The translations under genes were made by a program, and so were the position numbers. 64,000 bases of DNA from Desulforegula conservatrix Mb1Pa. Lineage in GTDB: Bacteria > Desulfobacterota > Desulfobacteria > Desulfobacterales > Desulforegulaceae. This document shows positions 1 to 64,000 of the stretch, in pieces; within the stretch, counting starts at the first letter, position 1, and each line of letters begins with the position of its first letter. The stretch covers positions 1 through 64,000 of the forward strand of contig NZ_AUEY01000017.1 in the NCBI RefSeq assembly GCF_000426225.1. The letters run 5' to 3'. The notes beneath the pieces are model-generated. The model worked only from the letters and a program-made list of their open reading frames with translations, was not told the DNA's origin and ran no database searches.

Positions 1-291
1 GAGCTCGCTGGTTTCCAGCACGAACCCCATGTTACTGGAGGTGGTAAAGCAGCTGTAGAGCATCCATCCTTCAAATGGGTCAATATAATACTTGGTAACT
101 TAAAAAATGCGCTCAAAGGTACTTATCATGCAATTAATCGCAAGCATGTTCCGCGGTACCTGGCAGAATTTCAGTACAGATTCAATCGCCGATATGATCT
201 GCCGTCCATGATTCACAGACTGATTTATGTTGCTCTTAGGACTCCACCCATGCCATCAACCATGCTTTCTATGGCTGAAGCAGAGTGGTAA
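1..291 (+). mobile_element. IS1595-family transposase, C-terminal fragment (cut by window start)
   Basis: An open frame runs from the first base to a TAA at 289-291 (96 residues). It contains WVNIILGNLKNALKGTYHAI followed by a YLAEFQYRFNRRYDL segment, which is the typical end of the ISXO2-like DDE transposase domain of the IS1595 family (a WVN...K..L.GTYH...YL.EF.YRFNRR pattern). The catalytic N-terminal part lies outside the window, so it is unknown whether the gene is intact. I could not identify the terminal inverted repeat in the 85 bases that follow. Confidence 0.85.
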
Positions 292-375
292 TCAGAAAAA
301 ACTATGAGCAGAACAGCCTTAGACTTTTCGGGCGCTTCCTGCAAACGACAAACCTAATCCAAGGGTATGCACATA

Positions 376-825
376 ATGATTCCCACAACTGAACCCGCGG
401 CAAAAACGCTGACTTCCGTAATGGAAGACTACCTTGAGACGATATTCAATCTTGAGATAGACAAGAAGGTCGTAAGGGTAAAAGATATAGCCGGAAGACT
501 AAAAGTTAAGATGCCATCTGTGACGAGTATGCTCAAGACCCTGAGTGAACGTGGACTCGTCAATTATGAAAAATACGAATATGTTTTTCTGACAGATGAA
601 GGAAGCGCAATAGGCAAAGAAATAAACCGCAAGCACAAGATCCTTTTCAAATTCCTGACTGACATTCTTCATGTTGACCCAGCAAAAGCAGGAGATGAAG
701 CATGCAAAATGGAACATGTCCTAAGCCATGATACAATGGACAGACTGATGTCACTAATGACAACCATGCTTGAATGCCCCGATTTCGTTAAAAAGGCAGA
801 TATGAGAATGAAAATAGATATTTAA
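376..825 (+). CDS. DtxR/MntR-type metal-dependent transcriptional repressor
   Basis: The 149-residue product starts with a winged helix-turn-helix (MEDYLETIF..., then VRVKDIAGRLKVKMPSVTSM as the recognition region, wing EYVFLTDEG). A short dimerisation/metal-binding domain follows, with the E-H-x-x-S pattern (MEHVLSHDTMDRLM) of iron- or manganese-sensing DtxR proteins. The family represses metal uptake or efflux genes when metal is bound. An ATG at 367 is in frame, but AAGGG at 361-365 sits 10 bases before the ATG at 376, so 376 is preferred. It has no SH3-like third domain, as in MntR. No metal transporter is adjacent, so its targets are unknown. Confidence 0.85.
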   Translation: MIPTTEPAAKTLTSVMEDYLETIFNLEIDKKVVRVKDIAGRLKVKMPSVTSMLKTLSERGLVNYEKYEYVFLTDEGSAIGKEINRKHKILFKFLTDILHVDPAKAGDEACKMEHVLSHDTMDRLMSLMTTMLECPDFVKKADMRMKIDI

Positions 826-894
826 CAAAAAACCCCGGGATTTTACAGGCTTGCTTTGACAATCTTGACAAGATAGCAATAAACCCGATTGCCT

Positions 895-993
895 TCATTC
901 CTGCCCAGACCGAAATCCAGAAAGATCTAAGAATACTGGATGCCTTGTCAAGTCAGGCATGACGCCAAGGCCATTTTCTGACTTTTTTGTGAG
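895..993. repeat. Dispersed repeat R1, copy 1
   Basis: Degenerate copy of the R1 family: a CATTCCTGCCCAGACCG left half and a CTGGATGCC...GGCATGACGCC right half ending in TGACTTTTTTGTGAG. It fills the gap between the DtxR-type gene and the lipoprotein gene. Compare 1703-1803, 12481-12594, 12933-13081, 19922-19988, 40665-40788 and 53296-53421. Confidence 0.75.
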
Positions 994-1032
994 TCCATGA
1001 ATACCTAATGTTCCTGAAAGGATAAAAGCATA

Positions 1033-1482
1033 ATGAAAAAATCAGGGATAATCTTTTTTATTTCCATACTAATTTTATCCGTTACAGGATGCGCCACCAA
1101 TAAAATGCTTAAAAAATCCTCCGCAGGCATTCCCCCTCTCATATACGAGATCAGCACCGGAGACTGGAACAATATAGACAATGAAAGCAGCGGCGTAACC
1201 AGACTAAGCATTTCAGAAGCTGAAGGAGGATGGACAGTACACGCGTGGGGCAAATGCCACCCATCAGACTGCGATTGGGGAGTTGTTGAACTTAGAGTCT
1301 TGGGAGACTCCATAAGAGACAACGCCCCAAAATACGGATACGCATACTGGGACAACGGTTTTTCAGAGACCCATCTTATATTGAAGGCTGGAGCAGAGGA
1401 ACTGTCAGCAGACTTTTATACCATATTCAAAGATGCCTCAGACAGAACCAACTACAGATCTTTTTACAGGTTTAAAAAATAG
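1033..1482 (+). CDS. Small lipoprotein with HAWGKCHPSDCDWG motif
   Basis: 149 residues. The first 20 form a lipoprotein signal: MKK, a hydrophobic core, then SVTGC with the lipidated Cys at residue 20. The mature part carries a HAWGKCHPSDCDWG stretch near residue 71 and a C-terminal YAYWDNGF...YTIFKDASDRTNYRSFYRF segment. I recognise the WGxCHPxDCDWG motif as one that recurs in secreted hypothetical proteins; the paired Cys suggest a disulfide or metal site, but no activity is established. GAAAGGA about 10 bases upstream supports the ATG at 1033. It is probably a periplasmic or outer-membrane-anchored protein, transcribed alone. Confidence 0.8.
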   Translation: MKKSGIIFFISILILSVTGCATNKMLKKSSAGIPPLIYEISTGDWNNIDNESSGVTRLSISEAEGGWTVHAWGKCHPSDCDWGVVELRVLGDSIRDNAPKYGYAYWDNGFSETHLILKAGAEELSADFYTIFKDASDRTNYRSFYRFKK

Positions 1483-1702
1483 GCAGCAAATATGCATAAG
1501 TGATATTGATATGCTTTTTTGATTTTTTTTAACTGCTACCCACACACCCAAATACAAACATCCCCATAAAACAAGCAGCGACATCCTAAAAATTTAGATA
1601 CTTCCCTGACATTGCCTTATTGCTTTTTTTGTACTACCTTTAATCTGAAGGTGTAATTCAGGAATCATAAAATCCTGGCAAACTCGTAATAAGTCTATCC
1701 AT

Positions 1703-1803
1703 GTCATTCCGGCGCAGGCCTGAATACAGAAGTATCTAAAAACACAAAGATACAGTATCAAGTCCGGCATGACGCCGAAGCCTTTTTTTGACTTTTTGCG
1801 GGA
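1703..1803. repeat. Dispersed repeat R1, copy 2
   Basis: A well-preserved R1 copy: GTCATTCCGGCGCAGGCCTG at the left and AAGTCCGGCATGACGCCG plus TTTTTTTGACTTTTTGCGGG at the right. It occupies about a third of the 375-base gap between the lipoprotein gene and the sigma-54 regulator. The rest of that gap is AT-rich and I see no gene in it. Confidence 0.85.
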
Positions 1804-1857
1804 CCATCAATCCTGAATTACAATCATATTTCATATTTCCTTTTGGCCGGATCTTAA

Positions 1858-4143
1858 ATGAACGTATCAAACAGCAAAAATTCAGCGTCCTGGATATCGA
1901 AATGCAGAAAGATCATATTCGAAGGTCAGCAATCAAAATCCATACTTGACGGCATATGCAGAATCCTTACAGATGACGGGCCATTTACCCTCGCCTCTTA
2001 CTCAGAACTTTCCCATGAAAACGGAAAGGTAATGCCGGTAAGTATTTTCCCGTCTGACAGACCTTTTCCGGAAGCATCCGGATTTGTTCTTTCATCATCC
2101 CCTGAATCACCGGCAGCTGTTGCTTGGAGCCAGTCCAGGACATTTGTTGTAAGCCAGATATCAACGGACATGAATTTTCATGAGTGGCAGTCTGCGGCAG
2201 TCATGCATGGATACGAATCGATTGTTACCCTGCCTGTAAGCTCGGCGCCCCATCCCAGGGGAATTCTTATTTTATATTCCCAGAGCAGCGAGCCTGTAAC
2301 CAGGGAAATAATTGTCGCGCTTGATGAGCTTGCTACTCTTCTCGGAAGAACCCTCGCTTTCCTTGCGGAAAAGACCATTCAGAAAAATGAAATAGAAGCC
2401 CTTGCAAAACAGGAGGAGATGTACCATTCGGTTTTTGAAAATACGGGCACGGGAACAATCATAATTGACTATGACATGACCATACTTCACGCCAATGCCA
2501 AGCTTCTTGAGATGACAGGCTACACAAGGGAAGAGGTGGAAAACAATATGAAATGGTCGCAGTTCATTGCTCCCCAGGATAATGAAAGGATGCAGAAATA
2601 CCATTTCGGAAGACGCAAAAAAGAATCCGGGATACCGACTGAATACGAATGCAGAATCATAGACAGAAGTGGAAGGCTTAGATATATCGACATGAAGGTT
2701 GGCATGATTCCGGGTTCACTGCAATCCATTGCCTCCTTCAATGACATAACCAAAAAGGTTTTGGCCGAAGAACAACTGAAAGAGAGCGAATCAAGGCTTT
2801 CGGCAATTATCGAGGCATTTGACGGACTGATTTATATTTCTGACCCTAACTACAACATTCTCTTCATGAACAAGACAGTCAGGGAAAGAGCTGGCATAGG
2901 GGCCGCAAACGCACCATGCTACAAGATTATTCACGGCCTTGATCAGCCTTGTGGTTGGTGCGGACAGACAAGGGTTCTCACAGGCGGAACTGTAAGAAGG
3001 GAAATAAAAAGTCCGCTTGATGACAAATGGTTTTCATTCACAAGAACTCCGGTAAGACAGATAGACGGGAAGGTCGAAAGAATCCAGACCATTCTTATAG
3101 ACATCACTGAACGCAAACTCGCTGAAGAAGCTCTGGCAAAAAAGGCTGACGTGCTGAGTGATGAAAACAGAAGACTTAGATCATCAATCAAGGAACGTTA
3201 TAAATTTGGAGAAATAATAGGCAAAAGTCCGGCAATGCAGTCTGTCTACGAACTTATCCTGAAGGCCGCCACATCCAACGCGCATGTCATAATTCAGGGT
3301 GAATCAGGAACCGGCAAGGAATTGGTCGCTAGGGCGATTCATCACATGAGCGACCGCAAAGGCCAGAGATTCGTTCCAGTCAATTGCGGAGCCATAAGCG
3401 AGAACATCATAGAAAGCGAATTCTTCGGTTATAAAAAAGGGGCCTTCACAGGCGCCAACAGGGACAAGCCCGGATATCTTGACATTGCTGACGGCGGAAC
3501 TCTTTTTCTGGATGAAATAGGAGAAATAGGCCTGGGCATGCAGGTTAAGCTTTTGAGAGCCATCGAAGGTGGCGGATACACCCCAGTTGGTGACAATATG
3601 GTAAAACACCCAAACCTAAGAATTGTTGCCGCCACAAACAGAAATCTCAAGGATCTTGTCAAGCAGGGCGAAATGCGGCAGGACTTTTTTTACAGGGTTC
3701 ACGTAATACCCATTCATCTTCCTTCTTTAAGGGAAAGAAAGGAAGACCTTCCTCTTCTTATCGAACATTTCATATCCCGTTTCGAGGGCAGCCAAAACCC
3801 TCCTCATATTACAGGAAATATTCTTGAAACATTCATGCGTTATCCCTGGCCCGGCAATGTGAGGGAACTTGAAAACGTGATCAAAAGGTATGCCACCATT
3901 GGCAATCTTGATTTTTTCCAGTCCTTGCTTTCAGAACCAGAGGCACAGCTTCTGACCAAGCAATCCGCAATCCCCGAAATTCCGAAGGGCCTGCACCTTG
4001 AAGAAGCCATGGCTTTTGCCGAAAAAGAAATTATCAGACAGACACTTGAGGGTTGCAGATGGCATAAAGGCAAGGCTTCGGAGATTTTGGGCATCCACAG
4101 GAAGACCCTTTTTACCAAAATGAGGAAGCTTGGTATTAAATAG
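1858..4143 (+). CDS. Sigma-54-dependent enhancer-binding regulator (GAF-PAS-PAS-AAA+-Fis HTH)
   Basis: 761 residues. Order: a GAF-like sensor (about 15-170), PAS 1 (about 188-300), PAS 2 (about 310-425), a sigma-54 activator AAA+ domain (about 450-680) and a Fis-type helix-turn-helix at the end (GKASEILGIHRKTLFTKMRK). The AAA+ domain has Walker A GESGTGKE at residue 481, the sigma-54 contact loop GAFTGA at 528, Walker B GGTLFLDEIGE and the RQDFFYR arginine-finger region, so it should remodel sigma-54 holoenzyme. PAS 2 holds a Cys cluster (CYKIIHGLDQPCGWC), a possible metal or redox site. It has no receiver domain, so the signal is probably sensed directly by GAF/PAS. It lies directly upstream of, and co-directional with, a sigma-54 promoter preceded by two dyads, so it very likely controls the fatty-acid genes at 4386-10784. 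Confidence 0.95.
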   Translation: MNVSNSKNSASWISKCRKIIFEGQQSKSILDGICRILTDDGPFTLASYSELSHENGKVMPVSIFPSDRPFPEASGFVLSSSPESPAAVAWSQSRTFVVSQISTDMNFHEWQSAAVMHGYESIVTLPVSSAPHPRGILILYSQSSEPVTREIIVALDELATLLGRTLAFLAEKTIQKNEIEALAKQEEMYHSVFENTGTGTIIIDYDMTILHANAKLLEMTGYTREEVENNMKWSQFIAPQDNERMQKYHFGRRKKESGIPTEYECRIIDRSGRLRYIDMKVGMIPGSLQSIASFNDITKKVLAEEQLKESESRLSAIIEAFDGLIYISDPNYNILFMNKTVRERAGIGAANAPCYKIIHGLDQPCGWCGQTRVLTGGTVRREIKSPLDDKWFSFTRTPVRQIDGKVERIQTILIDITERKLAEEALAKKADVLSDENRRLRSSIKERYKFGEIIGKSPAMQSVYELILKAATSNAHVIIQGESGTGKELVARAIHHMSDRKGQRFVPVNCGAISENIIESEFFGYKKGAFTGANRDKPGYLDIADGGTLFLDEIGEIGLGMQVKLLRAIEGGGYTPVGDNMVKHPNLRIVAATNRNLKDLVKQGEMRQDFFYRVHVIPIHLPSLRERKEDLPLLIEHFISRFEGSQNPPHITGNILETFMRYPWPGNVRELENVIKRYATIGNLDFFQSLLSEPEAQLLTKQSAIPEIPKGLHLEEAMAFAEKEIIRQTLEGCRWHKGKASEILGIHRKTLFTKMRKLGIK

Positions 4144-4151
4144 GGCAATAT

Positions 4152-4169
4152 TGTGGCCAAAAAACCACA
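4152..4169. promoter_or_regulatory. Upstream activator site 1 (18-bp dyad)
   Basis: TGTGGCCAAAAAACCACA: perfect TGTGG/CCACA arms around 8 bases, 9 bases after the regulator's stop codon. The same dyad recurs at 4222-4239. This is the expected position and form of an enhancer for a Fis-HTH sigma-54 activator. Binding is inferred. Confidence 0.75.
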
Positions 4170-4221
4170 TCAACTACAGATATTTGAAATAACAGCTATT
4201 TCATAAACAAGCATTTCACCA

Positions 4222-4239
4222 TGTGGTCAAAAAGCCACA
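4222..4239. promoter_or_regulatory. Upstream activator site 2 (18-bp dyad)
   Basis: TGTGGTCAAAAAGCCACA, matching site 1 in 16 of 18 positions with identical arms and spacing. The centres of the two sites are 70 bp apart and this one ends 81 bp before the -24 element, a normal distance for looping to sigma-54 polymerase. Confidence 0.75.
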
Positions 4240-4319
4240 ACACCCAATCCATCTATTTTTACACAACATCAACATAAATATCTTATAAAATCAATATATT
4301 ACCATATGACAACCATGTT

Positions 4320-4335
4320 TGGCACGCGTATTGCT
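4320..4335 (+). promoter_or_regulatory. Sigma-54 (-24/-12) promoter of the fatty-acid operon
   Basis: TGGCACGCGTATTGCT: TGGCACG, 4 bases, TTGCT, an exact match to the classical sigma-54 consensus. Transcription should start near 4346, about 40 bases before the ATG at 4386, which has an AGGAGG ribosome-binding site. Confidence 0.92.
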
Positions 4336-4385
4336 GTTTATATAAGCAACAAAGGATTTCACAGACAAACAAACAGGAGGTCATC

Positions 4386-5747
4386 ATGGACTACGCAAGA
4401 ACATATACTTCAAAAAAACTTTCCGCAGAAGCTGCCGTTGAATTAGTTAGCTCAGGTGACTGGATAGACTACGGCGCATTTTTATGCGCGCCAAAAGTGC
4501 TTGACGCGGCTCTTGCAAAAAGGATTGATTCCCTCACAGACGTGAAAATCAGAACCCTCGCGTTCCCTGGAACATCAGCAGTTGCGGCGGCAAGCCAGGG
4601 TAGCGACAAAATCATCTATAACAGCTGGCACTTCAGCGGCGCAGAAAGAAAACTCCACGACAGCGGCTCATGCCATTTCATTCCGTTTGTATACCATGAA
4701 GGCCCAAGCCATTACAGAAGAAACATCAATGTCGACGTATGCATGCTCAGAACAGGGCCAATGGACAAATTCGGATATTTCAACTACGGAGCAGCCAATT
4801 CATGCTCACGTTCAGCCATTGAAAACGCGAAACTGGTAATCATTGAAGTCAGCGAAACCATGCCACGCTGCCTCGGCGGCTATCACGAATCTGTTCATAT
4901 TTCTGAAATTGACTATGTGGTTGAAACAGACAACGCTCCGGCTTTTGCACTTCCAAACCCTGTTATATCAGACACTGACAAAAAAATAGCTGAGCTAATA
5001 GTTAATGAAATCAAAGATGGCGCCTGCATTCAGCTTGGAATCGGCGGCATGCCCAATGCAGTTGGAAAGCTCATAGCCGAATCAGACCTTAAAAATCTCG
5101 GCGTGCATACAGAAATGCTTGCTGACGCATATCTTGATATGTACAAGTCCGGAAAAATCACCAATCTCAACAAGCTCACAGATCCTGGTAAAATGGTTTA
5201 CACCTTTGCACTCGGAAGTTCAGAGCTTTATGAGTTTCTTGATGACAATCCATGCTGCGCGAGCTATCCGGTTGACTACACAAACAACCTACAGCGAATC
5301 TCGTCCAATCCCGGCGTGATTTCCATAAACAACGCCCTCGAGCTGGATCTTTTCGGCCAGGTCTCTTCTGAATCATCAGGAAACAGACACATCACAGGCA
5401 CAGGCGGACAGTTTGACTTCGCTTACGGCGCTTACCATTCACTTGGCGGAAAATCATTCATATGCCTTACAGCAACCACAAAAGGCAAGGATGGAAAGCT
5501 CAAATCAAGAATAAGACCTGCTTTTGAAACAGGCACAATTGTCACCCTGCCAAGAACCATAACAAACTATGTTGTCACCGAGTTCGGAATAATCAATCTC
5601 AAGGGCAAGTCAACCTGGGAAAGAGCCGAAGCACTCATAAGCATAGCTCATCCTGATTTCAGGGATGAACTCGTCAGAGATGCCGAAAGAATGGGCATAT
5701 GGACAAAATCAAATAAAATCGATGCACGCTACCTTGCAGCATCATAA
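4386..5747 (+). CDS. Acyl-CoA:acetate CoA-transferase (Cat1/4-hydroxybutyrate CoA-transferase family)
   Basis: 453 residues over the full length of the butyryl-CoA:acetate / 4-hydroxybutyrate CoA-transferase family. N- and C-terminal CoA-transferase halves are both present: GIGGMPNAVGKLI in the middle, HTEM with Glu243 (the position I expect for the catalytic glutamate that forms the CoA thioester), GQVSSESSG, and the GTGGQFDF motif. It would move CoA between acetyl-CoA and a fatty or carboxylic acid in the cytoplasm, activating the acid without ATP. Annotation as acetyl-CoA hydrolase is common but probably wrong for this subfamily. It is first in the sigma-54-controlled operon. The exact acid is not readable from sequence; butyrate or propionate are plausible. 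Confidence 0.9.
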   Translation: MDYARTYTSKKLSAEAAVELVSSGDWIDYGAFLCAPKVLDAALAKRIDSLTDVKIRTLAFPGTSAVAAASQGSDKIIYNSWHFSGAERKLHDSGSCHFIPFVYHEGPSHYRRNINVDVCMLRTGPMDKFGYFNYGAANSCSRSAIENAKLVIIEVSETMPRCLGGYHESVHISEIDYVVETDNAPAFALPNPVISDTDKKIAELIVNEIKDGACIQLGIGGMPNAVGKLIAESDLKNLGVHTEMLADAYLDMYKSGKITNLNKLTDPGKMVYTFALGSSELYEFLDDNPCCASYPVDYTNNLQRISSNPGVISINNALELDLFGQVSSESSGNRHITGTGGQFDFAYGAYHSLGGKSFICLTATTKGKDGKLKSRIRPAFETGTIVTLPRTITNYVVTEFGIINLKGKSTWERAEALISIAHPDFRDELVRDAERMGIWTKSNKIDARYLAAS

Positions 5748-5802
5748 TCCCGGATCGCATTCAGACAATTAAGCAAACCCTGAATGCAAAACGGAATATC
5801 AG

Positions 5803-5880
5803 AAGGCCTAACGGGCATACCTGCACAAACCCCGCATTATCCTGGCCGGCAGCAAGTGGCTGCTGCCGACCAGGAGTCCA
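5803..5880 (+). repeat. Hairpin element H, copy 1 (intercistronic)
   Basis: Starts with AAGGCCTAACGGGCATAC and ends with a stem of 14 bp with one mismatch (5841-5854 with 5861-5874). Copy 2 lies 179 bases downstream. It sits in the 415-base gap between the CoA-transferase and acyl-CoA dehydrogenase genes. No run of T follows, so it is not a standard terminator; an RNA processing, stability or regulatory element is more likely. Confidence 0.7.
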
Positions 5881-5981
5881 GGGTCTGAGAATGGAAAAGC
5901 CCTATAAATAATTCTTAATAAAATTTCAAAAGCAAGATCTCTGCACTCCTCAAACAAGAACCAGGAAGGCAGACGGCGGCA

Positions 5982-6060
5982 AAGGCCTAAAGGGCGATAC
6001 CTGCAAAATCCCCTCAAATCCTGACCGGCAGCAAGTGGCTGCAGCCGGTCAGGAGTCGGG
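5982..6060 (+). repeat. Hairpin element H, copy 2 (intercistronic)
   Basis: Begins AAGGCCTAAAGGGCGATAC and carries an 11-bp perfect stem (TCCTGACCGGC 6019-6029 with GCCGGTCAGGA 6043-6053), extended by AGC/GCT around an AAGTG loop. A G-C pair of copy 1 is an A-T pair here, a compensatory change that argues for selection on RNA structure. It ends about 100 bases before the acyl-CoA dehydrogenase start. Confidence 0.7.
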
Positions 6061-6162
6061 CACCAGCAGACTCAGCCCTTAAAACAACAAATAACAATGA
6101 ACAGCGTTTAACCGAAGCAGCCCAAATCAAAGACACGAACCAAAGAAAGGAATTAAACAAAA

Positions 6163-7965
6163 ATGGCTCAGCTAATAGCAGACAAAAGAGATGTGGAATT
6201 TGTACTTCATGAACAGTTTGAAGCTGCATCACTTGCAAAATACAGCGCGTATTCATCTTTTAATAAAAAAACCATAGACCTCATAGTTTCTGAAGCCAGA
6301 AATCTGGCAATAAAGGAAATACTGCCTCTTCAGAAGATCTCGGATGACGGATGCGTATTTGACGCAGGAAAAGTCACGGTACCTGAAGCTTATCACAAGG
6401 TTTTTGCTTCATATATGGCTGGTGAATGGCTTGCCATGACAGATGATCCTGAATGGGGCGGACAGGGCGCGCCAAAACTTGTTGCAATGGCGGCAAATGA
6501 ATATTTTTACGGCGCGTGCAACTCATTCATGCTTTTTCACATGCTCAGCCACGGCGCAGCGAGACTTGTCGAACACTTTGGAACAGAGGAACAGAAAAAA
6601 ACCTATCTTGGAAACATGCTTTCAGGAAAGTGGTCAGGAACCATGCTCCTTACAGAACCTGAAGCAGGCTCTGACGTAGGCGCACTCACATCAACAGCCA
6701 AGAAAAACCCTGACGGGACATACAGCATCACTGGAAACAAGATTTTCATATCAGGCGGCGAGCATAACATGGTGGACAATATCATCCATCCTGTTCTTGC
6801 CAGACTTGAAGGCGCGCCGGCAGGCACAAGGGGCATATCCCTCTTTCTTGTTCCAAAATTCAGGGTAAACGCAGACGGCTCACTCGGCGAGTTCAACGAT
6901 GTAGTATGCACAGGCATCGAGCACAAGATGGGGCTTCATGGAAACTGCACATGCTCACTTACTCTTGGCGGAAGCGGAAACTGCATAGGAACTCTTCTTG
7001 GTGAAGAAAACAAAGGCATGGCAGCGATGTTCGTAATGATGAACGAAGCCCGCCAGATGGTTGGTCTCCAGGGATTTGCCAATGCTTCGGCATCCTATAT
7101 GTACGCACTCGAATACGCGAGACAGAGAATCCAGACCAAGCACATGACAGCACCTGCTACGGCAGGCCCTGCGCCAATCATCCAGCATCCTGACGTAAGG
7201 CGCCAGCTCATGATCATGAAGGCCCATGTTGAAGGCATGCGCAGCCTTATCTATTACGGCGGCCTGTGCCAGGATCTTGAAAAGAATGCTGCAACAGAAG
7301 AAGAAAAAGCCGCTATGTCGGAAATGCTCGAAATTCTGACTCCGATAATAAAGGGATACATCACTGACAAGGCCTTTGAGATGTGCAGTCACGGCGTTCA
7401 GGTCTACGGCGGCTATGGCTTTATTGAAGAATATCCTGTGGCCCAGCTCCTCAGAGACTCCAGAATATTCATGATCTACGAAGGAACAAACGGAATTCAG
7501 TCCATTGACCTTGTCGGAAGAAAAATGGGCATGAAAAAAGGAAAGCCTTTCATGGCCTTCCTTGAAGAAATCAAAAAAACCATCACAAAAGCAGCCGCAA
7601 CAAAAGGTACTGAAGAGCTTGCAAAAGAACTCCAGGAGTACCTCGACACATACATGAAGTCTGCTGCCACCCTTGCCCAGAATACTGCATCTGACAAAAT
7701 TCTGAGCGCTTATGGATACACCCATCCTTTCCTTGAATGCACAGGAGATCTTTCAATGGCATGGATGCTTCTCTGGAGAGCTGCAACAGCGGCCCAGAAA
7801 CTCGGAGCAGCCGGAAAAGACCTGGCTTTCTACAAAGGCCAGATCGACACAGCAAGATTCTTCATCCGCTATGTGCTTCCTGTTGCAAAAGGAAGACTCG
7901 CTGCGATTGACATGTGCGACGGAGCGGCTGTTGAAATATCCGAAGACGGATTCGGCGGAAAATAA
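6163..7965 (+). CDS. Acyl-CoA dehydrogenase, 600-residue type
   Basis: 600 residues, about 200 more than classical short-chain acyl-CoA dehydrogenases, with the extra C-terminal helical domain of the large DmdC-like subgroup. Visible are the FAD/substrate segment LLTEPEAGSDVGAL, NKIFISGGEH and IYEGTNGIQSIDLVGRK with the candidate catalytic base Glu440. It oxidises an acyl-CoA to the 2-enoyl-CoA in the cytoplasm, passing electrons to ETF. It is second in the CoA-transferase operon, 415 bases after the first gene. A close paralogue is at 14945-16753 on the other strand. Chain-length preference cannot be inferred. Confidence 0.92.
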   Translation: MAQLIADKRDVEFVLHEQFEAASLAKYSAYSSFNKKTIDLIVSEARNLAIKEILPLQKISDDGCVFDAGKVTVPEAYHKVFASYMAGEWLAMTDDPEWGGQGAPKLVAMAANEYFYGACNSFMLFHMLSHGAARLVEHFGTEEQKKTYLGNMLSGKWSGTMLLTEPEAGSDVGALTSTAKKNPDGTYSITGNKIFISGGEHNMVDNIIHPVLARLEGAPAGTRGISLFLVPKFRVNADGSLGEFNDVVCTGIEHKMGLHGNCTCSLTLGGSGNCIGTLLGEENKGMAAMFVMMNEARQMVGLQGFANASASYMYALEYARQRIQTKHMTAPATAGPAPIIQHPDVRRQLMIMKAHVEGMRSLIYYGGLCQDLEKNAATEEEKAAMSEMLEILTPIIKGYITDKAFEMCSHGVQVYGGYGFIEEYPVAQLLRDSRIFMIYEGTNGIQSIDLVGRKMGMKKGKPFMAFLEEIKKTITKAAATKGTEELAKELQEYLDTYMKSAATLAQNTASDKILSAYGYTHPFLECTGDLSMAWMLLWRAATAAQKLGAAGKDLAFYKGQIDTARFFIRYVLPVAKGRLAAIDMCDGAAVEISEDGFGGK

Positions 7966-7986
7966 AAAAGAGCTGCAATGAACCAA

Positions 7987-8017
7987 TGCAGGGAAAGAGC
8001 AAAATACTTTCCCTGCA
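7987..8017 (+). other. Intercistronic hairpin
   Basis: TGCAGGGAAAG (7987-7997) pairs perfectly with CTTTCCCTGCA (8007-8017) across a 9-base loop, in the short gap between the acyl-CoA dehydrogenase and thiolase genes. No T run follows, so mRNA processing or stability is more likely than termination. Confidence 0.6.
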
Positions 8018-8048
8018 AATCAGAACAAAAAAATAACGGATGGTTGAA

Positions 8049-9341
8049 ATGAACGACGCAGTAATAGTGGCAGGAACAAGAACGGCAATCGGAGCATTTG
8101 GCGGATCCCTTAAAGATGTCGGGGCTATTGATCTTGGTTCACTTGTAATCCGTGAAACCATGAAAAAAGCCGGTGTAAAACCTGAGGCCGACGCTGCAAC
8201 CATGAAATATGCACCTGATGCACTCAAGGGAATAGGCAAGATCCAGCTCGAACATGATCATAATTCTTGGGAACCGTTCCTCAAGCCGGTTAATGTTGAT
8301 GAAGTTATCATGGGCAATGTTCTCCAGGCAGGTCTTGGCCAGAATACAGCACGTCAGGCAATGATCAGCGCAGGAGTCAACAAGGAAACGCCTGCTTTTA
8401 CGATAAACAAGGTGTGCGGTTCCGGGCTGAAGGCAATCGCTCTTGCGGCCCAGTCAATAATGACAGGACAGGCAGATGTTGTTGTGGCTGGTGGAATGGA
8501 AAGCATGAGCAATGCGCCCCTTGCGCTGAAACAGGCAAGATGGGGACATAGGATGGAATTGACCGGCGTCGGCAAAGTTTACGACCTCATGGTTTTTGAT
8601 GGCCTGTATGAAATTTTCTACGGTTATCACATGGGAATAACTGCCGAAAATATTGCCGCAAAATATTCCATATCAAGGGCTGATCAGGACAAACTCGCGT
8701 ATATCAGCCACGAAAGAGCACTTTCTGCAATCAGAAACGGTCTTTTCAAGGATGAGATCGCGCCTGTCAAGATCAAGGCCAGGAAAGGCGAAATCGTAAT
8801 TGATACAGATGAAAGACCAATGGAGACAAGCATTGAGGCGCTTGGCAAAATGAAGCCGGCCTTCAAAAAAGATGGCTCTGTAACCGCAGGCAATGCTTCG
8901 GGAATCAATGACGGAGCAGCATCTGTTCTGATCATGAGCCGCCAGAAAGCAGCAGAGCTTGATCTTCACCCCCTGGCAATAATCAAGGGCTTTGCCTCAG
9001 GCGGCCTTGATCCGGCTTATATGGGATTAGGCCCGGTTCCGGCCATACGCAAGGTTCTCAAGCAGACCGGAATGGCGCTGAATGACATAGACATGATTGA
9101 GCTGAACGAGGCGTTTGCATCCCAGGCAATAGGCTGCATGATCGAACTCGGAATTGATTATGAAGCACCAAACCCGCTTGGAAGCGGTATTTCTCTGGGA
9201 CATCCCATCGGATGCACCGGCGCACGCCAGGTAGTCACAATGATCCATGAAATGAAAAGAAAAAATTATGCCACAGGCCTTGTTTCAATGTGCATAGGCG
9301 GGGGCATGGGAATGGCAATGATACTGGAAGCAGCGAAATAA
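8049..9341 (+). CDS. Acetyl-CoA C-acyltransferase (thiolase) with an N-terminal-domain insertion
   Basis: 430 residues; standard thiolases have about 390-395. All catalytic residues are visible: nucleophilic Cys123 in NKVCGSGLKA, the His of GHPIGCTGAR and the second Cys of MCIGGGMGMA. The extra length is a block of about 35 residues (about 38-73 from this start) between the AGVKPE and VDEVIMGNVLQAG segments. It would cleave 3-ketoacyl-CoA or interconvert acetoacetyl-CoA and two acetyl-CoA. An ATG at 8040 is in frame, but the GGATGG before 8049 gives better spacing. Third gene of the operon; with the CoA-transferase and dehydrogenase it makes a partial beta-oxidation set. Hydratase and 3-hydroxyacyl-CoA dehydrogenase must be elsewhere. 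Confidence 0.92.
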   Translation: MNDAVIVAGTRTAIGAFGGSLKDVGAIDLGSLVIRETMKKAGVKPEADAATMKYAPDALKGIGKIQLEHDHNSWEPFLKPVNVDEVIMGNVLQAGLGQNTARQAMISAGVNKETPAFTINKVCGSGLKAIALAAQSIMTGQADVVVAGGMESMSNAPLALKQARWGHRMELTGVGKVYDLMVFDGLYEIFYGYHMGITAENIAAKYSISRADQDKLAYISHERALSAIRNGLFKDEIAPVKIKARKGEIVIDTDERPMETSIEALGKMKPAFKKDGSVTAGNASGINDGAASVLIMSRQKAAELDLHPLAIIKGFASGGLDPAYMGLGPVPAIRKVLKQTGMALNDIDMIELNEAFASQAIGCMIELGIDYEAPNPLGSGISLGHPIGCTGARQVVTMIHEMKRKNYATGLVSMCIGGGMGMAMILEAAK

Positions 9342-9473
9342 AAAACTCAGGCATTACGACGGCATATGATGAACACATCCGCTGGCTGCGCTCTGCAAGC
9401 AGATCGCATGGATATTTCGGACCGCCGTCCAAGTGCATAAAAATCAAAAAAACCACAATCCGGGGAGGCAGGT

Positions 9474-10784
9474 ATGGAAAATTCTTCAAAAAGTGGCTGG
9501 ATAGTAGTTCTGGCAGGCGTGTGCATAAATCTAACCATGGGATTTCTTTATGCCTGGAGCGTAGTCAGGGGGGGCATCCCCGAAGCATGGGGCTGGAGCA
9601 ACGCGGACAAGGCCCTGCCGTTCTCCGTTATCTGCATAGCCATAACAATAGCCATGATTCCGGCAGGAAGACTACAGGACAAGATAGGCCCTAAAATAGT
9701 TTCAACGGTGGGAGGAATTCTGATAGGCCTTGGCTTCCTTGTCTGTTATTTTTCAGGCTCGAGCCTTGCCGGTTTTGTGGTTGGATTTGGAGTTCTTGGC
9801 GGCATCGGCATGGGTGCAAGCTATGCTTCTGCGACACCTCCGGCCGTCAAATGGTTTCCTCCAGCTAAGACAGGCATGATAGCAGGCATAGTCGTGGCAG
9901 GGTTCGGACTTTCACCGGTCATAATCGCGCCCTTGACATCAAAACTGCTTGCATTGTTTCAGACAACCATCATTGACAGCTCGACAGGCAATACAATTGT
10001 TGAAAAAGGCGTTTCAATGACCATGCTTGTCTATGCAATCGCCTTCCCAATAATAATAGTAGCACTCTCCCAGATGCTGACAAATCCGCCTGTCAGCAAT
10101 GCAGCCAAGGTTGCCGCAGCAGCAACGTCGCTGAAAGCAACTGACAAAAAAGATTTCGCGTGGAAAGAAATGATGAGTACATCCCAGTTTTATCTTCTGT
10201 GGTTCATGTACTTTGCAGGTTCGGCAGCAGGTCTCATGTTTATCAGCGTAGCACAGGAGCTCGGCAAAAAAACACTCGGTGAATATGCATTCTTTGCGGT
10301 TGTTGTACTGGCATGCGGAAATGCGGGCGGACGAGTTCTTGCAGGTATAGTATCAGATATAATAGGCCGCCAGTGGACAATCTTCTGCTCATGCGTTCTT
10401 CAGTCCCTGGTTGTATTCTGCATGTATCTTGCCACAAGCGGAGCTGCATGGAGCTCAAACGCATTTATCATGATGACCCTGGTTGCACTGATAGGAGCCA
10501 ACTTTGGTTCGAATCTCGCTCTGTTCCCGGCGGTTACCAAAGATTATTTCGGTGTCAAAAATTTTGGCCTGAACTATGGAATCCTCTTCACAGCATGGGG
10601 AACAGCCGGCCTTGTAATGCCCTGGATCAACGGATTTGTAAAAGATGTGGGTATGCCGCAGCTGTCTTACCTCATTGTCATATCAATGCTCATGACAGCG
10701 GCAGTATTCACCTTTCTCAGCCGCAGCATAGCCAACAGAAAAACTGGTTCCAGCACAAGCCTGCCATCAGGAGCAGGAGCATAA
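9474..10784 (+). CDS. MFS transporter, oxalate/formate antiporter (OFA) family
   Basis: 436 residues with about 12 hydrophobic segments. MGFLYAWSVVRGGIPEAWGW and the glycine-rich GFGVLGGIGMGASYASATPPAVKWFP segment are characteristic of the OFA family of monocarboxylate carriers. GGAGG precedes the ATG. It is the last gene of the sigma-54 unit, directly before a terminator, so import of the short-chain acid used by the upstream enzymes is the likely role. The substrate itself is inferred from context only. Confidence 0.88.
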   Translation: MENSSKSGWIVVLAGVCINLTMGFLYAWSVVRGGIPEAWGWSNADKALPFSVICIAITIAMIPAGRLQDKIGPKIVSTVGGILIGLGFLVCYFSGSSLAGFVVGFGVLGGIGMGASYASATPPAVKWFPPAKTGMIAGIVVAGFGLSPVIIAPLTSKLLALFQTTIIDSSTGNTIVEKGVSMTMLVYAIAFPIIIVALSQMLTNPPVSNAAKVAAAATSLKATDKKDFAWKEMMSTSQFYLLWFMYFAGSAAGLMFISVAQELGKKTLGEYAFFAVVVLACGNAGGRVLAGIVSDIIGRQWTIFCSCVLQSLVVFCMYLATSGAAWSSNAFIMMTLVALIGANFGSNLALFPAVTKDYFGVKNFGLNYGILFTAWGTAGLVMPWINGFVKDVGMPQLSYLIVISMLMTAAVFTFLSRSIANRKTGSSTSLPSGAGA

Positions 10785-10802
10785 ATAAAATATAGTAGAA
10801 TC

Positions 10803-10843
10803 AAAAACCCGCAGAAGCCTGAAAACAGCTTTTGCGGGTTTTT
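10803..10843 (+). terminator. Rho-independent terminator of the fatty-acid operon
   Basis: AAAAACCCGCAGAAGC (10803-10818) pairs with GCTTTTGCGGGTTTTT (10828-10843) across a 9-base loop, 18 bases after the transporter stop; the right arm ends in a T run. Confidence 0.92.
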
Positions 10844-10874
10844 AGTTATTATCCTGCCTGATCCGGGACAAACC

Positions 10875-11099
10875 ATGGATAACGACAAATATGTCCAACA
10901 ATTACCCATAAAACGAGACAAAATTGTCCTGAACAGGGCCGAAAAGCTTGAAAACATTGACACTATCATAAAAATAAAGCCGGGCACGAAAAATGCTAAA
11001 CCCAATAACCGGTTCGGGAAACAGAATCAAAAAAAACAAGCAAAGCGTATTCCATTTTCAAATCAAAGAAAAAATGGCGGCGACACACGAGCTGAATAA
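10875..11099 (+). CDS. Possible small basic protein (doubtful)
   Basis: An ATG-started frame of 74 codons rich in Lys, Asn and Gln (for example KKQAKRIPFSNQRKNGG). There is no clear ribosome-binding site and its 3' end runs into the R3 element at 11049-11150. I recognise no family. It may be a chance frame; nothing else was found in the 430-base gap apart from the terminator and R3. Confidence 0.2.
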   Translation: MDNDKYVQQLPIKRDKIVLNRAEKLENIDTIIKIKPGTKNAKPNNRFGKQNQKKQAKRIPFSNQRKNGGDTRAE

Positions 11100-11150
11100 G
11101 CGGCCAAAGAAACCTTGAAACGATAAATATCTTTGATTTGAAATTGGAAT
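11049..11150. repeat. R3 element (MITE-like), copy 1
   Basis: Terminal inverted repeats ATTCCATTTTCAAATCAAAG (11049-11068) and CTTTGATTTGAAATTGGAAT (11131-11150) match in 19 of 20 positions and enclose about 62 bases with no coding potential. A second element with similar ends is at 62187-62328. Confidence 0.7.
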
Positions 11151-11217
11151 ATTCATTAAGTTTAATAAATTTTATTCCGGCATAAATTATCCCGGAAAAA
11201 CAATTGGAGAAATAGAG

Positions 11218-12453
11218 ATGAGCGTCGGTTTTTTAAAAAAAAGGGCCAGGGGCAAAAAATATCGAAAACACATGAGCGAGGCTGAAAAGACATCCTCCGA
11301 GGCTGTATTTCAGGAAATAAAAAAAATCGTGATAAACGAAAGAATCAATGCTTACAGAGAAAGGGACAGAAGGCCAAGCGCAGCCCAGGACAGCAATGCC
11401 GCAAAAAAGCTGAAATGCGAACTTGGTCTCATAGCAAATGAAATCCCTGAATACTTTCTTGACATAGAAGCCATGAACAAAACAGATATGCTTGAGATAG
11501 ACAGATGGAGACAGTTTTCATTCGGAAAAGGCTTATCCACAATTGATTGCATAAAAACGCTCATGACATTCATATCACCAAGTCAAAGCACAAAAACCCC
11601 ATCATCCTTTGACGATGACAGTTTATCAAGGCTTTGCCCTGAACTGGACGCATTCATCCCTGAAAACCAGGGCGCACCTTATGACATGAGGACAATAATA
11701 ACCTCAATTGTTGATAAAGGTATTATTTTCAAGGCTCCGGCAAGCTGTACTGCAAGCATGATAATCTGCTTTGCAAGGATAGGCGGAAATCCCGTAGGTA
11801 TAATCGCAAATCAACCTTTTTTCCCTTCAGGCCTCATAGATTCGGGAATAGCAGACAAAGCAGCCAAATTCATACGGTTCTGCGACACAATAGACATCCC
11901 CATTATATCAATCACCGAGGCCCCAGGTTTCTTGTCGGGATACGGCCATGATTGGGATGAAAATATAAGACACGGAGCAAAGCTTCTCTGGAGCTATTCA
12001 GCTGCGACCGTACCCAAGATACTGCTTATAACCAGAAAAGCATGGGCTGGGGAAAACATTCCTTTCTCATCAAAACACCTTGGAGCTGACGCTGTTTTTG
12101 CATGGCCATCGCCTATAAATGACGGAACTGAAAGCCCGGTAAGCTGCGAAAATGAATCGGCAAAGAAAAAGGGGGTTCCTGCTAAATCACCAAGAAGGCA
12201 CAAGCAAAAAATACAAAGCATGGAATTTCTTTTTTCAAAAAGCAGGGTTCCTGATTATTCTGGATTCGGAGAAACCATGATCAAACCATCTGAAACAAGA
12301 ATAAAAATTGCCTCGGCACTTGCAAATTTATCAATGGCCAAGACACAAAGAAAAGACAAGAAATCCAACTGGGATTCCGGATGGGCAGAACTCGAAAAAA
12401 CCGAAAAGCCGTGCATGGCTTTTCCATCCAGCGTAACCAGATATGCAGGATAA
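11218..12453 (+). CDS. Carboxyltransferase-like protein with replaced N-terminal half
   Basis: 411 residues. From about residue 120 onward it follows the linker and C-terminal half of acyl-CoA carboxylase beta subunits: CPELDAFIPENQGAPYDMR, FARIGGNPVGIIANQPFF, DKAAKFIRFCDTIDIPIISI, GAKLLWSYSAATVPKILLI, SSKHLGADAVFAWP, and a C-terminal IKPSETRIKIASALANLSM that matches the usual IDPRDTR..I..AL end. The whole N-terminal CoA-binding domain (normally about 250 residues) is missing; about 110 unrecognised charged residues replace it. The RKAYGGAY oxyanion motif has become RKAWAGENIPF, and the segment after AWP is rewritten with a basic stretch. A working carboxyltransferase is unlikely; a degenerate paralogue or a recruited binding/regulatory protein fits better. 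A clear GGAGA site precedes the start. Confidence 0.75.
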   Translation: MSVGFLKKRARGKKYRKHMSEAEKTSSEAVFQEIKKIVINERINAYRERDRRPSAAQDSNAAKKLKCELGLIANEIPEYFLDIEAMNKTDMLEIDRWRQFSFGKGLSTIDCIKTLMTFISPSQSTKTPSSFDDDSLSRLCPELDAFIPENQGAPYDMRTIITSIVDKGIIFKAPASCTASMIICFARIGGNPVGIIANQPFFPSGLIDSGIADKAAKFIRFCDTIDIPIISITEAPGFLSGYGHDWDENIRHGAKLLWSYSAATVPKILLITRKAWAGENIPFSSKHLGADAVFAWPSPINDGTESPVSCENESAKKKGVPAKSPRRHKQKIQSMEFLFSKSRVPDYSGFGETMIKPSETRIKIASALANLSMAKTQRKDKKSNWDSGWAELEKTEKPCMAFPSSVTRYAG

Positions 12454-12480
12454 ACCTGCTACAGAATAATTTTGATAGCC

Positions 12481-12594
12481 TCGCAAAAAGGCGGCGGCGT
12501 CATGCCGGACTTGATCCGGCATCCAGCATTTTAAGACATTTCCGGATTCCGCCCTGCGCCGGAATGACGGTAACCGGACTTTTTGCGATGTTGT
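12481..12594. repeat. Dispersed repeat R1, copy 3
   Basis: Nearly complete copy in inverted orientation relative to copy 2: TCGCAAAAAG, CGTCATGCCGGACTTGATCC, GCGCCGGAATGACGG, then GGACTTTTTGCGA. It starts 28 bases after the carboxyltransferase-like gene. Confidence 0.88.
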
Positions 12595-12779
12595 CAATCT
12601 TAAAAACCATGAACTTCAAATTATCCCTTCACCAAATTAATCAGGGAAAGAGACTAAATAATGGCCTGTTTCCAGAAAGAATACCCGTGTAAAAAGCCAG
12701 GAATCCTGGAAAAAACACTAAAAGACACAGACCAGAAATAATAGTTCTTTACAGGATTAATGTCCCACGGCCGCAAGAC

Positions 12780-12815
12780 ATAACCGATGCTCCTGAGTTC
12801 AGGCGCATCGGTTAT
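12780..12815. other. Perfect 11-bp inverted repeat
   Basis: ATAACCGATGC (12780-12790) and GCATCGGTTAT (12805-12815) around a 14-base loop. It stands alone in the 900-base gap before the catalase gene, which otherwise holds two R1 copies and no gene I can support. Possible terminator remnant or protein-binding dyad. Confidence 0.5.
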
Positions 12816-12932
12816 CCCCAACAACACACAGTATTAATGCCAGGTTGACATCCGCTGTCATTACGGGCTATATTATTTCTTCAATTTCAAAGATCTGTCC
12901 CAATTCAATATTTTACACAATCAAAATTGATG

Positions 12933-13081
12933 TTTTCGCAAAAAGTCAAAAAAAGGCGGCGGAGTCATGTCGGACTATATCCGGCATCCAGCATTTTCAG
13001 ACACTTCTGTATTCAGGCTCCTGGTTTTCACAGGGACAGACCCCGCCTGAATGAAGAAAACAGGACTTTTTGCGACCTTGT
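12933..13081. repeat. Dispersed repeat R1, copy 4 (extended)
   Basis: TTTTCGCAAAAAGTC at the left and GACTTTTTGCGACCTTG at the right mark both ends of the R1 palindrome. The middle is longer and more degenerate than in copy 3, which lies 340 bases upstream in the same orientation. Confidence 0.82.
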
Positions 13082-13360
13082 CAGAAATATTTATAGAGCA
13101 AAAGCTCGAATCCTTGACCCTGCTTAAAAACCAACAATACCGGTACTTTTGCCTTTAAGCACGGGAAGTTTCATTACGACGATAAACAACTGATATTTTT
13201 ATAAAGCTCCCTAAACTCCGGGCCGGATTTTCGGCAATATTTCATCCGAACATTTTATACGCCAGATTACCGGACTCGATTCTTTCAGATCAAATAAATC
13301 ATCTTTCCGCTTTTGTATTTTGTGTCTCTTTCATCAACCGCTTCAACAAGGAGAGAAACC

Positions 13361-14815
13361 ATGAGCGACAAAAAACTAACCACGAACGCTGGAGCGCCCG
13401 TGCCTGACAACCAGAATTCTATGACTGCAGGCCCCCGCGGCCCCATGCTTCTTCAGGATGTATGGTTTCTTGAAAAGCTTGCCCATTTTGACAGGGAAGT
13501 TATTCCTGAACGCCGAATGCACGCAAAGGGTTCGGGAGCATACGGTACTTTTACGGTTACCAAAGACATAAGCAAGTATACAAAGGCTAAAATCTTCTCT
13601 GAAATTGGTAAAAAGACAGATCTGTTTGTCCGATTTTCAACGGTTGCGGGGGAACGAGGCGCTGCTGACGCAGAACGAGACATCAGAGGATTTGCCATAA
13701 AATTCTATACAGAGGAAGGCAACTGGGATCTTGTGGGCAACAACACCCCGGTATTTTTTCTGCGCGACCCGCTTAAATTCCCGGATCTAAATCATGCTGT
13801 AAAACGTGACCCAAAAACAAATATGCGAAGCGCAAAAAACAACTGGGATTTCTGGACATCACTCCCCGAAGCCCTTCATCAGGTGACGATAGTCATGAGC
13901 GATAGAGGAATACCTGCATCATACCGCCACATGCACGGATTCGGAAGCCATACATTCAGCTTGATAAATGCCAAAAATGAAAGATTTTGGGTAAAATTTC
14001 ATCTTCAAACCCAGCAGGGAATAAAAAATCTGACAGATGAAGAAGCCGAAGCGATTGTCGGCAAATGCAGGGAAAGTCATCAGCGCGATCTATTTGAAAG
14101 CATTGAAAAAGGCGATTTCCCGAAATGGAAGATGTTCATTCAGATAATGCCCGAAAAAGAAGCAGCCACATGCCCTTATCATCCATTTGATCTCACCAAG
14201 GTCTGGCCCCACAAGGATTACCCACTCATTGAAGTCGGAATTCTTGAACTGAACAAAAATCCTGAAAACTATTTTGCAGAAGTCGAGCAGTCGGCGTTTA
14301 ATCCTGCCAATATAGTTCCAGGCATAGGTTTTTCTCCTGACAAGATGCTTCAGGGTCGACTGTTTTCTTATGGAGACGCCCAGCGCTACAGGCTCGGAGT
14401 CAATCATCACCTAATTCCTGTAAATTCTGCAAGATGTCCTTTCCACAGCTATCATCGTGACGGTTCAATGAGAGTTGACGGAAACCACGGCAGCACCATT
14501 GGATACGAACCAAACAGCTATGGCAAATGGCAGGAACAACCCGATTTTTCAGAACCACCGCTGAGCCTCGAAGGAGCAGCTGATCACTGGAATCACAGAG
14601 AAGACACAGATTACTATTCCCAGCCTGGAAAACTTTTCAATTTGATGAGCGATCAGCAGAAAGCTGTTCTTTTCGCCAACACGGCAAGGGCTATGGGAGA
14701 TGCTCCAAAAGAAATAAAGATCAGACATATTGGTAACTGCCTAAAAGCTGATCCTGCTTACGGGAAAAGTGTTGCGGAAGCGCTGGGATTACCTCTGAGT
14801 GAAATTCCAAAGTAA
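13361..14815 (+). CDS. katA: Monofunctional haem catalase (small-subunit, clade 3)
   Basis: 484 residues. Key residues are visible: distal His in [13 protein letters not shown], Asn in the GNNTPVFF segment, and the haem-ligand Tyr in [14 protein letters not shown]. The short length and absence of a C-terminal flavodoxin-like domain place it in the small-subunit group. It disproportionates hydrogen peroxide in the cytoplasm, useful to an anaerobe on oxygen exposure. An upstream in-frame ATG at 13313 exists, but AAGGAGA lies 7-13 bases before the ATG at 13361 and the family starts here. Transcribed alone; I saw no convincing PerR or OxyR box. Confidence 0.95.
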
Positions 14816-14861
14816 TTACATTTTTAAATTAGTATTTGGGGTTCAATAAAAACGCAAAAAA

Positions 14862-14890
14862 CTCCGGAGACAAAGAAAACGTCTCCGGAG
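14862..14890 (-). terminator. Terminator of the minus-strand acyl-CoA dehydrogenase gene
   Basis: CTCCGGAGAC (14862-14871) and GTCTCCGGAG (14881-14890), a perfect 10-bp stem with a 9-base loop. Read on the minus strand it is followed by TTTTTTGCGTTTTT. It lies between two convergent genes, so it may also stop catalase transcripts. Confidence 0.85.
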
Positions 14891-14944
14891 CTTGATCCAA
14901 GCCAACTAACCACACAATAAGTTGAGCTTAAGCTTATTCAGTAA

Positions 14945-16753
14945 TCAGGATGTAAATGCAGCCTCATCCATGCTCATGGCTGCATTGGAAGTTTTAAGTA
15001 TGGCCCTGATCTTCCCGTGAGTTACAGGAAGAACCGTTTCAATGAAAAAACGGGCAGAATTTATCTGACCCTTATAAAAAACAGCATCCTTTTTATCGGC
15101 AATAATGGCTTTTTCCGCAACCACTGCTCGCCACAGAAGCATCCACCCCATGACAACATCACCCATGGCCTCAAGCAAGGGATGAGCAAACGCAAACGCA
15201 TTCATTACGTCCGGACTCATCGCTATCTTGCCCATATGCATCATGGCCTCGCCAAGCTTGGCAAGCACAACTTCAAGATCATTCGCAAGCGGCACAAGAG
15301 AATCAACAGCCTTGGCCCTGGCTATGACTATCTGAATTTCTGCAAGAAGATCCATCATGGGTTTACCCTTCTTCATACCAAGCTTTCTGCCCAAAAGATC
15401 CATTGCCTGAATTCCGTTGGTTCCCTCATAAATCATGGTGATGCGGCAGTCGCGCATGAGCTGGGCCTGTGGATACTCCTCAACAAATCCGTAACCACCA
15501 TAAACCTGCATACCGGTTGAACAGACTTCAAAGGCCTTATCGCTCACATACCCTTTCGCAACAGGAATCAGTATGTCTATGATTCCGTTAAGTTCATCTT
15601 TTCTGGCTTCATCTTTTTGGATTTTTATCTGGTCAAAGCAGAAACCAACATAATAAATAAGACTGCGCATGCCTTCCACATACGCCTTCATAGTCATGAG
15701 CTGACGCCTGATATCAGGATGCTGGATGATTGGAACGCCGGACAGGTCGCCTTCAAAAGCCTTGAGCATATTCGGCCCCTGGATTCTTTCCCTGGCATAA
15801 TTAACTGCATTGAGATATGCGCTGGAAGCCAATGACAGGCCCTGAACCCCTACATACAAACGGGCTTCGTTCATCATCTGGAACATGACCTTCATGCCTT
15901 TGTTGGCTTCTCCAAGAAGATAGCCAACACACTCGCCTTTGCTTCCAAGGGCGAGCGAACATGTGCAGTTGCCGTGAATTCCCATTTTATGCTCGATACC
16001 CGTGCAGACAACATCGTTGAAAGCACCGAGGGAACCGTCATGATTGACCCTGTATTTTGGGACTATGAAAAGCGAAATGCCTTTTGTTCCTTTTGGAGCA
16101 CCTTCAATGCGGGCAAGAACAGGGTGAATTATATTCTCAACCATATCATGCTCGCCGCCTGATATGAAAATCTTGTTGCCTTCTATTTTATAAGTACCAT
16201 CTGGCTGGGGAATAGCCCTTGTCTCAAGAGCGCCCACGTCAGATCCTGCTCCGGCTTCTGTGAGAAGCATGGTGCCGCTCCATTGACCGGTATACATTTT
16301 TTTAACATAGGTAGATTTCTGTTCAGGAGTTCCGAATGTCTCTATAAGATGGGCAGCGCCGTGGGTCAGAGCGACATACATAAAAAGAGCCATGTTCGCA
16401 CCGTTAAGATATTCTGTGGCGGCAGATGCCAGAATCTGCGGCATTCCCTGGCCACCCCATTCGGATGATTCGGACATTGCAAGCCACTCGCCGGATCTGT
16501 ACATCTCCCATATCCTCGGAAATGAATCAGGTATTGAAACTTTGCCATTATCAAGCTGGCAACCCTGTTTATCACCTTCATGATTTGTGGGCAAAACTTC
16601 CTTGATTGCCAGATTACGAACTTCTTTTAAAACAAGATCAACGGTCTTTTTGCTGAAATCCTCAAAAATCTTATGATCAGACAGTCTTCCAGCCTCAAAC
16701 TGTTCATGAATTACAAATGCCACATCACGCTTGTCAGCAATCCATTCAGCCAT
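14945..16753 (-). CDS. Acyl-CoA dehydrogenase, 602-residue type (paralogue of the 6163 gene)
   Basis: 602 residues, co-linear with the protein at 6163-7965 along its whole length, with the same start (MAEWIADKRDVAFVIHEQFE against MAQLIADKRDVEFVLHEQFE). LLTEAGAGSDVGAL, NKIFISGGEHD and IYEGTNGIQAMDLLGRK with candidate catalytic Glu443 are present, plus the large-subgroup C-terminal extension. It oxidises an acyl-CoA and reduces ETF. AGGGGGA precedes the ATG. It is a single-gene unit with its own terminator and an operator-like dyad upstream, so the two paralogues are probably induced by different conditions. Confidence 0.93.
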   Translation of the reverse strand: MAEWIADKRDVAFVIHEQFEAGRLSDHKIFEDFSKKTVDLVLKEVRNLAIKEVLPTNHEGDKQGCQLDNGKVSIPDSFPRIWEMYRSGEWLAMSESSEWGGQGMPQILASAATEYLNGANMALFMYVALTHGAAHLIETFGTPEQKSTYVKKMYTGQWSGTMLLTEAGAGSDVGALETRAIPQPDGTYKIEGNKIFISGGEHDMVENIIHPVLARIEGAPKGTKGISLFIVPKYRVNHDGSLGAFNDVVCTGIEHKMGIHGNCTCSLALGSKGECVGYLLGEANKGMKVMFQMMNEARLYVGVQGLSLASSAYLNAVNYARERIQGPNMLKAFEGDLSGVPIIQHPDIRRQLMTMKAYVEGMRSLIYYVGFCFDQIKIQKDEARKDELNGIIDILIPVAKGYVSDKAFEVCSTGMQVYGGYGFVEEYPQAQLMRDCRITMIYEGTNGIQAMDLLGRKLGMKKGKPMMDLLAEIQIVIARAKAVDSLVPLANDLEVVLAKLGEAMMHMGKIAMSPDVMNAFAFAHPLLEAMGDVVMGWMLLWRAVVAEKAIIADKKDAVFYKGQINSARFFIETVLPVTHGKIRAILKTSNAAMSMDEAAFTS

Positions 16754-16833
16754 GATTCCCCCTGTTTTTATTAAAGTTTACGCTAACGTTAAAAATAATA
16801 TCTACTACCAAAAAGAACAGGCTTTGTACACCA

Positions 16834-16853
16834 TAAAGTTAGACCTAACTTTA
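16834..16853. promoter_or_regulatory. Operator-like palindrome upstream of the acyl-CoA dehydrogenase gene
   Basis: TAAAGTTAGACCTAACTTTA, palindromic in 18 of 20 positions, 80 bases upstream of the minus-strand start codon. A related half-pattern, TTAAAGTTTACGCTAACGTT, lies closer to the gene near 16780. This is the size and placement expected for a TetR- or GntR-type fatty-acid regulator, but the regulator is not in the window. Confidence 0.5.
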
Positions 16854-17165
16854 ATTATAAACTCATCACCGAAGAAGCTTAAGCATGGAAAAACCTCTTC
16901 ACTTAAAAGCGCTGCTGGATAAATAATTAAAGAACTGCTAAAAAATCATGAATTCAATTCCTTGATAGAACCCAAACGCGTGTGATTTTACAATACTGTC
17001 CCTTATTAAACACAAGATAAAGTCTCAGATGATCAGATTTTTATAACGCCGACAAAGCTTGCTAAAGCGAGAAAAGGGTCAACCAACATAATAACGAAGC
17101 TTTTTGGCCGTTTTGCGAGCTGCTAAAGAAGGAATCATCTGTAATAAATCAAACCGGAGAAAAAT

Positions 17166-17651
17166 ATGAAAACCATTATTATTTCAATAGAAAAGCCTGA
17201 AACAGTCAATTTCATTCTTGGCCAATCCCATTTCATCAAGACAGTGGAAGACATACATGAAGCACTTGTCTGTGCAGTTCCCGGCATCAAGTTCGGGCTG
17301 GCATTTTGTGAAGCATCAGGCGATTGTCTTGTCAGGTGGTCAGGAACTGATCCTGACATGATAGAACTCGCAAAGAAAAATGCGAGCGCCATATCCGCAG
17401 GTCACAGCTTCATCGTATTCCTTGGTGATGGCTTTTATCCGCTCAATATACTGAATACCATAAAGATGATTCCTGAAGTCTGCCGCATTTTCTGCGCGAC
17501 AGCAAATCCGGTAGAGATTATTATTGCCGAGACAGATCAGGGCCGTGGCATCATGGGCGTCATTGACGGTTTTCGTACAAGAGGCATTGAGGATGAAAAT
17601 AAAATCGCGGAAAGAAAGGCACTCTTAAGAAAAATAGGGTATAAATCCTGA
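17166..17651 (+). CDS. Adenosine-specific kinase family protein (DUF355)
   Basis: 161 residues matching the whole-length pattern of the archaeal/bacterial adenosine-specific kinase family: GIKFGLAFCEASGDCLVRWSG near residue 40, HSFIVFLGDGFYPLNILN near 80, IFCATANPVEIIIAET near 112, then GRGIMGVIDG. The family has been assigned adenosine binding and kinase activity from archaeal members; a physiological role in bacteria is not settled. CCGGAGA precedes the ATG. It lies 64 bases upstream of corA on the same strand and may be co-transcribed. Confidence 0.85.
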   Translation: MKTIIISIEKPETVNFILGQSHFIKTVEDIHEALVCAVPGIKFGLAFCEASGDCLVRWSGTDPDMIELAKKNASAISAGHSFIVFLGDGFYPLNILNTIKMIPEVCRIFCATANPVEIIIAETDQGRGIMGVIDGFRTRGIEDENKIAERKALLRKIGYKS

Positions 17652-17715
17652 AATGACATCGCATCCCTTCGAGTCATGAATCATGCCCGAAAAAGACACT
17701 GACAGGATCAAGTTT

Positions 17716-18780
17716 ATGAGCAGGAACAGAAAGTCACAGCGGACAAAAGCAGGGCTTCCGCCTGGAAGCTTGATACACATCGGAGAAAAACTTGTTGAAT
17801 ACGTCTCTATCAATCTCATTGATTATACCGAGAACAGCTTTACCGAGCGCAAAGTAGAATCAATAGAGGATTGCAGGGAAGCGCTCGTAACACCATCCAT
17901 AAGCTGGATCAATATGGTGGGACTTCATGACGTTACACAATTCCAGCAGATTCAGGATGTTTTTGGCATTCACCCTCTGGTTCTGGAAGATATCCTGAGC
18001 ACAGCCCAGAGGCCTCGCATGGAGGACTACGGAGATTATATCTATATTGTCCTAAAAATGATCTATCTTGAGCCTGAGTCCCATCAAATTATTTCAGAAC
18101 AAATAAGCCTTATTCTTGGGAAAGACTTCCTTCTCTCTTTTCAGGAAAGCACGGGAAATACATTCAACCCTATAAGGGATAGAATACGAACCTCAAAAGG
18201 TCGGTTAAGAAAATCGGGCGCCGATTATCTGGCTTACTGCATGCTTGATGCTATAGTTGATAATTATTTTGTCGTTCTTGAGGAAATAGGAGAAAAAATT
18301 GAAGATTTTCAGGAACAGGTGATCGGTAATCCCAGCCCGGAAGTTCTCTCGTCCATCCACAGAGCAAAAAGAGACATGATTCATCTCAGAAAAGCTCTGT
18401 GGCCTGTTCGAGAACTGGTCAACGGTCTGCAAAAAACTGAATCAAGTCTTATAGAAGAATCCACAGATGTTTTTCTGCGTGACGTTTATGAACATTCTGT
18501 CCAAGTTATCGAATCCATTGAAATGATGAGGGATATGCTCGGCAGCGCCCTTGACATTTATCTTTCAAGCACAAGCAACAGAATGAATGAAGTCATGCGC
18601 GTACTCACAGTAATTTCAACTTTATTCATCCCACTTACTTTCATGGTTGGAATCTACGGGATGAATTTTGAAAACATGCCTGAACTGAAGCTTAAATACG
18701 GATATGAAGGTCTATGGGTTATCATGATTCTTACAGTAGCAGTAATGATAACCTTTTTCAGGAAGAGGAAATGGTTCTAA
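17716..18780 (+). CDS. corA: CorA-type magnesium/cobalt channel
   Basis: 354 residues from this start. A large cytoplasmic funnel domain (PLVLEDILSTAQRPRMEDYG, then long helices) precedes two C-terminal membrane helices. The first ends in the family signature YGMNF, followed by the periplasmic loop ENMPELKLKYGY and the second helix with a basic tail RKRKWF. It would form a pentameric Mg2+/Co2+ channel in the inner membrane. It resembles the Thermotoga-type CorA closely in layout. An ATG at 17683 would add 11 residues; 17716 has AGGA 8 bases upstream and is preferred. Confidence 0.93.
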   Translation: MSRNRKSQRTKAGLPPGSLIHIGEKLVEYVSINLIDYTENSFTERKVESIEDCREALVTPSISWINMVGLHDVTQFQQIQDVFGIHPLVLEDILSTAQRPRMEDYGDYIYIVLKMIYLEPESHQIISEQISLILGKDFLLSFQESTGNTFNPIRDRIRTSKGRLRKSGADYLAYCMLDAIVDNYFVVLEEIGEKIEDFQEQVIGNPSPEVLSSIHRAKRDMIHLRKALWPVRELVNGLQKTESSLIEESTDVFLRDVYEHSVQVIESIEMMRDMLGSALDIYLSSTSNRMNEVMRVLTVISTLFIPLTFMVGIYGMNFENMPELKLKYGYEGLWVIMILTVAVMITFFRKRKWF

Positions 18781-18797
18781 TTGAAAGTCAGAAATAA

Positions 18798-19613
18798 ATG
18801 CTGAAGGAACTTCTTACATATTTTACTACCCCTTGTCCTAAGCATATTAGACACATGGGCTACCTGTACGAAGCTATTGCGATGAGGGAAAGATACAGGC
18901 GCAACAAGGCTTCATGGCACCACCACCTTGAAAAATCAAAAAAATTCATATTATCTGCTTCCGGGAAAATCAAAAACAGACAAAAAATCATTATCATAGG
19001 CTCAGGCCTGCTGCTTGATGTTCCGCTTAAAAAGCTATCGCTTCTTTTCAGGGAAGTGATTCTTGCTGACATTATCCATCTTCCCGAAACAAGAAGAGTC
19101 GCAAAAAAATATAATAATGTTAGCCTTTTAGAATATGACACAACAAACACTGCGGAGGCTCTTTTCCTGAACATCAAAAATGGAATCATGGATTTTCCGG
19201 CTTCTAAGCCTACCCTGCCCGATGCTTTCATTGATAATGATGCAGAATCAATACTTGTGGTTTCCCTTAATATTCTCTCACAGCTTTCGGTAATTCCTCA
19301 TCTTTATACAATTAAAAATATGCCTGATGCAGATGAATCAAAGATTGAAAACTGGTGCCGGGGCATAATCGAATCCCATATATCATGGCTTTTTTCATTG
19401 CCTTGCAATGTATGCATGATTTCTGACCATGAATTTATCAGAAAAAACAAAAATGGGGACATAAGTGAAAAAGGGTCTACGATTCATGGCGTTGTCCTGC
19501 CGGAATATGAAGATTCCTGGATATGGAAAATAGCGCCGCATGGCGAAGAATCCGGCGAAGAATCCAAAGAGCTGTACGTTGGTGCCTGGTCTTTAAAAAA
19601 GACCGATTCGTAG
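18798..19613 (+). CDS. Hypothetical protein with Rossmann/methyltransferase-like core
   Basis: 271 residues, 17 bases after corA. The segment KIIIIGSGLLLDVPLKKLS (near residue 67) looks like the glycine-rich first strand and loop of an S-adenosylmethionine-type Rossmann fold, followed by an acidic strand end (VILADIIHLPETRRVAKKY). A basic, aromatic-rich N-terminus (CPKHIRHMGYLYEAIAMRERYRR) precedes it. No signal or membrane segment is seen. I cannot name a substrate; methyltransferase is an inference from fold pattern only. Confidence 0.7.
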   Translation: MLKELLTYFTTPCPKHIRHMGYLYEAIAMRERYRRNKASWHHHLEKSKKFILSASGKIKNRQKIIIIGSGLLLDVPLKKLSLLFREVILADIIHLPETRRVAKKYNNVSLLEYDTTNTAEALFLNIKNGIMDFPASKPTLPDAFIDNDAESILVVSLNILSQLSVIPHLYTIKNMPDADESKIENWCRGIIESHISWLFSLPCNVCMISDHEFIRKNKNGDISEKGSTIHGVVLPEYEDSWIWKIAPHGEESGEESKELYVGAWSLKKTDS

Positions 19614-19728
19614 AATTAGAGCGTACTATGCTCTTAATCCGGCATTCTTGTATACTCATCAATGTCACAGCTTGAACATTTGAAATGAGTCAGGCCGTTT
19701 GAATGGTAAGCCTGTTGTTGCATCATTA

Positions 19729-19759
19729 CTGGAAAACCCTTTGAAAAAGGGTTTTCCAG
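19729..19759. terminator. Strong hairpin, likely terminator
   Basis: CTGGAAAACCCTTT (19729-19742) and AAAGGGTTTTCCAG (19746-19759) form a perfect 14-bp stem with a GAA loop, followed by ACTTTTCCC and further T-rich DNA. It lies 116 bases after the hypothetical gene, in a 395-base gap that also holds an R2-like hairpin near 19830-19880 and a partial R1 copy. Confidence 0.6.
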
Positions 19760-19921
19760 ACTTTTCCCAAAACTTTTATGGTTTTTTTATTACGAGTTGA
19801 GAATATATGTTTTTAAAGCAAAAGAATCCATAACCGAAAAGTTTTTGCCAAGCTTTTTTCAAAAAGCGGCCTTTGACCTTTCATTTAACAGAAGCGTTCA
19901 AATTATGACGATGTGAAGTAT

Positions 19922-19988
19922 ATTTTCAGGCACTTCTGTATACAGCTTGCTCCGGAATGAAGGGAATCTGACTTTTTGCGACCTTGTC
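19922..19988. repeat. Dispersed repeat R1, partial copy 5
   Basis: Only the right half is present: TTTTCAGGCACTTCTGTA, CTCCGGAATGAAGGGAATC, then TGACTTTTTGCGACCTTGTC. It directly follows the coaX stop codon side, 21 bases away. Confidence 0.75.
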
Positions 19989-20008
19989 ACCATTCATTTC
20001 AAGAATAA

Positions 20009-20773
20009 TCAGCTCATCTCGCCGATTATTCTGAGCCCTTCAAGGGTCAGATTTCCGTCAACGACCTCTATGGAGTCAGATACCTTTGTCATCAAATCAG
20101 CAAGACCGCCTGTGGCAACAACCTTAAATTTTATTCCAAGCTCCTTTGATATTTTTGAGACCATTCCGTCCACAAGAGAAGCATATCCGAGGATGATGCC
20201 TGACTTCATGCTGCCAGGAGTATCCTTTCCTATGACGCTTGCAGGAGGCTCGAAAAGCTCTACCCTTGGAAGTTTGGATGTTCTCTGGAAAAGAGCCTCG
20301 GCAGAGATCATTATTCCCGGAGTTATCGCCCCTCCAAGATATTCGCCTTTTGCAGTAACGATATCAAAGGTTGTGGCTGTTCCAAAATCAATGACAATCA
20401 GATCTGTCTTGTACCTTCTGTATGCAGCCACGGCATTAACGATTCTGTCCGCACCGACTTCGTCAGGATTATTGTAAAGAATTGTAAGCCCGCCCGAATT
20501 TTTTGCATTAACCCAGGTCGGAGCATGGCCCAAATGCTTTCTGCAGAATGCGTCGAGAATGCCCATGACAGGAGGAACCACAGAAGAAATAACTGTCTTT
20601 GTAATTACCCTGAGATCAATACCGCTATCCTTTAAAAGACTTTTGACCAGTATGCAGAATTCGTCTTCGGTGATGTTTCTTTCTGTCCTTATGCGCCAGC
20701 TTTTTACAAGTTCCTCGCGCTGATATAGTCCAAGAACAGTATTTGTATTTCCCGCGTCAATCACAAGCAGCAT
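20009..20773 (-). CDS. coaX: Type III pantothenate kinase
   Basis: 254 residues with ASKHA-fold motifs: the N-terminal phosphate loop MLLVIDAGNTNTVLGLY, the adenosine-side motif VIDFGTATTFDIVTAKGEYLGG, PGIMIS, and VVATGGLADLM near the end. It phosphorylates pantothenate, the first step of coenzyme A synthesis, in the cytoplasm and usually needs a monovalent cation. A longer frame could start at 20815, but the family begins at the MLLVIDAGN Met. Adjacent to acnB on the same strand, separated by about 140 bases with an R2-like repeat, so co-transcription is uncertain. Confidence 0.94.
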   Translation of the reverse strand: MLLVIDAGNTNTVLGLYQREELVKSWRIRTERNITEDEFCILVKSLLKDSGIDLRVITKTVISSVVPPVMGILDAFCRKHLGHAPTWVNAKNSGGLTILYNNPDEVGADRIVNAVAAYRRYKTDLIVIDFGTATTFDIVTAKGEYLGGAITPGIMISAEALFQRTSKLPRVELFEPPASVIGKDTPGSMKSGIILGYASLVDGMVSKISKELGIKFKVVATGGLADLMTKVSDSIEVVDGNLTLEGLRIIGEMS

Positions 20774-20821
20774 AATTATGCCCTGTATGGTTAAATTGTC
20801 GTTAAAAAAATCCAATTTGTA

Positions 20822-20912
20822 GGTCGGATTAGAGCGTCATTTGCTCGTAATCCGACATTGATCCGAATGCCTCTGGCTGGTCGCTTTTTTGAAAAAGTCC
20901 CCCGCGCCTTTT
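20822..20912. repeat. R2-like repeat
   Basis: GTAGGTCGGATTAGAGCGTC, a near-palindrome with CGTAATCCGAC, followed by TGGTCGCTTTTTTGAAAAAG, the R2 hairpin core (compare 29383-29428, 30578-30620 and 57283-57415). It lies in the gap between coaX and acnB. Confidence 0.6.
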
Positions 20913-20914
20913 TA

Positions 20915-23440
20915 TCACATATATTTTTCCATCTGATCAAACTGAAGATAACTGTAAATTTTATCTGAGTCCTTTTCAAGACATGTGGTCATTTCAAGAT
21001 ATTCGGCTTTTGTGGGAATCTTTCCAAGAACCGCAGTCACGGCTGAAAGCTCTGCTGATCCGAGATATACGTTCGAACCATCACCAATTCTGTCAGGGAA
21101 ATTTCTGGTTGAGGTTGCAATGGCTGTCGTGGCCTTTGCGATTCTTGCCTGATTCCCCATGCAGAGAGAGCATCCAGGAATCTCCATACGCGCGCCTACC
21201 TTTGCATAAACACTGTAAAGGCCTTCATCCATAAGCTGACGTTGATCCATGAAAGTAGGAGGAGCCATCCAGAGTCTCACTGGAAGCTCTGACTTTCCTT
21301 CAAAAATCTTTGCCGAAGCCCTGAAATGACCGATGTTCGTCATGCATGAGCCGATGAAGACCTCGTCTATCTTTGCCCCTGCAACAGCTGAAAGGGTTTT
21401 CACATCGTCAGGGTCATTAGGACAGGCAAGTATTGGTTCTTTAATCTGATCAAGATCAATTTCGATGGTTTCAGCGTACTCAGCATCTGCATCTGGCTCA
21501 AGGAGAACCGGAGCATCAAGCCAGGCCTTCATCTCGGAAATACGTTTTTTCAGAGTTTCCTTATGACCGTAACCGTTATTTGTCATCCATTCGAGTATGA
21601 CAATATTGGATTTAATGAATTCGATCACAGACTCTTTATTAAGGCGCACTGTGCATGCTGCGGCAGATCTTTCGGCTGAAGCGTCTGAAAGCTCAAATGC
21701 CTGCTCAACTTTAAGATCTGGCAAACCTTCTATTTCAAGAATCCTTCCTGAAAAGACATTCTTCTTGCCTGCTTTTTCAACCGTAAGAAGACCTTTTTCT
21801 ATGGCTTTTAATGGAATTGCATTCACAAGATCACGAAGCGTGATTCCAGGCTGCATCTTTCCCTTGAATCTAACAAGCACTGATTCAGGAACATCAAGCG
21901 GCATGACTCCCATTGCAGCTGCAAAAGCAACAAGACCAGAGCCCGCAGGGAAACTGATGCCTATAGGAAATCTTGTGTGGGAGTCTCCTCCTGTCCCGAC
22001 CGTATCAGGAAGGATCATTCTGTTGAGCCATGAATGTATGATTCCGTCTCCTGGCCTCAAAGCCACACCCTTTCTGCTTGTAATGAATTCAGGAAGGGTT
22101 TCGTGCATGGTGATATCAACTTTTTTTGGATATGCGGCAGTATGACAGAACGACTGCATGACAAGACCTGCCGAAAACTCAAGACAGGCCAGTTCCTTAA
22201 GCTCGTCCCTTGTCATCGGGCCTGTGGTGTCCTGGGAACCAACTGTTGTCATGACAGGCTCGCAGTATTCTCCGGGACGAACGCCATTTTTGCCGCAGGC
22301 CTTGCCGATCATTTTCTGGGCAAGTGTAAACCCGCAATTTTTGACTTCAGACGCAGAAAGGGACCTGAAAAGATCTGTCTCAGGAAGACCGAGAGCCTCC
22401 CTCGCCTTCTTTGTAAGTGTTCTGCCGATGATTAAAGGAATGCGACCGCCAGCCTTTGCTTCATCAAGAAGAACATCTGTTTTAAGACTGAAATTTGCGA
22501 CAACCTCATCTGTTCCTGTTTTTGTGATCTTTCCCAGATAAGGATAAATATCCACAACAGCGCCTGTCTCAAGCTTTGTAACATCGCATTCGATCGGAAG
22601 CGCACCAGCATCTTCCATGGTGTTGAAAAAAATCGGAGCAATTTTCCCGCCAATACAGATTCCGCCCTGTCTTTTATTTGGAACAAACGGGATATCATCG
22701 CCTGTGTGCCAGAGAACAGAATTTGTGGCTGACTTTCGGGATGATCCTGTGCCTAATACATCGGCGCAGAAAGCGACCGGATACCCTTTTTTCTTCAACT
22801 CGGCTATGGTTTTGATGCCTTCAGGGTCTTTTGTCTTTAGCATGGAAAGTGCATGAAGGGGAATGTCAGGCCTGCTCCAGGCTTCTCCGGCAGGAGAGAG
22901 ATCATCGGTATTGACTTCTCCGGTTACCTTGAAAACAGTAACCGTAATTTTTGCCGCAAGATCAGACCTGTCTGTAAACCAGAGGGCATTTGCCCATGCT
23001 TCAATAACTTTTCTTGCTCTCGGATTGGTTTTGGATTTTTCAAGAATTTCAGAAAACACGTCAAGAACCAGAAGTGATTTTGAAAGCGCATCAGCCGCAA
23101 GATCCCCCAGGGCCGAATCATCAAGAAGATTTACAAGCGGCCTGATATTATACCCGCCAGCCATCGTACCGAGCAGAAAAACGGCTCTTTCCCTTGATGC
23201 AAGAGGAGAAGCAAGTTCACCCCGGGCCACCTTATCCAAAAATTCGGCCTTTACCTTTGCAGCTTCGTCAACCCCAGGCGGAATTCTGTTTTCAAGAAGA
23301 CTGACAAGAAGATCCTTATCTTCGGAAGAAGGCTGTAACAAAAGTTTTACAAGTCCTTCTGCCTGTTTCATGTCAAGTGGCTTAGGAGGAATGTTCTGAT
23401 CTGCCCGTTCTTTTATTTGCTGGCGGTATATGTCAAGCAT
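20915..23440 (-). CDS. acnB: Aconitate hydratase B (aconitase / 2-methylisocitrate dehydratase)
   Basis: 841 residues, the usual AcnB size. An N-terminal HEAT-like helical domain (about 1-155) and swivel domain (about 165-370, with [20 protein letters not shown]) precede the catalytic core, the AcnB domain order. The 4Fe-4S ligands are visible in [10 protein letters not shown] and [11 protein letters not shown], with substrate segments [11 protein letters not shown] and STRNFPDR. It interconverts citrate and isocitrate in the TCA cycle and may also act on 2-methylisocitrate. GGAGAG precedes the ATG. In a sulfate reducer it fits complete acetyl-CoA oxidation or biosynthetic use. Confidence 0.96.
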
Positions 23441-23551
23441 GGTCTCTCCATATTTATTTTAATAGATAAAAAATTAAGGAAGTTCCTGGCTTGGATAAAC
23501 GAAACACTTTTTAAAATCAACCATTTTCAAAACACATTGGGGCAAAAAGCC

Positions 23552-23580
23552 TTGACATTCAATGACATTCCTAATATTAA
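23552..23580 (+). promoter_or_regulatory. Sigma-70-type promoter of sat
   Basis: TTGACA (23552-23557), 17-base spacer, TATTAA (23575-23580), which is close to the housekeeping consensus, 90 bases before the sat start codon. The match fits strong constitutive expression. Confidence 0.75.
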
Positions 23581-23669
23581 ACGCCTTTAAAATAACGGAC
23601 ACATATATGCCGTTGAGCATATTGAATTTGAAATAAAATTTCTTCAGAAAAAAAAGGAGATACAGAAAA

Positions 23670-24947
23670 ATGTCTAAATTATTACCTCCTCATGGTGGAA
23701 AAGGCCTTACCGTATGTCTTCTTGAAGGCGCAGCTCGTGAAGCAGAAATCAAGAAAGCAGCTGGTCTCAAGAAAGTAGAAATCTCAAGCCGCGAAGAAGG
23801 CGACCTTATCATGATGGGTATCGGTGGTTTCAGCCCACTTACCGGCTTCATGACCAAGGCTGACTGGAAAGGCGTTTGCGAAAACTTCACCATGGCTGAT
23901 GGCACATTCTGGCCAATCCCTGTTACACTTTCTGCTGACAAGGCAACTGCTGACAGCATCAAAGAAGGCGAAGAAGTAGCTCTCGTTGCTAAGAACGGTA
24001 CCGTAATGGCTACCATGAAAGTAACTGAAAAATTCGCAATGACCGAAGCTGACAAAATCTTTGAATGTGAAAAAACATTCATGGGTGAAGGTACAGCTAC
24101 TTCAGCAGATTTCTGGAAGATCGCAAAAGACGATCACCCAGGCGTTCAGATGGTTATGGGCCAGAAAGAATACAACCTTGCAGGTCCAGTAAAAGTTCTT
24201 TCCGAAGGCGAATATCCAGAGAAGTACAAGGGCGTTTACATGACCCCTGCACAGTCCCGCGCGATCTTCGAAGAACGCGGATGGAACGAAGTTGCAGCTC
24301 TTCAGCTTAGAAACCCAATGCACAGATCCCATGAATACCTTGCAAAGATTGCAGTTGAAGTTTGCGACGGCGTATTCATTCACTCTCTCGTTGGTAACCT
24401 CAAGCCTGGCGATATCCCTGCGGAAGTACGCGTAAGATGTATTGATGCTCTTATCGAAAACAATTTCGTAAAAGCAAATGTTGTACAGGGCGGATATCCT
24501 CTTGACATGCGTTATGCTGGTCCTCGTGAAGCTCTTCTTCACGCTACCTTCCGTCAGAACTATGGTGTATCAAGAATGATCATCGGTCGTGACCACGCTG
24601 GTGTAGGCGATTTCTACGGAATGTTCGAAGCACAGACCATCTTCAACAAGATTCCTAAGAACGCAGATGCTGGCAAGACTCTTCTTTGTACTCCGCTCAA
24701 GATTGACTGGACATTCTATTGCACCAAGTGCGATGGCATGGCTTCACTCAGAACTTGCTGCCATGACAAGACCAGCCGCGTTATCCTTTCAGGAACAATG
24801 CTTCGTAAGGGTCTTTCAGAAGGAACTCCAATTCCTGATCATTTTGGTCGTGAAGAAGTTCTTGACATCCTTCGTGAGTACTATGCAGGTCTTGAAAACA
24901 AAGTTGCAATCAAGACTCACTCTGCAGCTACCGGCGCTGGACAATAA
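23670..24947 (+). CDS. sat: Sulfate adenylyltransferase (ATP sulfurylase)
   Basis: 425 residues of the homo-oligomeric, dissimilatory type. [13 protein letters not shown] contains the nucleotide-binding HxxH-like motif, [12 protein letters not shown] the second one, and [11 protein letters not shown]...RTCCH a Cys cluster typical of sulfate-reducer enzymes (metal site). It converts sulfate and ATP to APS and pyrophosphate in the cytoplasm, the first step of dissimilatory sulfate reduction. Codons favour GGT, GCT and CGT more than neighbouring genes, in line with very high expression. AAAAGGAGA precedes the ATG. It is monocistronic, with its own promoter and terminator. Confidence 0.97.
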
Positions 24948-25003
24948 TTAGTAAGAATTAGACAGGAAGGCTGATTAGGCCTGACTATCTGAACTTCTTA
25001 TAT

Positions 25004-25039
25004 AAGGGAAGCGGGTTATTCCGCTTCCCTTTCTTTTTT
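25004..25039 (+). terminator. Rho-independent terminator of sat
   Basis: AAGGGAAGCGG (25004-25014) pairs with CCGCTTCCCTT (25021-25031) over a 6-base loop, followed by TCTTTTTT. Confidence 0.95.
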
Positions 25040-25100
25040 AGGGGATCAAATTGTCTGCACTTAGAATTCAAAAATCATCAATCAAAATTCAATAAATAGT

Positions 25101-25577
25101 TCACCTTCCATGTTCCACGGGCAATCCCCGCAGACTCTCATACAGAACAATACCCGCTGCGGTTGACAGATTCAGTGACCTTATCTCGTTTGATATGGGA
25201 ATACGGAATAATGAATTTGGAAATCTCTGAATAATTTCATCCGGAAGACCCTTTGTCTCTGAGCCGAAAACGAGAATCAACCTGTCATGCCTCGGCATAT
25301 CCCAGAACAGGTTGCTTCCGCCTTTGCTGAAAAGCACAATTTCTTCATCAGCCGGATTCAAAGTTGAAAAAAGCTGGTCAAAAGAATCCCACACATGGAG
25401 CTTCACCTTTGGCCAGTAATCAAGCCCTGCTCTTTTAACCTGGGCAGCATCGAGGGAGAATCCGAGAGGTTTTACAAGATGAAGAAAGGCTCCGGCACCA
25501 AGACAGGTTCTGCCAATATTCCCGGTGTTCCAGTGAACATCAGGCGAAACAAGCACAACATGGCGTTCGATTTTCAA
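25101..25577 (-). CDS. trmL: tRNA (cytidine/uridine-34 2'-O)-methyltransferase, SpoU/TrmL type
   Basis: 158 residues with the SPOUT trefoil-knot motifs in order: HWNTGNIGRTCLGAGAFLHL (motif 1), LVFGSETKGLPDEI (motif 2) and RIPISNEIRSLNLSTAAGI (motif 3). It methylates the wobble nucleotide of leucine tRNAs using SAM. The frame opens at a TTG at 25595, but AGGAG lies within that extension, 6 bases before a second TTG at 25577; both the spacing and the usual family start favour TTG 25577. A monocistronic minus-strand gene between sat and dnaN. Confidence 0.9.
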   Translation of the reverse strand: MKIERHVVLVSPDVHWNTGNIGRTCLGAGAFLHLVKPLGFSLDAAQVKRAGLDYWPKVKLHVWDSFDQLFSTLNPADEEIVLFSKGGSNLFWDMPRHDRLILVFGSETKGLPDEIIQRFPNSLFRIPISNEIRSLNLSTAAGIVLYESLRGLPVEHGR

Positions 25578-25735
25578 GTCTGACTCCTGTTTCAATTTTC
25601 AATCATAAAACGCGTCTAAAAACCCCATCAAAAGGCCTCAAAAAGGCAAATATATATTGCATTTTCCGCCTCAATTGATAGTCTTTTTTTGGTATTTTCC
25701 AATATTTAACCTATATCCAGGCGAGCTGAAATAAG

Positions 25736-26854
25736 ATGAAATTCACAGTTCATAAAAGAGATCTGGTCTCAACTCTGACAAAAATCCAGGGGATCACATC
25801 ATCCAGAAGGAGTAATCTTGCAATTACAGCATGCATTCTGGTCAAGGCTGAATCTGACAGCATCACAATCAAAGCCACAGACCTGGAAACAGGATTCGAA
25901 GGAATCTTCCCGGCGTTGGTGGAAATTGACGGGGAAGTAGCCATTAACTCCAAAAAGCTTCTTGAAATCATCAGGGAGTTCCCTGAAGAAAATATCTGCC
26001 TATATGAGAGCGAAAACAGGTGGATAAAAATTTTTGGAGGCAAGACTGAATTCAATATAATGGGAATGAACCCCGGAGATTTCCCCCAGCTGCCTGAAAC
26101 ATCAGAGGCTTTTTTTTTTGAAATTGGCGCACAAGGCCTTAAAAAAGCCATGGACAAAGTCACAAAAATACCTCCCGGAGGACAGGATGACCGCAGGCCA
26201 TATGTCCACGGAGTCTTTTTCGAGCACGTTGAAACAGAGGCAGGCACAATAGTCCGCCTCGTCTCCACAGATGCCAAAAGACTTTTTTTGAGCGATTATT
26301 TTGCTGAAAGAACTCTGCCTACATGGGAAAGCTGCATAATCCCGAAAAAAGGCATGGCAGAAGCAAGCAGATTCATGGAAGATGACGCGATTATCCAGAT
26401 TGCGGTTCACGGCAACAATCTCATAGTCAAAAAGCCAACCGAATGCATGACAATAAGCCTTCTCGACGGTGATTTCCCTGAATACGGAGATCTGACATGC
26501 CCGGCAACAGAATCTGTAATTGAAGTTGAAATACATCCTTTGCTAATGACGCTGAAAAGGATGTCAATACTTACGACAGAGATGTTCAAAACCGTATTAT
26601 TCGATCTGAGGAACAACACGCTGACCATCAGCGCATCAAACCCTGAAATGGGCGAATCAATGGAATCCTTGCTCCTTGATTTTGAAAGAGAGCCCATAGA
26701 AGTGGCTTTCAATCCGAGATTTTTCATGGACGCGCTGGAGTGCATAGACGATGACAAGGCGCTCATGTACATAGCTGACAAAGAAAATCCATGCATACTC
26801 GAAGGAATTACATCAAAAGATTTCAAGGCGGTAATAATGCCGGTCAAGTACTGA
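25736..26854 (+). CDS. dnaN: DNA polymerase III beta subunit (sliding clamp)
   Basis: 372 residues built of three repeated clamp domains (about 1-120, 128-245, 246-372). It starts MKFTVHKRDLVSTLTKIQGI and ends with FKAVIMPVKY, the typical clamp C-terminus that forms the hydrophobic partner-binding pocket. It encircles DNA and tethers polymerase and repair proteins. It lies 71 bases upstream of gyrB; dnaA and recF, often in the same cluster, are not here. Confidence 0.96.
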   Translation: MKFTVHKRDLVSTLTKIQGITSSRRSNLAITACILVKAESDSITIKATDLETGFEGIFPALVEIDGEVAINSKKLLEIIREFPEENICLYESENRWIKIFGGKTEFNIMGMNPGDFPQLPETSEAFFFEIGAQGLKKAMDKVTKIPPGGQDDRRPYVHGVFFEHVETEAGTIVRLVSTDAKRLFLSDYFAERTLPTWESCIIPKKGMAEASRFMEDDAIIQIAVHGNNLIVKKPTECMTISLLDGDFPEYGDLTCPATESVIEVEIHPLLMTLKRMSILTTEMFKTVLFDLRNNTLTISASNPEMGESMESLLLDFEREPIEVAFNPRFFMDALECIDDDKALMYIADKENPCILEGITSKDFKAVIMPVKY

Positions 26855-26925
26855 TAAACAGCCAATTACGCTAAAGGCCTGTTACTTGACAAACAAAGCA
26901 TCTCAAAAGGGTATATTTTTCATAC

Positions 26926-29346
26926 ATGACAAACCAGGATATTCAAAACTACAGCGCAGAAAACATCAAGGTTCTTGAAGGACTCGAAGCAGTCCGCAAA
27001 AGACCTTCCATGTATATAGGAAACGTTGATACCGAGGGTCTCCATCACTTGGTCTATGAAGTAGTTGACAACAGCATCGACGAGGCAATGGCCGGATTCT
27101 GCGACAGAATACACATAATAATCCATACGGACAATTCGGTGTCAGTCGTGGATAATGGCAGAGGCATCCCGGTTGACATGCATGAGAAGGAACAAAAACC
27201 AGCTGCTGAAGTCGTTCTGACGACACTTCACGCAGGCGGGAAATTCGAAGGCGAATCCTACAAGGTATCAGGAGGGCTTCATGGTGTTGGTATCTCAGTT
27301 GTAAACGCCCTTTCATCCCACTTAGAACTGCTTATTTACAAAAATGGCAACATATACAGGCAGACCTTCGAAAAAGGCATTAAAGCGACAGAGCTGACGA
27401 TAATCGGGACAACAGATCTGAATGGAACAAAGGTTCATTTCAAGCCAGACACAACAATAATGAACCACGACAATTTTTCATTCGAGGTTTTATCCCGCAG
27501 AATGAGGGAATTGGCCTTCCTAAACAGGGGTGTAAGAATAATAATAGAAGATGAGCGAAGCGATGAAAAGCATGACTTCTATTATGAGGGCGGACTTGTT
27601 GAATTCGTCAACTATCTGAATCAGCATCATAATGCAATACACGACGCCATCCTCATATCCGGCAACAGAAATGATATCCAGGTGGAGGTTGCGATTCAGT
27701 ACAACGAAACCTACCAGGAAAACATCTACTCATTTGCCAATAATATCAATACAATAGAAGGCGGAAGCCATCTCAGCGGATTCAAGGGCGCTCTGACAAG
27801 ATCTCTTAATGCATATTCCACCAGCGACAACATGCCCAAAAACATGCAGGTAAAAATAAGCGGGGATGATGTCCGCGAAGGTCTTACCACCGTAATAAGC
27901 ATAAGAATAAAAGATCCACAGTTCGAAGGCCAGACAAAGACCAAGCTCGGCAACAGCGAAGTAAAGGGTATAGTAGAATCTCTGGTCAACGAAAAACTGA
28001 CTGAATACCTCGAGGAAAACCCTTCCACAGCCAAAAAAATCATCACCAAGGCAGTTGAAGCCGCACGTGTAAGAGACGCCGCAAAAAGAGCCAGAGATCT
28101 CGCCCGCAGCAAGAGCTCTCTGTTTGACGGAACCCTCCCGGGCAAGCTCGCTGATTGTCAGTCATCAAAGCCCGAAGAAAAAGAGCTTTTCCTCGTCGAA
28201 GGTGACTCTGCCGGAGGCTCGGCCAAACAGGGCAGAGACAGAAAATTTCAGGCCATACTTCCGCTTAAGGGTAAAATTCTGAACGTCGAAAAAGCAAGGT
28301 TCGACAAAATACTAAAGAGCGAGGAAATCAAGAACATCATCACAGTGCTTGGCACAGGCCCTGCTGGTGAAGAGTATGAAATTGACAAGGTCAAATATCA
28401 CAAAATAGTAATCATGACAGATGCGGACGTTGATGGCTCGCATATCAGAACCCTTCTTCTTACATTTTTCTACAGGCAGATGCCCCAGATAATAGAAAAA
28501 GGTTATCTGTATATTGCCCAGCCGCCTCTCTACAGAATCAGCAAGGGCAAGACAGGCGTATACCTCAAGGATGACAGATCATACAGAGAGCACCTCATCA
28601 GAAAGGCAAGCGATACCCTGAAGGTGGAAACATCAGAAGGTATAGAGCTATTTGGAACCGAGCTTTACACATATCTCATGGATCTTGCCGACTATCTGAA
28701 CAGCCTGGCAGTTATGGAAAGACGCGGATACAATTCTGAGGTCGCGGAAATCCTGCTCGCAAACACAGTAACCACCAAGGAGCGCCTTGCAAACAGAGAA
28801 GTCATGGAAAAGGCCAGAGGGCAGATAATCAGCGCGGGCTATGAAGCAAAAGAACTGTTCTGGAATGAGGACAGGCAGATATTTGAAATAGAGGTAATGC
28901 CAGGACAATCAGTCACGAGCGACGCCACCAAGACAACATATCAGTCATTCAAGGTCGGAAGAAGTTTCATATATTCCCCTGAATACCAAGCCTGCATTCC
29001 GCTCAAGCTCAAGATATCTTCATTCGGGACTGCCTTCACAGTCATAGCCGGAGAAAAGGTGACGGACAGAACCACCATAACCGGCAGAAAGGAATTGTTC
29101 CAGTTCATCATGGAAGAAAGCAAAAGAGGCCTCACTGTCCAGAGATACAAAGGTCTAGGAGAAATGAACCCTGACCAGCTATGGGAAACCACCATGAATC
29201 CTGAACAGAGAACCATGCTCCAGGTCAAGGTGGAGGACGCTGTCGAAAGCGACAGAATCTTTTCACTCCTCATGGGCGATGAGGTCGAACCAAGAAGAAA
29301 TTTCATAGTCCAGCACGCACTCGAAGTAACATCCCTGGATTACTGA
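26926..29346 (+). CDS. gyrB: DNA gyrase subunit B
   Basis: 806 residues. GHKL ATPase: VYEVVDNSIDEAMAGF, DNGRGIPVD and GGLHGVGISVVNAL; transducer domain; TOPRIM: LVEGDSAGGSAKQGRDR and MTDADVDGSHIRTLLLTF. The length and the block between about residues 560 and 720 show the extra TOPRIM-associated insertion of proteobacterial GyrB. The C-terminal RYKGLGEMNPDQLWETTMNP tail contacts GyrA. It supplies the ATPase for negative supercoiling. There is no Shine-Dalgarno sequence before the ATG. A TTGACA at 26886-26891 and TATATT at 26912-26917 (20-base spacer) would place the transcript start within a few bases of the ATG, so leaderless translation is possible. Confidence 0.97.
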   Translation: MTNQDIQNYSAENIKVLEGLEAVRKRPSMYIGNVDTEGLHHLVYEVVDNSIDEAMAGFCDRIHIIIHTDNSVSVVDNGRGIPVDMHEKEQKPAAEVVLTTLHAGGKFEGESYKVSGGLHGVGISVVNALSSHLELLIYKNGNIYRQTFEKGIKATELTIIGTTDLNGTKVHFKPDTTIMNHDNFSFEVLSRRMRELAFLNRGVRIIIEDERSDEKHDFYYEGGLVEFVNYLNQHHNAIHDAILISGNRNDIQVEVAIQYNETYQENIYSFANNINTIEGGSHLSGFKGALTRSLNAYSTSDNMPKNMQVKISGDDVREGLTTVISIRIKDPQFEGQTKTKLGNSEVKGIVESLVNEKLTEYLEENPSTAKKIITKAVEAARVRDAAKRARDLARSKSSLFDGTLPGKLADCQSSKPEEKELFLVEGDSAGGSAKQGRDRKFQAILPLKGKILNVEKARFDKILKSEEIKNIITVLGTGPAGEEYEIDKVKYHKIVIMTDADVDGSHIRTLLLTFFYRQMPQIIEKGYLYIAQPPLYRISKGKTGVYLKDDRSYREHLIRKASDTLKVETSEGIELFGTELYTYLMDLADYLNSLAVMERRGYNSEVAEILLANTVTTKERLANREVMEKARGQIISAGYEAKELFWNEDRQIFEIEVMPGQSVTSDATKTTYQSFKVGRSFIYSPEYQACIPLKLKISSFGTAFTVIAGEKVTDRTTITGRKELFQFIMEESKRGLTVQRYKGLGEMNPDQLWETTMNPEQRTMLQVKVEDAVESDRIFSLLMGDEVEPRRNFIVQHALEVTSLDY

Positions 29347-29382
29347 TAATACCCATCAAAATACTCGCCGGACAAACATCTT

Positions 29383-29428
29383 GCCTCCGGCGGGTCGCTT
29401 TTTTGAAAAAAAGCTCCGCAAAAAACTT
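29383..29428. repeat. R2 repeat, left arm of an inverted pair
   Basis: GCCTCCGGCGGGTCGC, the hairpin TTTTTTGAAAAAAAGC, then TCCGCAAAAAACTT. An inverted copy lies at 30578-30620. The sequence just upstream (CTCGCCGG at about 29363) can pair with CCGGCGGG here, so the copy may also serve as gyrB terminator. Confidence 0.82.
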
Positions 29429-29497
29429 CAGGGATTTTTGATTATTAGTGTAGGGTGTGTAGCGCCCTTCTAAGCACCATTTTCGACGGGCATGTAT

Positions 29498-29545
29498 AGG
29501 CAGTCAGGCAGTCAGGCAGTCAGGCAGTCAGGCAGTCAGGCAGTC
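29498..29545. repeat. Tandem octamer repeat (AGGCAGTC) x 6
   Basis: Six exact head-to-tail copies of an 8-base unit, ending 42 bases before the first ATG of the DUF2971 gene, in its presumed promoter region (TTTAAT at 29555-29560 follows). Perfect short repeats of this kind change copy number by polymerase slippage. Confidence 0.95.
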
Positions 29546-29587
29546 TTAATTGCCTTTAATTTATTACGGAATAGAACAATTTTTCAA

Positions 29588-30504
29588 ATGATGGAATCAT
29601 CATCCGAAAAAAATGCTCATTTTTTAAATATTGCTCTACCAAAACCCTAAAAGCAATCATTGAAAACAAAACCATTCGATGGAGTTCGCCCGCCACCCTC
29701 AATGATCCCTTCGACATACAAACTGATTTCAGATTTGGGTTTGAATTTGAGGATTTCAAGAAAGCTCTTATTGAAGAAGAAGCTAATCTCATTTTTGGTA
29801 AAGAAGAGCCAACAGGAGATAAAAGCCATCCTCTTTTTAATATATTAATGATGGCCAGAAAAAACAGGCATGAATTCCCATCAAAAGATTCTTTTATGGA
29901 AGATAGCAAGAAAGCTTCCGGTGAACTGCTAGAACTTTTTAGAGCCAATATGCTTGACAATCAAGCTCTATGGATAAAAAGAAGATCTAATTTAAAAATT
30001 TATTGTGTATCCAAATCTAAAACCGGCACTCCTGACAACCTTTTGCTGTGGGCACATTATGCGTACAAGCATATGGGCGCTGTTATTCAGCATAGATGCC
30101 TTAAAGAACAAGAAATGACTGATTTTGGAGTTTTCCAGGTTGATTATAAAAAAGAAATGCCAATTATTGCTGACCTTAACGAGTATGTGAAACACTTTAC
30201 AGGTCAAAAGAAATTGGATTTTGATAATCTTGCTATAAAATTTGCCAGGACTAAAAGCGATCATTGGGAATACGAAAATGAATGGCGCTATATTAAATAT
30301 GATATAACTAATAGCAATGCAGAATTTGAAAATGTCAGTATCGATCCGAATAAAATTGAGGCCATATATTTTGGCTGCAAAATGGACGAAAAAGAACTAA
30401 TTGAAATTAAAAATTTAATTTCAGGAGATTTTTCTCATGTTAAGCTGTTTCAAGCGCATCAGCACACTAAATTTTATAAGCTCGAATTTCTACCAATTAA
30501 TTAA
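29588..30504 (+). pseudogene. DUF2971-family gene with a reading-frame break at an A7 run
   Basis: From about 29611 to 30504 one frame encodes a DUF2971 protein: FFKYCSTKTLKAIIENKTIR, WSSPATLNDPFDIQ (the family's N-terminal signature), LLLWAHYAYKHMGAVIQHRC and the YENEWRYIKYD motif. This frame has no ATG, GTG or TTG before an in-frame TAG at 29570-29572 until an internal ATG at 29848, which would delete the signature. Two ATGs at 29588 and 29591 start a different frame (MMESSSEKN). A -1 shift at A-AAA-AAT (29607-29614) would join them into about 305 residues. So the gene is broken, phase-variable, translated by frameshifting, or mis-sequenced at the homopolymer. The family has no settled function; some members sit near phage-defence genes. 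It is flanked by inverted R2 copies and preceded by a tandem octamer repeat. Confidence 0.75.
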
Positions 30505-30577
30505 TACGGGCAAATAAAAATTATCCGGCCAACAGACCGTTGGCAGATACAAACGTTTAAAACCTTAGAAATTCATA

Positions 30578-30620
30578 AAGTTTTTGCGGAGCTTTTTCCA
30601 AAAAGCGACCCGCCGGAGGC
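30578..30620. repeat. R2 repeat, right arm of an inverted pair
   Basis: AAGTTTTTGCGGAGC, hairpin CTTTTTCCAAAAAGCG, then ACCCGCCGGAGGC: the reverse complement of the copy at 29383-29428 with a few changes. It is followed by a GTTGGTGCGCAAG...GAGCACCCTACG segment like that at 57355-57415. Confidence 0.82.
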
Positions 30621-30736
30621 ACACGCAGTTGGTGCGCAAGCCTTAGGGCTTGAGCACCCTACGAATCGGCAAATTAGACAGACAAGGCAACAACCGTCTT
30701 TCATGCATTTTCAAATATTCGACAAGAGACTATAAA

Positions 30737-31063
30737 ATGAAAAAATGTCCGTTCTGTGCAGAAGATATTCAGGATGAAGCCATAAAATGCAGGCATTGCG
30801 GGGAATTTCTGGACGCGCCTTTGTCAGGGAGGGTTCCTGAAGGAACGATGAAATGGTATTTCAAAAAACCGTTCATAATATTTGCTGTCTGTTCTGTGGG
30901 GCCTCTTGCACTGCCGCTGATATGGTGGAGGCCTGAAACATCAAAGGCCTGGAAGGCGGGATTAAGCATAATAATTCTTGTTTTAAGCTGGATCCTGTTC
31001 CAGAGCACCATGGAATCAATACGTATAATGCAGGATTATTACAATCTGATCCAGGGTCTTTAA
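30737..31063 (+). CDS. Zinc-ribbon membrane protein
   Basis: 108 residues. The N-terminus is a short zinc ribbon, MKKCPFCAEDIQDEAIKCRH followed by CGEFL (two CxxC pairs), then about two hydrophobic segments (KPFIIFAVCSVGPLALPLIW and GLSIIILVLSWILF). Such proteins are small inner-membrane proteins of unknown role. The frame is open from 30650 but that part overlaps R2 sequence, so the Met at 30737, where the ribbon begins, is chosen. It has no clear ribosome-binding site. Confidence 0.75.
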   Translation: MKKCPFCAEDIQDEAIKCRHCGEFLDAPLSGRVPEGTMKWYFKKPFIIFAVCSVGPLALPLIWWRPETSKAWKAGLSIIILVLSWILFQSTMESIRIMQDYYNLIQGL

Positions 31064-31096
31064 ACTGCCCATCTAATTTTAAGAGGAGGCAAATAA

Positions 31097-31669
31097 ATGG
31101 AACTCTCCCGAGAGGAATACAAGCTCCTTGTGGAAAAAGCACCCATAATGATCTGGCGATCTGATCTCAGCATGGGGTGCGATTATTTCAATGAGATCTG
31201 GCTTAATTTCACTGGCAGATCCATGGAACAGGAAGTCGGAAACGGCTGGGCAGAAGGCGTTCACCCAGATGATTTTGACAGATGCCTCAAGATTTACACT
31301 GATAATTTTGCAAAAAGAGAATCATTTGAAATGTTTTACAGGCTCCGCAGATCAGACGGAGCGTACAGATGGATATTCGACAGGGGAGTTCCATTTTCTG
31401 ATTTGGACGGTGCTTTCAAAGGCTTTATAGGAAGCTGCATAGATGTGACAGAAAGGATAGAAGCTCAAAATGCCCTGGACAAAGCCTGCCAGGCTGAAAT
31501 TAAAACACTGCGCGGATTTCTACCCATATGTTCTTATTGTAAAAAAATACGAAATGACAAAAATTACTGGGAGCAGCTCGAAATATATATAGGCGAGCAT
31601 TCGGATGCTTCTTTTACGCACGGGATATGTCCTGACTGCGCCACAAAAATCATGGGAGAGTTTGAATAA
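31097..31669 (+). CDS. PAS-domain protein with C-terminal four-cysteine motif
   Basis: 190 residues. A single PAS domain (about 1-120; YKLLVEKAPIMIWRSDLSMG to SCIDVTERIEAQ) with no kinase, GGDEF or HTH output. It ends in a Cys motif, GFLPICSYCKKIRNDKNYWE followed by HGICPDCATK, two CxxC pairs about 38 residues apart, probably a zinc site. The same C-terminal unit occurs in the unrelated membrane protein at 54135-54563. It is likely a sensor that acts through protein contacts. AGAGGAGG precedes the ATG, 33 bases after the zinc-ribbon gene. Confidence 0.85.
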   Translation: MELSREEYKLLVEKAPIMIWRSDLSMGCDYFNEIWLNFTGRSMEQEVGNGWAEGVHPDDFDRCLKIYTDNFAKRESFEMFYRLRRSDGAYRWIFDRGVPFSDLDGAFKGFIGSCIDVTERIEAQNALDKACQAEIKTLRGFLPICSYCKKIRNDKNYWEQLEIYIGEHSDASFTHGICPDCATKIMGEFE

Positions 31670-31945
31670 TCTTAAACTCAGGCTCTGTTGAACTGGCGAG
31701 GAATATAATAAAACTAATATTTTTCGACTTTTGGCCGCTATTTTTTTGTGCGTTAGCACAAAATTATTTTGAGCTTTAGACTGGCGTATGGTAAATTCAG
31801 CTTAAAGCTGAAATTGTATATTAATCAAATCACTAAATTTTATTTGTTTTTTTTCAAACCAAACCTTTATTTACTGGGTGATACCTCAAGCTCAACCCCT
31901 TTCAATTACCCTGAAAATGCAGCAAACTCATAATGGAGTGACCCA

Positions 31946-32254
31946 ATGAGCGAAATCATAAAGCATGATGATGAAATAATAGTGCGTCCCGGAAGAGATA
32001 TCGTAGCGTCAATTGCAGCCGGGCTTAAAGAAGAGCTCCTCTCAATTGTACAGGATGCTCCGGCTATGGTCACAATTGACCTTGAGGGAGTCGAAATGGT
32101 TGATTCCATTGGAATAGGAGTCATAATAGCCACCCATAATTCTCTCCAGAAAAGTGCCAAAGCTCTCAGAATAATAAATACTTCAAAGGAAATCTTTGAT
32201 CTATTCAGCGCCATGAGACTCGACAAGCACTTCCCTGTTGCGTGCAAAGAATAG
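31946..32254 (+). CDS. STAS-domain anti-sigma factor antagonist
   Basis: 102 residues, essentially one STAS domain (SpoIIAA/RsbV fold). The VDSIGIGVIIATHNSLQKSA segment holds the serine normally phosphorylated by the partner anti-sigma kinase. The family releases a sigma factor, or acts in a related partner switch, when unphosphorylated. No kinase or phosphatase partner is adjacent. The 277 bases upstream of it are AT-rich with no other gene visible. A terminator follows. Confidence 0.9.
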   Translation: MSEIIKHDDEIIVRPGRDIVASIAAGLKEELLSIVQDAPAMVTIDLEGVEMVDSIGIGVIIATHNSLQKSAKALRIINTSKEIFDLFSAMRLDKHFPVACKE

Positions 32255-32286
32255 CCTGATTGATCCAAACTGACGAATAAATTAAA

Positions 32287-32316
32287 AAGGCTGCCTTTTG
32301 GGCAGCCTTATGTTTT
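32287..32316. terminator. Bidirectional terminator between STAS gene and gpmI
   Basis: AAGGCTGCC (32287-32295) with GGCAGCCTT (32301-32309), loop TTTTG, then ATGTTTTTT on the plus strand and T-rich sequence on the minus strand. It lies between convergent genes. Confidence 0.9.
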
Positions 32317-32360
32317 TTACGACATTTCCTTCAAATCACAGATATTTCAAATCAAAAACG

Positions 32361-33887
32361 CTAAAAAACGAGCGATGAGCCTGACATCTGACTGGATTTT
32401 TCAAGCCCCATGAGATAAAGCACTGTGGGTGCAATATCACAAAGACGCCCTGCCTTCAGCGCCGCGTTTTTTCTTTTATCATCTACAAGAACAAAAGGTA
32501 CGGGATTAAGGGTGTGGGCAGTATGCGGCGAGCCTGATTCATCAGCCATTTTTTCGGCGTTTCCGTGATCAGCGATTATTACCATCGCACCTCCAAGGGC
32601 TCTCACGCAGTCTGCTATGTCACCCACGCAGGAATCGACAACTTCGACAGCTTCCACGGCAGCGCTTATTATTCCTGTATGCCCGACCATGTCCATGTTT
32701 GCGAAATTCACCGCACAGAAATCATAAACGCCTTCTTTAAGTTTTTTCAGAAGTTCTTCGGATACCAGCTTTGCACTCATGCCTGGCTTTAAATCATAGG
32801 TTTTGACATCTCTTGGAGAAGGGATAAGAACCCTGTCCTCACCTTCAAAAGGTTTTTCCTCTCCTCCATTGAAAAAATATGTGACATGGGCATATTTTTC
32901 GGTTTCTGCGATTCTAAGCTGACTAAGGCCCTTTGATGAAATCACTTCTCCAAGAAGACCTGTCATGGACTCAGGAGGAAAAGCAACCGGAAGACCGAAT
33001 TTTTCATCATATCTTGTCATGCATACGTATGCTGAAAGGTTCGGCCTGACAGCCCTTTCAAAACCGTCAAAAGCCTCGACAGTCATTGCTCTTGTCATCT
33101 GGCGCGCCCTGTCGGCCCTGAAATTAAAAAAGATGACGGCGTCTCCGTCCTTGAATACAGAGTCTGAATTAAGACACACAGGCTTGACGAATTCATCGGT
33201 TTCTCCTGCTGCGTATGCTTCTTTGACTGCGGAAACTGCATCAGATGAAGTTCTGCCCCCGGCCTGGGTGTAGAGCCTGTACGCAGTCTCTGTCCTGTCC
33301 CATCTCGTATCCCTGTCCATGGAATAGAACCTGCCGCAGACTGTCCCAATCTCGACACAGGGCTTATCTGAAATGAAATCTGACAGATCCTTCATATAAC
33401 CAGCACCACTGTCAGGAGGAGTATCCCTTCCATCAGTTATCGCATGAATATATGTCTTCCCGACATTTTTCATCACAGCCATTTCTATCAATGCATAAAG
33501 ATGACGCATCACACTGTGCACGCCTGCGTCTGAAACAAGGCCGATGAGATGGAGCGAACGACCAGTCCTGATCACATTATCCATTGCTGATACAAATGCA
33601 GGATTAACAAAGAAAGATCTGTCCCGGATGGAAATATCGACTCTAAGTAGATCCTGATAAACTATTCTGCCAGCGCCTATGTTAAGATGACCGACCTCGG
33701 AATTACCCATGACGCCTGCCGGAAGCCCCACATCCTCTCCGCTGCAGGCGAGCTTGGTTGTCGGATATTCGGACATGAGTCTGTCCAGATTTGGAGTCTT
33801 TGCAAGTGTTACCGCATTGGAATCAGATTTTGGAGCGAGTCCCCAGCCATCAAGAATCATCAGAACAAAAGGCTTTTTACCACTCAT
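32361..33887 (-). CDS. gpmI: 2,3-bisphosphoglycerate-independent phosphoglycerate mutase
   Basis: 508 residues of the alkaline-phosphatase superfamily. The metal ligands and catalytic Ser are seen in MILDGWG, GNSEVGHLNIGAGR (phosphoserine nucleophile), DGRDTPP, NMDMVGHTG and IADHGNAEKM. It needs Mn2+ and interconverts 3- and 2-phosphoglycerate in glycolysis/gluconeogenesis. An ATG at 33896 is too close to the GGAGGA site; the second, at 33887, has about 10 bases spacing and is preferred. The start overlaps the end of rsfS; last gene of the rplU-to-gpmI run. Confidence 0.95.
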   Translation of the reverse strand: MSGKKPFVLMILDGWGLAPKSDSNAVTLAKTPNLDRLMSEYPTTKLACSGEDVGLPAGVMGNSEVGHLNIGAGRIVYQDLLRVDISIRDRSFFVNPAFVSAMDNVIRTGRSLHLIGLVSDAGVHSVMRHLYALIEMAVMKNVGKTYIHAITDGRDTPPDSGAGYMKDLSDFISDKPCVEIGTVCGRFYSMDRDTRWDRTETAYRLYTQAGGRTSSDAVSAVKEAYAAGETDEFVKPVCLNSDSVFKDGDAVIFFNFRADRARQMTRAMTVEAFDGFERAVRPNLSAYVCMTRYDEKFGLPVAFPPESMTGLLGEVISSKGLSQLRIAETEKYAHVTYFFNGGEEKPFEGEDRVLIPSPRDVKTYDLKPGMSAKLVSEELLKKLKEGVYDFCAVNFANMDMVGHTGIISAAVEAVEVVDSCVGDIADCVRALGGAMVIIADHGNAEKMADESGSPHTAHTLNPVPFVLVDDKRKNAALKAGRLCDIAPTVLYLMGLEKSSQMSGSSLVF

Positions 33888-34332
33888 CTTTTTCATCTCC
33901 TCCGAAATTGACTGCGCTTTCTTCTGATTTTGCAGCGGCTTCTGTCATGGTTTGGGTTTCCACCCTTGGAGCGTCAAGCCAGAGGCCCTCAAGATCGTAA
34001 AAATCACGGACTGGCTCGTAGAAAACATGTATCATGATAAATCCGTAATCGAGAAGCACCCACTGGGAGTCATCGCCCTTACCTTCCACGCTCAGGGTCT
34101 TAATCCCGTTTCTGGCCAGCTCGGATATTATATGATCAGCTATTGCATCTGTCTGCCTTGATGACTTCGCGCTGCATATTATATAATAATCAGCCACAGG
34201 GGATATTCCCCTCAAATCAAGAACCTTAAGCCGCCCGGCCTTGCGTCCGAGGGCTGCCCCTACATAAATATCAAGATCAGGATCAACCGGCTGCGGCTCA
34301 CTCTTTTTTGCTTTTGTAGTTTTTACGCCCAT
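33877..34332 (-). CDS. rsfS: Ribosomal silencing factor
   Basis: 151 residues with an RsfS/Iojap core: VLDLRGISPVADYYIICSAK, SSRQTDAIADHI, GDDSQWVLLDYGFIMIHVFY and FYDLEGLWLDAP. It binds ribosomal protein uL14 and blocks subunit joining when nutrients are scarce. The stop of nadD overlaps its ATG, and its own 3' end overlaps gpmI, so translation is coupled. The acidic/charged N- and C-terminal tails are longer than in E. coli RsfS. Confidence 0.93.
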   Translation of the reverse strand: MGVKTTKAKKSEPQPVDPDLDIYVGAALGRKAGRLKVLDLRGISPVADYYIICSAKSSRQTDAIADHIISELARNGIKTLSVEGKGDDSQWVLLDYGFIMIHVFYEPVRDFYDLEGLWLDAPRVETQTMTEAAAKSEESAVNFGGDEKDEW

Positions 34333-35018
34333 TATCTGTAAAGACCTCTGGAAACAATATATTCTTCGACTTTTTGAGGAACAAGAAACGCGAGGCTTTT
34401 TTCTTTTTTTGCCAGCTCCCGGATTGTTGTTCCAGAAATTTCCAAACCCGTAACCTTAACAAAAAATATGCCGCATAAATCAGGGTGAAAAAAAGATATT
34501 TCCTCACCTGATGACGGAACATAATCTTCGGACAAATACTGTCTTATGTATTTTTCGACATCATGGGCTTCATGGTCATAATCAGGCCTTGTCATGATAA
34601 TCAATGATGCAGTACCGAGAATTCTCTCAGGATCTTTCCATGTATGAAACTGCATGAATGCATCCATGCCCATAATGAAAAAAAGCTCTCCTTCCCCTCC
34701 ATTGTTAATGGAAAGGAGGGAGAGCGTGTCTGCTGTATATGAGCGGCCGTTTCTTTCAAGTTCAATGCCTGAAACTTCAAAGGCACTTACACTGTTGCAT
34801 GCGAGGCGAACCATTGCCATTCTGTCTGAAGCGCTGGCGATGTCTGGCCTTGATTTGTGGGGAGGAATATTTGCCGGAACAAAGATAACTCTGTCCAGAC
34901 TCATGGCATCCTTAACTTCAAGCGCAACCCTAAGATGTCCATGATGGACAGGATCAAAGGTTCCGCCAAAGACGCCTATTCTTTCCCATTTCTGAGTCTG
35001 AGCCTGAGTGTTAATCAT
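34332..35018 (-). CDS. nadD: Nicotinate-nucleotide adenylyltransferase
   Basis: 228 residues. The nucleotidyltransferase HxGH motif is seen in FGGTFDPVHHGHLRVALEV, and ISGTTIRELAKK near the C-terminus is the ISSTxIR motif. It joins ATP to nicotinate mononucleotide in NAD synthesis. It precedes rsfS as in many bacteria, and follows proA by 5 bases. Confidence 0.94.
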   Translation of the reverse strand: MINTQAQTQKWERIGVFGGTFDPVHHGHLRVALEVKDAMSLDRVIFVPANIPPHKSRPDIASASDRMAMVRLACNSVSAFEVSGIELERNGRSYTADTLSLLSINNGGEGELFFIMGMDAFMQFHTWKDPERILGTASLIIMTRPDYDHEAHDVEKYIRQYLSEDYVPSSGEEISFFHPDLCGIFFVKVTGLEISGTTIRELAKKEKSLAFLVPQKVEEYIVSRGLYR

Positions 35019-35023
35019 GAATC

Positions 35024-36280
35024 TCAGATCCGAACCTGACCGTCTCCGAACACGACAAATTTTGTTGTTGTAAGCTCTTCAAGTCCCATAGGGCCGTAAG
35101 CATGAAGCTTGGAAGTGCTTATTCCCATTTCGGCTCCGAGTCCAAGCTGCCCGCCGTCATTAAATCTGGTTGAGGCATTTACAAGAACCACTGATGCGTC
35201 AACTTCTCGAACGAATCTTCTTGCCCTTGAATAATCAGCTGTGATTATGGCTTCGGAGTGATTGGAACCATAAATGGCTATATGATCCATTGCCTCGTCC
35301 ATGTCTCCGACAACTTTTACTGCGACTATAAGATCAAGATATTCAGCAGGCCAGTCTGTCTCGTCAGCCGGCTCAGCAAATGGCACTATTTTCATGGTTT
35401 CAGGGCAACCCCGCATAACCACGCCTGCGGCCTTGAATTTTTCAGCCATTAAAGGCAAAAATGCTGCGGCTTCTTTTCTGTTCACAAGAAGGGTTTCCAT
35501 TGCGTTACAAACTCCGGGTCTGTGAACCTTGGCATTGAAAGCAACATCTACCGCCATTTGATGATCCGCAGTCTCATCCACATAAACATGACAGACACCT
35601 TTATAATGCTTGAGAACAGGGATCCTCGAATTTTCTGCCACAAATCTGATGAGACTCTCACCGCCCCTTGGAATAATCAGATCAATCAGTTCTTCCTGCT
35701 TAAGGAGGTGATTAACGGCCTCCCTGTCCCTTACTGGTACAACCTGAACAGCTTCACCTGGAAGTCCCACAGATAGAAGAGCCTTTGAAACAGAGGAAGC
35801 TAATGCCTGATTGGAATTAATGGATTCAGATCCGCCCCTGAGGATAACCGCATTGCCTGACTTCAAACAAAGACATGCTGCGTCAACTGTCACATTTGGC
35901 CTTGACTCATAAATGATCCCAATAACGCCAAGTGGAACACGAACCCTTGAAACCTGGAGGCCATTGGGACGTGTGTATGCCTTGGTAACCGAGCCTACCG
36001 GATCTTCAAGCGCAGCAACTTCCTTTAATCCCTGAATCATCGACTGAATGACCTTGTCTGTTACTGCAAGTCTGTCGAGCATTGCTGGAGAAAGTCCTTT
36101 TTCCCGGCCATATTCAAGATCCTTCTGATTGGCAGCCTGTATATCTGCTTTGTCAGCTTCAATGGCGTCCGCAATTTTCAGAAGAGCGGCATTTTTTATA
36201 TTGGTATCTGCCTTGGCCATGATTCTGGCTGCAGATCTTGACTTTTTTGCCATGTCAACAATCAGGGATTCCAGTGGCAT
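35024..36280 (-). CDS. proA: Gamma-glutamyl phosphate reductase
   Basis: 418 residues of the aldehyde-dehydrogenase-like ProA family. [20 protein letters not shown] near residue 105, [12 protein letters not shown], and the active-site Cys in [14 protein letters not shown] are all visible. It reduces gamma-glutamyl phosphate to glutamate semialdehyde with NADPH, second step of proline synthesis. GGAGGAAAA precedes the ATG. It is separated from proB by a small DUF1737 gene and a gap of about 120 bases. Confidence 0.96.
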
Positions 36281-36405
36281 TTTTCCTCCGAGCTTTTGTG
36301 TAGCTTTTATAAAAAAACAGGCAGATTTCGAGAATTCTGCCTTGATAAATATACTATAAAATAAAAATCTTTGGGTTCAGTAGTATGATTATCAAAATAT
36401 TAAAA

Positions 36406-36606
36406 TCAGTATGCCTTTAAATTCAGATCAGGGGAAAACTCTTCTCCCTCAACTTCCTTGACCACGGCCTGCCCGGCAATTACACATACACCATTAAAAG
36501 TCAGCGTGGGCCCTCCATGCAGCTGCCATCCGTTATTCAGGGCTTCTGTTACTCTCATGCAAAATGTTACGTCGTCAGGACCAGTCAAAAACTTGTATAG
36601 CTTCAT
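36406..36606 (-). CDS. DUF1737 small protein
   Basis: 66 residues that fit the DUF1737 pattern over the whole length: KLYKFLTGPDDVTFCMRVTE, ALNNGWQLHGGPTLTF, and CVIAGQAVVKEVEG. The family is widespread and unstudied; no function can be given. It starts 4 bases after the proB stop and so is part of the proB-proA transcript. Confidence 0.88.
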   Translation of the reverse strand: MKLYKFLTGPDDVTFCMRVTEALNNGWQLHGGPTLTFNGVCVIAGQAVVKEVEGEEFSPDLNLKAY

Positions 36607-36610
36607 TAAA

Positions 36611-37744
36611 TCAATAATCCGTACCTGAAATGCTCATATTATCCCTGTGTATGACCTCGTCATAAGGCTTTTCGCCAAGAACATCCTCAATTGCCGTGGA
36701 CTTTAGGCCCATTATGCAACGAATATTAGAGGAGCTGTAATTTACAAGCCCGGTTCCGAGGACATTCCCGGATCTGTCAATTATTTCCACAGGAGCGCCA
36801 ACACCAAAATCGTTTATTACTTCAACAATACCGCTTGGAAGAAGACTCTTGCCATTGACCATCACGGCCTTCACAGCTCCGTCATCAAGAACTATTGTCC
36901 CTTTTGGCTTAACAGTGAATGCGATCCAGCTTTTCTTAGCACTTGGTTTAAGCTCGGAAGGTCTAAAATAAGTACCGCAATTCACGCCATTAAAAATATC
37001 CCTTAGTATACCCGACTGGGAACCTTTGGCTATGAGCATAGGTATACCTGACCCTGTTGCCTTTCTTGCTGCCTTGATCTTTGTGAGCATCCCGCCTGTA
37101 CCAATAGATGATCCTGCTCCTGAAGCCATATCTTCAAGTTCAGATGTCATTTTGTTTACTTCTGAAAGAAGGACTGCGTCATGATTTGTTCTTGGATCTT
37201 TATCATAAAGACCATCTATGTCAGTGAGGTTTATAAGAAGATCAGCGTCGACCATCATAGCGACAAGGGCTGAAAGGTTGTCATTGTCCCCTAGTTTAAT
37301 CTCATCAATGGAAACAGTATCATTTTCATTGATGACAGGGACTATCTTCCAGTCAAGGAGGGTATGAATTGTATTTCTGGCATTGAGGTAGCGCTTTCTG
37401 CTGTTCATGTCCTCGGCTGTCAGAAGAATCTGGGCAACTTTTTTGCCGTGGAGATCAAAGGCGTGCTCATATTCCATCATCAGAACAGCCTGACCTGCGG
37501 CAGCTGCGGCCTGGCGTTCAGGAATACTCGAAGGCTTCTTGGTGAGCCCTATTTTTCTCATGCCAGCGGAAACAGCGCCGGATGTGACCAGTACCACCTG
37601 AATTTCCTGGTCACAAAGCCAGCATAATTGAGCGCTTATGGATCGTACTACTTCAATATTAAGTCCTGACGGGCCTGTCAGAATATTGCTGCCCACCTTG
37701 ACAACAACCCGTCTGGCTTTTCTGATGGCTTCAGTCCTGCTCAT
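36611..37744 (-). CDS. proB: Glutamate 5-kinase with PUA domain
   Basis: 377 residues from this start. The amino-acid kinase domain (about 1-255: RRVVVKVGSNILTG, VTSGAVSAGMRKIGL, NENDTVSIDEIKLGDNDNLS, GTGGMLTKIKAARKAT) is followed by a C-terminal PUA domain (about 275-365). It phosphorylates glutamate, the proline-controlled first step of proline synthesis. The Met at 37744 overlaps the end of obgE by 14 bases and matches the family start; in-frame Mets up to 37759-37762 are closer to a GGAG and are possible alternatives. Confidence 0.94.
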   Translation of the reverse strand: MSRTEAIRKARRVVVKVGSNILTGPSGLNIEVVRSISAQLCWLCDQEIQVVLVTSGAVSAGMRKIGLTKKPSSIPERQAAAAAGQAVLMMEYEHAFDLHGKKVAQILLTAEDMNSRKRYLNARNTIHTLLDWKIVPVINENDTVSIDEIKLGDNDNLSALVAMMVDADLLINLTDIDGLYDKDPRTNHDAVLLSEVNKMTSELEDMASGAGSSIGTGGMLTKIKAARKATGSGIPMLIAKGSQSGILRDIFNGVNCGTYFRPSELKPSAKKSWIAFTVKPKGTIVLDDGAVKAVMVNGKSLLPSGIVEVINDFGVGAPVEIIDRSGNVLGTGLVNYSSSNIRCIMGLKSTAIEDVLGEKPYDEVIHRDNMSISGTDY

Positions 37745-38783
37745 CGTCGATGTAATCATCATTCTCCGGGTCATGCTTTGGCTTTTCCAGCGCGGTGTCA
37801 AAAACGATTTTACCAAGATGATTCTTCAGTTCTCTGACACCAAGTCCGGTTGCTGCGGAAATACAGAAAACAGGCTTGCCAAGGGCTTCTTCAAATAATT
37901 CAGCCGCAATTTCAGCGCCTGAAATATCCATTTTGTTCAGAACCACAATCTGTTCTTTTTCAGCGAGTTCCTCGCTGTACAGACCAAGCTCCCTGTTGAT
38001 GGCCTCATATCTTTCAAGCGGGGAATACGGATCAATTTCATAAGCATCTATGAGATGAACAAGAATCCTTGTCCGCTCAACATGCCTTAAAAACTTGATC
38101 CCAAGACCTACACCTGTGTGAGCGCCTTCGACAAGCCCGGGGATATCAGCGACTGCGTATGGTTCGCCCCAGTCCCAGGAGACTATTCCAATATTTGGAG
38201 TAAGAGTTGTGAATGGATAATCGGCAATTTTGGGTCGTGCAGATGAAATGGCACTTATCAGAGTTGATTTCCCTGCATTCGGAAACCCCACAATTCCTAC
38301 ATCTGCGATGGACTTTAGCTCCAGTTTTAAAACCAGCGTTTCGCCGGGTTCTCCTGGTTGGGCAAATCTTGGGGTCTGATGCGTGGAACTAGTAAAGAAT
38401 TTGTTTCCTTTACCACCGCGTCCGCCCTTTGCCACAATAAAGACTTCATCATGCTCTGTGAAATCATGGATCAGCTCGCCGGTTTCAGAATTATAGATCA
38501 TCGTGCCTACAGGAACTTCAAGAGTTATATTATCCCCGTTTGCACCGTTACACTGTGATCCTCGTCCGCCTTCACCATTTCTGGCGCTGTAGGTCTGCTG
38601 AAACCTAAAATGATACAGGGTGCGGCGCTGATTAGTTGCTTTGAATACAACATCACCGCCAACACCCCCGTCTCCGCCATCCGGTCCACCTTTGGGAACA
38701 TATTTCTCCCTGCGGAAGCTAACACATCCCCGCCCCCCATTACCGGACTCTACGGTAATCAGTGCTTCATCTACGAATTTCAC
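37731..38783 (-). CDS. obgE: Obg/CgtA GTPase
   Basis: 350 residues. The glycine-rich Obg fold ([20 protein letters not shown] onward, about 1-158) precedes a G domain with [11 protein letters not shown] (P loop), [16 protein letters not shown] (switch II), NKMD and SAATG. The C-terminal OCT domain is missing or reduced to a short acidic tail ([13 protein letters not shown]). It is an essential ribosome-assembly and stress GTPase. The start is GTG, overlapping the rpmA stop in a GTGA; its stop overlaps proB. Confidence 0.95.
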
Positions 38784-39034
38784 GCAGCATAAACACTAAC
38801 TTTTTTCCGGTCACGTCCATGGCGCTCATATTTTACAACGCCGTCAACAAGAGCGAAAAGGGTAAAATCCTTGCCAACTCCAACATTGTTTCCTGCGTGT
38901 ATTGATGAGCCAACCTGGCGAACCAGAATATTACCTGCAATCACAGACTCCCCGCCGTATTTTTTTACTCCGCGGCGCTGTCCGTTACTGTCGCGACCAT
39001 TGCGGGTACTCCCGCCTGCTTTTTTATGAGCCAT
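38780..39034 (-). CDS. rpmA: 50S ribosomal protein L27
   Basis: 84 residues: [20 protein letters not shown], then [19 protein letters not shown] and [15 protein letters not shown]. The N-terminus starts directly with the functional AHKKAGGS extension, with no cleavable leader as seen in Firmicutes. It reaches into the peptidyl-transferase centre. GGAGG precedes the ATG; it overlaps obgE by 4 bases. Confidence 0.97.
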
Positions 39035-39069
39035 TTTTTAAAACCTCCGTGGAGCTTAATCTCTAAATA

Positions 39070-39381
39070 TTAAGCTTCAATGCTGTCAATCTTTACAACC
39101 GAATACGGCTGACGATGTCCTTGTGATTTTCTGCTGTGCTTGCGTCTGCGGAATCTGAAAATAAGAATTTTCTTTTCTCTTGCCTGCTTAAGAATGGTAC
39201 CGCGAACAGTCACATTAGCGAGCACAGGAGTTCCGAGTGACAGATTGTCTCCGTCTGCAAAAAGCAGAACTTCGCTGAAATTTACTGGCGCACCTTCTTC
39301 TCCGTCGAGTTTTTCGACTTCAATAACTCCGCCAGGCTGAACTTTGTATTGTTTTCCACCTGTTTTAATAACCGCGTACAT
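39070..39381 (-). CDS. rplU: 50S ribosomal protein L21
   Basis: 103 residues: MYAVIKTGGKQYKVQPGGVI at the start and KKILIFRFRRRKHSRKSQGH near the end, the L21 signature. It binds 23S rRNA and is the first gene of the rplU-rpmA-obgE-proB-proA-nadD-rsfS-gpmI unit. Confidence 0.97.
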   Translation of the reverse strand: MYAVIKTGGKQYKVQPGGVIEVEKLDGEEGAPVNFSEVLLFADGDNLSLGTPVLANVTVRGTILKQAREKKILIFRFRRRKHSRKSQGHRQPYSVVKIDSIEA

Positions 39382-39444
39382 AAACTCTCCTATATATTAT
39401 GACTGCCGGACAGATCACTCCGACTTTACAAGAAAAACTTGAGA

Positions 39445-39472
39445 AGTTTATTATTTCAATTTTTTTTGTCAA
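39445..39472 (-). promoter_or_regulatory. Promoter upstream of rplU
   Basis: On the minus strand TTGACA (39472-39467), 16-base spacer, TAAACT (39450-39445), in an A/T-rich stretch. A 5' leader of about 55-60 bases would precede rplU. Confidence 0.5.
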
Positions 39473-39483
39473 GTAATTTCTGT

Positions 39484-39942
39484 TTAGTCTTCAACGACCA
39501 TGGTTCCGGCCATTTTATCGCCAAGTCTTATTCCCTGTGGATCGGTGAACATATTGTATATTTCGTATGCAGCAAGCACAACACCGGCGATCCCAAGCAA
39601 AAAAGCAACTATCCATCCAAGAAGAGGTATTATCATGAATGCCATACCGAGTGGTCCCATGGCAAATACCCAGTTTCTTTTTATCGAATCGATGTATTCG
39701 ATTTTTGTGCCGGGTGCTCCCTGCTTGACAACGGAAAGCTTCATTACTTTCCTGCCAACGCTCTTATAACCCAGAGCTTCAACAGGAAGAGCATCCCTGA
39801 TCAAAAGATACCCTGCTCCCACGAGACCGCCAATAAAAGGGATAACTCCTACAACACAAGCAAGAAGCATATCAATAACAACAGCAATTATTCTTTTTAC
39901 CGGATCAGCCTTTGTAAAAACGACCTGTGCATCTGCAGACAT
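39484..39942 (-). CDS. RDD-family membrane protein
   Basis: 152 residues with an RDD-like domain: VKRIIAVVIDMLLACVVGVI (first helix with the Arg and Asp), a second helix near IRDALPVEALGYKSVGRKVM, and a further hydrophobic pair (FAMGPLGMAFMIIPLLGWIV). The family holds small integral membrane proteins, in some cases linked to ion transport, mostly unassigned. AAAGGAGA precedes the ATG. Confidence 0.8.
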   Translation of the reverse strand: MSADAQVVFTKADPVKRIIAVVIDMLLACVVGVIPFIGGLVGAGYLLIRDALPVEALGYKSVGRKVMKLSVVKQGAPGTKIEYIDSIKRNWVFAMGPLGMAFMIIPLLGWIVAFLLGIAGVVLAAYEIYNMFTDPQGIRLGDKMAGTMVVED

Positions 39943-40016
39943 AATATCTCCTTTATTTCAAGATGTTACTGTTTTTTTGAAGACAGCTTTTAAATAGCCC
40001 GTTGGTTTGCCGAATA

Positions 40017-40631
40017 CTACATTCTCCCGGTATCATGATTGGGGAATCCGAGATGCCTCGAAATTGCCTTTGAATACTCGGCTTTAAGCGCATTGGCCCT
40101 TGTTTTGTATTTCATGATCATCATAGAAAGCCCTATAAAAAAGACGATCAATGAAACACAGGCACAGAAATAGACAAATGCTTCTATGGACAAAGATCCG
40201 TACACGCCCATATCAGAAAAGCCCAGAATAAGCATGAAAATTACAAATCCTGTGGCTGCCAGACACCACAGCAAAATTTTTCTTTTTCCAGGAAAACCAT
40301 AGGGCCATATAATTCTCTTAATTCTGGCGGCCCTGTCTTCCTCGATCCGGTCGCATCTTTTTTTAAGTTCGGTTCCGAATCCAAGAACAAAAGTTACGAG
40401 AACCGGAATAAGAAAAGCCGCAAGAAAATACGCCTTCCAATGGAAAGGTATATTTTCATTTGAAATCATTTCCGGGCTGGCTTCTTCGACCTGAAAGATC
40501 CAGAAAAGCAGAAAGGTCAGAATCTCTGCTATACCTATAATCACAAGATATTGCATGAAAAGACTTCTGATCTTCTCTTTTTTTATATCTTCCGGATCTG
40601 TGAGCCAGATTTTTCTGAACTTTTCTCGCAT
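40017..40631 (-). CDS. Four-helix membrane protein, unknown
   Basis: 204 residues from the Met at 40631 (an earlier TTG at 40679 lies in R1 sequence). Four hydrophobic segments: YLVIIGIAEILTFLLFWIF, YFLAAFLIPVLVTFVLGF, ILLWCLAATGFVIFMLILGF and FVYFCACVSLIVFFIGLSMM, with basic cytoplasmic stretches between. I recognise no family. Its 5' end abuts an R1 repeat and it lies 75 bases upstream of the RDD gene. Confidence 0.65.
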   Translation of the reverse strand: MREKFRKIWLTDPEDIKKEKIRSLFMQYLVIIGIAEILTFLLFWIFQVEEASPEMISNENIPFHWKAYFLAAFLIPVLVTFVLGFGTELKKRCDRIEEDRAARIKRIIWPYGFPGKRKILLWCLAATGFVIFMLILGFSDMGVYGSLSIEAFVYFCACVSLIVFFIGLSMMIMKYKTRANALKAEYSKAISRHLGFPNHDTGRM

Positions 40632-40664
40632 ATTTTCACTGACATAATTATGAAATTTGATTGT

Positions 40665-40788
40665 CCCGCAAAAAGTCAAAAAAGCGTCGGTGTCATATCA
40701 GACTTGATCCGATATCCTGTGTTTTCAACTACTTTTGGATCCGGCCTGCGCCGTAATGACGGGAACCGGACTTTTTACGGCCTTGTCA
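40665..40788. repeat. Dispersed repeat R1, copy 6
   Basis: CCGCAAAAAGTC at the left, TCAGACTTGATCCGATATCC, CGCCGTAATGACGGGAACC and GGACTTTTTACGGCC at the right. It lies in the gap between the membrane protein and the qmoC terminator; the remaining bases (about 40790-40920) are AT-rich with no gene. Confidence 0.85.
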
Positions 40789-40924
40789 AATTTGGTTTTC
40801 ACTAAAATTGATCGGTATCTGCTTTTTATGACAAATAACTGATCAAGTCAATCCAATGAATATCAATCAAAATAAAATGATACAAAACCAAATATATAGA
40901 TATAAATCCACTTCATATAAAACA

Positions 40925-40948
40925 CAGGGGAGGCCTAAGCCTCCCCTG
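40925..40948 (-). terminator. Terminator of the apr-qmo operon
   Basis: CAGGGGAGGC (40925-40934) and GCCTCCCCTG (40939-40948), a perfect 10-bp GC-rich stem with a CTAA loop. On the minus strand it is followed by TGTTTTATATG. It lies 26 bases after the qmoC stop. Confidence 0.9.
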
Positions 40949-40973
40949 CTTCAAACTTCATTTTTAACAGATA

Positions 40974-42116
40974 CTATTTTCTGCCTGTATAATCCGCATA
41001 AGCAAGAGCAACTGTTCTGTAAACCATGTGCGCCATCTTTGAGAATGGCAGGTAAGCAAACAGATGGAATATGAAAATCAGGTGAATATAGTACATGAAA
41101 TATGTCAGATACTCTGCGCCTGCAAGCCTGGTCATCTGGGTAAGCATGCCAGTCAGACCAAGTCCAAGTACAAGACCGATAATATACCAGTCTTTGTAGC
41201 TGCTTCCCTGATCTTTCTTTGTCAGACGGTTCTTAAGCATCATGATGCCACCAAGAACGAGCATGACGCCTGAGATGTTCGCGAGCCATTTAACAGGGTT
41301 GAGCTGTGAATATGGCCCAGGAATCTGGAACACATAGAGAACAACAAAAAAGATGTTGGTTACTATGAAAAGCCCGATAAAAGCATAAAGAACCATCATA
41401 TGAGCAGTCGAACGATCCTTGTTTTCTCCGCACTCAGTGAACTTCTGATGTTTACCTATCATCGGAATCACATTGATAAGAGACTTAATGAACTCTTTGG
41501 GATCAATCTTTTCTTTTGTGGTTTTGCCTTCAGCAAGAGCATTCTTGTGAATATCTACAATAAAGCGCTTCAGGCCAAGCCCGAATATTACTACCGCCCA
41601 GCCTGCAAGAGGGACGAATACGGCATCAACCATCCATGTGGAGATGAAATCCGCATGCGCAATCAATCCTGGCTCATGATGATGCTTGAGTGCAGGGAAA
41701 ATCTGGGTAATTATAAAAGTCAATATGAATACAAGCGCCGGTATAGCGGTGAGCTTCATAAGTTTCTTGGGATCATTTATCCATTTTCCAAGAAACTTGG
41801 GAGCCGCATATTCCGCGATAGCCATTGAGCGAACAGCGCCAAGCACATCACCCGGCTTTGCTCCTCTCGGGCAAAGCGCAGAGCAGTCTCCGCACTGATG
41901 ACACAGCCAAATATCAGCATTTCCTATGAGCTTGTCCTTAAGACCCCATGATGCCGCTATCATTTCCTTTCTTGGGAAAGGCTTATTTTCAGGCGCAATA
42001 GGACATGCAACTGAGCATGTGGCGCACTGGAAACACTTTTTGAGGGTATCTCCGCCAAGCCCGATAATGTCATTGACAAATCCTACATCAGGCTCAACAA
42101 GGTATTTTTCCGCCAT
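40974..42116 (-). CDS. qmoC: Quinone-interacting membrane-bound oxidoreductase, subunit C
   Basis: 380 residues. The N-terminal HdrC-like domain has two 4Fe-4S motifs (CFQCATCSVACPIAPE and CHQCGDCSALCPRG), and the rest is a six-helix cytochrome-b-like membrane domain with His residues for two haems. It anchors QmoABC in the inner membrane and takes electrons from menaquinol. An in-frame ATG at 42137 is upstream of AGGGAGG; the ATG at 42116, 8 bases after that site, is the likely start. Confidence 0.95.
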   Translation of the reverse strand: MAEKYLVEPDVGFVNDIIGLGGDTLKKCFQCATCSVACPIAPENKPFPRKEMIAASWGLKDKLIGNADIWLCHQCGDCSALCPRGAKPGDVLGAVRSMAIAEYAAPKFLGKWINDPKKLMKLTAIPALVFILTFIITQIFPALKHHHEPGLIAHADFISTWMVDAVFVPLAGWAVVIFGLGLKRFIVDIHKNALAEGKTTKEKIDPKEFIKSLINVIPMIGKHQKFTECGENKDRSTAHMMVLYAFIGLFIVTNIFFVVLYVFQIPGPYSQLNPVKWLANISGVMLVLGGIMMLKNRLTKKDQGSSYKDWYIIGLVLGLGLTGMLTQMTRLAGAEYLTYFMYYIHLIFIFHLFAYLPFSKMAHMVYRTVALAYADYTGRK

Positions 42117-42159
42117 TTGGAAAACCTCCCTAAACATCGGTGTATTTGTTTAATTCAAA

Positions 42160-44499
42160 CTAGAAACCCTTGAATGGGTTCGGTCCAAGAGCTTCAATCT
42201 GTGCAACAAAGTCATTGATCAGCTTAGGTGCCTTTTCGAACTCATCGATGGCAACTTCAAACTGTGCAACACGCTCGTTTTCAAGACCGAGGCTCAGAAG
42301 GGTGTCGCCCATTTTGCTTGAACGTACACTCATGAGCTCGCTGCCTTTTACGAAATGGCACTGGTAATCATCACCATGCTTGCAGCCCATCAGGAACACG
42401 CCGTCCATACCCTGGGAAAGAGCATCCTTGATCCATACGACATTGACTGAACCAAGACAACGGACAGGTACGATACGAACATCAGCTGCAAAGTTTATGC
42501 GGTTCATTGCTGCAATGTCGAGTGCAGGAAGCGCATCATTTTCGCAGACAAGACCAAGAATACGCATTGGAACCGGATCATAATCATAATCTGTCGGAAC
42601 CCAGATGTTCTTGATCATTGAACCGATGCTGTCGATATTGTAGTCAGCAAAACCGATGATACGCTCAGGGCATGCACCCATACATGTACCGCAACGACGG
42701 CAGCGTGTAGGATTAGGCTTAGGAGTACCCTTTGCATCGTCATCAAGTGCGCCGAAAGGACATTCTTCTGTACAGCGTTTGCACTGGGTGCATCTCTGGA
42801 AGAAGAAATCAGGATAGGTCATATCGCCTGAACGAGGATGAACTGCAACACCCTTGTTTGATGACTCAAGGCACTGAATAGCCTTAAGAGCAGCACCAGC
42901 CGCATCTTCCATTGACTCTTCGATTGTCATGGAGCGACGAACTGCGCCTGCTGCGTAAATACCGGTACGCTGGGTTTCATAAGGGAAGCATATGAAGTTT
43001 GAATCTGCGTATCCGTCAAAAATTGCATTATCACGGAATCCAGGTCCCTGGCGATAAGCGAGGTTAATGACCGGATCATCGACAGTCGCTGGAACCATAC
43101 CAGCGGCAAGAACAACGAGGTCAGCCTTAATCTGGATGTTTTCGCCGAGAAGAGTGTTTTTTACATTAACAAGAAGATTGCTGCCTGATTCTTCAACAGC
43201 CGCAACCTCACCCTTGGTCATGAATACTCCGGGATCCTGCTGCATGCTCTTGTAGAAATTTTCCATGAAACCAGGGGTCTTCATGTGCTGATAAATAATG
43301 TAAGCCTTTCCGTCTTCTTCGTAGTCTGCTCTTACATATTTAGCCTGCTTGAGAGCAACCATACTGGTTACACTTCCGCAGTAAGGGAAGTCATTGTCAG
43401 CGCCGTCTTTTCCTGGGCTCTGAACAAATACAACACTCTTTGCAGGTTTCTTATCAGATGGTCTCACCACTCTGCCCTTGGCAGCCATTTCTTCAAACTG
43501 GGCATTGGTGATTACGTTTGCATTACCGAGTCCAAGATGGGCATAAGCTTCACCTTCGAGCTTGGCAGGGCTGAAACCGGCTGCAAGAATAACTGATCCA
43601 AAAAGTTCGCCATTGGGATCGAGGGTAAGAACATCAGCTCTTCCTTCGTTCATTTCAGCATAAATTGCCTGGATCTTTTCAGCTTCAACAGGCTTGCCGT
43701 TTGCGTCAACCTTCATTTCAGGCGGAACTGGAAGCGGGCAGTCGAATTCTATCTTCTCGCCGGGTTTTTTGAAGGTTACTGTGAACTCGCCGGGCATGCC
43801 AGCGATACGTGCAATCACAGTACCTGTCTTGACTTCAATATTAGGATGCTTTGCCACGTCATCGATGAGAGCCGCAGCAATAGGATTTTCCATTGCTTCA
43901 AATGGAAGAGCGGTCGGAGTCTGCTTGCGGAGAACAGATGCCCATCCGCCGAGCTTGTCAGTCTTTTCAACGATAGTTACCTGATATCCGGTTCTGGCCG
44001 CATCAAGAGCTGCGCTCATGCCGGTTACGCCACCGCCGATAACAAGAATCTTCTTGGAAAATCTTTCTGTTTTGAAAGGCTCAGGAAGCTTGATCTTCTC
44101 GAGACGGACAAGACCCATCTTGAGATAATCGTTTGCCATAAGCTGAACCTTGTCTTCGAAAGCTGCATCATCCTTCTGCTCTGGTGTAGGAGCAGGAAAC
44201 TGATCTCTAGAGTGGGTCCAGACGACGCCTTCACGGAGATTGACGCGGTCAATTACGCAACCTTCAAATTTGAATACGTCGAAGTTCACCCTTCTTGAGC
44301 ATGCGGCTATTGCAAGAGCGTTAATGCCGTTTTCCGCAATATCCTTATTTATAAGAGCAATACCTTCCTCGCCGCAAAGGCAGGGATGTGTCTTGAATTC
44401 AGCACGCTGGTCTGATGCCACAGCTGCAAGCTTGTCCATATCGAGGGATTCGCCTATTCCGCAGCCTGTGCAGATATATGCACCGTATTTTTTACTCAT
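42160..44499 (-). CDS. qmoB: Quinone-interacting membrane-bound oxidoreductase, subunit B
   Basis: 779 residues. HdrA-like flavoprotein: an N-terminal Cys motif (YICTGCGIGES), FAD fold with GGGVTGMSAALDAARTGYQV, two 4Fe-4S motifs (CTQCKRCTEECPFGALDD and CRRCGTCMGACPERI), then a C-terminal MvhD-like delta domain (RCLGSVNVVWIKDAL, MGCKHGDDYQCHF) expected to hold a 2Fe-2S. This HdrA-MvhD fusion is characteristic of QmoB. It passes electrons within the complex toward AprBA; a role in electron confurcation has been proposed for Qmo. It starts 14 bases after qmoA with GGAGGAGG. Confidence 0.96.
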   Translation of the reverse strand: MSKKYGAYICTGCGIGESLDMDKLAAVASDQRAEFKTHPCLCGEEGIALINKDIAENGINALAIAACSRRVNFDVFKFEGCVIDRVNLREGVVWTHSRDQFPAPTPEQKDDAAFEDKVQLMANDYLKMGLVRLEKIKLPEPFKTERFSKKILVIGGGVTGMSAALDAARTGYQVTIVEKTDKLGGWASVLRKQTPTALPFEAMENPIAAALIDDVAKHPNIEVKTGTVIARIAGMPGEFTVTFKKPGEKIEFDCPLPVPPEMKVDANGKPVEAEKIQAIYAEMNEGRADVLTLDPNGELFGSVILAAGFSPAKLEGEAYAHLGLGNANVITNAQFEEMAAKGRVVRPSDKKPAKSVVFVQSPGKDGADNDFPYCGSVTSMVALKQAKYVRADYEEDGKAYIIYQHMKTPGFMENFYKSMQQDPGVFMTKGEVAAVEESGSNLLVNVKNTLLGENIQIKADLVVLAAGMVPATVDDPVINLAYRQGPGFRDNAIFDGYADSNFICFPYETQRTGIYAAGAVRRSMTIEESMEDAAGAALKAIQCLESSNKGVAVHPRSGDMTYPDFFFQRCTQCKRCTEECPFGALDDDAKGTPKPNPTRCRRCGTCMGACPERIIGFADYNIDSIGSMIKNIWVPTDYDYDPVPMRILGLVCENDALPALDIAAMNRINFAADVRIVPVRCLGSVNVVWIKDALSQGMDGVFLMGCKHGDDYQCHFVKGSELMSVRSSKMGDTLLSLGLENERVAQFEVAIDEFEKAPKLINDFVAQIEALGPNPFKGF

Positions 44500-44513
44500 G
44501 GAAAAACCTCCTC

Positions 44514-45791
44514 CTACCTTCTAACCAGGGTTTGAATCGCCTTGAGGGCAATACCGGTTGCGTTCTGGGTGCAGGAAACAACATCAGCAGGCTTGTTGGC
44601 GCAACCACATGCAAACATTCCGCCTTTAACGAAGTCGTTGATTATGAAGCCGTTTTCATCAAGCTTCAGATCCGCTTTTGGCATATTATCAGAGTAAGCT
44701 GGCTGCATACCGGTGGCGAGAACCGCCATATCTACTGTGTTCCATTTCTTTTCGCCTGTAACCGCGTCTTCAGCAAGCACCTTGATATTACCATTTACGT
44801 CTTCATCAACTTCTGCAACTTTGCCCTTTATGAAGAATACATTCTTATCTTCTTTAAGCTTGTTGTAGAATTTTTCGTAACGGTATCCTGGGGTACGGAG
44901 GTCTATATAATAGATATAGATTTTTGCTTCAGGATTCTGCTCGCGGATATATGTAGCATGCTTGAGAGAAGCCATGCAGCAGATATATGAGCAGTATGGA
45001 AGATGATTTTCGTCTCTTGATCCGGCGCACTGAACAAAAGCTATGCTCTGGGGAGCTTTGGAATCTGACGGACGCTGAATCTTTCCAGCTGTCGGACCAT
45101 TTGAAGAAGCAAGTCTCTCAAGCATCATGTTGGTTATGATGTTCTCATAACGCCCAAAGCCCAAGTTGTCTATTCTTGCAGCATCATATGGCTTCCAGCC
45201 TGTTGCCCAGACAACTGCGCCTACTTTCAGTGTGAAGGACTTTGGCTCTTCGTCAAAGTTTACCGCATCACCGCAGACTTCCTTGATCTTGTTGGCGTCA
45301 GAGGTTCCGATGATGTCAGGGTCAACAACATACTGGCTTGGGAAAGCCATATTGCTGGCCATGTAAAGCCCCTTGCGAGTGTCCATTCCAAAGTTGAAAT
45401 CATTCGGAAGCTCTGTTTCAAGAGCCTGCGCTGCTTCGAGGAATTTTACATTCGCTCTTTCACTCACATATTTCGGCTTTACAGTCACAGTTACGCTGTA
45501 ATCGCCTGGCTTTCCATCCACGCTGTCAACTTCTGCGAGGGTGAATACCTTGATGTTGGGGTTGTCCTTGATCCTGCGATAGTTAATTTCAAGACCGCAG
45601 GAAGGCGGACACAGCTTAGGGAAATATTTGTTTAGCTGGGAAACTCTTCCGCCGAGGGATGCTTCCTTTTCCACCAGGAAAACCTCATACCCGACTTCAG
45701 CAGCTTCGATGGCGGCGGTAAGGCCGCTGATTCCGCCACCTACAACCAAAATACTTCCGCTCACCGGGGTGCTATTGATTGCTTGTGTCAT
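44514..45791 (-). CDS. qmoA: Quinone-interacting membrane-bound oxidoreductase, subunit A
   Basis: 425 residues, HdrA-like soluble flavoprotein. ILVVGGGISGLTAAIEAAEV is the FAD-binding fold, followed by CPPSCGLEINY, and CAGSRDENHLPYCSYICCMA carries a Cys-rich stretch typical of HdrA. It has no MvhD domain and no separate ferredoxin insert, as expected for QmoA. First qmo gene, 255 bases after aprA, with a terminator-like hairpin in between. Confidence 0.95.
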   Translation of the reverse strand: MTQAINSTPVSGSILVVGGGISGLTAAIEAAEVGYEVFLVEKEASLGGRVSQLNKYFPKLCPPSCGLEINYRRIKDNPNIKVFTLAEVDSVDGKPGDYSVTVTVKPKYVSERANVKFLEAAQALETELPNDFNFGMDTRKGLYMASNMAFPSQYVVDPDIIGTSDANKIKEVCGDAVNFDEEPKSFTLKVGAVVWATGWKPYDAARIDNLGFGRYENIITNMMLERLASSNGPTAGKIQRPSDSKAPQSIAFVQCAGSRDENHLPYCSYICCMASLKHATYIREQNPEAKIYIYYIDLRTPGYRYEKFYNKLKEDKNVFFIKGKVAEVDEDVNGNIKVLAEDAVTGEKKWNTVDMAVLATGMQPAYSDNMPKADLKLDENGFIINDFVKGGMFACGCANKPADVVSCTQNATGIALKAIQTLVRR

Positions 45792-45983
45792 CCTAAAAAT
45801 CTCCGTGAATTAAAGTTTTCAATCATTTCACGTAAATTACGCAAAACCGTAAACTTGCCGGCAAAGGACAAAAAGCCCTGTGCCCTGATTCATAAAGGCT
45901 TTAACGGTTTTAAGACCCCAAAGCCCTTAAAAACAAGGACACACGGCAAATATTTAAAAGCCGGTGTGCTCATCTATGAAAAA

Positions 45984-46015
45984 CCTCCAGACGCCTTCTA
46001 ACTGGCGCCTGGAGG
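45984..46015 (-). terminator. Hairpin between aprA and qmoA (partial terminator)
   Basis: CCTCCAG-A-CGCC (45984-45995) pairs with GGCG-C-CTGGAGG (46004-46015); on the minus strand GGAGG is followed by TTTTTCATAG. It lies 31 bases after the aprA stop, inside the apr-qmo unit, so it probably lowers qmo transcript levels relative to aprBA. Confidence 0.8.
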
Positions 46016-46046
46016 CAATTCAATTCATATCTCTAACCGGGCAGAA

Positions 46047-48023
46047 TTATGCAGGGATAATTCTGTGGTAAGGAGCTTTTCTCATGGTCCACTCGTTGGT
46101 CTTCTTGTTGAAGGTCGAGTTAACAAAGCAGAACCAGTTTTCATCATCCTGACCCATGAAGTCAGTTCTGTAGTAGAAGCCAGGGAAGCGGCTTTCCTGA
46201 CGGAACAGGATGTGACGGCAATGTGCTTCTACAGTGTAGATACGATGGAAGATTTCCCAGCAACGCATAAGTTCATGAAGGTCGCCAGCTGCAAGGAATT
46301 CACAGTCTTCCTTCATCATCTGGAAAAGTTCCATAAGATGATCAAGAGCAGACTTGTTGGTCTGATAGTATGTAGCGACGCCAGCACCATATTCGTTGGT
46401 AGCTTTCATCATACGCATAGTCATACCAGCAGGTTTGCAGTACTTAGGGTTAACGTCTGCTGCAGTAGAGTAATCTTTGTGAGCAAACCAAGTCTTAACC
46501 GGTTTCCAAACCATGTCAGCTGCTTCCTGAGCTGTCATTTCTGGCTCTGGCTTGAAGTTTGGATGATCTTTTACCCACTTAACCATTACTTTACCAAGGA
46601 TACGGCCTTCAGCATGTGAACCTGAAGAGAACTTGTGACCTGAGCAGCCAACGCCGTCAGCAGCAGTGAAGAGACCCTTAACGGTGGTCATCTGCTTGTA
46701 AACCTTACCATTGTCGCCCCACTTGTAGTCTTCTGGAACCCAGTCTTCGTTTGGACCGGAAACCCAGATACCACAGCAGCCTGAGTGTGAACCCAGGAGG
46801 TACGGTTCGGTTGGCATGATTTCAGAGTCTTTCTTTTCTGGCTCGGTGTTAGTTGCGCACCAGAGGTTCGCCTGACCGCAAGTCATGTCAAGGAAGTCTT
46901 CCCAAGCTTCTGCTTCAAGATGCTTAAGTTCTTTCTTGTCCATGGTTTCACCAAGCTTCTGAAGAGCCTTGGAAGTAACCATCATGATTGGGCCACGACC
47001 TGCTTTCATTTCGAAAAGCATGAGGTGGTTACGGAGACAGGTAGGAGTGATCGGAGCTGTTCCGTATGGAGCATATTTTGCAAGTTCGTCTTTAGAAGAC
47101 TGAGCAGTTGCATAGTTTTCGCCCATGGAGTTTTCAAGGTGAGCCTTGAAAAGAAGGAACCATGCACCAACAGGACCGTAACCATCTTTGAAACGGGCTG
47201 GGGTGAAACGGTTTTCCATCATGGAAAGCTCTGCACCAGCGCGAAGAGCCATGGTGTAGGTAGAACCAGCATTCCATACTGGGTACCATGCACGGCCTTT
47301 ACCTTCACCAACTGAACGTGGCTGGTAAATGTTAACCGCACCACCGCAAGCTACCATTACTGCGTTAGCCTTGATGTAGTATACTTTGTTTTCACGGGTA
47401 GAGAAACCAACCGCACCAGCGATTCTGTTTGGCTCATTCTTGTCGTTGAGGAGTTCAACGATGAATACGCGCTCAAGGATGTTCTCTTCGCCAAGAGCTT
47501 TCTTTGCTGCTTCAGCAACGATTCTCTTGTAAGACTCACCATTGATCATGATCTGCCATTTACCGGTACGAACTGGCTTAGCACCTGCCTTGAGAGTGCC
47601 GAGCTTAAGGCCCTGCTTACCATCAAGGTTCTTGTTTGCTTCGTCTTTTTTCCAGATTGGGAGTCCCCATTCTTCGAAAAGATGAACAGAGTCATCAACG
47701 TGACGGCCAAGGTCGAAAATAAGGTCTTCGCGAACGATACCCATAAGGTCGTTACGAACCATACGTACGTAGTCGTCGATTGCGTTGTCACCAATGAAGG
47801 TGTTGATAGCGGAAAGGCCCTGAGCAACAGCGCCTGATCTTTCCATAGCAGCTTTGTCAACAAGAAGGATCTTCGTGTTGTCATCTGCCCATTTCTTTAT
47901 TTCAAAAGCAGTACCGCAAGCTGCCATACCGCCGCCGACGATGAGTACGTCAACTTCTTTTTCAACTATTTCAGGAGCCTCAATACACTTGAGTTCGCCT
48001 TGTGCCTTGTTTGGTAAAGCCAT
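46047..48023 (-). CDS. aprA: Adenylylsulfate reductase, alpha subunit
   Basis: 658 residues, close to the usual size. FAD fold: VDVLIVGGGMAACGTAFEI; GAVAQGLSAINTF; a WYPVWNAGSTYTMALRAGAE segment; SRFPGFYYRTDFMGQDDENW near the C-terminus. It reduces APS to sulfite and AMP, with electrons from AprB, in the cytoplasm. Codon choice is strongly biased to GGT, GCT, AAC and CGT, as in sat. The stop is 31 bases before the aprA-qmoA hairpin. Confidence 0.98.
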   Translation of the reverse strand: MALPNKAQGELKCIEAPEIVEKEVDVLIVGGGMAACGTAFEIKKWADDNTKILLVDKAAMERSGAVAQGLSAINTFIGDNAIDDYVRMVRNDLMGIVREDLIFDLGRHVDDSVHLFEEWGLPIWKKDEANKNLDGKQGLKLGTLKAGAKPVRTGKWQIMINGESYKRIVAEAAKKALGEENILERVFIVELLNDKNEPNRIAGAVGFSTRENKVYYIKANAVMVACGGAVNIYQPRSVGEGKGRAWYPVWNAGSTYTMALRAGAELSMMENRFTPARFKDGYGPVGAWFLLFKAHLENSMGENYATAQSSKDELAKYAPYGTAPITPTCLRNHLMLFEMKAGRGPIMMVTSKALQKLGETMDKKELKHLEAEAWEDFLDMTCGQANLWCATNTEPEKKDSEIMPTEPYLLGSHSGCCGIWVSGPNEDWVPEDYKWGDNGKVYKQMTTVKGLFTAADGVGCSGHKFSSGSHAEGRILGKVMVKWVKDHPNFKPEPEMTAQEAADMVWKPVKTWFAHKDYSTAADVNPKYCKPAGMTMRMMKATNEYGAGVATYYQTNKSALDHLMELFQMMKEDCEFLAAGDLHELMRCWEIFHRIYTVEAHCRHILFRQESRFPGFYYRTDFMGQDDENWFCFVNSTFNKKTNEWTMRKAPYHRIIPA

Positions 48024-48092
48024 TATATCCTCCTATGGATAGGAAAATTTTGTTTCAAGTTTATCCCAGACTAACAGTCAAGATTTTCCGGA

Positions 48093-48542
48093 CTATTTCT
48101 TCCAGACTGCTGGCTCTTTAGGAGCTGCAAGAGTAACGCCTTCTGCTTCTTCATTGAAAAGAAGTTCGCTTTCGAGATCCTTGCCTTTTGCGCCAAGGTA
48201 TGCGTTAGCTGAACCTTCAGAAGTGGTTCTGATTGGGAACTTGAAGCGTTTGATAACGCCATTACGGAACTTACAGGTCCACATGATGTCTTCAGTACCC
48301 ATCATTGGAACAAGGTCGGAACCCATTGGTACGAAGTCTGAGTATCCACGTACACCGATCGCCTGGTTTGGACAAATTTTAATGCAGGAAAAACACTCCC
48401 AGCATGCATCTGGCTCCTGATTGTAAGCCTTCATGGCTGTTGGATCAAGAACCATAAGGTCGTTGGGGCAAATGTACATGCATGCAGTTTTTTCTCCGCC
48501 TTTGCAGCCGTCACATTTTTCTGCAATTACAAAACTTGGCAT
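48093..48542 (-). CDS. aprB: Adenylylsulfate reductase, beta subunit
   Basis: 149 residues. Ferredoxin-like domain with two 4Fe-4S motifs, the first interrupted as in AprB (CDGCKGGEKTACMYICP) and the second CWECFSCIKICPNQAIGVRG, then the C-terminal tail that wraps around AprA. It transfers electrons to AprA. AGGGAGG lies before the ATG. First gene of aprBA-qmoABC, behind a long leader. Confidence 0.97.
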   Translation of the reverse strand: MPSFVIAEKCDGCKGGEKTACMYICPNDLMVLDPTAMKAYNQEPDACWECFSCIKICPNQAIGVRGYSDFVPMGSDLVPMMGTEDIMWTCKFRNGVIKRFKFPIRTTSEGSANAYLGAKGKDLESELLFNEEAEGVTLAAPKEPAVWKK

Positions 48543-48636
48543 TTAAAAAACCTCCCTGATTTCGTTGAATATTTCATTCAACACTGTTAGTAACAGAGAC
48601 GCTTGGAGTTCCTCCAGCGCCTTCCCTCACAAAACA

Positions 48637-48668
48637 AAAAACGTTATCGGCCAACCCGACCGTTTTTA
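48637..48668 (-). promoter_or_regulatory. Hairpin in the apr leader
   Basis: On the minus strand AAAACGGTCGG pairs with CCGATAACGTTTT around GTTGG (with internal mismatches) and is followed by TTGTTTTG, an attenuator-like arrangement about 95 bases upstream of aprB. A second hairpin, GCGCTGGAG/CTCCAAGCG, lies just after it near 48600-48622. Confidence 0.5.
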
Positions 48669-48804
48669 TCCTTCTTCATTATTTCCATCAGTATTTTAGG
48701 CTTTTTCCATCGCTGTGCAGCTTAGGTAGCCCACTGATTTTATTTGCGAAATGAAAAATTTTACTTAAATTTCAGCCATATATACTGATACAAATTAAGG
48801 TGCG

Positions 48805-48833
48805 ACGTTAACACCCGTCCCCCCCCTTGTCAA
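48805..48833 (-). promoter_or_regulatory. Putative apr promoter with a G8 spacer run
   Basis: TTGACA (48833-48828), 17-base spacer containing eight consecutive G on this strand (48819-48826), TAACGT (48810-48805). The -35 is perfect, the -10 is weak. It would give a 5' leader of about 255 bases. The rest of the 527-base gap (48543-49069) holds that leader and, on the other strand, the short region before the cysteine-cluster gene. Confidence 0.5.
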
Positions 48834-49069
48834 GTAATTTTGACACCATGTTTTACCCCGGAAACAAACCGTTACGATGTTATCCCAGCACTTTCCATAT
48901 TTTGAGACAAAGCCTGAAAGCCATACTAAATATGGTTTTCTGACATCAAGAACGCTAACACTGTTTTTATATCTATACAGTTTTACGGGTTGCGCTTTGC
49001 CCGATACTTTTATAAAGGAGGCTGTATCTTTTTTTATTTTCAACTTAATAAGATTTTGATGAGGTTTAT

Positions 49070-49813
49070 ATGCAAGAAGATTTCTTAAGGCCAATCAACC
49101 CTGAAGATGAAATACCTTTTGTCTGCTTATATGACAAAAACTGCCCCAATCTCTGCTGCATAGACCCCAATCAGTGCATGACCCCATACGATATCATACG
49201 CCTGAAGAATCATTTCAAAATGTCTTCATCCAGTTTTCTGGCCAAATACACCATGCAGCATATAGGCCCTGAATCAGGTCTGCCAATGGTCACACTCAAG
49301 CCAGATAATTTCGAAAAAAAGGCCTGCCCCTTCCTCACTGAAAACGGCTGCGGAGTTTATAAAGACAGACCAGGATCATGCAGACTCTATCCGCTTGCAA
49401 GAGGGGTTTCAAGAAGCCGTGAAACCGGAGAAATACGTGAATTCTATGCCCTCATCGAAGAGCCTCACTGCCGAGGCATAAATCAGAAAAGCGGCATTAC
49501 CGTAAAAGAATGGATAAAACGTCAGGAAATTTCAAAATTCAATGAATTGAATGATCTCCTAATGGAAATAATAGGCATGAAAAATGTTTACATGCCTGGT
49601 CAGGCAGACGAAAATTTCAGGCGCCGTTTTTTCATGGTCTGCTATGACATTGACACATTCAGAGCCAACATAAGACTTAAAAATATCCTTGGTGACTTTG
49701 CGTTAAAGGTAAGCCCGGAAATGCTTGAAAAGGCTGAAACAGATGACGAAATCCTTCTCAGGATCGGCCTTGACTGGCTTAAGGATACTTTTTTCATGCA
49801 GGTGAATATCTGA
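49070..49813 (+). CDS. YkgJ-family cysteine-cluster protein
   Basis: 247 residues. N-terminal Cys pattern (CLYDKNCPNLCCIDPNQCMT) and ACPFLTENGCGVYKDRPGSC followed by RLYPLARGV, the arrangement of the YkgJ/CxxCxxCC family, thought to bind zinc or an Fe-S cluster. The C-terminal 100 residues are helical and specific to a subset. No biochemical role is established. It is directly followed by the SDR gene, 2 bases apart, so the two are co-translated. Confidence 0.85.
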   Translation: MQEDFLRPINPEDEIPFVCLYDKNCPNLCCIDPNQCMTPYDIIRLKNHFKMSSSSFLAKYTMQHIGPESGLPMVTLKPDNFEKKACPFLTENGCGVYKDRPGSCRLYPLARGVSRSRETGEIREFYALIEEPHCRGINQKSGITVKEWIKRQEISKFNELNDLLMEIIGMKNVYMPGQADENFRRRFFMVCYDIDTFRANIRLKNILGDFALKVSPEMLEKAETDDEILLRIGLDWLKDTFFMQVNI

Positions 49814-49815
49814 AA

Positions 49816-50628
49816 ATGACGGAAAACCGTTGCGCTCTTGTACTCGGAGCAGTAAAAGGAATAGGGAAAGCTGTGGCGCTTGATCTCCTGAAATCAGGAA
49901 TAAGAGTCGCAGCAACCTGGCATGACTGGGAAGACAGCTATTCATCCATGCAGGCTGATTTTCAGGCAACAGGAACGGATCATCTTCTTCATAAAATTGA
50001 TCTGAGAGATCCCGAAGCAATTCCTTTTCTGATCCAGGAGACAATTTCCAAATTCGGCAGACTCGATATTCTTGTAAACAATATCGAACGCGGCGGTATG
50101 CCCGTTGTTCACGGCCATTATACGTCAGACCAATGGGATCTTGAGATGGAAACCACACTCAAGTCAAAGAGATGGGTTTTTGAGAATGCCTTCCCCCACC
50201 TCAAGGCATCAGGCAACGGCGTGGTCATAAATTTTTCATCCATATCCGCAATCACAGGCAGAACAGGGCCTGCCAGCCTCCTTTTCAACGAAGCTTATTC
50301 CGCTGCAAACAGAGGCGTTTCTCTTTTTACCGAAACATGGGCAAGGATGGCTGCACCTGAAGTCAGAGTCAATGAAATCATGCTCGGCATTTTTGAGACA
50401 AGACACGCAGAAGGGACAAGGGGTTGGGGACTTTTAACAGAGAGCCAGAAAAAGAGACTCATTGATCATACTCTTATTGGCAGAACCGGAAAATTGGATG
50501 ATGTGGTCAAGGCCGTCAGATTTATTATAGATGACGCCCCATACATGACCGGTAGCATTCTCAGACTTGACGGCGGCTATGTTTTAGGAGGCGAGACAGT
50601 TGAAAAAATGCCTCAGGGAGTTTTGTAG
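49816..50628 (+). CDS. Short-chain dehydrogenase-like protein lacking the catalytic Lys
   Basis: 270 residues with an SDR fold: ALVLGAVKGIGKAVALDLL (NAD(P)-binding glycines), DILVNNIERGGMP (NNxxxG region), INFSSISAITG (Ser142 position), Tyr161 in EAYSAANRGVSLF, and GSILRLDGGYVLGG. The usual YxxxK reads YSAAN, so the lysine is Asn165, and the Ser-to-Tyr distance is about 6 residues longer than in FabG. It may be a non-catalytic or altered enzyme. It resembles 3-oxoacyl-ACP reductases overall. Co-directional with, and 2 bases after, the cysteine-cluster gene. Confidence 0.82.
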   Translation: MTENRCALVLGAVKGIGKAVALDLLKSGIRVAATWHDWEDSYSSMQADFQATGTDHLLHKIDLRDPEAIPFLIQETISKFGRLDILVNNIERGGMPVVHGHYTSDQWDLEMETTLKSKRWVFENAFPHLKASGNGVVINFSSISAITGRTGPASLLFNEAYSAANRGVSLFTETWARMAAPEVRVNEIMLGIFETRHAEGTRGWGLLTESQKKRLIDHTLIGRTGKLDDVVKAVRFIIDDAPYMTGSILRLDGGYVLGGETVEKMPQGVL

Positions 50629-50758
50629 TCTTTGATAATTATACAGACTTATTTTGCCCCCTAAAAACCCAACGATTTGAGATTTTAGAAGTTTGATTTC
50701 TTGATTGGTAAAGACAATCTCGGTCACAAACGTTCAAAAATATAGGAAATCAGCTCTA

Positions 50759-51265
50759 TTACTCCGCCTCTTTTATCACCTGCCCTCGCGACGTGAACGA
50801 AATCCCCTGCTGGGCCTGGGTTCCAATCATGACCGTTTCAATGACAGGTTCTGTGATCTTTTTATCAGACTCCCATTTCACTATGAATTTTGCGCCTGAT
50901 CCCCCGCTTTTGTCTGATTCCTTCACAATTATACGGCTTGACCCCAAAGGCTTTATCACCATTTTTTTATCCAGATGTTTTTTTACCAGAGATCCATCCG
51001 AGTCGTAATAATCGATGGAAGTGACAGTCATTAAATTTTCAATATCCGTGTTTCTTATGCTTAATGTGGCCGCAAGATCCACAGGCTCCCTGTCACGGTT
51101 TCCGTGATAGATATGGGAATACACAGGGACATATACGGTCTGCCCCTTAACGGTTTTGACTTCCGAAAAGGCAGTGCCTGCAAATATCAAACATGATGAG
51201 GCAAGCAGAATAAATATATATGCTGCCTTTTCCCTGATGCTTCCAAGTATATTATTTTTTTTCAT
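50759..51265 (-). CDS. DUF3124 exported protein
   Basis: 168 residues. The N-terminal hydrophobic segment (AYIFILLASSCLIFAGTAFS) is a signal peptide or anchor. The rest follows DUF3124: VKGQTVYVPVYSHIYHGNRD, LAATLSIRNTDIENLMTVTS and PLGSSRIIVKESDKSGGSGA. Probably periplasmic; no function known. The stop is near the SDR gene on the other strand (convergent). It lies 31 bases downstream of the antiporter gene and is probably transcribed with it. Confidence 0.85.
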   Translation of the reverse strand: MKKNNILGSIREKAAYIFILLASSCLIFAGTAFSEVKTVKGQTVYVPVYSHIYHGNRDREPVDLAATLSIRNTDIENLMTVTSIDYYDSDGSLVKKHLDKKMVIKPLGSSRIIVKESDKSGGSGAKFIVKWESDKKITEPVIETVMIGTQAQQGISFTSRGQVIKEAE

Positions 51266-51296
51266 TGCTTACCCCGTTTAGATTTACATATTCGGA

Positions 51297-53258
51297 TTAC
51301 ATCGGATTCATAAACATCCTGAAAGATTCTATCTGGTCAGAATCCCCCATGAGAGCAAGAAGATCTCCATTTTCAATAACATATCCGGTATCAGGATTCG
51401 GGCAGACCTTTCTTTCATGTATGACTCCGACTACAGACACGCCCGTAAAAGTCCTTATGTCAGCCTCTCTTATGGATTTACCAATTATGGGACTTCCTTC
51501 AGGAACAGTCACCCATGAAAGCTTGAGAAGCTGGGTCGCGATATTAAGCCTGACAGGGGAAAAATCTTCCTGATCAGGGCTGTATATGGGTGCATACAGC
51601 TCATTTCTGACCTTATCCGTAAACCTTATGATATCATCCACCGGAATATCCAGAAAATGAAGGGTCTGCCTTGTCATTTCGAGCCCGCCTTCAAGCTCAG
51701 GCTGAACTACATTATGCACTCCTGCGCCATGAAGATCCTTCATCTGCTCTATGCCCTCGGCTCTTGCTATTATTTCAATTTCAGGGCTTATTTTGCGGGC
51801 ATGTCCTGCAATTATTTTTGTTATAATAGCAAATGGAGCGGTTATGACAAGAAGTCTCGCATCATGAACCCTGGCAGCTTCAAGAACAATATGATGACAG
51901 GCGTCTCCGTAAACAAGGGGGTACCCTTTTTTTCTTATCTCATCTACCTGACGTGAGTTATTTTCTATAATCACAAAGTCAACGTCCAGAGAAGACAGAA
52001 CCTGTGCCACATAAGACCCGACCCGTCCTCCGCCAGCTATCACGATATGTTTTTTTAATCCTGTATCAGGGAGATTGATTGTCTGAACAGCTTCCTGCCT
52101 GAACCATTTCTTACGCAGGGAATCAAAAGGCGCCGTAAGATTCGAGAGAAACGGGGTCAGAATCATTGTTATAACAGTTGATGACAGAAGCATGGAATAT
52201 AATTCAGGTGGAATTGAGCCTGTTTTCATGCCTGTTCCTATAAGAAGAAAAGCGAACTCTCCGACCTGTGAGAGTCCCAAACCTACTGCAAGGGGAATTA
52301 CATTTTTATATCCGAATGATTTTACGACAAGGGCAAAAATAAGTCCTTTTCCGATTATTATAAAAGCTACGAGCGAAAGCACCTTGGACAGGTTTGCCGC
52401 AATAAATGCCGTATCAATGAGCATCCCAATAGACACAAAAAAAAGAAGGGCAAAAACATCCCTTAAGGGTATTACGTCGCTCAAAGCCTGATGACTGTAT
52501 TCAGACTCGCTCAGGATCATTCCGGCCACAAAGGCTCCGAATGCAAAGGAAAGTCCTGAAAGATAGGTTGCATAACCGACTCCGAGTCCTATTGCCGTGA
52601 CTGAAACGAGGAAAAGCTCTCTTGAGTCCCATTTTGCGATGTATTCGACAAGTTTTGGAATAATCTTTGTACCTGCAAGAACCATTACTCCAAGAAAACA
52701 TGCAGCCTTGACTCCGGCCCATCCAAGGACAAAAAGACCGTTCTCGGGATTATTGAGCTGGGGAAGTATTATCATCAGGGGAACCACGGCAAGATCCTGA
52801 ACAATAAGCATTCCAATCATGACTCGGCTGGAAAGGGTTCCCATGAGCCCCTTTTCCATAAGTGTTTTAAGAATCACCATTGTGCTTGAAAGGGAAATAA
52901 CAGATCCTATCCAGATGGAATGAACAGTATTGAAACCGAGGAAATGTCCAATGATAAACCCGTAGACAATTGTCAGAACCATCTGTATGGGCGCTCCTAT
53001 CAGTGCGACTTTCCTTACGGGCTGAAGCTCCTTGAAAGAAAACTCAAGACCAAGTGCAAACAGCATGAGAGCTATGCCTATTTCTGCAAGAAGCTCTATA
53101 TTGTGCGTTTCAGACACCGTAATTCCGCCCGTATGAGGGCCTACGATTATCCCCGCAAGAATATAACCGATTATCAGGGGCTGCCTTAGGCGCTGTGCAA
53201 CAATGCCGCCGAAAAGAGCAGCAACCGTAATGATTGCTATATCCGCCGCTATTCCCAT
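51297..53258 (-). CDS. Cation:proton antiporter (CPA2/KefB type) with TrkA-N and TrkA-C domains
   Basis: 653 residues. About 12 membrane helices of the Na+/H+-exchanger type (about 1-385), including [20 protein letters not shown] and [20 protein letters not shown]. Then a TrkA-N/RCK nucleotide-binding domain ([20 protein letters not shown], about 405-525) and a TrkA-C domain (about 570-650). It would exchange K+ or Na+ for protons across the inner membrane, gated by a nucleotide or glutathione-type ligand at the RCK domain; ion specificity is not readable. The KefF/KefG-type ancillary subunit is not adjacent. Confidence 0.92.
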
Positions 53259-53295
53259 AAAAACCTTTTTAATATGCTTTCAAATTAAATTGATG

Positions 53296-53421
53296 GATTC
53301 GCAAAAAGTCCAGTTTCCGTCATTCCGGCGCAGGCCGGAATCCAGAATAAGCTGAAATTACAAAGATGCCGGATCAAGTCAGGTATGACCCCGGAGCCTT
53401 TTTTTGACTTTTTACGACTTT
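53296..53421. repeat. Dispersed repeat R1, copy 7 (best-preserved)
   Basis: GGATTCGCAAAAAGTCCAG, CGTCATTCCGGCGCAGGCCG, GCCGGATCAAGTCAGGTATG and TTTTTTTGACTTTTTACGAC. It fills nearly all of the gap between the antiporter and the nucleotidyltransferase gene. Confidence 0.9.
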
Positions 53422-53426
53422 GCCTT

Positions 53427-53720
53427 TTATTGGATCAAGAAATGATTCTCAAGGATGAGCTTTCTGAAATTTTCGGAAACAGAATTAAAATCAACAACAT
53501 CTATCATAATAGGCAGATCTGATTCTGAAAAAGCATCCTTAAGCCTTTCAACTATTCTCCAGTCTATTTTTCCATTAGAAACCAAAGCAAGATCAAGATC
53601 GGAAAATTTTTGTGGTCTGCCGTTTACCCTCGATCCAAAAGCCCAAACACTATATTCTGGTATTGTCTCAGAGAGAATACGCTTAATCAGGTCAAACTGT
53701 AGATTGTCAATATCAATCAT
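53427..53720 (-). CDS. MNT-type minimal nucleotidyltransferase (antitoxin of HEPN/MNT pair)
   Basis: 97 residues. The pol-beta fold signature is AFGSRVNGRPQKFSDLDLAL, giving GSxxxG...DxD. Minimal nucleotidyltransferases of this type act as antitoxin for a HEPN partner, in studied cases by adenylylating it. Its start overlaps the end of the HEPN gene by 8 bases, so the pair is translationally coupled. Confidence 0.9.
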   Translation of the reverse strand: MIDIDNLQFDLIKRILSETIPEYSVWAFGSRVNGRPQKFSDLDLALVSNGKIDWRIVERLKDAFSESDLPIMIDVVDFNSVSENFRKLILENHFLIQ

Positions 53721-54138
53721 TTGCCTTTTCCAGCCTATTTAACAACACTCCCGCATCTTTTATGAATTTCAAGGCAATGACATATACTTCTTCGGCTATA
53801 CTTTCACTATAAGTATGCGAGGTCAGGTTTCTTGCGTCTCCATAAACAAACCAGGGAGCAGGGTCATCAATCAGCCCGTATCTTGCAGCCATGCGGAAAA
53901 GATCCTTCCTCGTCCTTGGATGATCAGAGTCTTCGGGACTTATGTTCGCCCTGATCCACCTCTGCAAAAACTTCCAGCACAATTCATATGTAAACTCAAA
54001 ATTCTGAATCACGCCCGCCTTGAGACCAAATCTTGTGACATCGTCAAGACCTGACATGAATTCCTCGTCGGATGTTTTTGCCACCAAAGCTTCAAATGAA
54101 TTCAATGCTTTTCTATAACTCTCCAGATCCAGATTCAT
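53713..54138 (-). CDS. HEPN-domain protein, HI0074/nucleotidyltransferase-substrate-binding family (toxin of the pair)
   Basis: 141 residues, all-helical, matching the HI0074 family: QNFEFTYELCWKFLQRWI near residue 45, RKDLFRMAARYGLI, and ARNLTSHTYSESIAEEVY with the RxxxxH motif. In the larger HEPN superfamily this motif is the RNase active site, so an RNA-cleaving toxin is plausible, though for HI0074 members this is less tested. It shares an ATGA overlap with the upstream membrane-protein gene and is followed by its MNT partner. Confidence 0.9.
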   Translation of the reverse strand: MNLDLESYRKALNSFEALVAKTSDEEFMSGLDDVTRFGLKAGVIQNFEFTYELCWKFLQRWIRANISPEDSDHPRTRKDLFRMAARYGLIDDPAPWFVYGDARNLTSHTYSESIAEEVYVIALKFIKDAGVLLNRLEKAND

Positions 54139-54563
54139 TTCTTTTCCTTTATTTCCTTTGCCTGCCTAAGAATATCGCCATAATGCTCTTCTGTACACTC
54201 AGGACAAAGGCTGTGGGAAAAAACTGCTTCTGAGTGTTCAGTGATGTATTTTTCAAGCTGAATCCATTCCTTCTCAACCCTTATTTTCTTGCAAAAGGAG
54301 CAAACAGGTAGAAAACCCTCAAGATGCTTTAATTTCTTTAAGGTGTGGTTTGTCATTCTGAGGACAAATATGCCGAGTATAAAAATGCAAGTACTCTCAA
54401 ACAGACTTTCCTGCCAGTTAATCGGGGTTTTTCTAGCACCAAGAAAAAAATAAGGAATATCGACAAGTTCATCAAGCCAGATAATCAGCATTACAATTGC
54501 AAAGCCAGCCGCCTCATAACCCAGAATAATCTTCTGCAAGTTGTTTTTCATATGTCCCCGCAT
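54135..54563 (-). CDS. Two-helix membrane protein with C-terminal four-cysteine motif
   Basis: 142 residues. Two membrane helices (about IILGYEAAGFAIVMLIIWLD and SLFESTCIFILGIFVLRMTN) are followed by GFLPVCSFCKKIRVEKEWIQ and SHSLCPECTEEHYG. This is the same GFLPxCSxCKKIR...CPxC unit as in the PAS protein at 31097-31669. The motif is likely a zinc or redox site facing the cytoplasm. A Met at 54551 is an alternative start. Its stop overlaps the HEPN start, so it may belong functionally to that pair. Confidence 0.8.
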   Translation of the reverse strand: MRGHMKNNLQKIILGYEAAGFAIVMLIIWLDELVDIPYFFLGARKTPINWQESLFESTCIFILGIFVLRMTNHTLKKLKHLEGFLPVCSFCKKIRVEKEWIQLEKYITEHSEAVFSHSLCPECTEEHYGDILRQAKEIKEKK

Positions 54564-54586
54564 TGTAATTTTGATGAGAGCTTGAA

Positions 54587-54608
54587 GCAGGGCAATGAAC
54601 AGCCCTGC
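54587..54608 (-). other. Hairpin after the selenoprotein gene
   Basis: GCAGGGC (54587-54593) and GCCCTGC (54602-54608), a perfect 7-bp stem just after the selenoprotein stop codon on the minus strand. No T run follows; a possible transcript end or stabiliser. Confidence 0.5.
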
Positions 54609-54619
54609 ATTGAGACAAT

Positions 54620-54958
54620 TTATTTAAGGAGCTGTTTGATCTTTTCGTATAATTCCGTGCTGTGTCCGATGAAATATTCCTCACCGATCCTGATTGTAGG
54701 AGCCCTCAGATTTCCGCTCGGCCCGATGGACGCTGCCATCACTTCATCCTTGTTTTCAGGCTTGAATTCAAGATTCTTTTTGCCTTTGGCAGCATTAATT
54801 ATCGAGGCTTTCTGAAGAATTTCCCACGCCTGTTCAGCCTCAATTTTTTCTTTCCCAGCATCAACTGTTTTTTCGATTTCAATACCTGCAAGGTCCGCCT
54901 GGGCCTTTATGCAGGTTTTTCATCCTTTCCTCAGATACGCCCAGTCAATTTTTTTCAT
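54620..54958 (-). CDS. ArsC-like thioredoxin-fold selenoprotein (UGA = Sec at codon 13)
   Basis: Reading through one TGA gives 112 residues starting MKKIDWAYLRKG, then Sec13 at 54922-54920, then KTCIKAQADLAGIEIEKTVD and ending YEKIKQLLK-stop. The U-x-x-C (Sec13-Lys-Thr-Cys16) replaces a CxxC redox motif, and SIGPSGNLRAPTIRIGEEYF near residue 77 is the ArsC/Spx-like cis-Pro and end of the fold. This is the pattern of the ArsC-family (seleno)proteins known in anaerobic Deltaproteobacteria; the substrate is not known, and arsenate reduction is not implied. AGGGAG at 54970-54965 lies 6 bases before the ATG. A SECIS-like hairpin follows the TGA. The alternative, a pseudogene with a nonsense mutation, is unlikely because the frame and family match are intact on both sides. 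Confidence 0.88.
54884..54916 (-). promoter_or_regulatory. Bacterial SECIS hairpin of the selenoprotein mRNA
   Basis: It begins 3 bases after the TGA. ACCTGCA (54916-54910) pairs perfectly with TGCAGGT (54890-54884); an inner AGG (54906-54904) pairs with CCT (54893-54891), leaving the loop CCCAGGCGGA with a G at 20 bases from the TGA. Stem, loop G and spacing are as expected for SelB recognition. Confidence 0.8.
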
Positions 54959-54985
54959 GGTCGACTCCCTATACGTATTATATCA

Positions 54986-55198
54986 TTATGCATACATCAG
55001 ACGGCGGCCTTTAGGTTCAGGAATATGATCCCCGAATTCACGGGCAGTATCAATCCACAACTGAATTGCATCTTTTATGTTTTTTAAAGCCTGTTCTTCA
55101 GTTTCTCCGTGAGCCATACATCCGGACAATTCAGGAACTTCAGCCACAAAGACCTGATCTTCGTTGCTCCAGTAGATTATAATCTCATACTTTTGCAT
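54986..55198 (-). CDS. hicB: HicB-family antitoxin
   Basis: 70 residues: YEIIIYWSNEDQVFVAEVPE, then LSGCMAHGETEEQALKNIKD, the partially degraded RNase-H-like fold of short HicB proteins. It lacks a separate DNA-binding domain. It neutralises the HicA toxin encoded immediately upstream in the same transcript; GGAGGAG precedes the ATG. Confidence 0.92.
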   Translation of the reverse strand: MQKYEIIIYWSNEDQVFVAEVPELSGCMAHGETEEQALKNIKDAIQLWIDTAREFGDHIPEPKGRRLMYA

Positions 55199-55453
55199 CT
55201 AAAGTTCTCCTCCCAGCTTATATTTTAGCAATACCGACCTCACCTGCCTGACCTGATAGGCTTTTGCCTTGCATCCATCTTTCTGAAGATTAATTTTTTC
55301 TTCCACATCCTCTCTTCTGAAAATATGATGGCTTCCGCGCTGGCGTTCTTCAAAACCCAACCTGATCAGAAGATGGATTATATCATCAAAAACAATATTT
55401 GAATCTGATGTTCCTCTTAAAATCTGAAAAAGCAATTTTTCATATTTGCCCAT
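55199..55453 (-). CDS. hicA: HicA-family toxin
   Basis: 84 residues from the Met at 55453. The dsRBD-like fold, with LIRLGFEERQRGSHHIFRRE containing the active-site His of HicA mRNA-interferase toxins (GSHH). An earlier in-frame start at 55501 would lie inside ubiD; GGGGAG gives good spacing to 55453. Toxin before antitoxin is the normal HicAB order. Its start overlaps the ubiD-like gene's end by 14 bases. Confidence 0.9.
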   Translation of the reverse strand: MGKYEKLLFQILRGTSDSNIVFDDIIHLLIRLGFEERQRGSHHIFRREDVEEKINLQKDGCKAKAYQVRQVRSVLLKYKLGGEL

Positions 55454-57272
55454 ACAGACTCCCCGACTTTTTCCCCAGCAAATCAACCCTTGCTGAAACA
55501 TCGGGATCTTCGATCAGAGGCGGAGCATGATGGGGCTTGAGCCTCGCATCAATTATAAGCGGACCACGGCATTCCCAATGTTTATGCCTTATAAACTCTC
55601 CGGCCCCATATACATCATGGGACGGGTTGGATCTTGTAAATACTGCCCACAGGAAATTATTGATATTTTTTGACACAAAAACGCTGTCGTCCGCAATTAT
55701 AAAAAGAGGATAGCCTTCAGGACTACCTGCTTTATCAAGAAAATCCGCAAAAGCCTTTGCATCCTTTTCACCCTGAAGCGCATTAATGAATTTCGGGCCA
55801 TTCACGACTATAACTCCTGGCATGGCTGTTCTCGGTTCTGAAAAACCCTCAGGCAGTTTAAGATCTCCTTTTATCTCATTGCAAAGTTTCCTTTTAGGAT
55901 TCCCTGCCACTGCGATTATCATCTTAGACCCTTTATTAAGACCTTCACCTGAATAATCGAGAGTGTCGATGGTGGTAGCAGTCTGAAAATGGCAGTCAGT
56001 TTCAAAATTGACTCGCTCGAGCATGTGAACAAAAAAAGCCTGAATATCATGAATGTCGAGCATAGGTGAATCCTCGCCCGCAATTATGAAAAGATATTTT
56101 GCAAGAGAGCAGTGGCCAAATCCTAAAATGGCATTTGCGAGAGTCAGAAGCTCCATGGGTTTTCTTGACTGATAAGGAACATATCTTTCAGACCCTATGG
56201 CAAGAAGAAGAGGATGCACACCTGACGCGTCAACAGCGTGAAGAGCCTTAACTCCTGGGATTGCCGATGGTGTGACTGGCGCTGTTATCTCATGAATCAG
56301 CTCTCCAAAAACAGAATCCTCCTGGGGAGGCCGACCAACAACAGTGAAAGGCCACACAGCGTCTTTTCTGTGATAGACAGATTCGACATTCAGAAAGGGA
56401 AATTCATGAACAAGACTGTAATATCCAAGATGATCACCGAACGGGCCTTCTGGCTTTGTCCTTTCAGGATCGATTGTGCCTGTGATGCAAAAATCAGCGT
56501 CGAGTGAAATCACATGGCCATTTTTTCTGGCATACCTGAATCTTCTACCAGCCAGCACTCCGGCAAAAACAGCCTCCGGAACTCCTTCGGGTAGAGGCAT
56601 GACAGCTCCCAGAGTATGGGCTGGCGGCCCGCCCACAAATATGCTTACTTTAAGCTTTTCTCCTTTTTCAACCGCCTTTGAATGATGGATTCCGATATCC
56701 CTTCTTATCTGGTAATGCAGTCCGATCTCTTTATCCTGGGCATAATCATTTCCTGAGAGCTGAATTCTGTACATGCCCATATTTGAAGCAAATATGCTGT
56801 TTTTGTATGGGTCTTCCGAATAGACCTGGGGAAGAAGAACAAAAGCCCCTCCGTCCATTGGCCAGCATTTTATCTGGGGGATATCTGAAATCCTGCATTT
56901 GGAGAAAAGAGCGGCTCCGTCATCCATTTTTCTTGGAATAGCCGAAATCATGGCAAATGGGACTGGCGCATATCTGAAAGGATTTTTCATGAAGCGCGAA
57001 GGATCGCCCTTAAGCTCCATGATTTTTTTCACATTTTTCAAGGTTGATCTGAAAATGAATCTCGCCCTGTCCATTGTTCCGAAGAGATTGGACACGGCAG
57101 GAAATGGCGAGCCTTTTACCCTTTCAAAGAAAACAGCTGGCCCTTTTTTCTCAAAAATCCGTCTGTGGATCTCTGCCATTTCAAGATTGGGGTCAACCTC
57201 TTCCTTCACTCGGACAAGATGGCCATTTTTTTCAAGATCAATTACGCATTCTGAAAGACTGGAATATATCAT
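55440..57272 (-). CDS. UbiD-family decarboxylase
   Basis: 610 residues of the large UbiD type (UbiD itself is about 490). RRDIGIHHSKAVEKGEKLKV, LPEGVPEAVFAGVLAGRRFR, KPEGPFGDHLGYYSLVHEFP (E-x-P-F-G-D-H) and an E(I)HE-like ELIHEITAPV segment are prFMN/metal-binding regions. These enzymes decarboxylate aromatic or unsaturated acids with prenylated FMN, for example in menaquinone synthesis. The longer C-terminal part resembles menaquinone-type members, but the substrate is not readable. No UbiX-like flavin prenyltransferase is adjacent. First gene of a unit with hicAB and the selenoprotein gene following. Confidence 0.88.
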   Translation of the reverse strand: MIYSSLSECVIDLEKNGHLVRVKEEVDPNLEMAEIHRRIFEKKGPAVFFERVKGSPFPAVSNLFGTMDRARFIFRSTLKNVKKIMELKGDPSRFMKNPFRYAPVPFAMISAIPRKMDDGAALFSKCRISDIPQIKCWPMDGGAFVLLPQVYSEDPYKNSIFASNMGMYRIQLSGNDYAQDKEIGLHYQIRRDIGIHHSKAVEKGEKLKVSIFVGGPPAHTLGAVMPLPEGVPEAVFAGVLAGRRFRYARKNGHVISLDADFCITGTIDPERTKPEGPFGDHLGYYSLVHEFPFLNVESVYHRKDAVWPFTVVGRPPQEDSVFGELIHEITAPVTPSAIPGVKALHAVDASGVHPLLLAIGSERYVPYQSRKPMELLTLANAILGFGHCSLAKYLFIIAGEDSPMLDIHDIQAFFVHMLERVNFETDCHFQTATTIDTLDYSGEGLNKGSKMIIAVAGNPKRKLCNEIKGDLKLPEGFSEPRTAMPGVIVVNGPKFINALQGEKDAKAFADFLDKAGSPEGYPLFIIADDSVFVSKNINNFLWAVFTRSNPSHDVYGAGEFIRHKHWECRGPLIIDARLKPHHAPPLIEDPDVSARVDLLGKKSGSLYGQI

Positions 57273-57282
57273 TTATAAAAGG

Positions 57283-57415
57283 CCTCCGGTGGGTCGCTTT
57301 TTTGAAAAAAAGCTCCGCAAAAAACTTTCATTTTTTTATTCGTAGCGTGTTCAAACCGCAAGGTTTGCGCACCATTTTTCGGTGCGCTGGCCTTAGAGCC
57401 TGTGCACCCTACATT
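57283..57415. repeat. R2 repeat, full copy
   Basis: GGCCTCCGGTGGGTCGC, hairpin TTTTTTGAAAAAAAGC, CTCCGCAAAAAACTTTC, then a second part with CGTAGCGTGTTCAAACCGC and GCACCATTTTTCGGTGCG ending near CTGTGCACCCTACAT. It occupies most of the gap between the ubiD-like gene and the flavin-binding gene. Confidence 0.85.
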
Positions 57416-57496
57416 ACTGCAAGATATTTTTTTAACTGTTGGAGATAAACTTCTGTTGAAAAATCAAAAATCTGCGATCATAAATCCCGCAATGGT

Positions 57497-57988
57497 TCAT
57501 TTCACCCTCTCCCTGAATCCGAAGCTCACGGAATTATCAGAATAATAAACCTCATCAGGGACAAACACATACCACCTGACCCTGAAAAGGGCTTCAAGAT
57601 CCGAGACATCTTTAACCTGCTTGCCTGACAGCATTTTTTCAACAAAAACGAAGTTCTTTATATATTTAGCATAGGCTATGCCTGATTCGACGGTAATTCC
57701 GGTCTGTCGAATTTTGCCCTTCATCTGAAGGCCTTTTATCTCGCTCCAATCATAAGGATTCCCGCAAACGCTCGCAGCAGCAACTCCTGAATTCTTTTCA
57801 GCATCAATTATATGCCGGGAATTTTCTGAGGAAAAAAACCAGAAGCCATTATTATAATAAATATAATAAACCGGAGCGGCCCAGGGATCATTTCCGCAGG
57901 CTGTGGCAAGCGTCATGATATGGCATTTTTCAGCAAAATCCTCCGCATCCTTTATTATATCTTCAAGGCGATATTGTTTTTTTGTCAT
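57497..57988 (-). CDS. Pyridoxamine-5'-phosphate-oxidase-like FMN-binding protein
   Basis: 163 residues of a split-barrel flavin-binding fold: MTLATACGNDPWAAPVYYIY, NGFWFFSSENSRHIIDAEKN and LQMKGKIRQTGITVES. The family includes FMN-, F420- and haem-binding oxidoreductases; sequence alone suggests FMN. The gene begins divergently against the MFS gene at 58009 with only 20 bases between. Confidence 0.8.
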   Translation of the reverse strand: MTKKQYRLEDIIKDAEDFAEKCHIMTLATACGNDPWAAPVYYIYYNNGFWFFSSENSRHIIDAEKNSGVAAASVCGNPYDWSEIKGLQMKGKIRQTGITVESGIAYAKYIKNFVFVEKMLSGKQVKDVSDLEALFRVRWYVFVPDEVYYSDNSVSFGFRERVK

Positions 57989-58008
57989 GGATGATCTACT
58001 TTCCGGCT

Positions 58009-59166
58009 ATGGATAAAACCTCGTATCATAAATTCCAGTTGGCCCTGCAATACTTCCTTTACTACGGGATAGTCGGCATTCATCTGCCTTACCTGAATCT
58101 TTATTTCAGATACATAGGCTTTTCAGGCAGAGAAATCGGCACTGTGGCGTCGCTTCGAACCCTGTGCATAATCATTTTTCCGCTTTTATGGGGAATGATC
58201 GCGGACAAATTCAAAATGCGCAAAACAATATATGTCATGTGCAACGTCGCAAGCGCAGTCTTGTGGGGGCTTTATCTTTTCACCACAGGATTTATGCCCA
58301 TAGCCGCCGTAACCTTTGCGTTTGCGGCATTTTATTCGCCAATCATAGCTTTTCTTGAAGCCTTTTCAATGGATATTCTGGGCAGGGCAAAAAAAAGCTA
58401 CGGGAAAATAAGACTATGGGGATCGATATCATTTGTTGCCGTTGTTCTGGTTCTTGGAAAGATTATTTCAGGCGGCGACATAAAAATAATAATCCCTCTA
58501 AGCCTTGGACTGATGCTATTCATGGCTGTCCTGTCGTTTTTTTTCCCAAAAACAGAAATTCACGGCCCTGAATTTACCCTGAAATCCGCTTCCTTTTTTT
58601 TGAAGCCGGATGTCGCCCTTTTTCTTCTGAGCGCAGTAATGATGCTCGCCAGCCACGGAGCATATTACGGATTTCTTTCCATCAAGCTTTCATCGGAAGG
58701 AGCTTCTGCTTCATATATTGGAATTGTCTGGGCAGTTGGTTCTGCGTCAGAAATACTTGTGATGCTTTACTCAAAAGAACTTTTCAAACGCATAAAAATA
58801 GAAACTGTCCTTGTATGGTCTTTTGCATTTGCAGCGCTTAGATGGCTGATTGTTTGTTATCTTGGAGATCAGCCGGTGTTCATGATTCTTTCCCAGTTAC
58901 TGCACGCAGTTACTTACGGCTGCTTTCACATGGCATGCATACTTTTCACCGACAAGGTATCAGACGAAGGAGTAAAAACCCTTGCACAGTCAGTAAATAA
59001 TTCAGTGAGTTACGGACTGGGTCTGATGGCGGGGATATTCACATGCGGATTCTTTTATGACAGGTTTCAGAATCTGGTTTTCCTCGGATGCTCAATTGTA
59101 GCTGTGGCGGGGGGATTTACAATGAAGGCGGCGATGAAGGCTCATAGTACCTTCATAATAGAATAA
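58009..59166 (+). CDS. MFS transporter, MFS_1-like (nucleoside/phenylpropionate-type)
   Basis: 385 residues with about 12 membrane helices: QYFLYYGIVGIHLPYLNLYF first, then LRTLCIIIFPLLWGMIADKF with the MFS loop motif GMIADKFKMRK, and SYGKIRLWGSISFVAVVLVL (G-x-R-x-W-G). The latter two place it in the group containing HcaT-like and NupG-like carriers. Substrate unknown. Frames from a TTG at 57982 or an ATG at 57991 are open; the Met at 58009 (MDKTSYHKFQ) gives a normal cytoplasmic start, though there is no good ribosome-binding site. Confidence 0.82.
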   Translation: MDKTSYHKFQLALQYFLYYGIVGIHLPYLNLYFRYIGFSGREIGTVASLRTLCIIIFPLLWGMIADKFKMRKTIYVMCNVASAVLWGLYLFTTGFMPIAAVTFAFAAFYSPIIAFLEAFSMDILGRAKKSYGKIRLWGSISFVAVVLVLGKIISGGDIKIIIPLSLGLMLFMAVLSFFFPKTEIHGPEFTLKSASFFLKPDVALFLLSAVMMLASHGAYYGFLSIKLSSEGASASYIGIVWAVGSASEILVMLYSKELFKRIKIETVLVWSFAFAALRWLIVCYLGDQPVFMILSQLLHAVTYGCFHMACILFTDKVSDEGVKTLAQSVNNSVSYGLGLMAGIFTCGFFYDRFQNLVFLGCSIVAVAGGFTMKAAMKAHSTFIIE

Positions 59167-59199
59167 TGAAATGAAAAGTCAGTTAATAAAGCACTCCAT

Positions 59200-59760
59200 C
59201 TACCCCGAATTACGATCCCTCAACCTCATAAAAATCCATACTACTGAGCCAACAAGCACAACCACGGCAATAACAAAAATTTCATAATGTTTTATTTCAG
59301 CTATTAAAAGTTCCAGTGAGTGCCCAAGAACATATCCTAATAAACCAACTGTAATTGCCCATACCCCTGCACCAATAACGTTCAGTATTAAAAAATGTAA
59401 TGGTTTGACCCTGCTCATCCCTACGATAAAAGGAGTGACTGTACGGATTCCATATATAAATCGAAAACCAAGTATCAGAAGAATCTGATGCCGCTGCAAA
59501 AGATTTAGTATCCGCCCTGATCTTTTTTTCCATCCTGGACGTTTATCAATAAAAGATCGCCCCTTGATCCGGCCAATGTAATAATATAGCTGATCACCAA
59601 ATAACGTTCCTACAAATGCAGCCAAAATAACAAATGGCAATTCAAGATATCCCTGATGAGCTAAAAATCCGGCAAGAACCAAAACTGTCTCTCCCTCCAG
59701 AAATGTTCCAAGCAAAATTGCAGGATAGCCATAATAAGTAACAAGTTGTTCAATCGTCAT
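59200..59760 (-). CDS. DedA-family membrane protein
   Basis: 186 residues. The LGTFLEGETVLVLAGFLAHQ segment with its conserved acidic residue and FVGTLFGDQLYYYIGRIKGR, then FRFIYGIRTVTPFIVGMSRV, form the DedA/VTT signature. Such proteins are inner-membrane, needed for envelope and proton-motive-force homeostasis and lipid-carrier flipping. AAGGAGA precedes the ATG. Convergent with the MFS gene. Confidence 0.88.
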   Translation of the reverse strand: MTIEQLVTYYGYPAILLGTFLEGETVLVLAGFLAHQGYLELPFVILAAFVGTLFGDQLYYYIGRIKGRSFIDKRPGWKKRSGRILNLLQRHQILLILGFRFIYGIRTVTPFIVGMSRVKPLHFLILNVIGAGVWAITVGLLGYVLGHSLELLIAEIKHYEIFVIAVVVLVGSVVWIFMRLRDRNSG

Positions 59761-59844
59761 TTAATTCTCCTTAGTAGTTCACGCGCAAAAAAAAGCCGCC
59801 TGTGCAAGGACTTAATAATTGTTGTCAGACATTATGGCAATTAG

Positions 59845-59894
59845 ATTTGAATCATGCTACGTTCCAATAAAAGTTTTCCTTCCTTGATTCAAAT
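59845..59894. other. Perfect inverted repeat upstream of SPFH genes
   Basis: ATTTGAATCA (59845-59854) and TGATTCAAAT (59885-59894) are exact reverse complements 30 bases apart, between divergent genes (DedA and SPFH). Possible operator pair or hairpin; no function assigned. Confidence 0.4.
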
Positions 59895-59965
59895 TTTCGT
59901 TTTTCTAATCCATAACCCAAATCCCATGTGCCATCTCATGGCAATATTCTTAAAAGGAGAAAAAC

Positions 59966-61066
59966 ATGGATAATGATGAACCAGGTAACAGGCTCAGTCC
60001 AATAAGACAAATCAAAGACAACATAAAGATCCCCTCCATTAATTTCAAACCCGCCAAATGGTTCAATTTAGTCGTGGCAGTCATTATTCTTGTAATAGTC
60101 TTTTTCAATCTCTGCTTTGTCTATGTGAAGCCATACGAGTATGGAATCAAGGTAGCCAGAATCGGCATGCAAAGAGGAGTTCAGAAAGAAATCGAAAACG
60201 CTGGGCTTAATTTTGTAATGCCATTCGGGCTCCAGCAGATGTACAAACTGCCAAAAGGAATTCAGGTTCTTGAGTTAACCAATTCTCCAAACACATCAGC
60301 CACTGATGCCAGAAAAGACAAGGCAGCTCACATCCAAACCTCGGACGGATTTTACGTGGATATTGATGTTTCCATACTTTATCGGATCAAGGACCCTTAC
60401 CTTGTTTTCACAACAATAGGGCCGGGAACTCTGTACGAAGACAACGGAATAATTCCCAAGGCTGAACCAGCTCTCAAGGAAGCCCTTGGAAAGCTGACCA
60501 CTGAAGAATTTTACAACAGCCCTCTTCGCGTCCAGAAGACAGAAGAAGCAAGGGAAAAACTCAACGAAGAACTTAAACCAAAGGGGCTTGAAGTAGATCA
60601 GGTTCTTGTCAGGTATTTCAGATACAGTCCTGAAATCCAGAAAAACATAGAGGAAAAAAAGCTCAAAGATCAGATGGTTTTTACAAACCAGTCCATGGCA
60701 AAAGCTGCCAAGGAAGAAGCCATACTTAAAAAAATCGTTCAGGAAGGCCTTGTAATAGCTGCTGTTGAAATGGAAAAAGGCAAGGCATATGTCACCAGAA
60801 AAACGGCGGAAAAGGATCTTTATGTAAGAACCAAAACAGCCGAGGCTGATCTTTTAGTAAAGCTTGCCGAAGCTGAAAAGGTTCGCCTGAAAAATGACGC
60901 GCTTAAGGGAGAAGGATCAGAGCATATGGTTGGCCTGAAAATGGCAGAAGTATACAAGGGGCTGGATGTTGTAATTCTGCCGAGCGACGGCCAGAACGGA
61001 ATAAATCCGCTGAAGCTGGACAGCGCTCTGAAGATGTTTGATGTCCGCAAAGGAGGTGACAAATGA
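59966..61066 (+). CDS. SPFH/band-7 membrane protein (HflK-like)
   Basis: 366 residues. One membrane helix near the N-terminus (FNLVVAVIILVIVFFNLCFV) then a band-7/SPFH domain (about 70-255), then a long helical region rich in Ala, Glu and Lys (about 235-330). The family scaffolds membrane microdomains and, for HflK/C, regulates FtsH. AAAGGAG precedes the start. It overlaps the next SPFH gene by 4 bases, an HflK/HflC-like tandem, but the second protein is a lipoprotein, so this is not standard HflKC. Confidence 0.82.
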   Translation: MDNDEPGNRLSPIRQIKDNIKIPSINFKPAKWFNLVVAVIILVIVFFNLCFVYVKPYEYGIKVARIGMQRGVQKEIENAGLNFVMPFGLQQMYKLPKGIQVLELTNSPNTSATDARKDKAAHIQTSDGFYVDIDVSILYRIKDPYLVFTTIGPGTLYEDNGIIPKAEPALKEALGKLTTEEFYNSPLRVQKTEEAREKLNEELKPKGLEVDQVLVRYFRYSPEIQKNIEEKKLKDQMVFTNQSMAKAAKEEAILKKIVQEGLVIAAVEMEKGKAYVTRKTAEKDLYVRTKTAEADLLVKLAEAEKVRLKNDALKGEGSEHMVGLKMAEVYKGLDVVILPSDGQNGINPLKLDSALKMFDVRKGGDK

Positions 61067-62097
61067 AGCGTTTCATTTATTCAATAATTTTTCTCCTGGC
61101 AATATCGGCCATTTCAGGATGTGTCCCCCATACCACTGGTGAAACAGAAGTTGGAGTCAGAACCCGCAAATTCGGACTTTTCGGAGCAAAGGGAGTCGAA
61201 GAAAAAATTTATTCCCAGGGCAGCACATATTTCTTTATGCCTTTCATAAATGACTGGAACGTTTTTGACACAAAACTACAGAACCTTGAGATGACATTTG
61301 CGGAAAACCGGGGTGACAGAAAATCCCAGGACGACCTGGTTCTTAAAACCATAGACGGTAACGATATCAGCCTCGATGTCATTATAGCCTACCGTATTGA
61401 TGCGGCCAAGGCTCCTTATATTCTTCAGTATGTGGCAAAGGATGACAGGACTCTGAGGGATATGATTGTAAGAACAATTGCCCGCAGCAAGCCAAGGGAT
61501 ATTTTCGGGGAGTTGAAAACCGAAGCTTTTTACGTGACAGAGTCCCGTGAAGCCCAGGCAAACAAGGCAAAAATAGAACTTCAGAATACCTTGGGGCCAA
61601 TGGGTATCATCATTGAAAAGGTAATGACCAACGATTACCGTTTCAATCCGGAATACACAAAGGCAATCGAGGATAAAAAAGTAGCGGATCAACAGGTTGA
61701 AAAAAATAAATCCGCCCAGCACGCAGCCCTTGAAGAATACAAGCGGAAGCTTGAAGAAACCAAAGGCGAAGTCAACAAACTGGTTGCAGACGCAGATGGT
61801 CAATATCAGAAGGCCCAGATAGAAGTTGATGTTTATCTGGAACAGCAAAAGCTTCTGGCCGATGCGATAAAAGCTGAAGGTATAGCAGAAGCCAAGGGAA
61901 TCATGGAAATGAACAAGGCCCTTGCAGGAACCGGCGGTGAAGTGATGGTCAAATTAAAGATTGCAGAAGCTCTCCAGGGCAAAAACATATCCCTGCTTCC
62001 GGTTTCCGAAGGCGGCATGAACCTGAAGACCACCGATGTGAACAGGCTGATAGAAACAATGGGTGTAAAGGCAATGTCCGAAACAAAAAAGAAATGA
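61063..62097 (+). CDS. SPFH/band-7 lipoprotein
   Basis: 344 residues. The N-terminus has a lipoprotein signal: a hydrophobic core and SAISGC, lipid Cys20. An SPFH domain (about 30-215; GTEVGVRTRK-type start GETEVGVRTRKFG) and a coiled-coil tail follow. The +2 residue is Val, which by the enterobacterial rule would favour outer-membrane sorting; the rule is uncertain here. AGGAGGTGA precedes the ATG, which overlaps the upstream SPFH stop. A lipid-anchored SPFH protein facing the periplasm is unusual. Confidence 0.8.
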   Translation: MKRFIYSIIFLLAISAISGCVPHTTGETEVGVRTRKFGLFGAKGVEEKIYSQGSTYFFMPFINDWNVFDTKLQNLEMTFAENRGDRKSQDDLVLKTIDGNDISLDVIIAYRIDAAKAPYILQYVAKDDRTLRDMIVRTIARSKPRDIFGELKTEAFYVTESREAQANKAKIELQNTLGPMGIIIEKVMTNDYRFNPEYTKAIEDKKVADQQVEKNKSAQHAALEEYKRKLEETKGEVNKLVADADGQYQKAQIEVDVYLEQQKLLADAIKAEGIAEAKGIMEMNKALAGTGGEVMVKLKIAEALQGKNISLLPVSEGGMNLKTTDVNRLIETMGVKAMSETKKK

Positions 62098-62125
62098 TCT
62101 GATTTTTTTCAAAGATAAAAAACGT

Positions 62126-62149
62126 GGGGACTTTTTACAAAAAGTCCCC
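62126..62149. terminator. Terminator-like hairpin after the SPFH genes
   Basis: GGGGACTTTTT (62126-62136) and AAAAAGTCCCC (62139-62149), a perfect 11-bp stem with a 2-base loop (4 when the last pair opens), 29 bases after the SPFH stop. It lacks a strong T run; it resembles R2 hairpins. Confidence 0.6.
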
Positions 62150-62186
62150 GCCCCCCAAAAACTTTATGAATTTCAGTATGAACCTA

Positions 62187-62328
62187 ATTCCATTTTTTAA
62201 ATCAAATATGAAATCAAGGTGGCAAGGAGGAAGCGACGCAAACTTACGTGATTTGTACGCTCTTGAAGCTGATGACGATGCCAACCCGATCCATACATTG
62301 AGATAGCGCTTTGATTTAAAAATGGAAT
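62187..62328. repeat. R3 element (MITE-like), copy 2
   Basis: Ends ATTCCATTTTTTAAATCAAA (62187-62206) and TTTGATTTAAAAATGGAAT (62310-62328), inverted with one or two differences, enclose about 100 non-coding bases (GGTGGCAAGGAGGAAGCGAC inside). The termini match those of the element at 11049-11150, while the cores differ. Confidence 0.75.
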
Positions 62329-62369
62329 AACTGCTCTGTTGATTTTCCAGCCCGGCAAACGCCATAAAA

Positions 62370-63554
62370 TCATCCCCAGAGATCCATCTGGCCCTTCCCT
62401 GCTTTATCCTTACCGTTCTTTTGCTTTTTATCTTTTTTGGGCTTTTCCACCGGATCTGTTTTTGCTTCAGACCCATCTACGGCCAAATCCTCAGTGAATT
62501 TTCTTCCTGGCTCTTCTGAATACGAGACTTCAAGCAAATCTTCATCCACAAGCCTGATATCCTTCAATTCATTAAGAAGCAGATTTTTCTCCTGATTTGT
62601 CATGACAGGGAAGTCGTAAAATGAATTGATATGCTTTATTTCCTTGCCGTTTTTAAGCCTGTCCTCAACAAAGCCAACGTGCCTTTCAAGTCTGTCATTT
62701 ATATATTTGTTGGAAAAATCCACTGCATAGTCTTTAATTCCAAAAATTTCATCGCGCAGATTTTCATCTATCTCAAAGCCAATGCTGTTTCGTGCTGAAG
62801 CCACTGCCGCCTGCATGGTTGTTCCTGTTCCCATGAAAGGATCAAGAACAGTGTCTCCCTTGGCCGAATACATTGCAATCAGTCTGTATGCCAGCTCAAA
62901 AGGGAATGCAGCACTTCTTGATCTGGCCTCGGTTTTTTTCATGCTCTGGACAGTGCCTTTTATGTCGAACCAGACATCTGAAAAAAAGAGATTCCTTTCT
63001 TCCCAGAAATAAGCGCTTTCCCGTCTCCGTTCTTTGTCTGCCACATCACTAAAATCCCTCTTGGAACCCTTTCTGAATATCAGAATATACTCATGCTCGA
63101 ATGTGACGTATGCACCGGCAGGCAGCATTCCTGAACCCATGAATTTATTAGGGGCGTTTGTCTGCTTTCTCCAGATTATGTCAGGCAGGGGCGTAAAACC
63201 AAGGCTTGTCATAGAGCTGATTATTCTGGCGTGATTAGGATAAAGGGCAAAATTCCCATTTATTGTCCTTGTGGCATCGCCTATATTGATGCACGCAAAC
63301 CCGCCATCTTTAAGAACCCTGAAGGTTTCCTTCCACATAGAATCCATAGCCTGATGCATAAGCTCAAATGCCAGGTTGCCATCTTTATTGTTAAGGGCAT
63401 CTTCAATTCTTTGATCCTGCTTTGAAAAAATATCATCCCACATTTCAATCATTGGATATGGAGGAGACGTCACAACCAGATCCACAGTTTCTGAATCAAC
63501 AGCTGATTGATCCTGGGAATTCTGAAAATATATTTTGTGGGTGGTTGCAAGCAA
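62370..63554 (-). CDS. Site-specific DNA methyltransferase, N4-cytosine/beta class
   Basis: 394 residues. The catalytic motif IV is TSPPYP (residues about 29-34), the SPPY form typical of N4-cytosine methyltransferases, placed before the SAM motif DPFMGTGTT near residue 240, the beta-class order. A target-recognition region lies in between, and a lysine-rich tail (KPKKDKKQKNGKDKAGKGQ) ends in MDLWG. It methylates a specific DNA site using SAM. The start is a TTG with AAGGAG about 10 bases before it. No restriction endonuclease is adjacent. Confidence 0.85.
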   Translation of the reverse strand: MLATTHKIYFQNSQDQSAVDSETVDLVVTSPPYPMIEMWDDIFSKQDQRIEDALNNKDGNLAFELMHQAMDSMWKETFRVLKDGGFACINIGDATRTINGNFALYPNHARIISSMTSLGFTPLPDIIWRKQTNAPNKFMGSGMLPAGAYVTFEHEYILIFRKGSKRDFSDVADKERRRESAYFWEERNLFFSDVWFDIKGTVQSMKKTEARSRSAAFPFELAYRLIAMYSAKGDTVLDPFMGTGTTMQAAVASARNSIGFEIDENLRDEIFGIKDYAVDFSNKYINDRLERHVGFVEDRLKNGKEIKHINSFYDFPVMTNQEKNLLLNELKDIRLVDEDLLEVSYSEEPGRKFTEDLAVDGSEAKTDPVEKPKKDKKQKNGKDKAGKGQMDLWG

Positions 63555-63761
63555 AGCCTGTGACTCCTTGTAAAGATTATAGATTTAAAGATTTGCCTTA
63601 TTTTCTGGCCTTTTACCCTGACCAAACATTAATGTCCACATCATAAAAAACCGCAAAAATAATAATTATGAATATAACAAATGACAGGTTGCCTAACGCC
63701 CGCAAATTTTATATCATCCCGCCCACAATAATCGTCTAAACAAGCTTAAAGGATATTGATC

Positions 63762-64000
63762 ATGAATGACAAAAGAAGGCACAAACGCTTTAACAGCCTC
63801 CATCTTGTTTCATATAAGCTGTTTAACGATAAGAATGAACTCTGTGGCCAGGGTGTTGGCAGAACCCTGAATATAAGCCAGGGAGGTATTTTATTAGAGA
63901 TTGAAGATAAACTTGACGATGAAGTCGATGCTGTCCATATGGAGATTGCCCTTGATGACACTCTGATAATCATTAGCGGAGCCGTCACCTTCACAAGAAA
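63762..64000 (+). CDS. PilZ-domain protein (cut by window end)
   Basis: The 79 residues visible start MNDKRRHKRFNSLHLVSYKL and contain RRHKRF and the NISQGG segment, matching the RxxxR and (D/N)xSxxG c-di-GMP-binding motifs of PilZ (the Asp is Asn here). Small PilZ proteins control motility, adhesion or exopolysaccharide in response to c-di-GMP. The 3' end lies outside. The 207 bases upstream show no gene. Confidence 0.8.
   Translation, partial: MNDKRRHKRFNSLHLVSYKLFNDKNELCGQGVGRTLNISQGGILLEIEDKLDDEVDAVHMEIALDDTLIIISGAVTFTR

Follow-up and report, generated by a model that had tools for sequence, protein, structure and literature searches.

In Haemophilus influenzae biogroup aegyptius, the putative promoter region of the surface adhesin gene hmwA is described as carrying octanucleotide repeats of varying copy number, with 12-15 copies differing between strains (PMC3309571), and TAAA repeats lying upstream of the nadA promoter are reported to tune nadA, a case built on promoter, repressor and transcript data (PMC2791445). 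The locus described here lies in a stretch of 64 kb that was analysed as a whole and is called the window below. It resembles hmwA in having an octamer array upstream of a gene, and differs from it in that six copies were seen, once, and in that the gene is a defence candidate (PMC3309571); with nadA it shares a repeat tract upstream of a gene and possibly of a promoter, which at our locus was recognised by eye only (PMC2791445). A further parallel concerns the gene itself. In Halomonas elongata the DUF2971 gene Helo_3291A was recorded with a frameshift, and it is listed as the repair of a known frameshift upon resequencing of a 454 genome in which 19 T-runs carried one base too many; there, the frameshift was resolved by the resequencing (PMC5552945). 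In the literature searched, phase variation together with anti-phage defence or with slipped strand mispairing was not found, PDC-S31 was not mentioned, and DUF2971 was scarcely named. The explanation that we favour for the present locus, and consider rather probable, is that it is a DUF2971 (PDC-S31) gene, a phage-defence candidate gained by horizontal transfer, with ATG 29613 as its most likely native start, its N-terminus being out of frame by one base in this assembly, probably through a break in a run of six T (T6).

The octamer array between gyrB and the DUF2971 gene

A perfect array of six AGGCAGTC octamers is located on the plus strand at 29498-29545, as seen both in the sequence and by TRF, whose score of 96 for the array is the highest of 19 rows for the window (runner-up, 64). 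It starts ~150 bases after the end of the upstream neighbour (26926-29346, plus strand), a gene open over 806 codons that we take to be gyrB from its recognisable sequence. A three-unit search with 2 mismatches allowed found the array nowhere else in the 4.47-Mb genome, and of 291 genomes of the order only its own contained it. Since neither a 400,000-base sample of the genome, this array aside, nor 4 Mb of simulated order-1 Markov sequence yielded a perfect array of 5-15-nt units with at least 3 copies and at least 24 nt, the array exceeds chance. It is a genuine minisatellite, ~67 bases 5′ of ATG 29613. A sequence-only reading of this DNA had placed six exact copies 42 bases before the first ATG, and this was borne out, as ATG 29588 is the first after the array. 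The second-strongest array in the window is an imperfect 24-nt tandem repeat of 1.9 copies at 47719-47764. Short runs of the same octamer in two viral contigs (L177 and L178) appeared to be unrelated arrays and were set aside.

The region 29498-29555 comprises the array plus ATTGCCT, and a T-rich stretch comes after it. The RNA fold of 29498-29575, covering the array and the bases after it, was better than that of shuffled sequences (z -3.31). The last octamer and the next bases can form a 7-pair hairpin, and a terminator or attenuator was considered on this ground, but no function follows from the pairing. By eye, a weak promoter matching at 8 of 12 positions (TTGCCT-16-TAGAAC, 29550-29577) would begin 4 bases past the array, whereas a promoter scan of the plus strand from 29300 to 29613 passed none. 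One rival reading is a reversible phase variation, in which the octamer number would tune the promoter, or the lengths of T6 and of a run of seven A (A7) would switch the frame, leaving the defence protein off in most cells. The perfection and uniqueness of the array, the weak promoter, the precedents of hmwA and nadA and the PADLOC assignment of the protein (see below) speak for such switching; the negative promoter scan speaks against it, as do the searched upstream stretches of 108 DUF2971 relatives, none of which holds an array, the genome sample with no second such array, and an octamer number known from a single sequence. In addition, neither A7 nor T6 is long or rare: the window has 58 A/T runs that are exactly seven bases in length and 112 that are exactly six, and the run length at which selection against slippage is reported for many genomes is nine nt (PMC1088944). 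Taken together, we regard reversible switching as unlikely.

Octamer number alone was rejected as a translational switch because the alternative frames meet stops before the DUF2971 frame opens: on leaving the array, a stop follows right after it, or within 12 bases and again at 29572. Copy number alone therefore joins no upstream ATG to DUF2971, so that the array, if it matters, would act on transcription or RNA and not on the reading frame; the homopolymer runs, unlike the octamer number, could join or break the frame. The earlier view that the locus has the features of a switchable gene thus holds in part: an exceptional array does lie upstream of the gene, in the manner of known promoter-type repeats, but by itself it is no translational switch.

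The gene and its array are flanked by dispersed repeats. An intergenic copy follows gyrB at 29382-29424, inverted relative to 30581-30621, and a composite copy, made of a REP-like hairpin and a 45-nt element, follows the DUF2971 gene at 30571-30670; the repeat also occurs at 57282-57327. The 45-nt element (TGCCTCCGGCGGGTCGCTTTTTTGAAAAA...) is often joined to the REP-like hairpin (GGTGCGCAAGCC...GGCTTGAGCACC), and we take these repeats to be REP-type elements. First-look searches gave 356 and 333 candidates, of which 40 each were scored, and 42 and 45 matches were listed; the repeat is perhaps present in hundreds of copies in the genome. An inversion of the segment by its flanking inverted repeats was considered and set aside, as there is no reason to think that it inverts when the repeats are ordinary dispersed ones.

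The DUF2971/PDC-S31 protein and its relatives

The coding region (SFFKYC...LEFLPIN) extends over 29617-30504 on the plus strand. Its product matches Pfam PF11185 (DUF2971) above the cut-off, PADLOC PDC-S31 with an E value of 5.3e-42 (positions 9-255 of the 259-position profile, from residue 3) and phrog_1762 with an E value of 1.2e-48 (from residue 2). The family models are matched over most of their length, which makes this a full-length match; an NCBIfam model scored far under its cut-off and was disregarded. The family residues F/Y-K-Y, NDP, W..HYA..H.G and K...W.YE.E.R are all present, and no stop breaks the remaining 292 codons of the frame. PDC presumably stands for phage defence candidate. 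The suggestion, made from the letters alone, of a defence protein is thus matched by the PADLOC assignment, and we treat the protein as a phage-defence candidate.

An AlphaFold model of 29614-30501 reached a mean pLDDT of 92.8 and a pTM of 0.85, with residues 1-78 modelled confidently, including an N-terminal strand-helix-strand. Foldseek itself found nothing in the PDB at an E value of 0.001 or better, whereas a second structural look placed Tpt1 (7yw4; Z 8.2, 107 aligned residues, 2.9 A) and DarT (7omy and 7yk3; Z 6.7-7.2) in its top rows, with values that the tool rates as middling, and returned the further ADP-ribosyltransferases CteC (Z 4.4-5.0) and pierisin-1 (Z 3.9). A sequence relation to DarT was rejected, since a profile-profile comparison with 9 DarT sequences gave a probability of 0.3 and no support, and the A2 profile had no match among PDB chains up to an E value of 10. 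Given the middling Z values and the outcome of the DarT profile comparison, the possible ADP-ribosyltransferase-like fold of PDC-S31, suggested by the model, stays a lead.

The genome holds a second DUF2971 gene at 1240-2010 of another contig (locus L007; G000 contig 94), with a profile match over the cut-off (E 1.0e-5); its ORF has an in-frame ATG (MSLFHYTDVNG...) and adjoins an ATPase-like ORF. Elsewhere in the window, two overlapping ORFs lie on the minus strand at 53713-54563, the downstream one matching NTase_sub_bind (PF08780) and its partner having no Pfam match; we take them to resemble a nucleotidyltransferase/HEPN toxin-antitoxin pair. Of 96 genomes of the order, 7 contain relatives by the DUF2971 family profile, the own genome being one of them, and GC is 0.339 over 29613-30504 as against 0.461 in gyrB and 0.441 in the window. 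Such low GC and patchy distribution are as expected of a mobile accessory gene, and the gene was probably borrowed by horizontal transfer.

To compare gene starts, 108 relatives were gathered, 80 from genomes, 23 from viral contigs and 5 from plasmids. The motif NDP[FYLW] was found in the matching ORF of 102 of them, and the 6 loci lacking it were dropped. In each of these, an ATG, GTG or TTG stands in frame at a distance of more than 20 codons upstream of NDP, and none of the 102 is without one at 26 codons or more. Here, in contrast, the conserved N-terminus (SFFKYC...WSSPATLNDPFD) precedes any start codon of the DUF2971 frame, and an intact in-frame start together with that N-terminus, which marks an active copy and not family descent, was not found. 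None of the 108 relatives matches in two frames. An in-frame stop occurs in 2 of the 108 (L087 and L131), which shows that broken DUF2971 copies occur elsewhere. T-runs of at least five over the F-K-Y codons were seen in 5 of 99 relatives, so that a run like T6 is not peculiar to this gene, nor is it a general feature.

Start codons and possible slip sites

The DUF2971 frame is open over 29575-30504 and contains no ATG, GTG or TTG before the ATG at 29848-29850. Upstream, a 52-codon ORF on the plus strand (29492-29650) runs open through the array in the frame shared by ATG 29588 and ATG 29591 and ends at the stop 29648-29650, and its own ATG 29492 lies six bases 5′ of the array and has no Shine-Dalgarno sequence. 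The earlier claim that the first ATG and DUF2971 lie in different frames is confirmed, and in this sequence the break between them is real. The A7 run (29607-29613, plus strand) gives the heptamer A_AAA_AAT at 29608-29614 and the T6 run (29620-29625, plus strand) gives T_TTT_TTA at 29620-29626, both in phase with ATG 29588 and both leading into the DUF2971 frame; the locus thus has homopolymer runs at the start of the ORF, a tandem repeat upstream of it and in-phase heptamers of the form X_XXZ_ZZN. The T6 run is the last one able to change the frame before the conserved region. Where the A7 run ends, ATG 29613 opens a third frame on the plus strand, which reads M L I F and then TAA (29613-29627); across T6, this frame and that of DUF2971 differ by one base. 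The sequence-only reading had omitted ATG 29492, ATG 29613 and T_TTT_TTA 29620-29626. An imperfect palindrome with 14-nt arms and a 4-nt loop (TTTTTCAAATGATG-GAAT-CATCATCCGAAAAA, 29580-29611) surrounds ATG 29588/29591 and is possibly an operator or a start-hiding hairpin; the RNA fold of 29570-29640 had a z of -1.84. If the palindrome paired, it would do so in competition with an A7-T6 pairing.

Two readings would leave the gene intact as it stands. In the first, the internal ATG 29848 would be the start of a 218-residue protein with nothing upstream translated; it is the first standard start in frame, and the whole Pfam DUF2971 domain lies inside this protein. However, such a product would drop the NDP motif (29701-29709, plus strand), which all 72 of the 72 aligned sequences share without change, together with ~78 confidently modelled residues. 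The PADLOC and PHROG matches begin at residues 3 and 2 of the longer frame, and the Shine-Dalgarno duplex energy at 29848 is +2.9, that is, absent. With NDP and the confident N-terminal model both lying upstream, ATG 29848 is unlikely to give the family's protein, and we consider this start very improbable. In the second, a non-standard start would begin the gene in the DUF2971 frame, where three in-frame ATC codons stand shortly 5′ of A7. Translation table 11 permits ATC as a rare start. Against this, no Shine-Dalgarno sequence precedes 29596 (+0.6) and all 102 relatives have an ATG, GTG or TTG, so that this start too seems highly unlikely.

A programmed -1 ribosomal frameshift from ATG 29588 (or 29492) at A_AAA_AAT or T_TTT_TTA would instead give a low, fixed amount of full-length protein. 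Among 36 other ORFs of the window, picked by hand and totalling 15,550 codons, there are 7 in-phase occurrences of A_AAA_AAT and one of T_TTT_TTA, and by these counts two such heptamers within 21 codons are unusual. The downstream stimulatory structure that the sequence-only reading had raised was looked for in the 94 nt of 29627-29720 and found absent (z -0.69), although some bacterial frameshift sites are reported without a known stimulator (PMC4066793). Neither heptamer is of the kind most prone to shift in bacteria; for E. coli, the motifs described as best end in A_AAG, and mixed purine-pyrimidine codons such as AAU and UUA are said to shift less well (PMC4066793). The arrangement also lacks conservation, with 0 of 108 relatives in two frames, and we judge programmed frameshifting quite improbable. 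A still more elaborate reading would make the locus a phase-variable, single-gene phage-defence candidate of an environmental bacterium with two coupled gates, the array inside the leader ORF from ATG 29492 keeping ribosomes in the correct frame only when the number of copies is a multiple of three, as six is, and the pair of slip sites passing a fraction of ribosomes into an ADP-ribosyltransferase-like effector; we give this very little probability.

The probable one-base break and its meaning

The favoured explanation, a one-base break at the start of the gene, rests in part on where the relatives begin. A start exactly 28 codons before NDP is found in 16 of 102 relatives, and ATG 29613 lies at that position, one base out. 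Beginnings of the form M-x-x-[F/Y]-K-Y include those of L121, L122, L123, L129, L160 and L166, and ATG 29613 has the same four-residue distance to K-Y, though shifted by one base from the frame. Among same-order relatives with a readable start, L218 begins MIFYKYC and L217 MILYQY, which favours ATG 29613, and L216 starts further upstream. The native start would thus most likely be ATG 29613, with the indel in the T6 run just after it and the A7 run as second choice. The earlier proposal of A7 as the site of a -1 join is accordingly modified: A_AAA_AAT is correctly phased with 29588, but the break could lie in either run, and T6 is the better candidate of the two, as it adjoins the position of ATG 29613, at which relatives begin. 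A start 35-40 codons before NDP, where ATG 29588 would fit, is found in 47 of 102 relatives, and the Shine-Dalgarno energy is -3.3 at 29588 as at 29613, so that ATG 29588 fits equally well and the position of the break is not settled. Ribosomes that initiate at 29613 would read four codons before a stop, and ribosomes coming from 29588 would meet one at 29648; with stops met from both, little or no full-length protein would be made.

The homopolymer indel would be either a recent real mutation, with the gene off or an early pseudogene, or a sequencing error, and the sequence alone cannot tell the two apart. Where a break is a singleton and BLASTp confirms it, the GeneTack study expects a sequencing error (PMC3711429), and the present break stands alone among 108 relatives. 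The Halomonas elongata gene serves as a precedent for such an error (PMC5552945). No second broken gene was seen among the 8 proteins of the window scanned for one, so that the data do not show a high rate of errors. The unique array, the two in-phase heptamers and the palindrome exceed the needs of a simple broken gene, and this counts against it.

If switching were true, repeat-driven phase variation, which has been studied chiefly in surface genes of pathogens, would be extended to a defence candidate made up of one gene, and a cost of the DUF2971 product would be suggested. Read as a broken gene, the locus still shows the start position of DUF2971 proteins and that the NDP segment belongs to the protein, and the possible ADP-ribosyltransferase-like fold of PDC-S31, as predicted by the model, would be worth testing.

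Follow-up and report, generated by a model that had tools for sequence, protein, structure and literature searches.

The minus-strand reading frame set out in Table 1 is a real gene in the window (the whole 64,000-nucleotide stretch of DNA that was analysed), and belongs to a protein family with a conserved Sec/Cys site. It is almost certainly functional, encoding a selenoprotein of NCBIfam family NF041106, with an ArsC/Spx-like thioredoxin fold, in which UGA codon 13 is decoded as selenocysteine and which most likely acts as a selenol oxidoreductase. The gene escapes only those ORF callers that take every TGA for a stop; current annotation models recognize the family.

Reading frame and family membership

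The first-pass annotation had described a 113-codon frame broken by a single TGA at codon 13, preceded by a good ribosome-binding site and lying in a gap of about 420 bases under plain ORF calling. Translation with TGA read as U confirmed the coordinates and gave 112 residues followed by a stop, with codon 13 (RKG-U-KTC) as the sole in-frame TGA. The product has the N-terminus MKKIDWAYLRKGUKTCIKAQADLAG and the C-terminus GNLRAPTIRIGEEYFIGHSTELYEKIKQLLK. The AGGGAG sequence lies 6 bases 5' of the ATG, and the flanking ORFs at 54563 and 54986 leave a gap of 422 bases.

Table 1. Features of the selenoprotein gene, in window coordinates
Feature	Position	Strand	Basis
ArsC-like selenoprotein gene (ATG at 54958, TAA ending at 54620)	54620..54958	-	Translation with TGA as U; NF041106 score; 112 residues plus TAA stop
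Ribosome-binding site AGGGAG	54965..54970	-	Sequence
TGA codon 13, U of U-K-T-C, predicted to be read as selenocysteine	54920..54922	-	TGA in 60/66 and TGC in 5/66 homologous loci
TGC codon 16, putative partner (resolving) Cys of UxxC	54911..54913	-	Conserved in alignment A1
SECIS-like hairpin: 7-bp lower stem, short interrupted upper stem, loop AGGC	54884..54916	-	Fold energy; synonymous-codon shuffles

Against the NF041106 model ('ArsC family (seleno)protein') the U-readthrough product scored 106.8 bits over residues 4-104 and the full length of the model. This score is above the curated cut-off of 85 bits, and the first UxxC position, at which members have Sec or Cys, is Sec. A Pfam search of the product gave no match. 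The longest conventional ORFs across the stretch are on the plus strand (54345-54815 and 54662-55087) and might be taken for the real genes here. However, neither has a family hit in NCBIfam or Pfam, while the minus-strand reading is a clear NF041106 member, and we give the plus-strand ORFs practically no credence.

A search with the NF041106 model found matches above the cut-off in 9 of 96 genomes of relatives, 28 of 395 from the phylum and 50 of 389 from the order. Each of these matches holds exactly one internal TGA, save five that have none. Codon 13 was compared across 66 homologous loci (the window copy included, and with two or three loci under the NF041106 cut-off, L009, L060 and L061), which were fetched and aligned to the family profile with the residue at codon 13 left free. 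The codon is TGA in 60 loci and TGC in five, and the one other match is without its N-terminus. A TGA at the same codon in 60 of 66 loci is far beyond chance. The search for homologues with Cys or Sec at residue 13 proposed at first pass was therefore successful, as every homologue spanning codon 13 has one or the other.

The window copy shares with the family its length, the RKG-U-xxC motif, the GxxGNLRAP segment and the Sec/Cys site, but has KT inside UxxC, where xS is commoner, and a different hairpin variant. Plasmid and phage records were also searched and contained no relative.

Several variants were seen among the homologues. The five Cys forms (L062, L065, L070, L076 and L081) come from one genus, in which Sec forms are present too, and lack the SECIS stem. 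In four loci (L009, L014, L016 and L055) Ser or Thr replaces the second Cys (U-K-S-T, U-V-S-T, U-K-S-S and U-A-S-S, respectively) and Sec is kept; the selenol there must therefore pair with an outside thiol. More distant ArsC-like frames with UTTC, below the NF041106 cut-off, were found at L061 1501-1803, which has a strong 8-bp hairpin, and at L060 1501-1785. Weak TGA-bearing matches like these are present in other genomes too, and such frames are perhaps a second ArsC-like selenoprotein family.

The first-pass annotation had ranked the gene as the strongest overlooked candidate. The gene is real; its novelty did not hold, since it passes the NF041106 model and the family is already in the literature. 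Among the families in a survey of bacterial selenoproteins from 2006 (PMC1794560) is an 'ArsC-like' one, represented in Desulfotalea psychrophila and Desulfuromonas acetoxidans, and a 2026 review has the entry 'Arsenate reductase-like protein, NF041106, UxxC' (PMC13188914). The D. psychrophila and D. acetoxidans proteins, likened to the window protein by description only, are named as ArsC-like or distantly ArsC-homologous Sec proteins of anaerobic Deltaproteobacteria. The gene adds a further Sec protein to those of anaerobes, and is an example of how reading the raw sequence can recover a gene split by TGA-as-stop calling.

SECIS-like hairpin and selenocysteine machinery

The perfect 7-bp stem reported at first pass directly after the TGA (ACCUGCA/UGCAGGU) starts 3 nt past the UGA. 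The hairpin has a folding energy of -15.6 kcal/mol, giving a z-score of -2.7 against dinucleotide shuffles, 2 of 200 of which fold as well, and of -3.3 against synonymous-codon shuffles (protein kept, codons drawn from the family), none of 200 of which reach its energy. Numbered from the U of UGA, the loop of the best fold, AGGC, falls at bases 23-26; it lies 19 nt from the UGA and its second base is a G. Under published bSECIS rules the apical loop measures 3-9 nt, lies 16-37 nt from the UGA and has G in the first two places, the upper stem is 4-16 bp long and the energy is -7.5 or lower (PMC13188914, Fig. 2A). The window hairpin agrees with these rules save for one mismatch that interrupts the upper stem. 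An Rfam search of the 54620-54958 stretch gave chance matches only.

In most Sec homologues 5-8 base pairs form a stem that closes a loop of 3-5 bases near base 27 from the UGA, in either of two neighbouring registers, and G is found at base 27 in 41 of 50. A fixed-register stem test was too strict for homologues using two registers, and the later comparison allowed both. Measured against synonymous shuffles, the stem near base 27 had a mean z-score of +1.7 in the 50 Sec copies and -0.8 in the five stemless Cys copies, with kinship between copies ignored. The window copy is off the common register, with 4 base pairs near base 27 (p 0.56), although in strength its best fold ranks near the top of the set. 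A family-like alternative fold of the window copy, with loop CGGA, is 4.8 kcal/mol weaker than its best fold.

The genome (4.47 Mb, 96% complete) encodes selB (381 bits), selA (604), selD (366) and tRNA-Sec (77.6), all over their cut-offs, so that the search for selA, selB, selC and selD suggested at first pass found each component. ARAGORN confirmed the tRNA-Sec, with anticodon TCA. The selD gene itself carries an in-frame TGA within SASGUAAKI, a segment that we take to be where SelD proteins have their active-site Sec or Cys. The organism therefore depends on UGA for Sec in at least two of its genes.

It could be argued that the frame is a pseudogene of a Cys protein, in which TGC mutated to TGA and the hairpin is coincidental: the two codons are one C-to-A change apart, and Cys forms exist. 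However, 59 further loci, their frames otherwise open, also have TGA at this codon, the hairpin exceeds synonymous shuffles, and the Sec machinery is complete. A pseudogene is thus very improbable. Two outcomes had been named beforehand as telling against the selenoprotein reading, absence of selABCD from the genome and homologues with neither Cys nor Sec at codon 13; both proved otherwise. We infer that Sec is inserted in this organism, where SelB and Sec-tRNA(Sec) would decode UGA codon 13 under the guidance of the hairpin directly downstream.

Fold, proposed function and surroundings

A profile of 15 homologues searched against solved structures matched Spx with an E-value of 9e-11, and YffB and chains named ArsC with E-values of 1e-7 to 1e-6, the whole set lying between 9e-11 and 8e-7, in line with the fold first proposed for this UxxC protein. 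The alignment to Spx, YffB and ArsC spans nearly the full length, placing CxxC on UxxC and RRP on RAP. Residues Y8, U/C13, A19, R85, P87 and G98 are invariant in the 15-homologue alignment A1, and W6 is conserved. A structure model from the single sequence was poor (pLDDT 52). The profile matches speak for a thioredoxin fold of the ArsC/Spx branch, with UxxC as the active site. The window protein has in common with this branch (PDB 1z3e, 1rw1 and 2kok) the CxxC position, the R-x-P segment and a conserved G near the end. It differs in having Sec in place of the first Cys, and neither the RNA polymerase binding of Spx nor arsenate reduction is supported for it.

In the mechanism that we propose, Sec13 would be the reactive selenol and Cys16 the resolving thiol, with the conserved Arg85-x-Pro87 positioning Sec13. 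The protein would reduce a disulfide or other oxidized substrate and then be re-reduced by a cellular thiol. Stand-alone selenol oxidoreductase chemistry is most likely. A more specialized role than that of a general thiol oxidoreductase, either as a Sec-containing Spx-like redox sensor or as a reductase for an anaerobe-specific substrate, is unlikely.

We also consider it unlikely that the protein is a true arsenate reductase, in which Sec13 would attack arsenate like the catalytic Cys of the E. coli ArsC type. In its favour, the fold branch is the same, the family profile hits PDB chains that are named arsenate reductase, A1 shows no variation at R85, and some homologues do without Cys16. 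Nevertheless, Spx outscores the ArsC-named chains, and the neighbourhoods of 17 homologues contain no recurrent partner outside close relatives, arsenic-related or other. As its neighbours do not recur, the selenoprotein gene appears to stand alone, in a context that points to no substrate.

The gene is flanked directly upstream by HicB-like antitoxin and HicA-like toxin genes (54986-55501, minus strand). On its other side is a 142-residue ORF (54135-54563, minus strand) with hydrophobic stretches towards its N-terminus, the two CxxC pairs CSFC and CPEC, and no family match, followed by an MntA-like nucleotidyltransferase and HI0074 substrate-binding pair (53427-54138, minus strand) in an HEPN/MNT-like toxin-antitoxin arrangement. 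Farther away, at 46047-48542 on the minus strand, are two genes that we take to resemble the adenylylsulfate reductase subunits AprA and AprB, a pair that would point to a sulfate-reducing organism.
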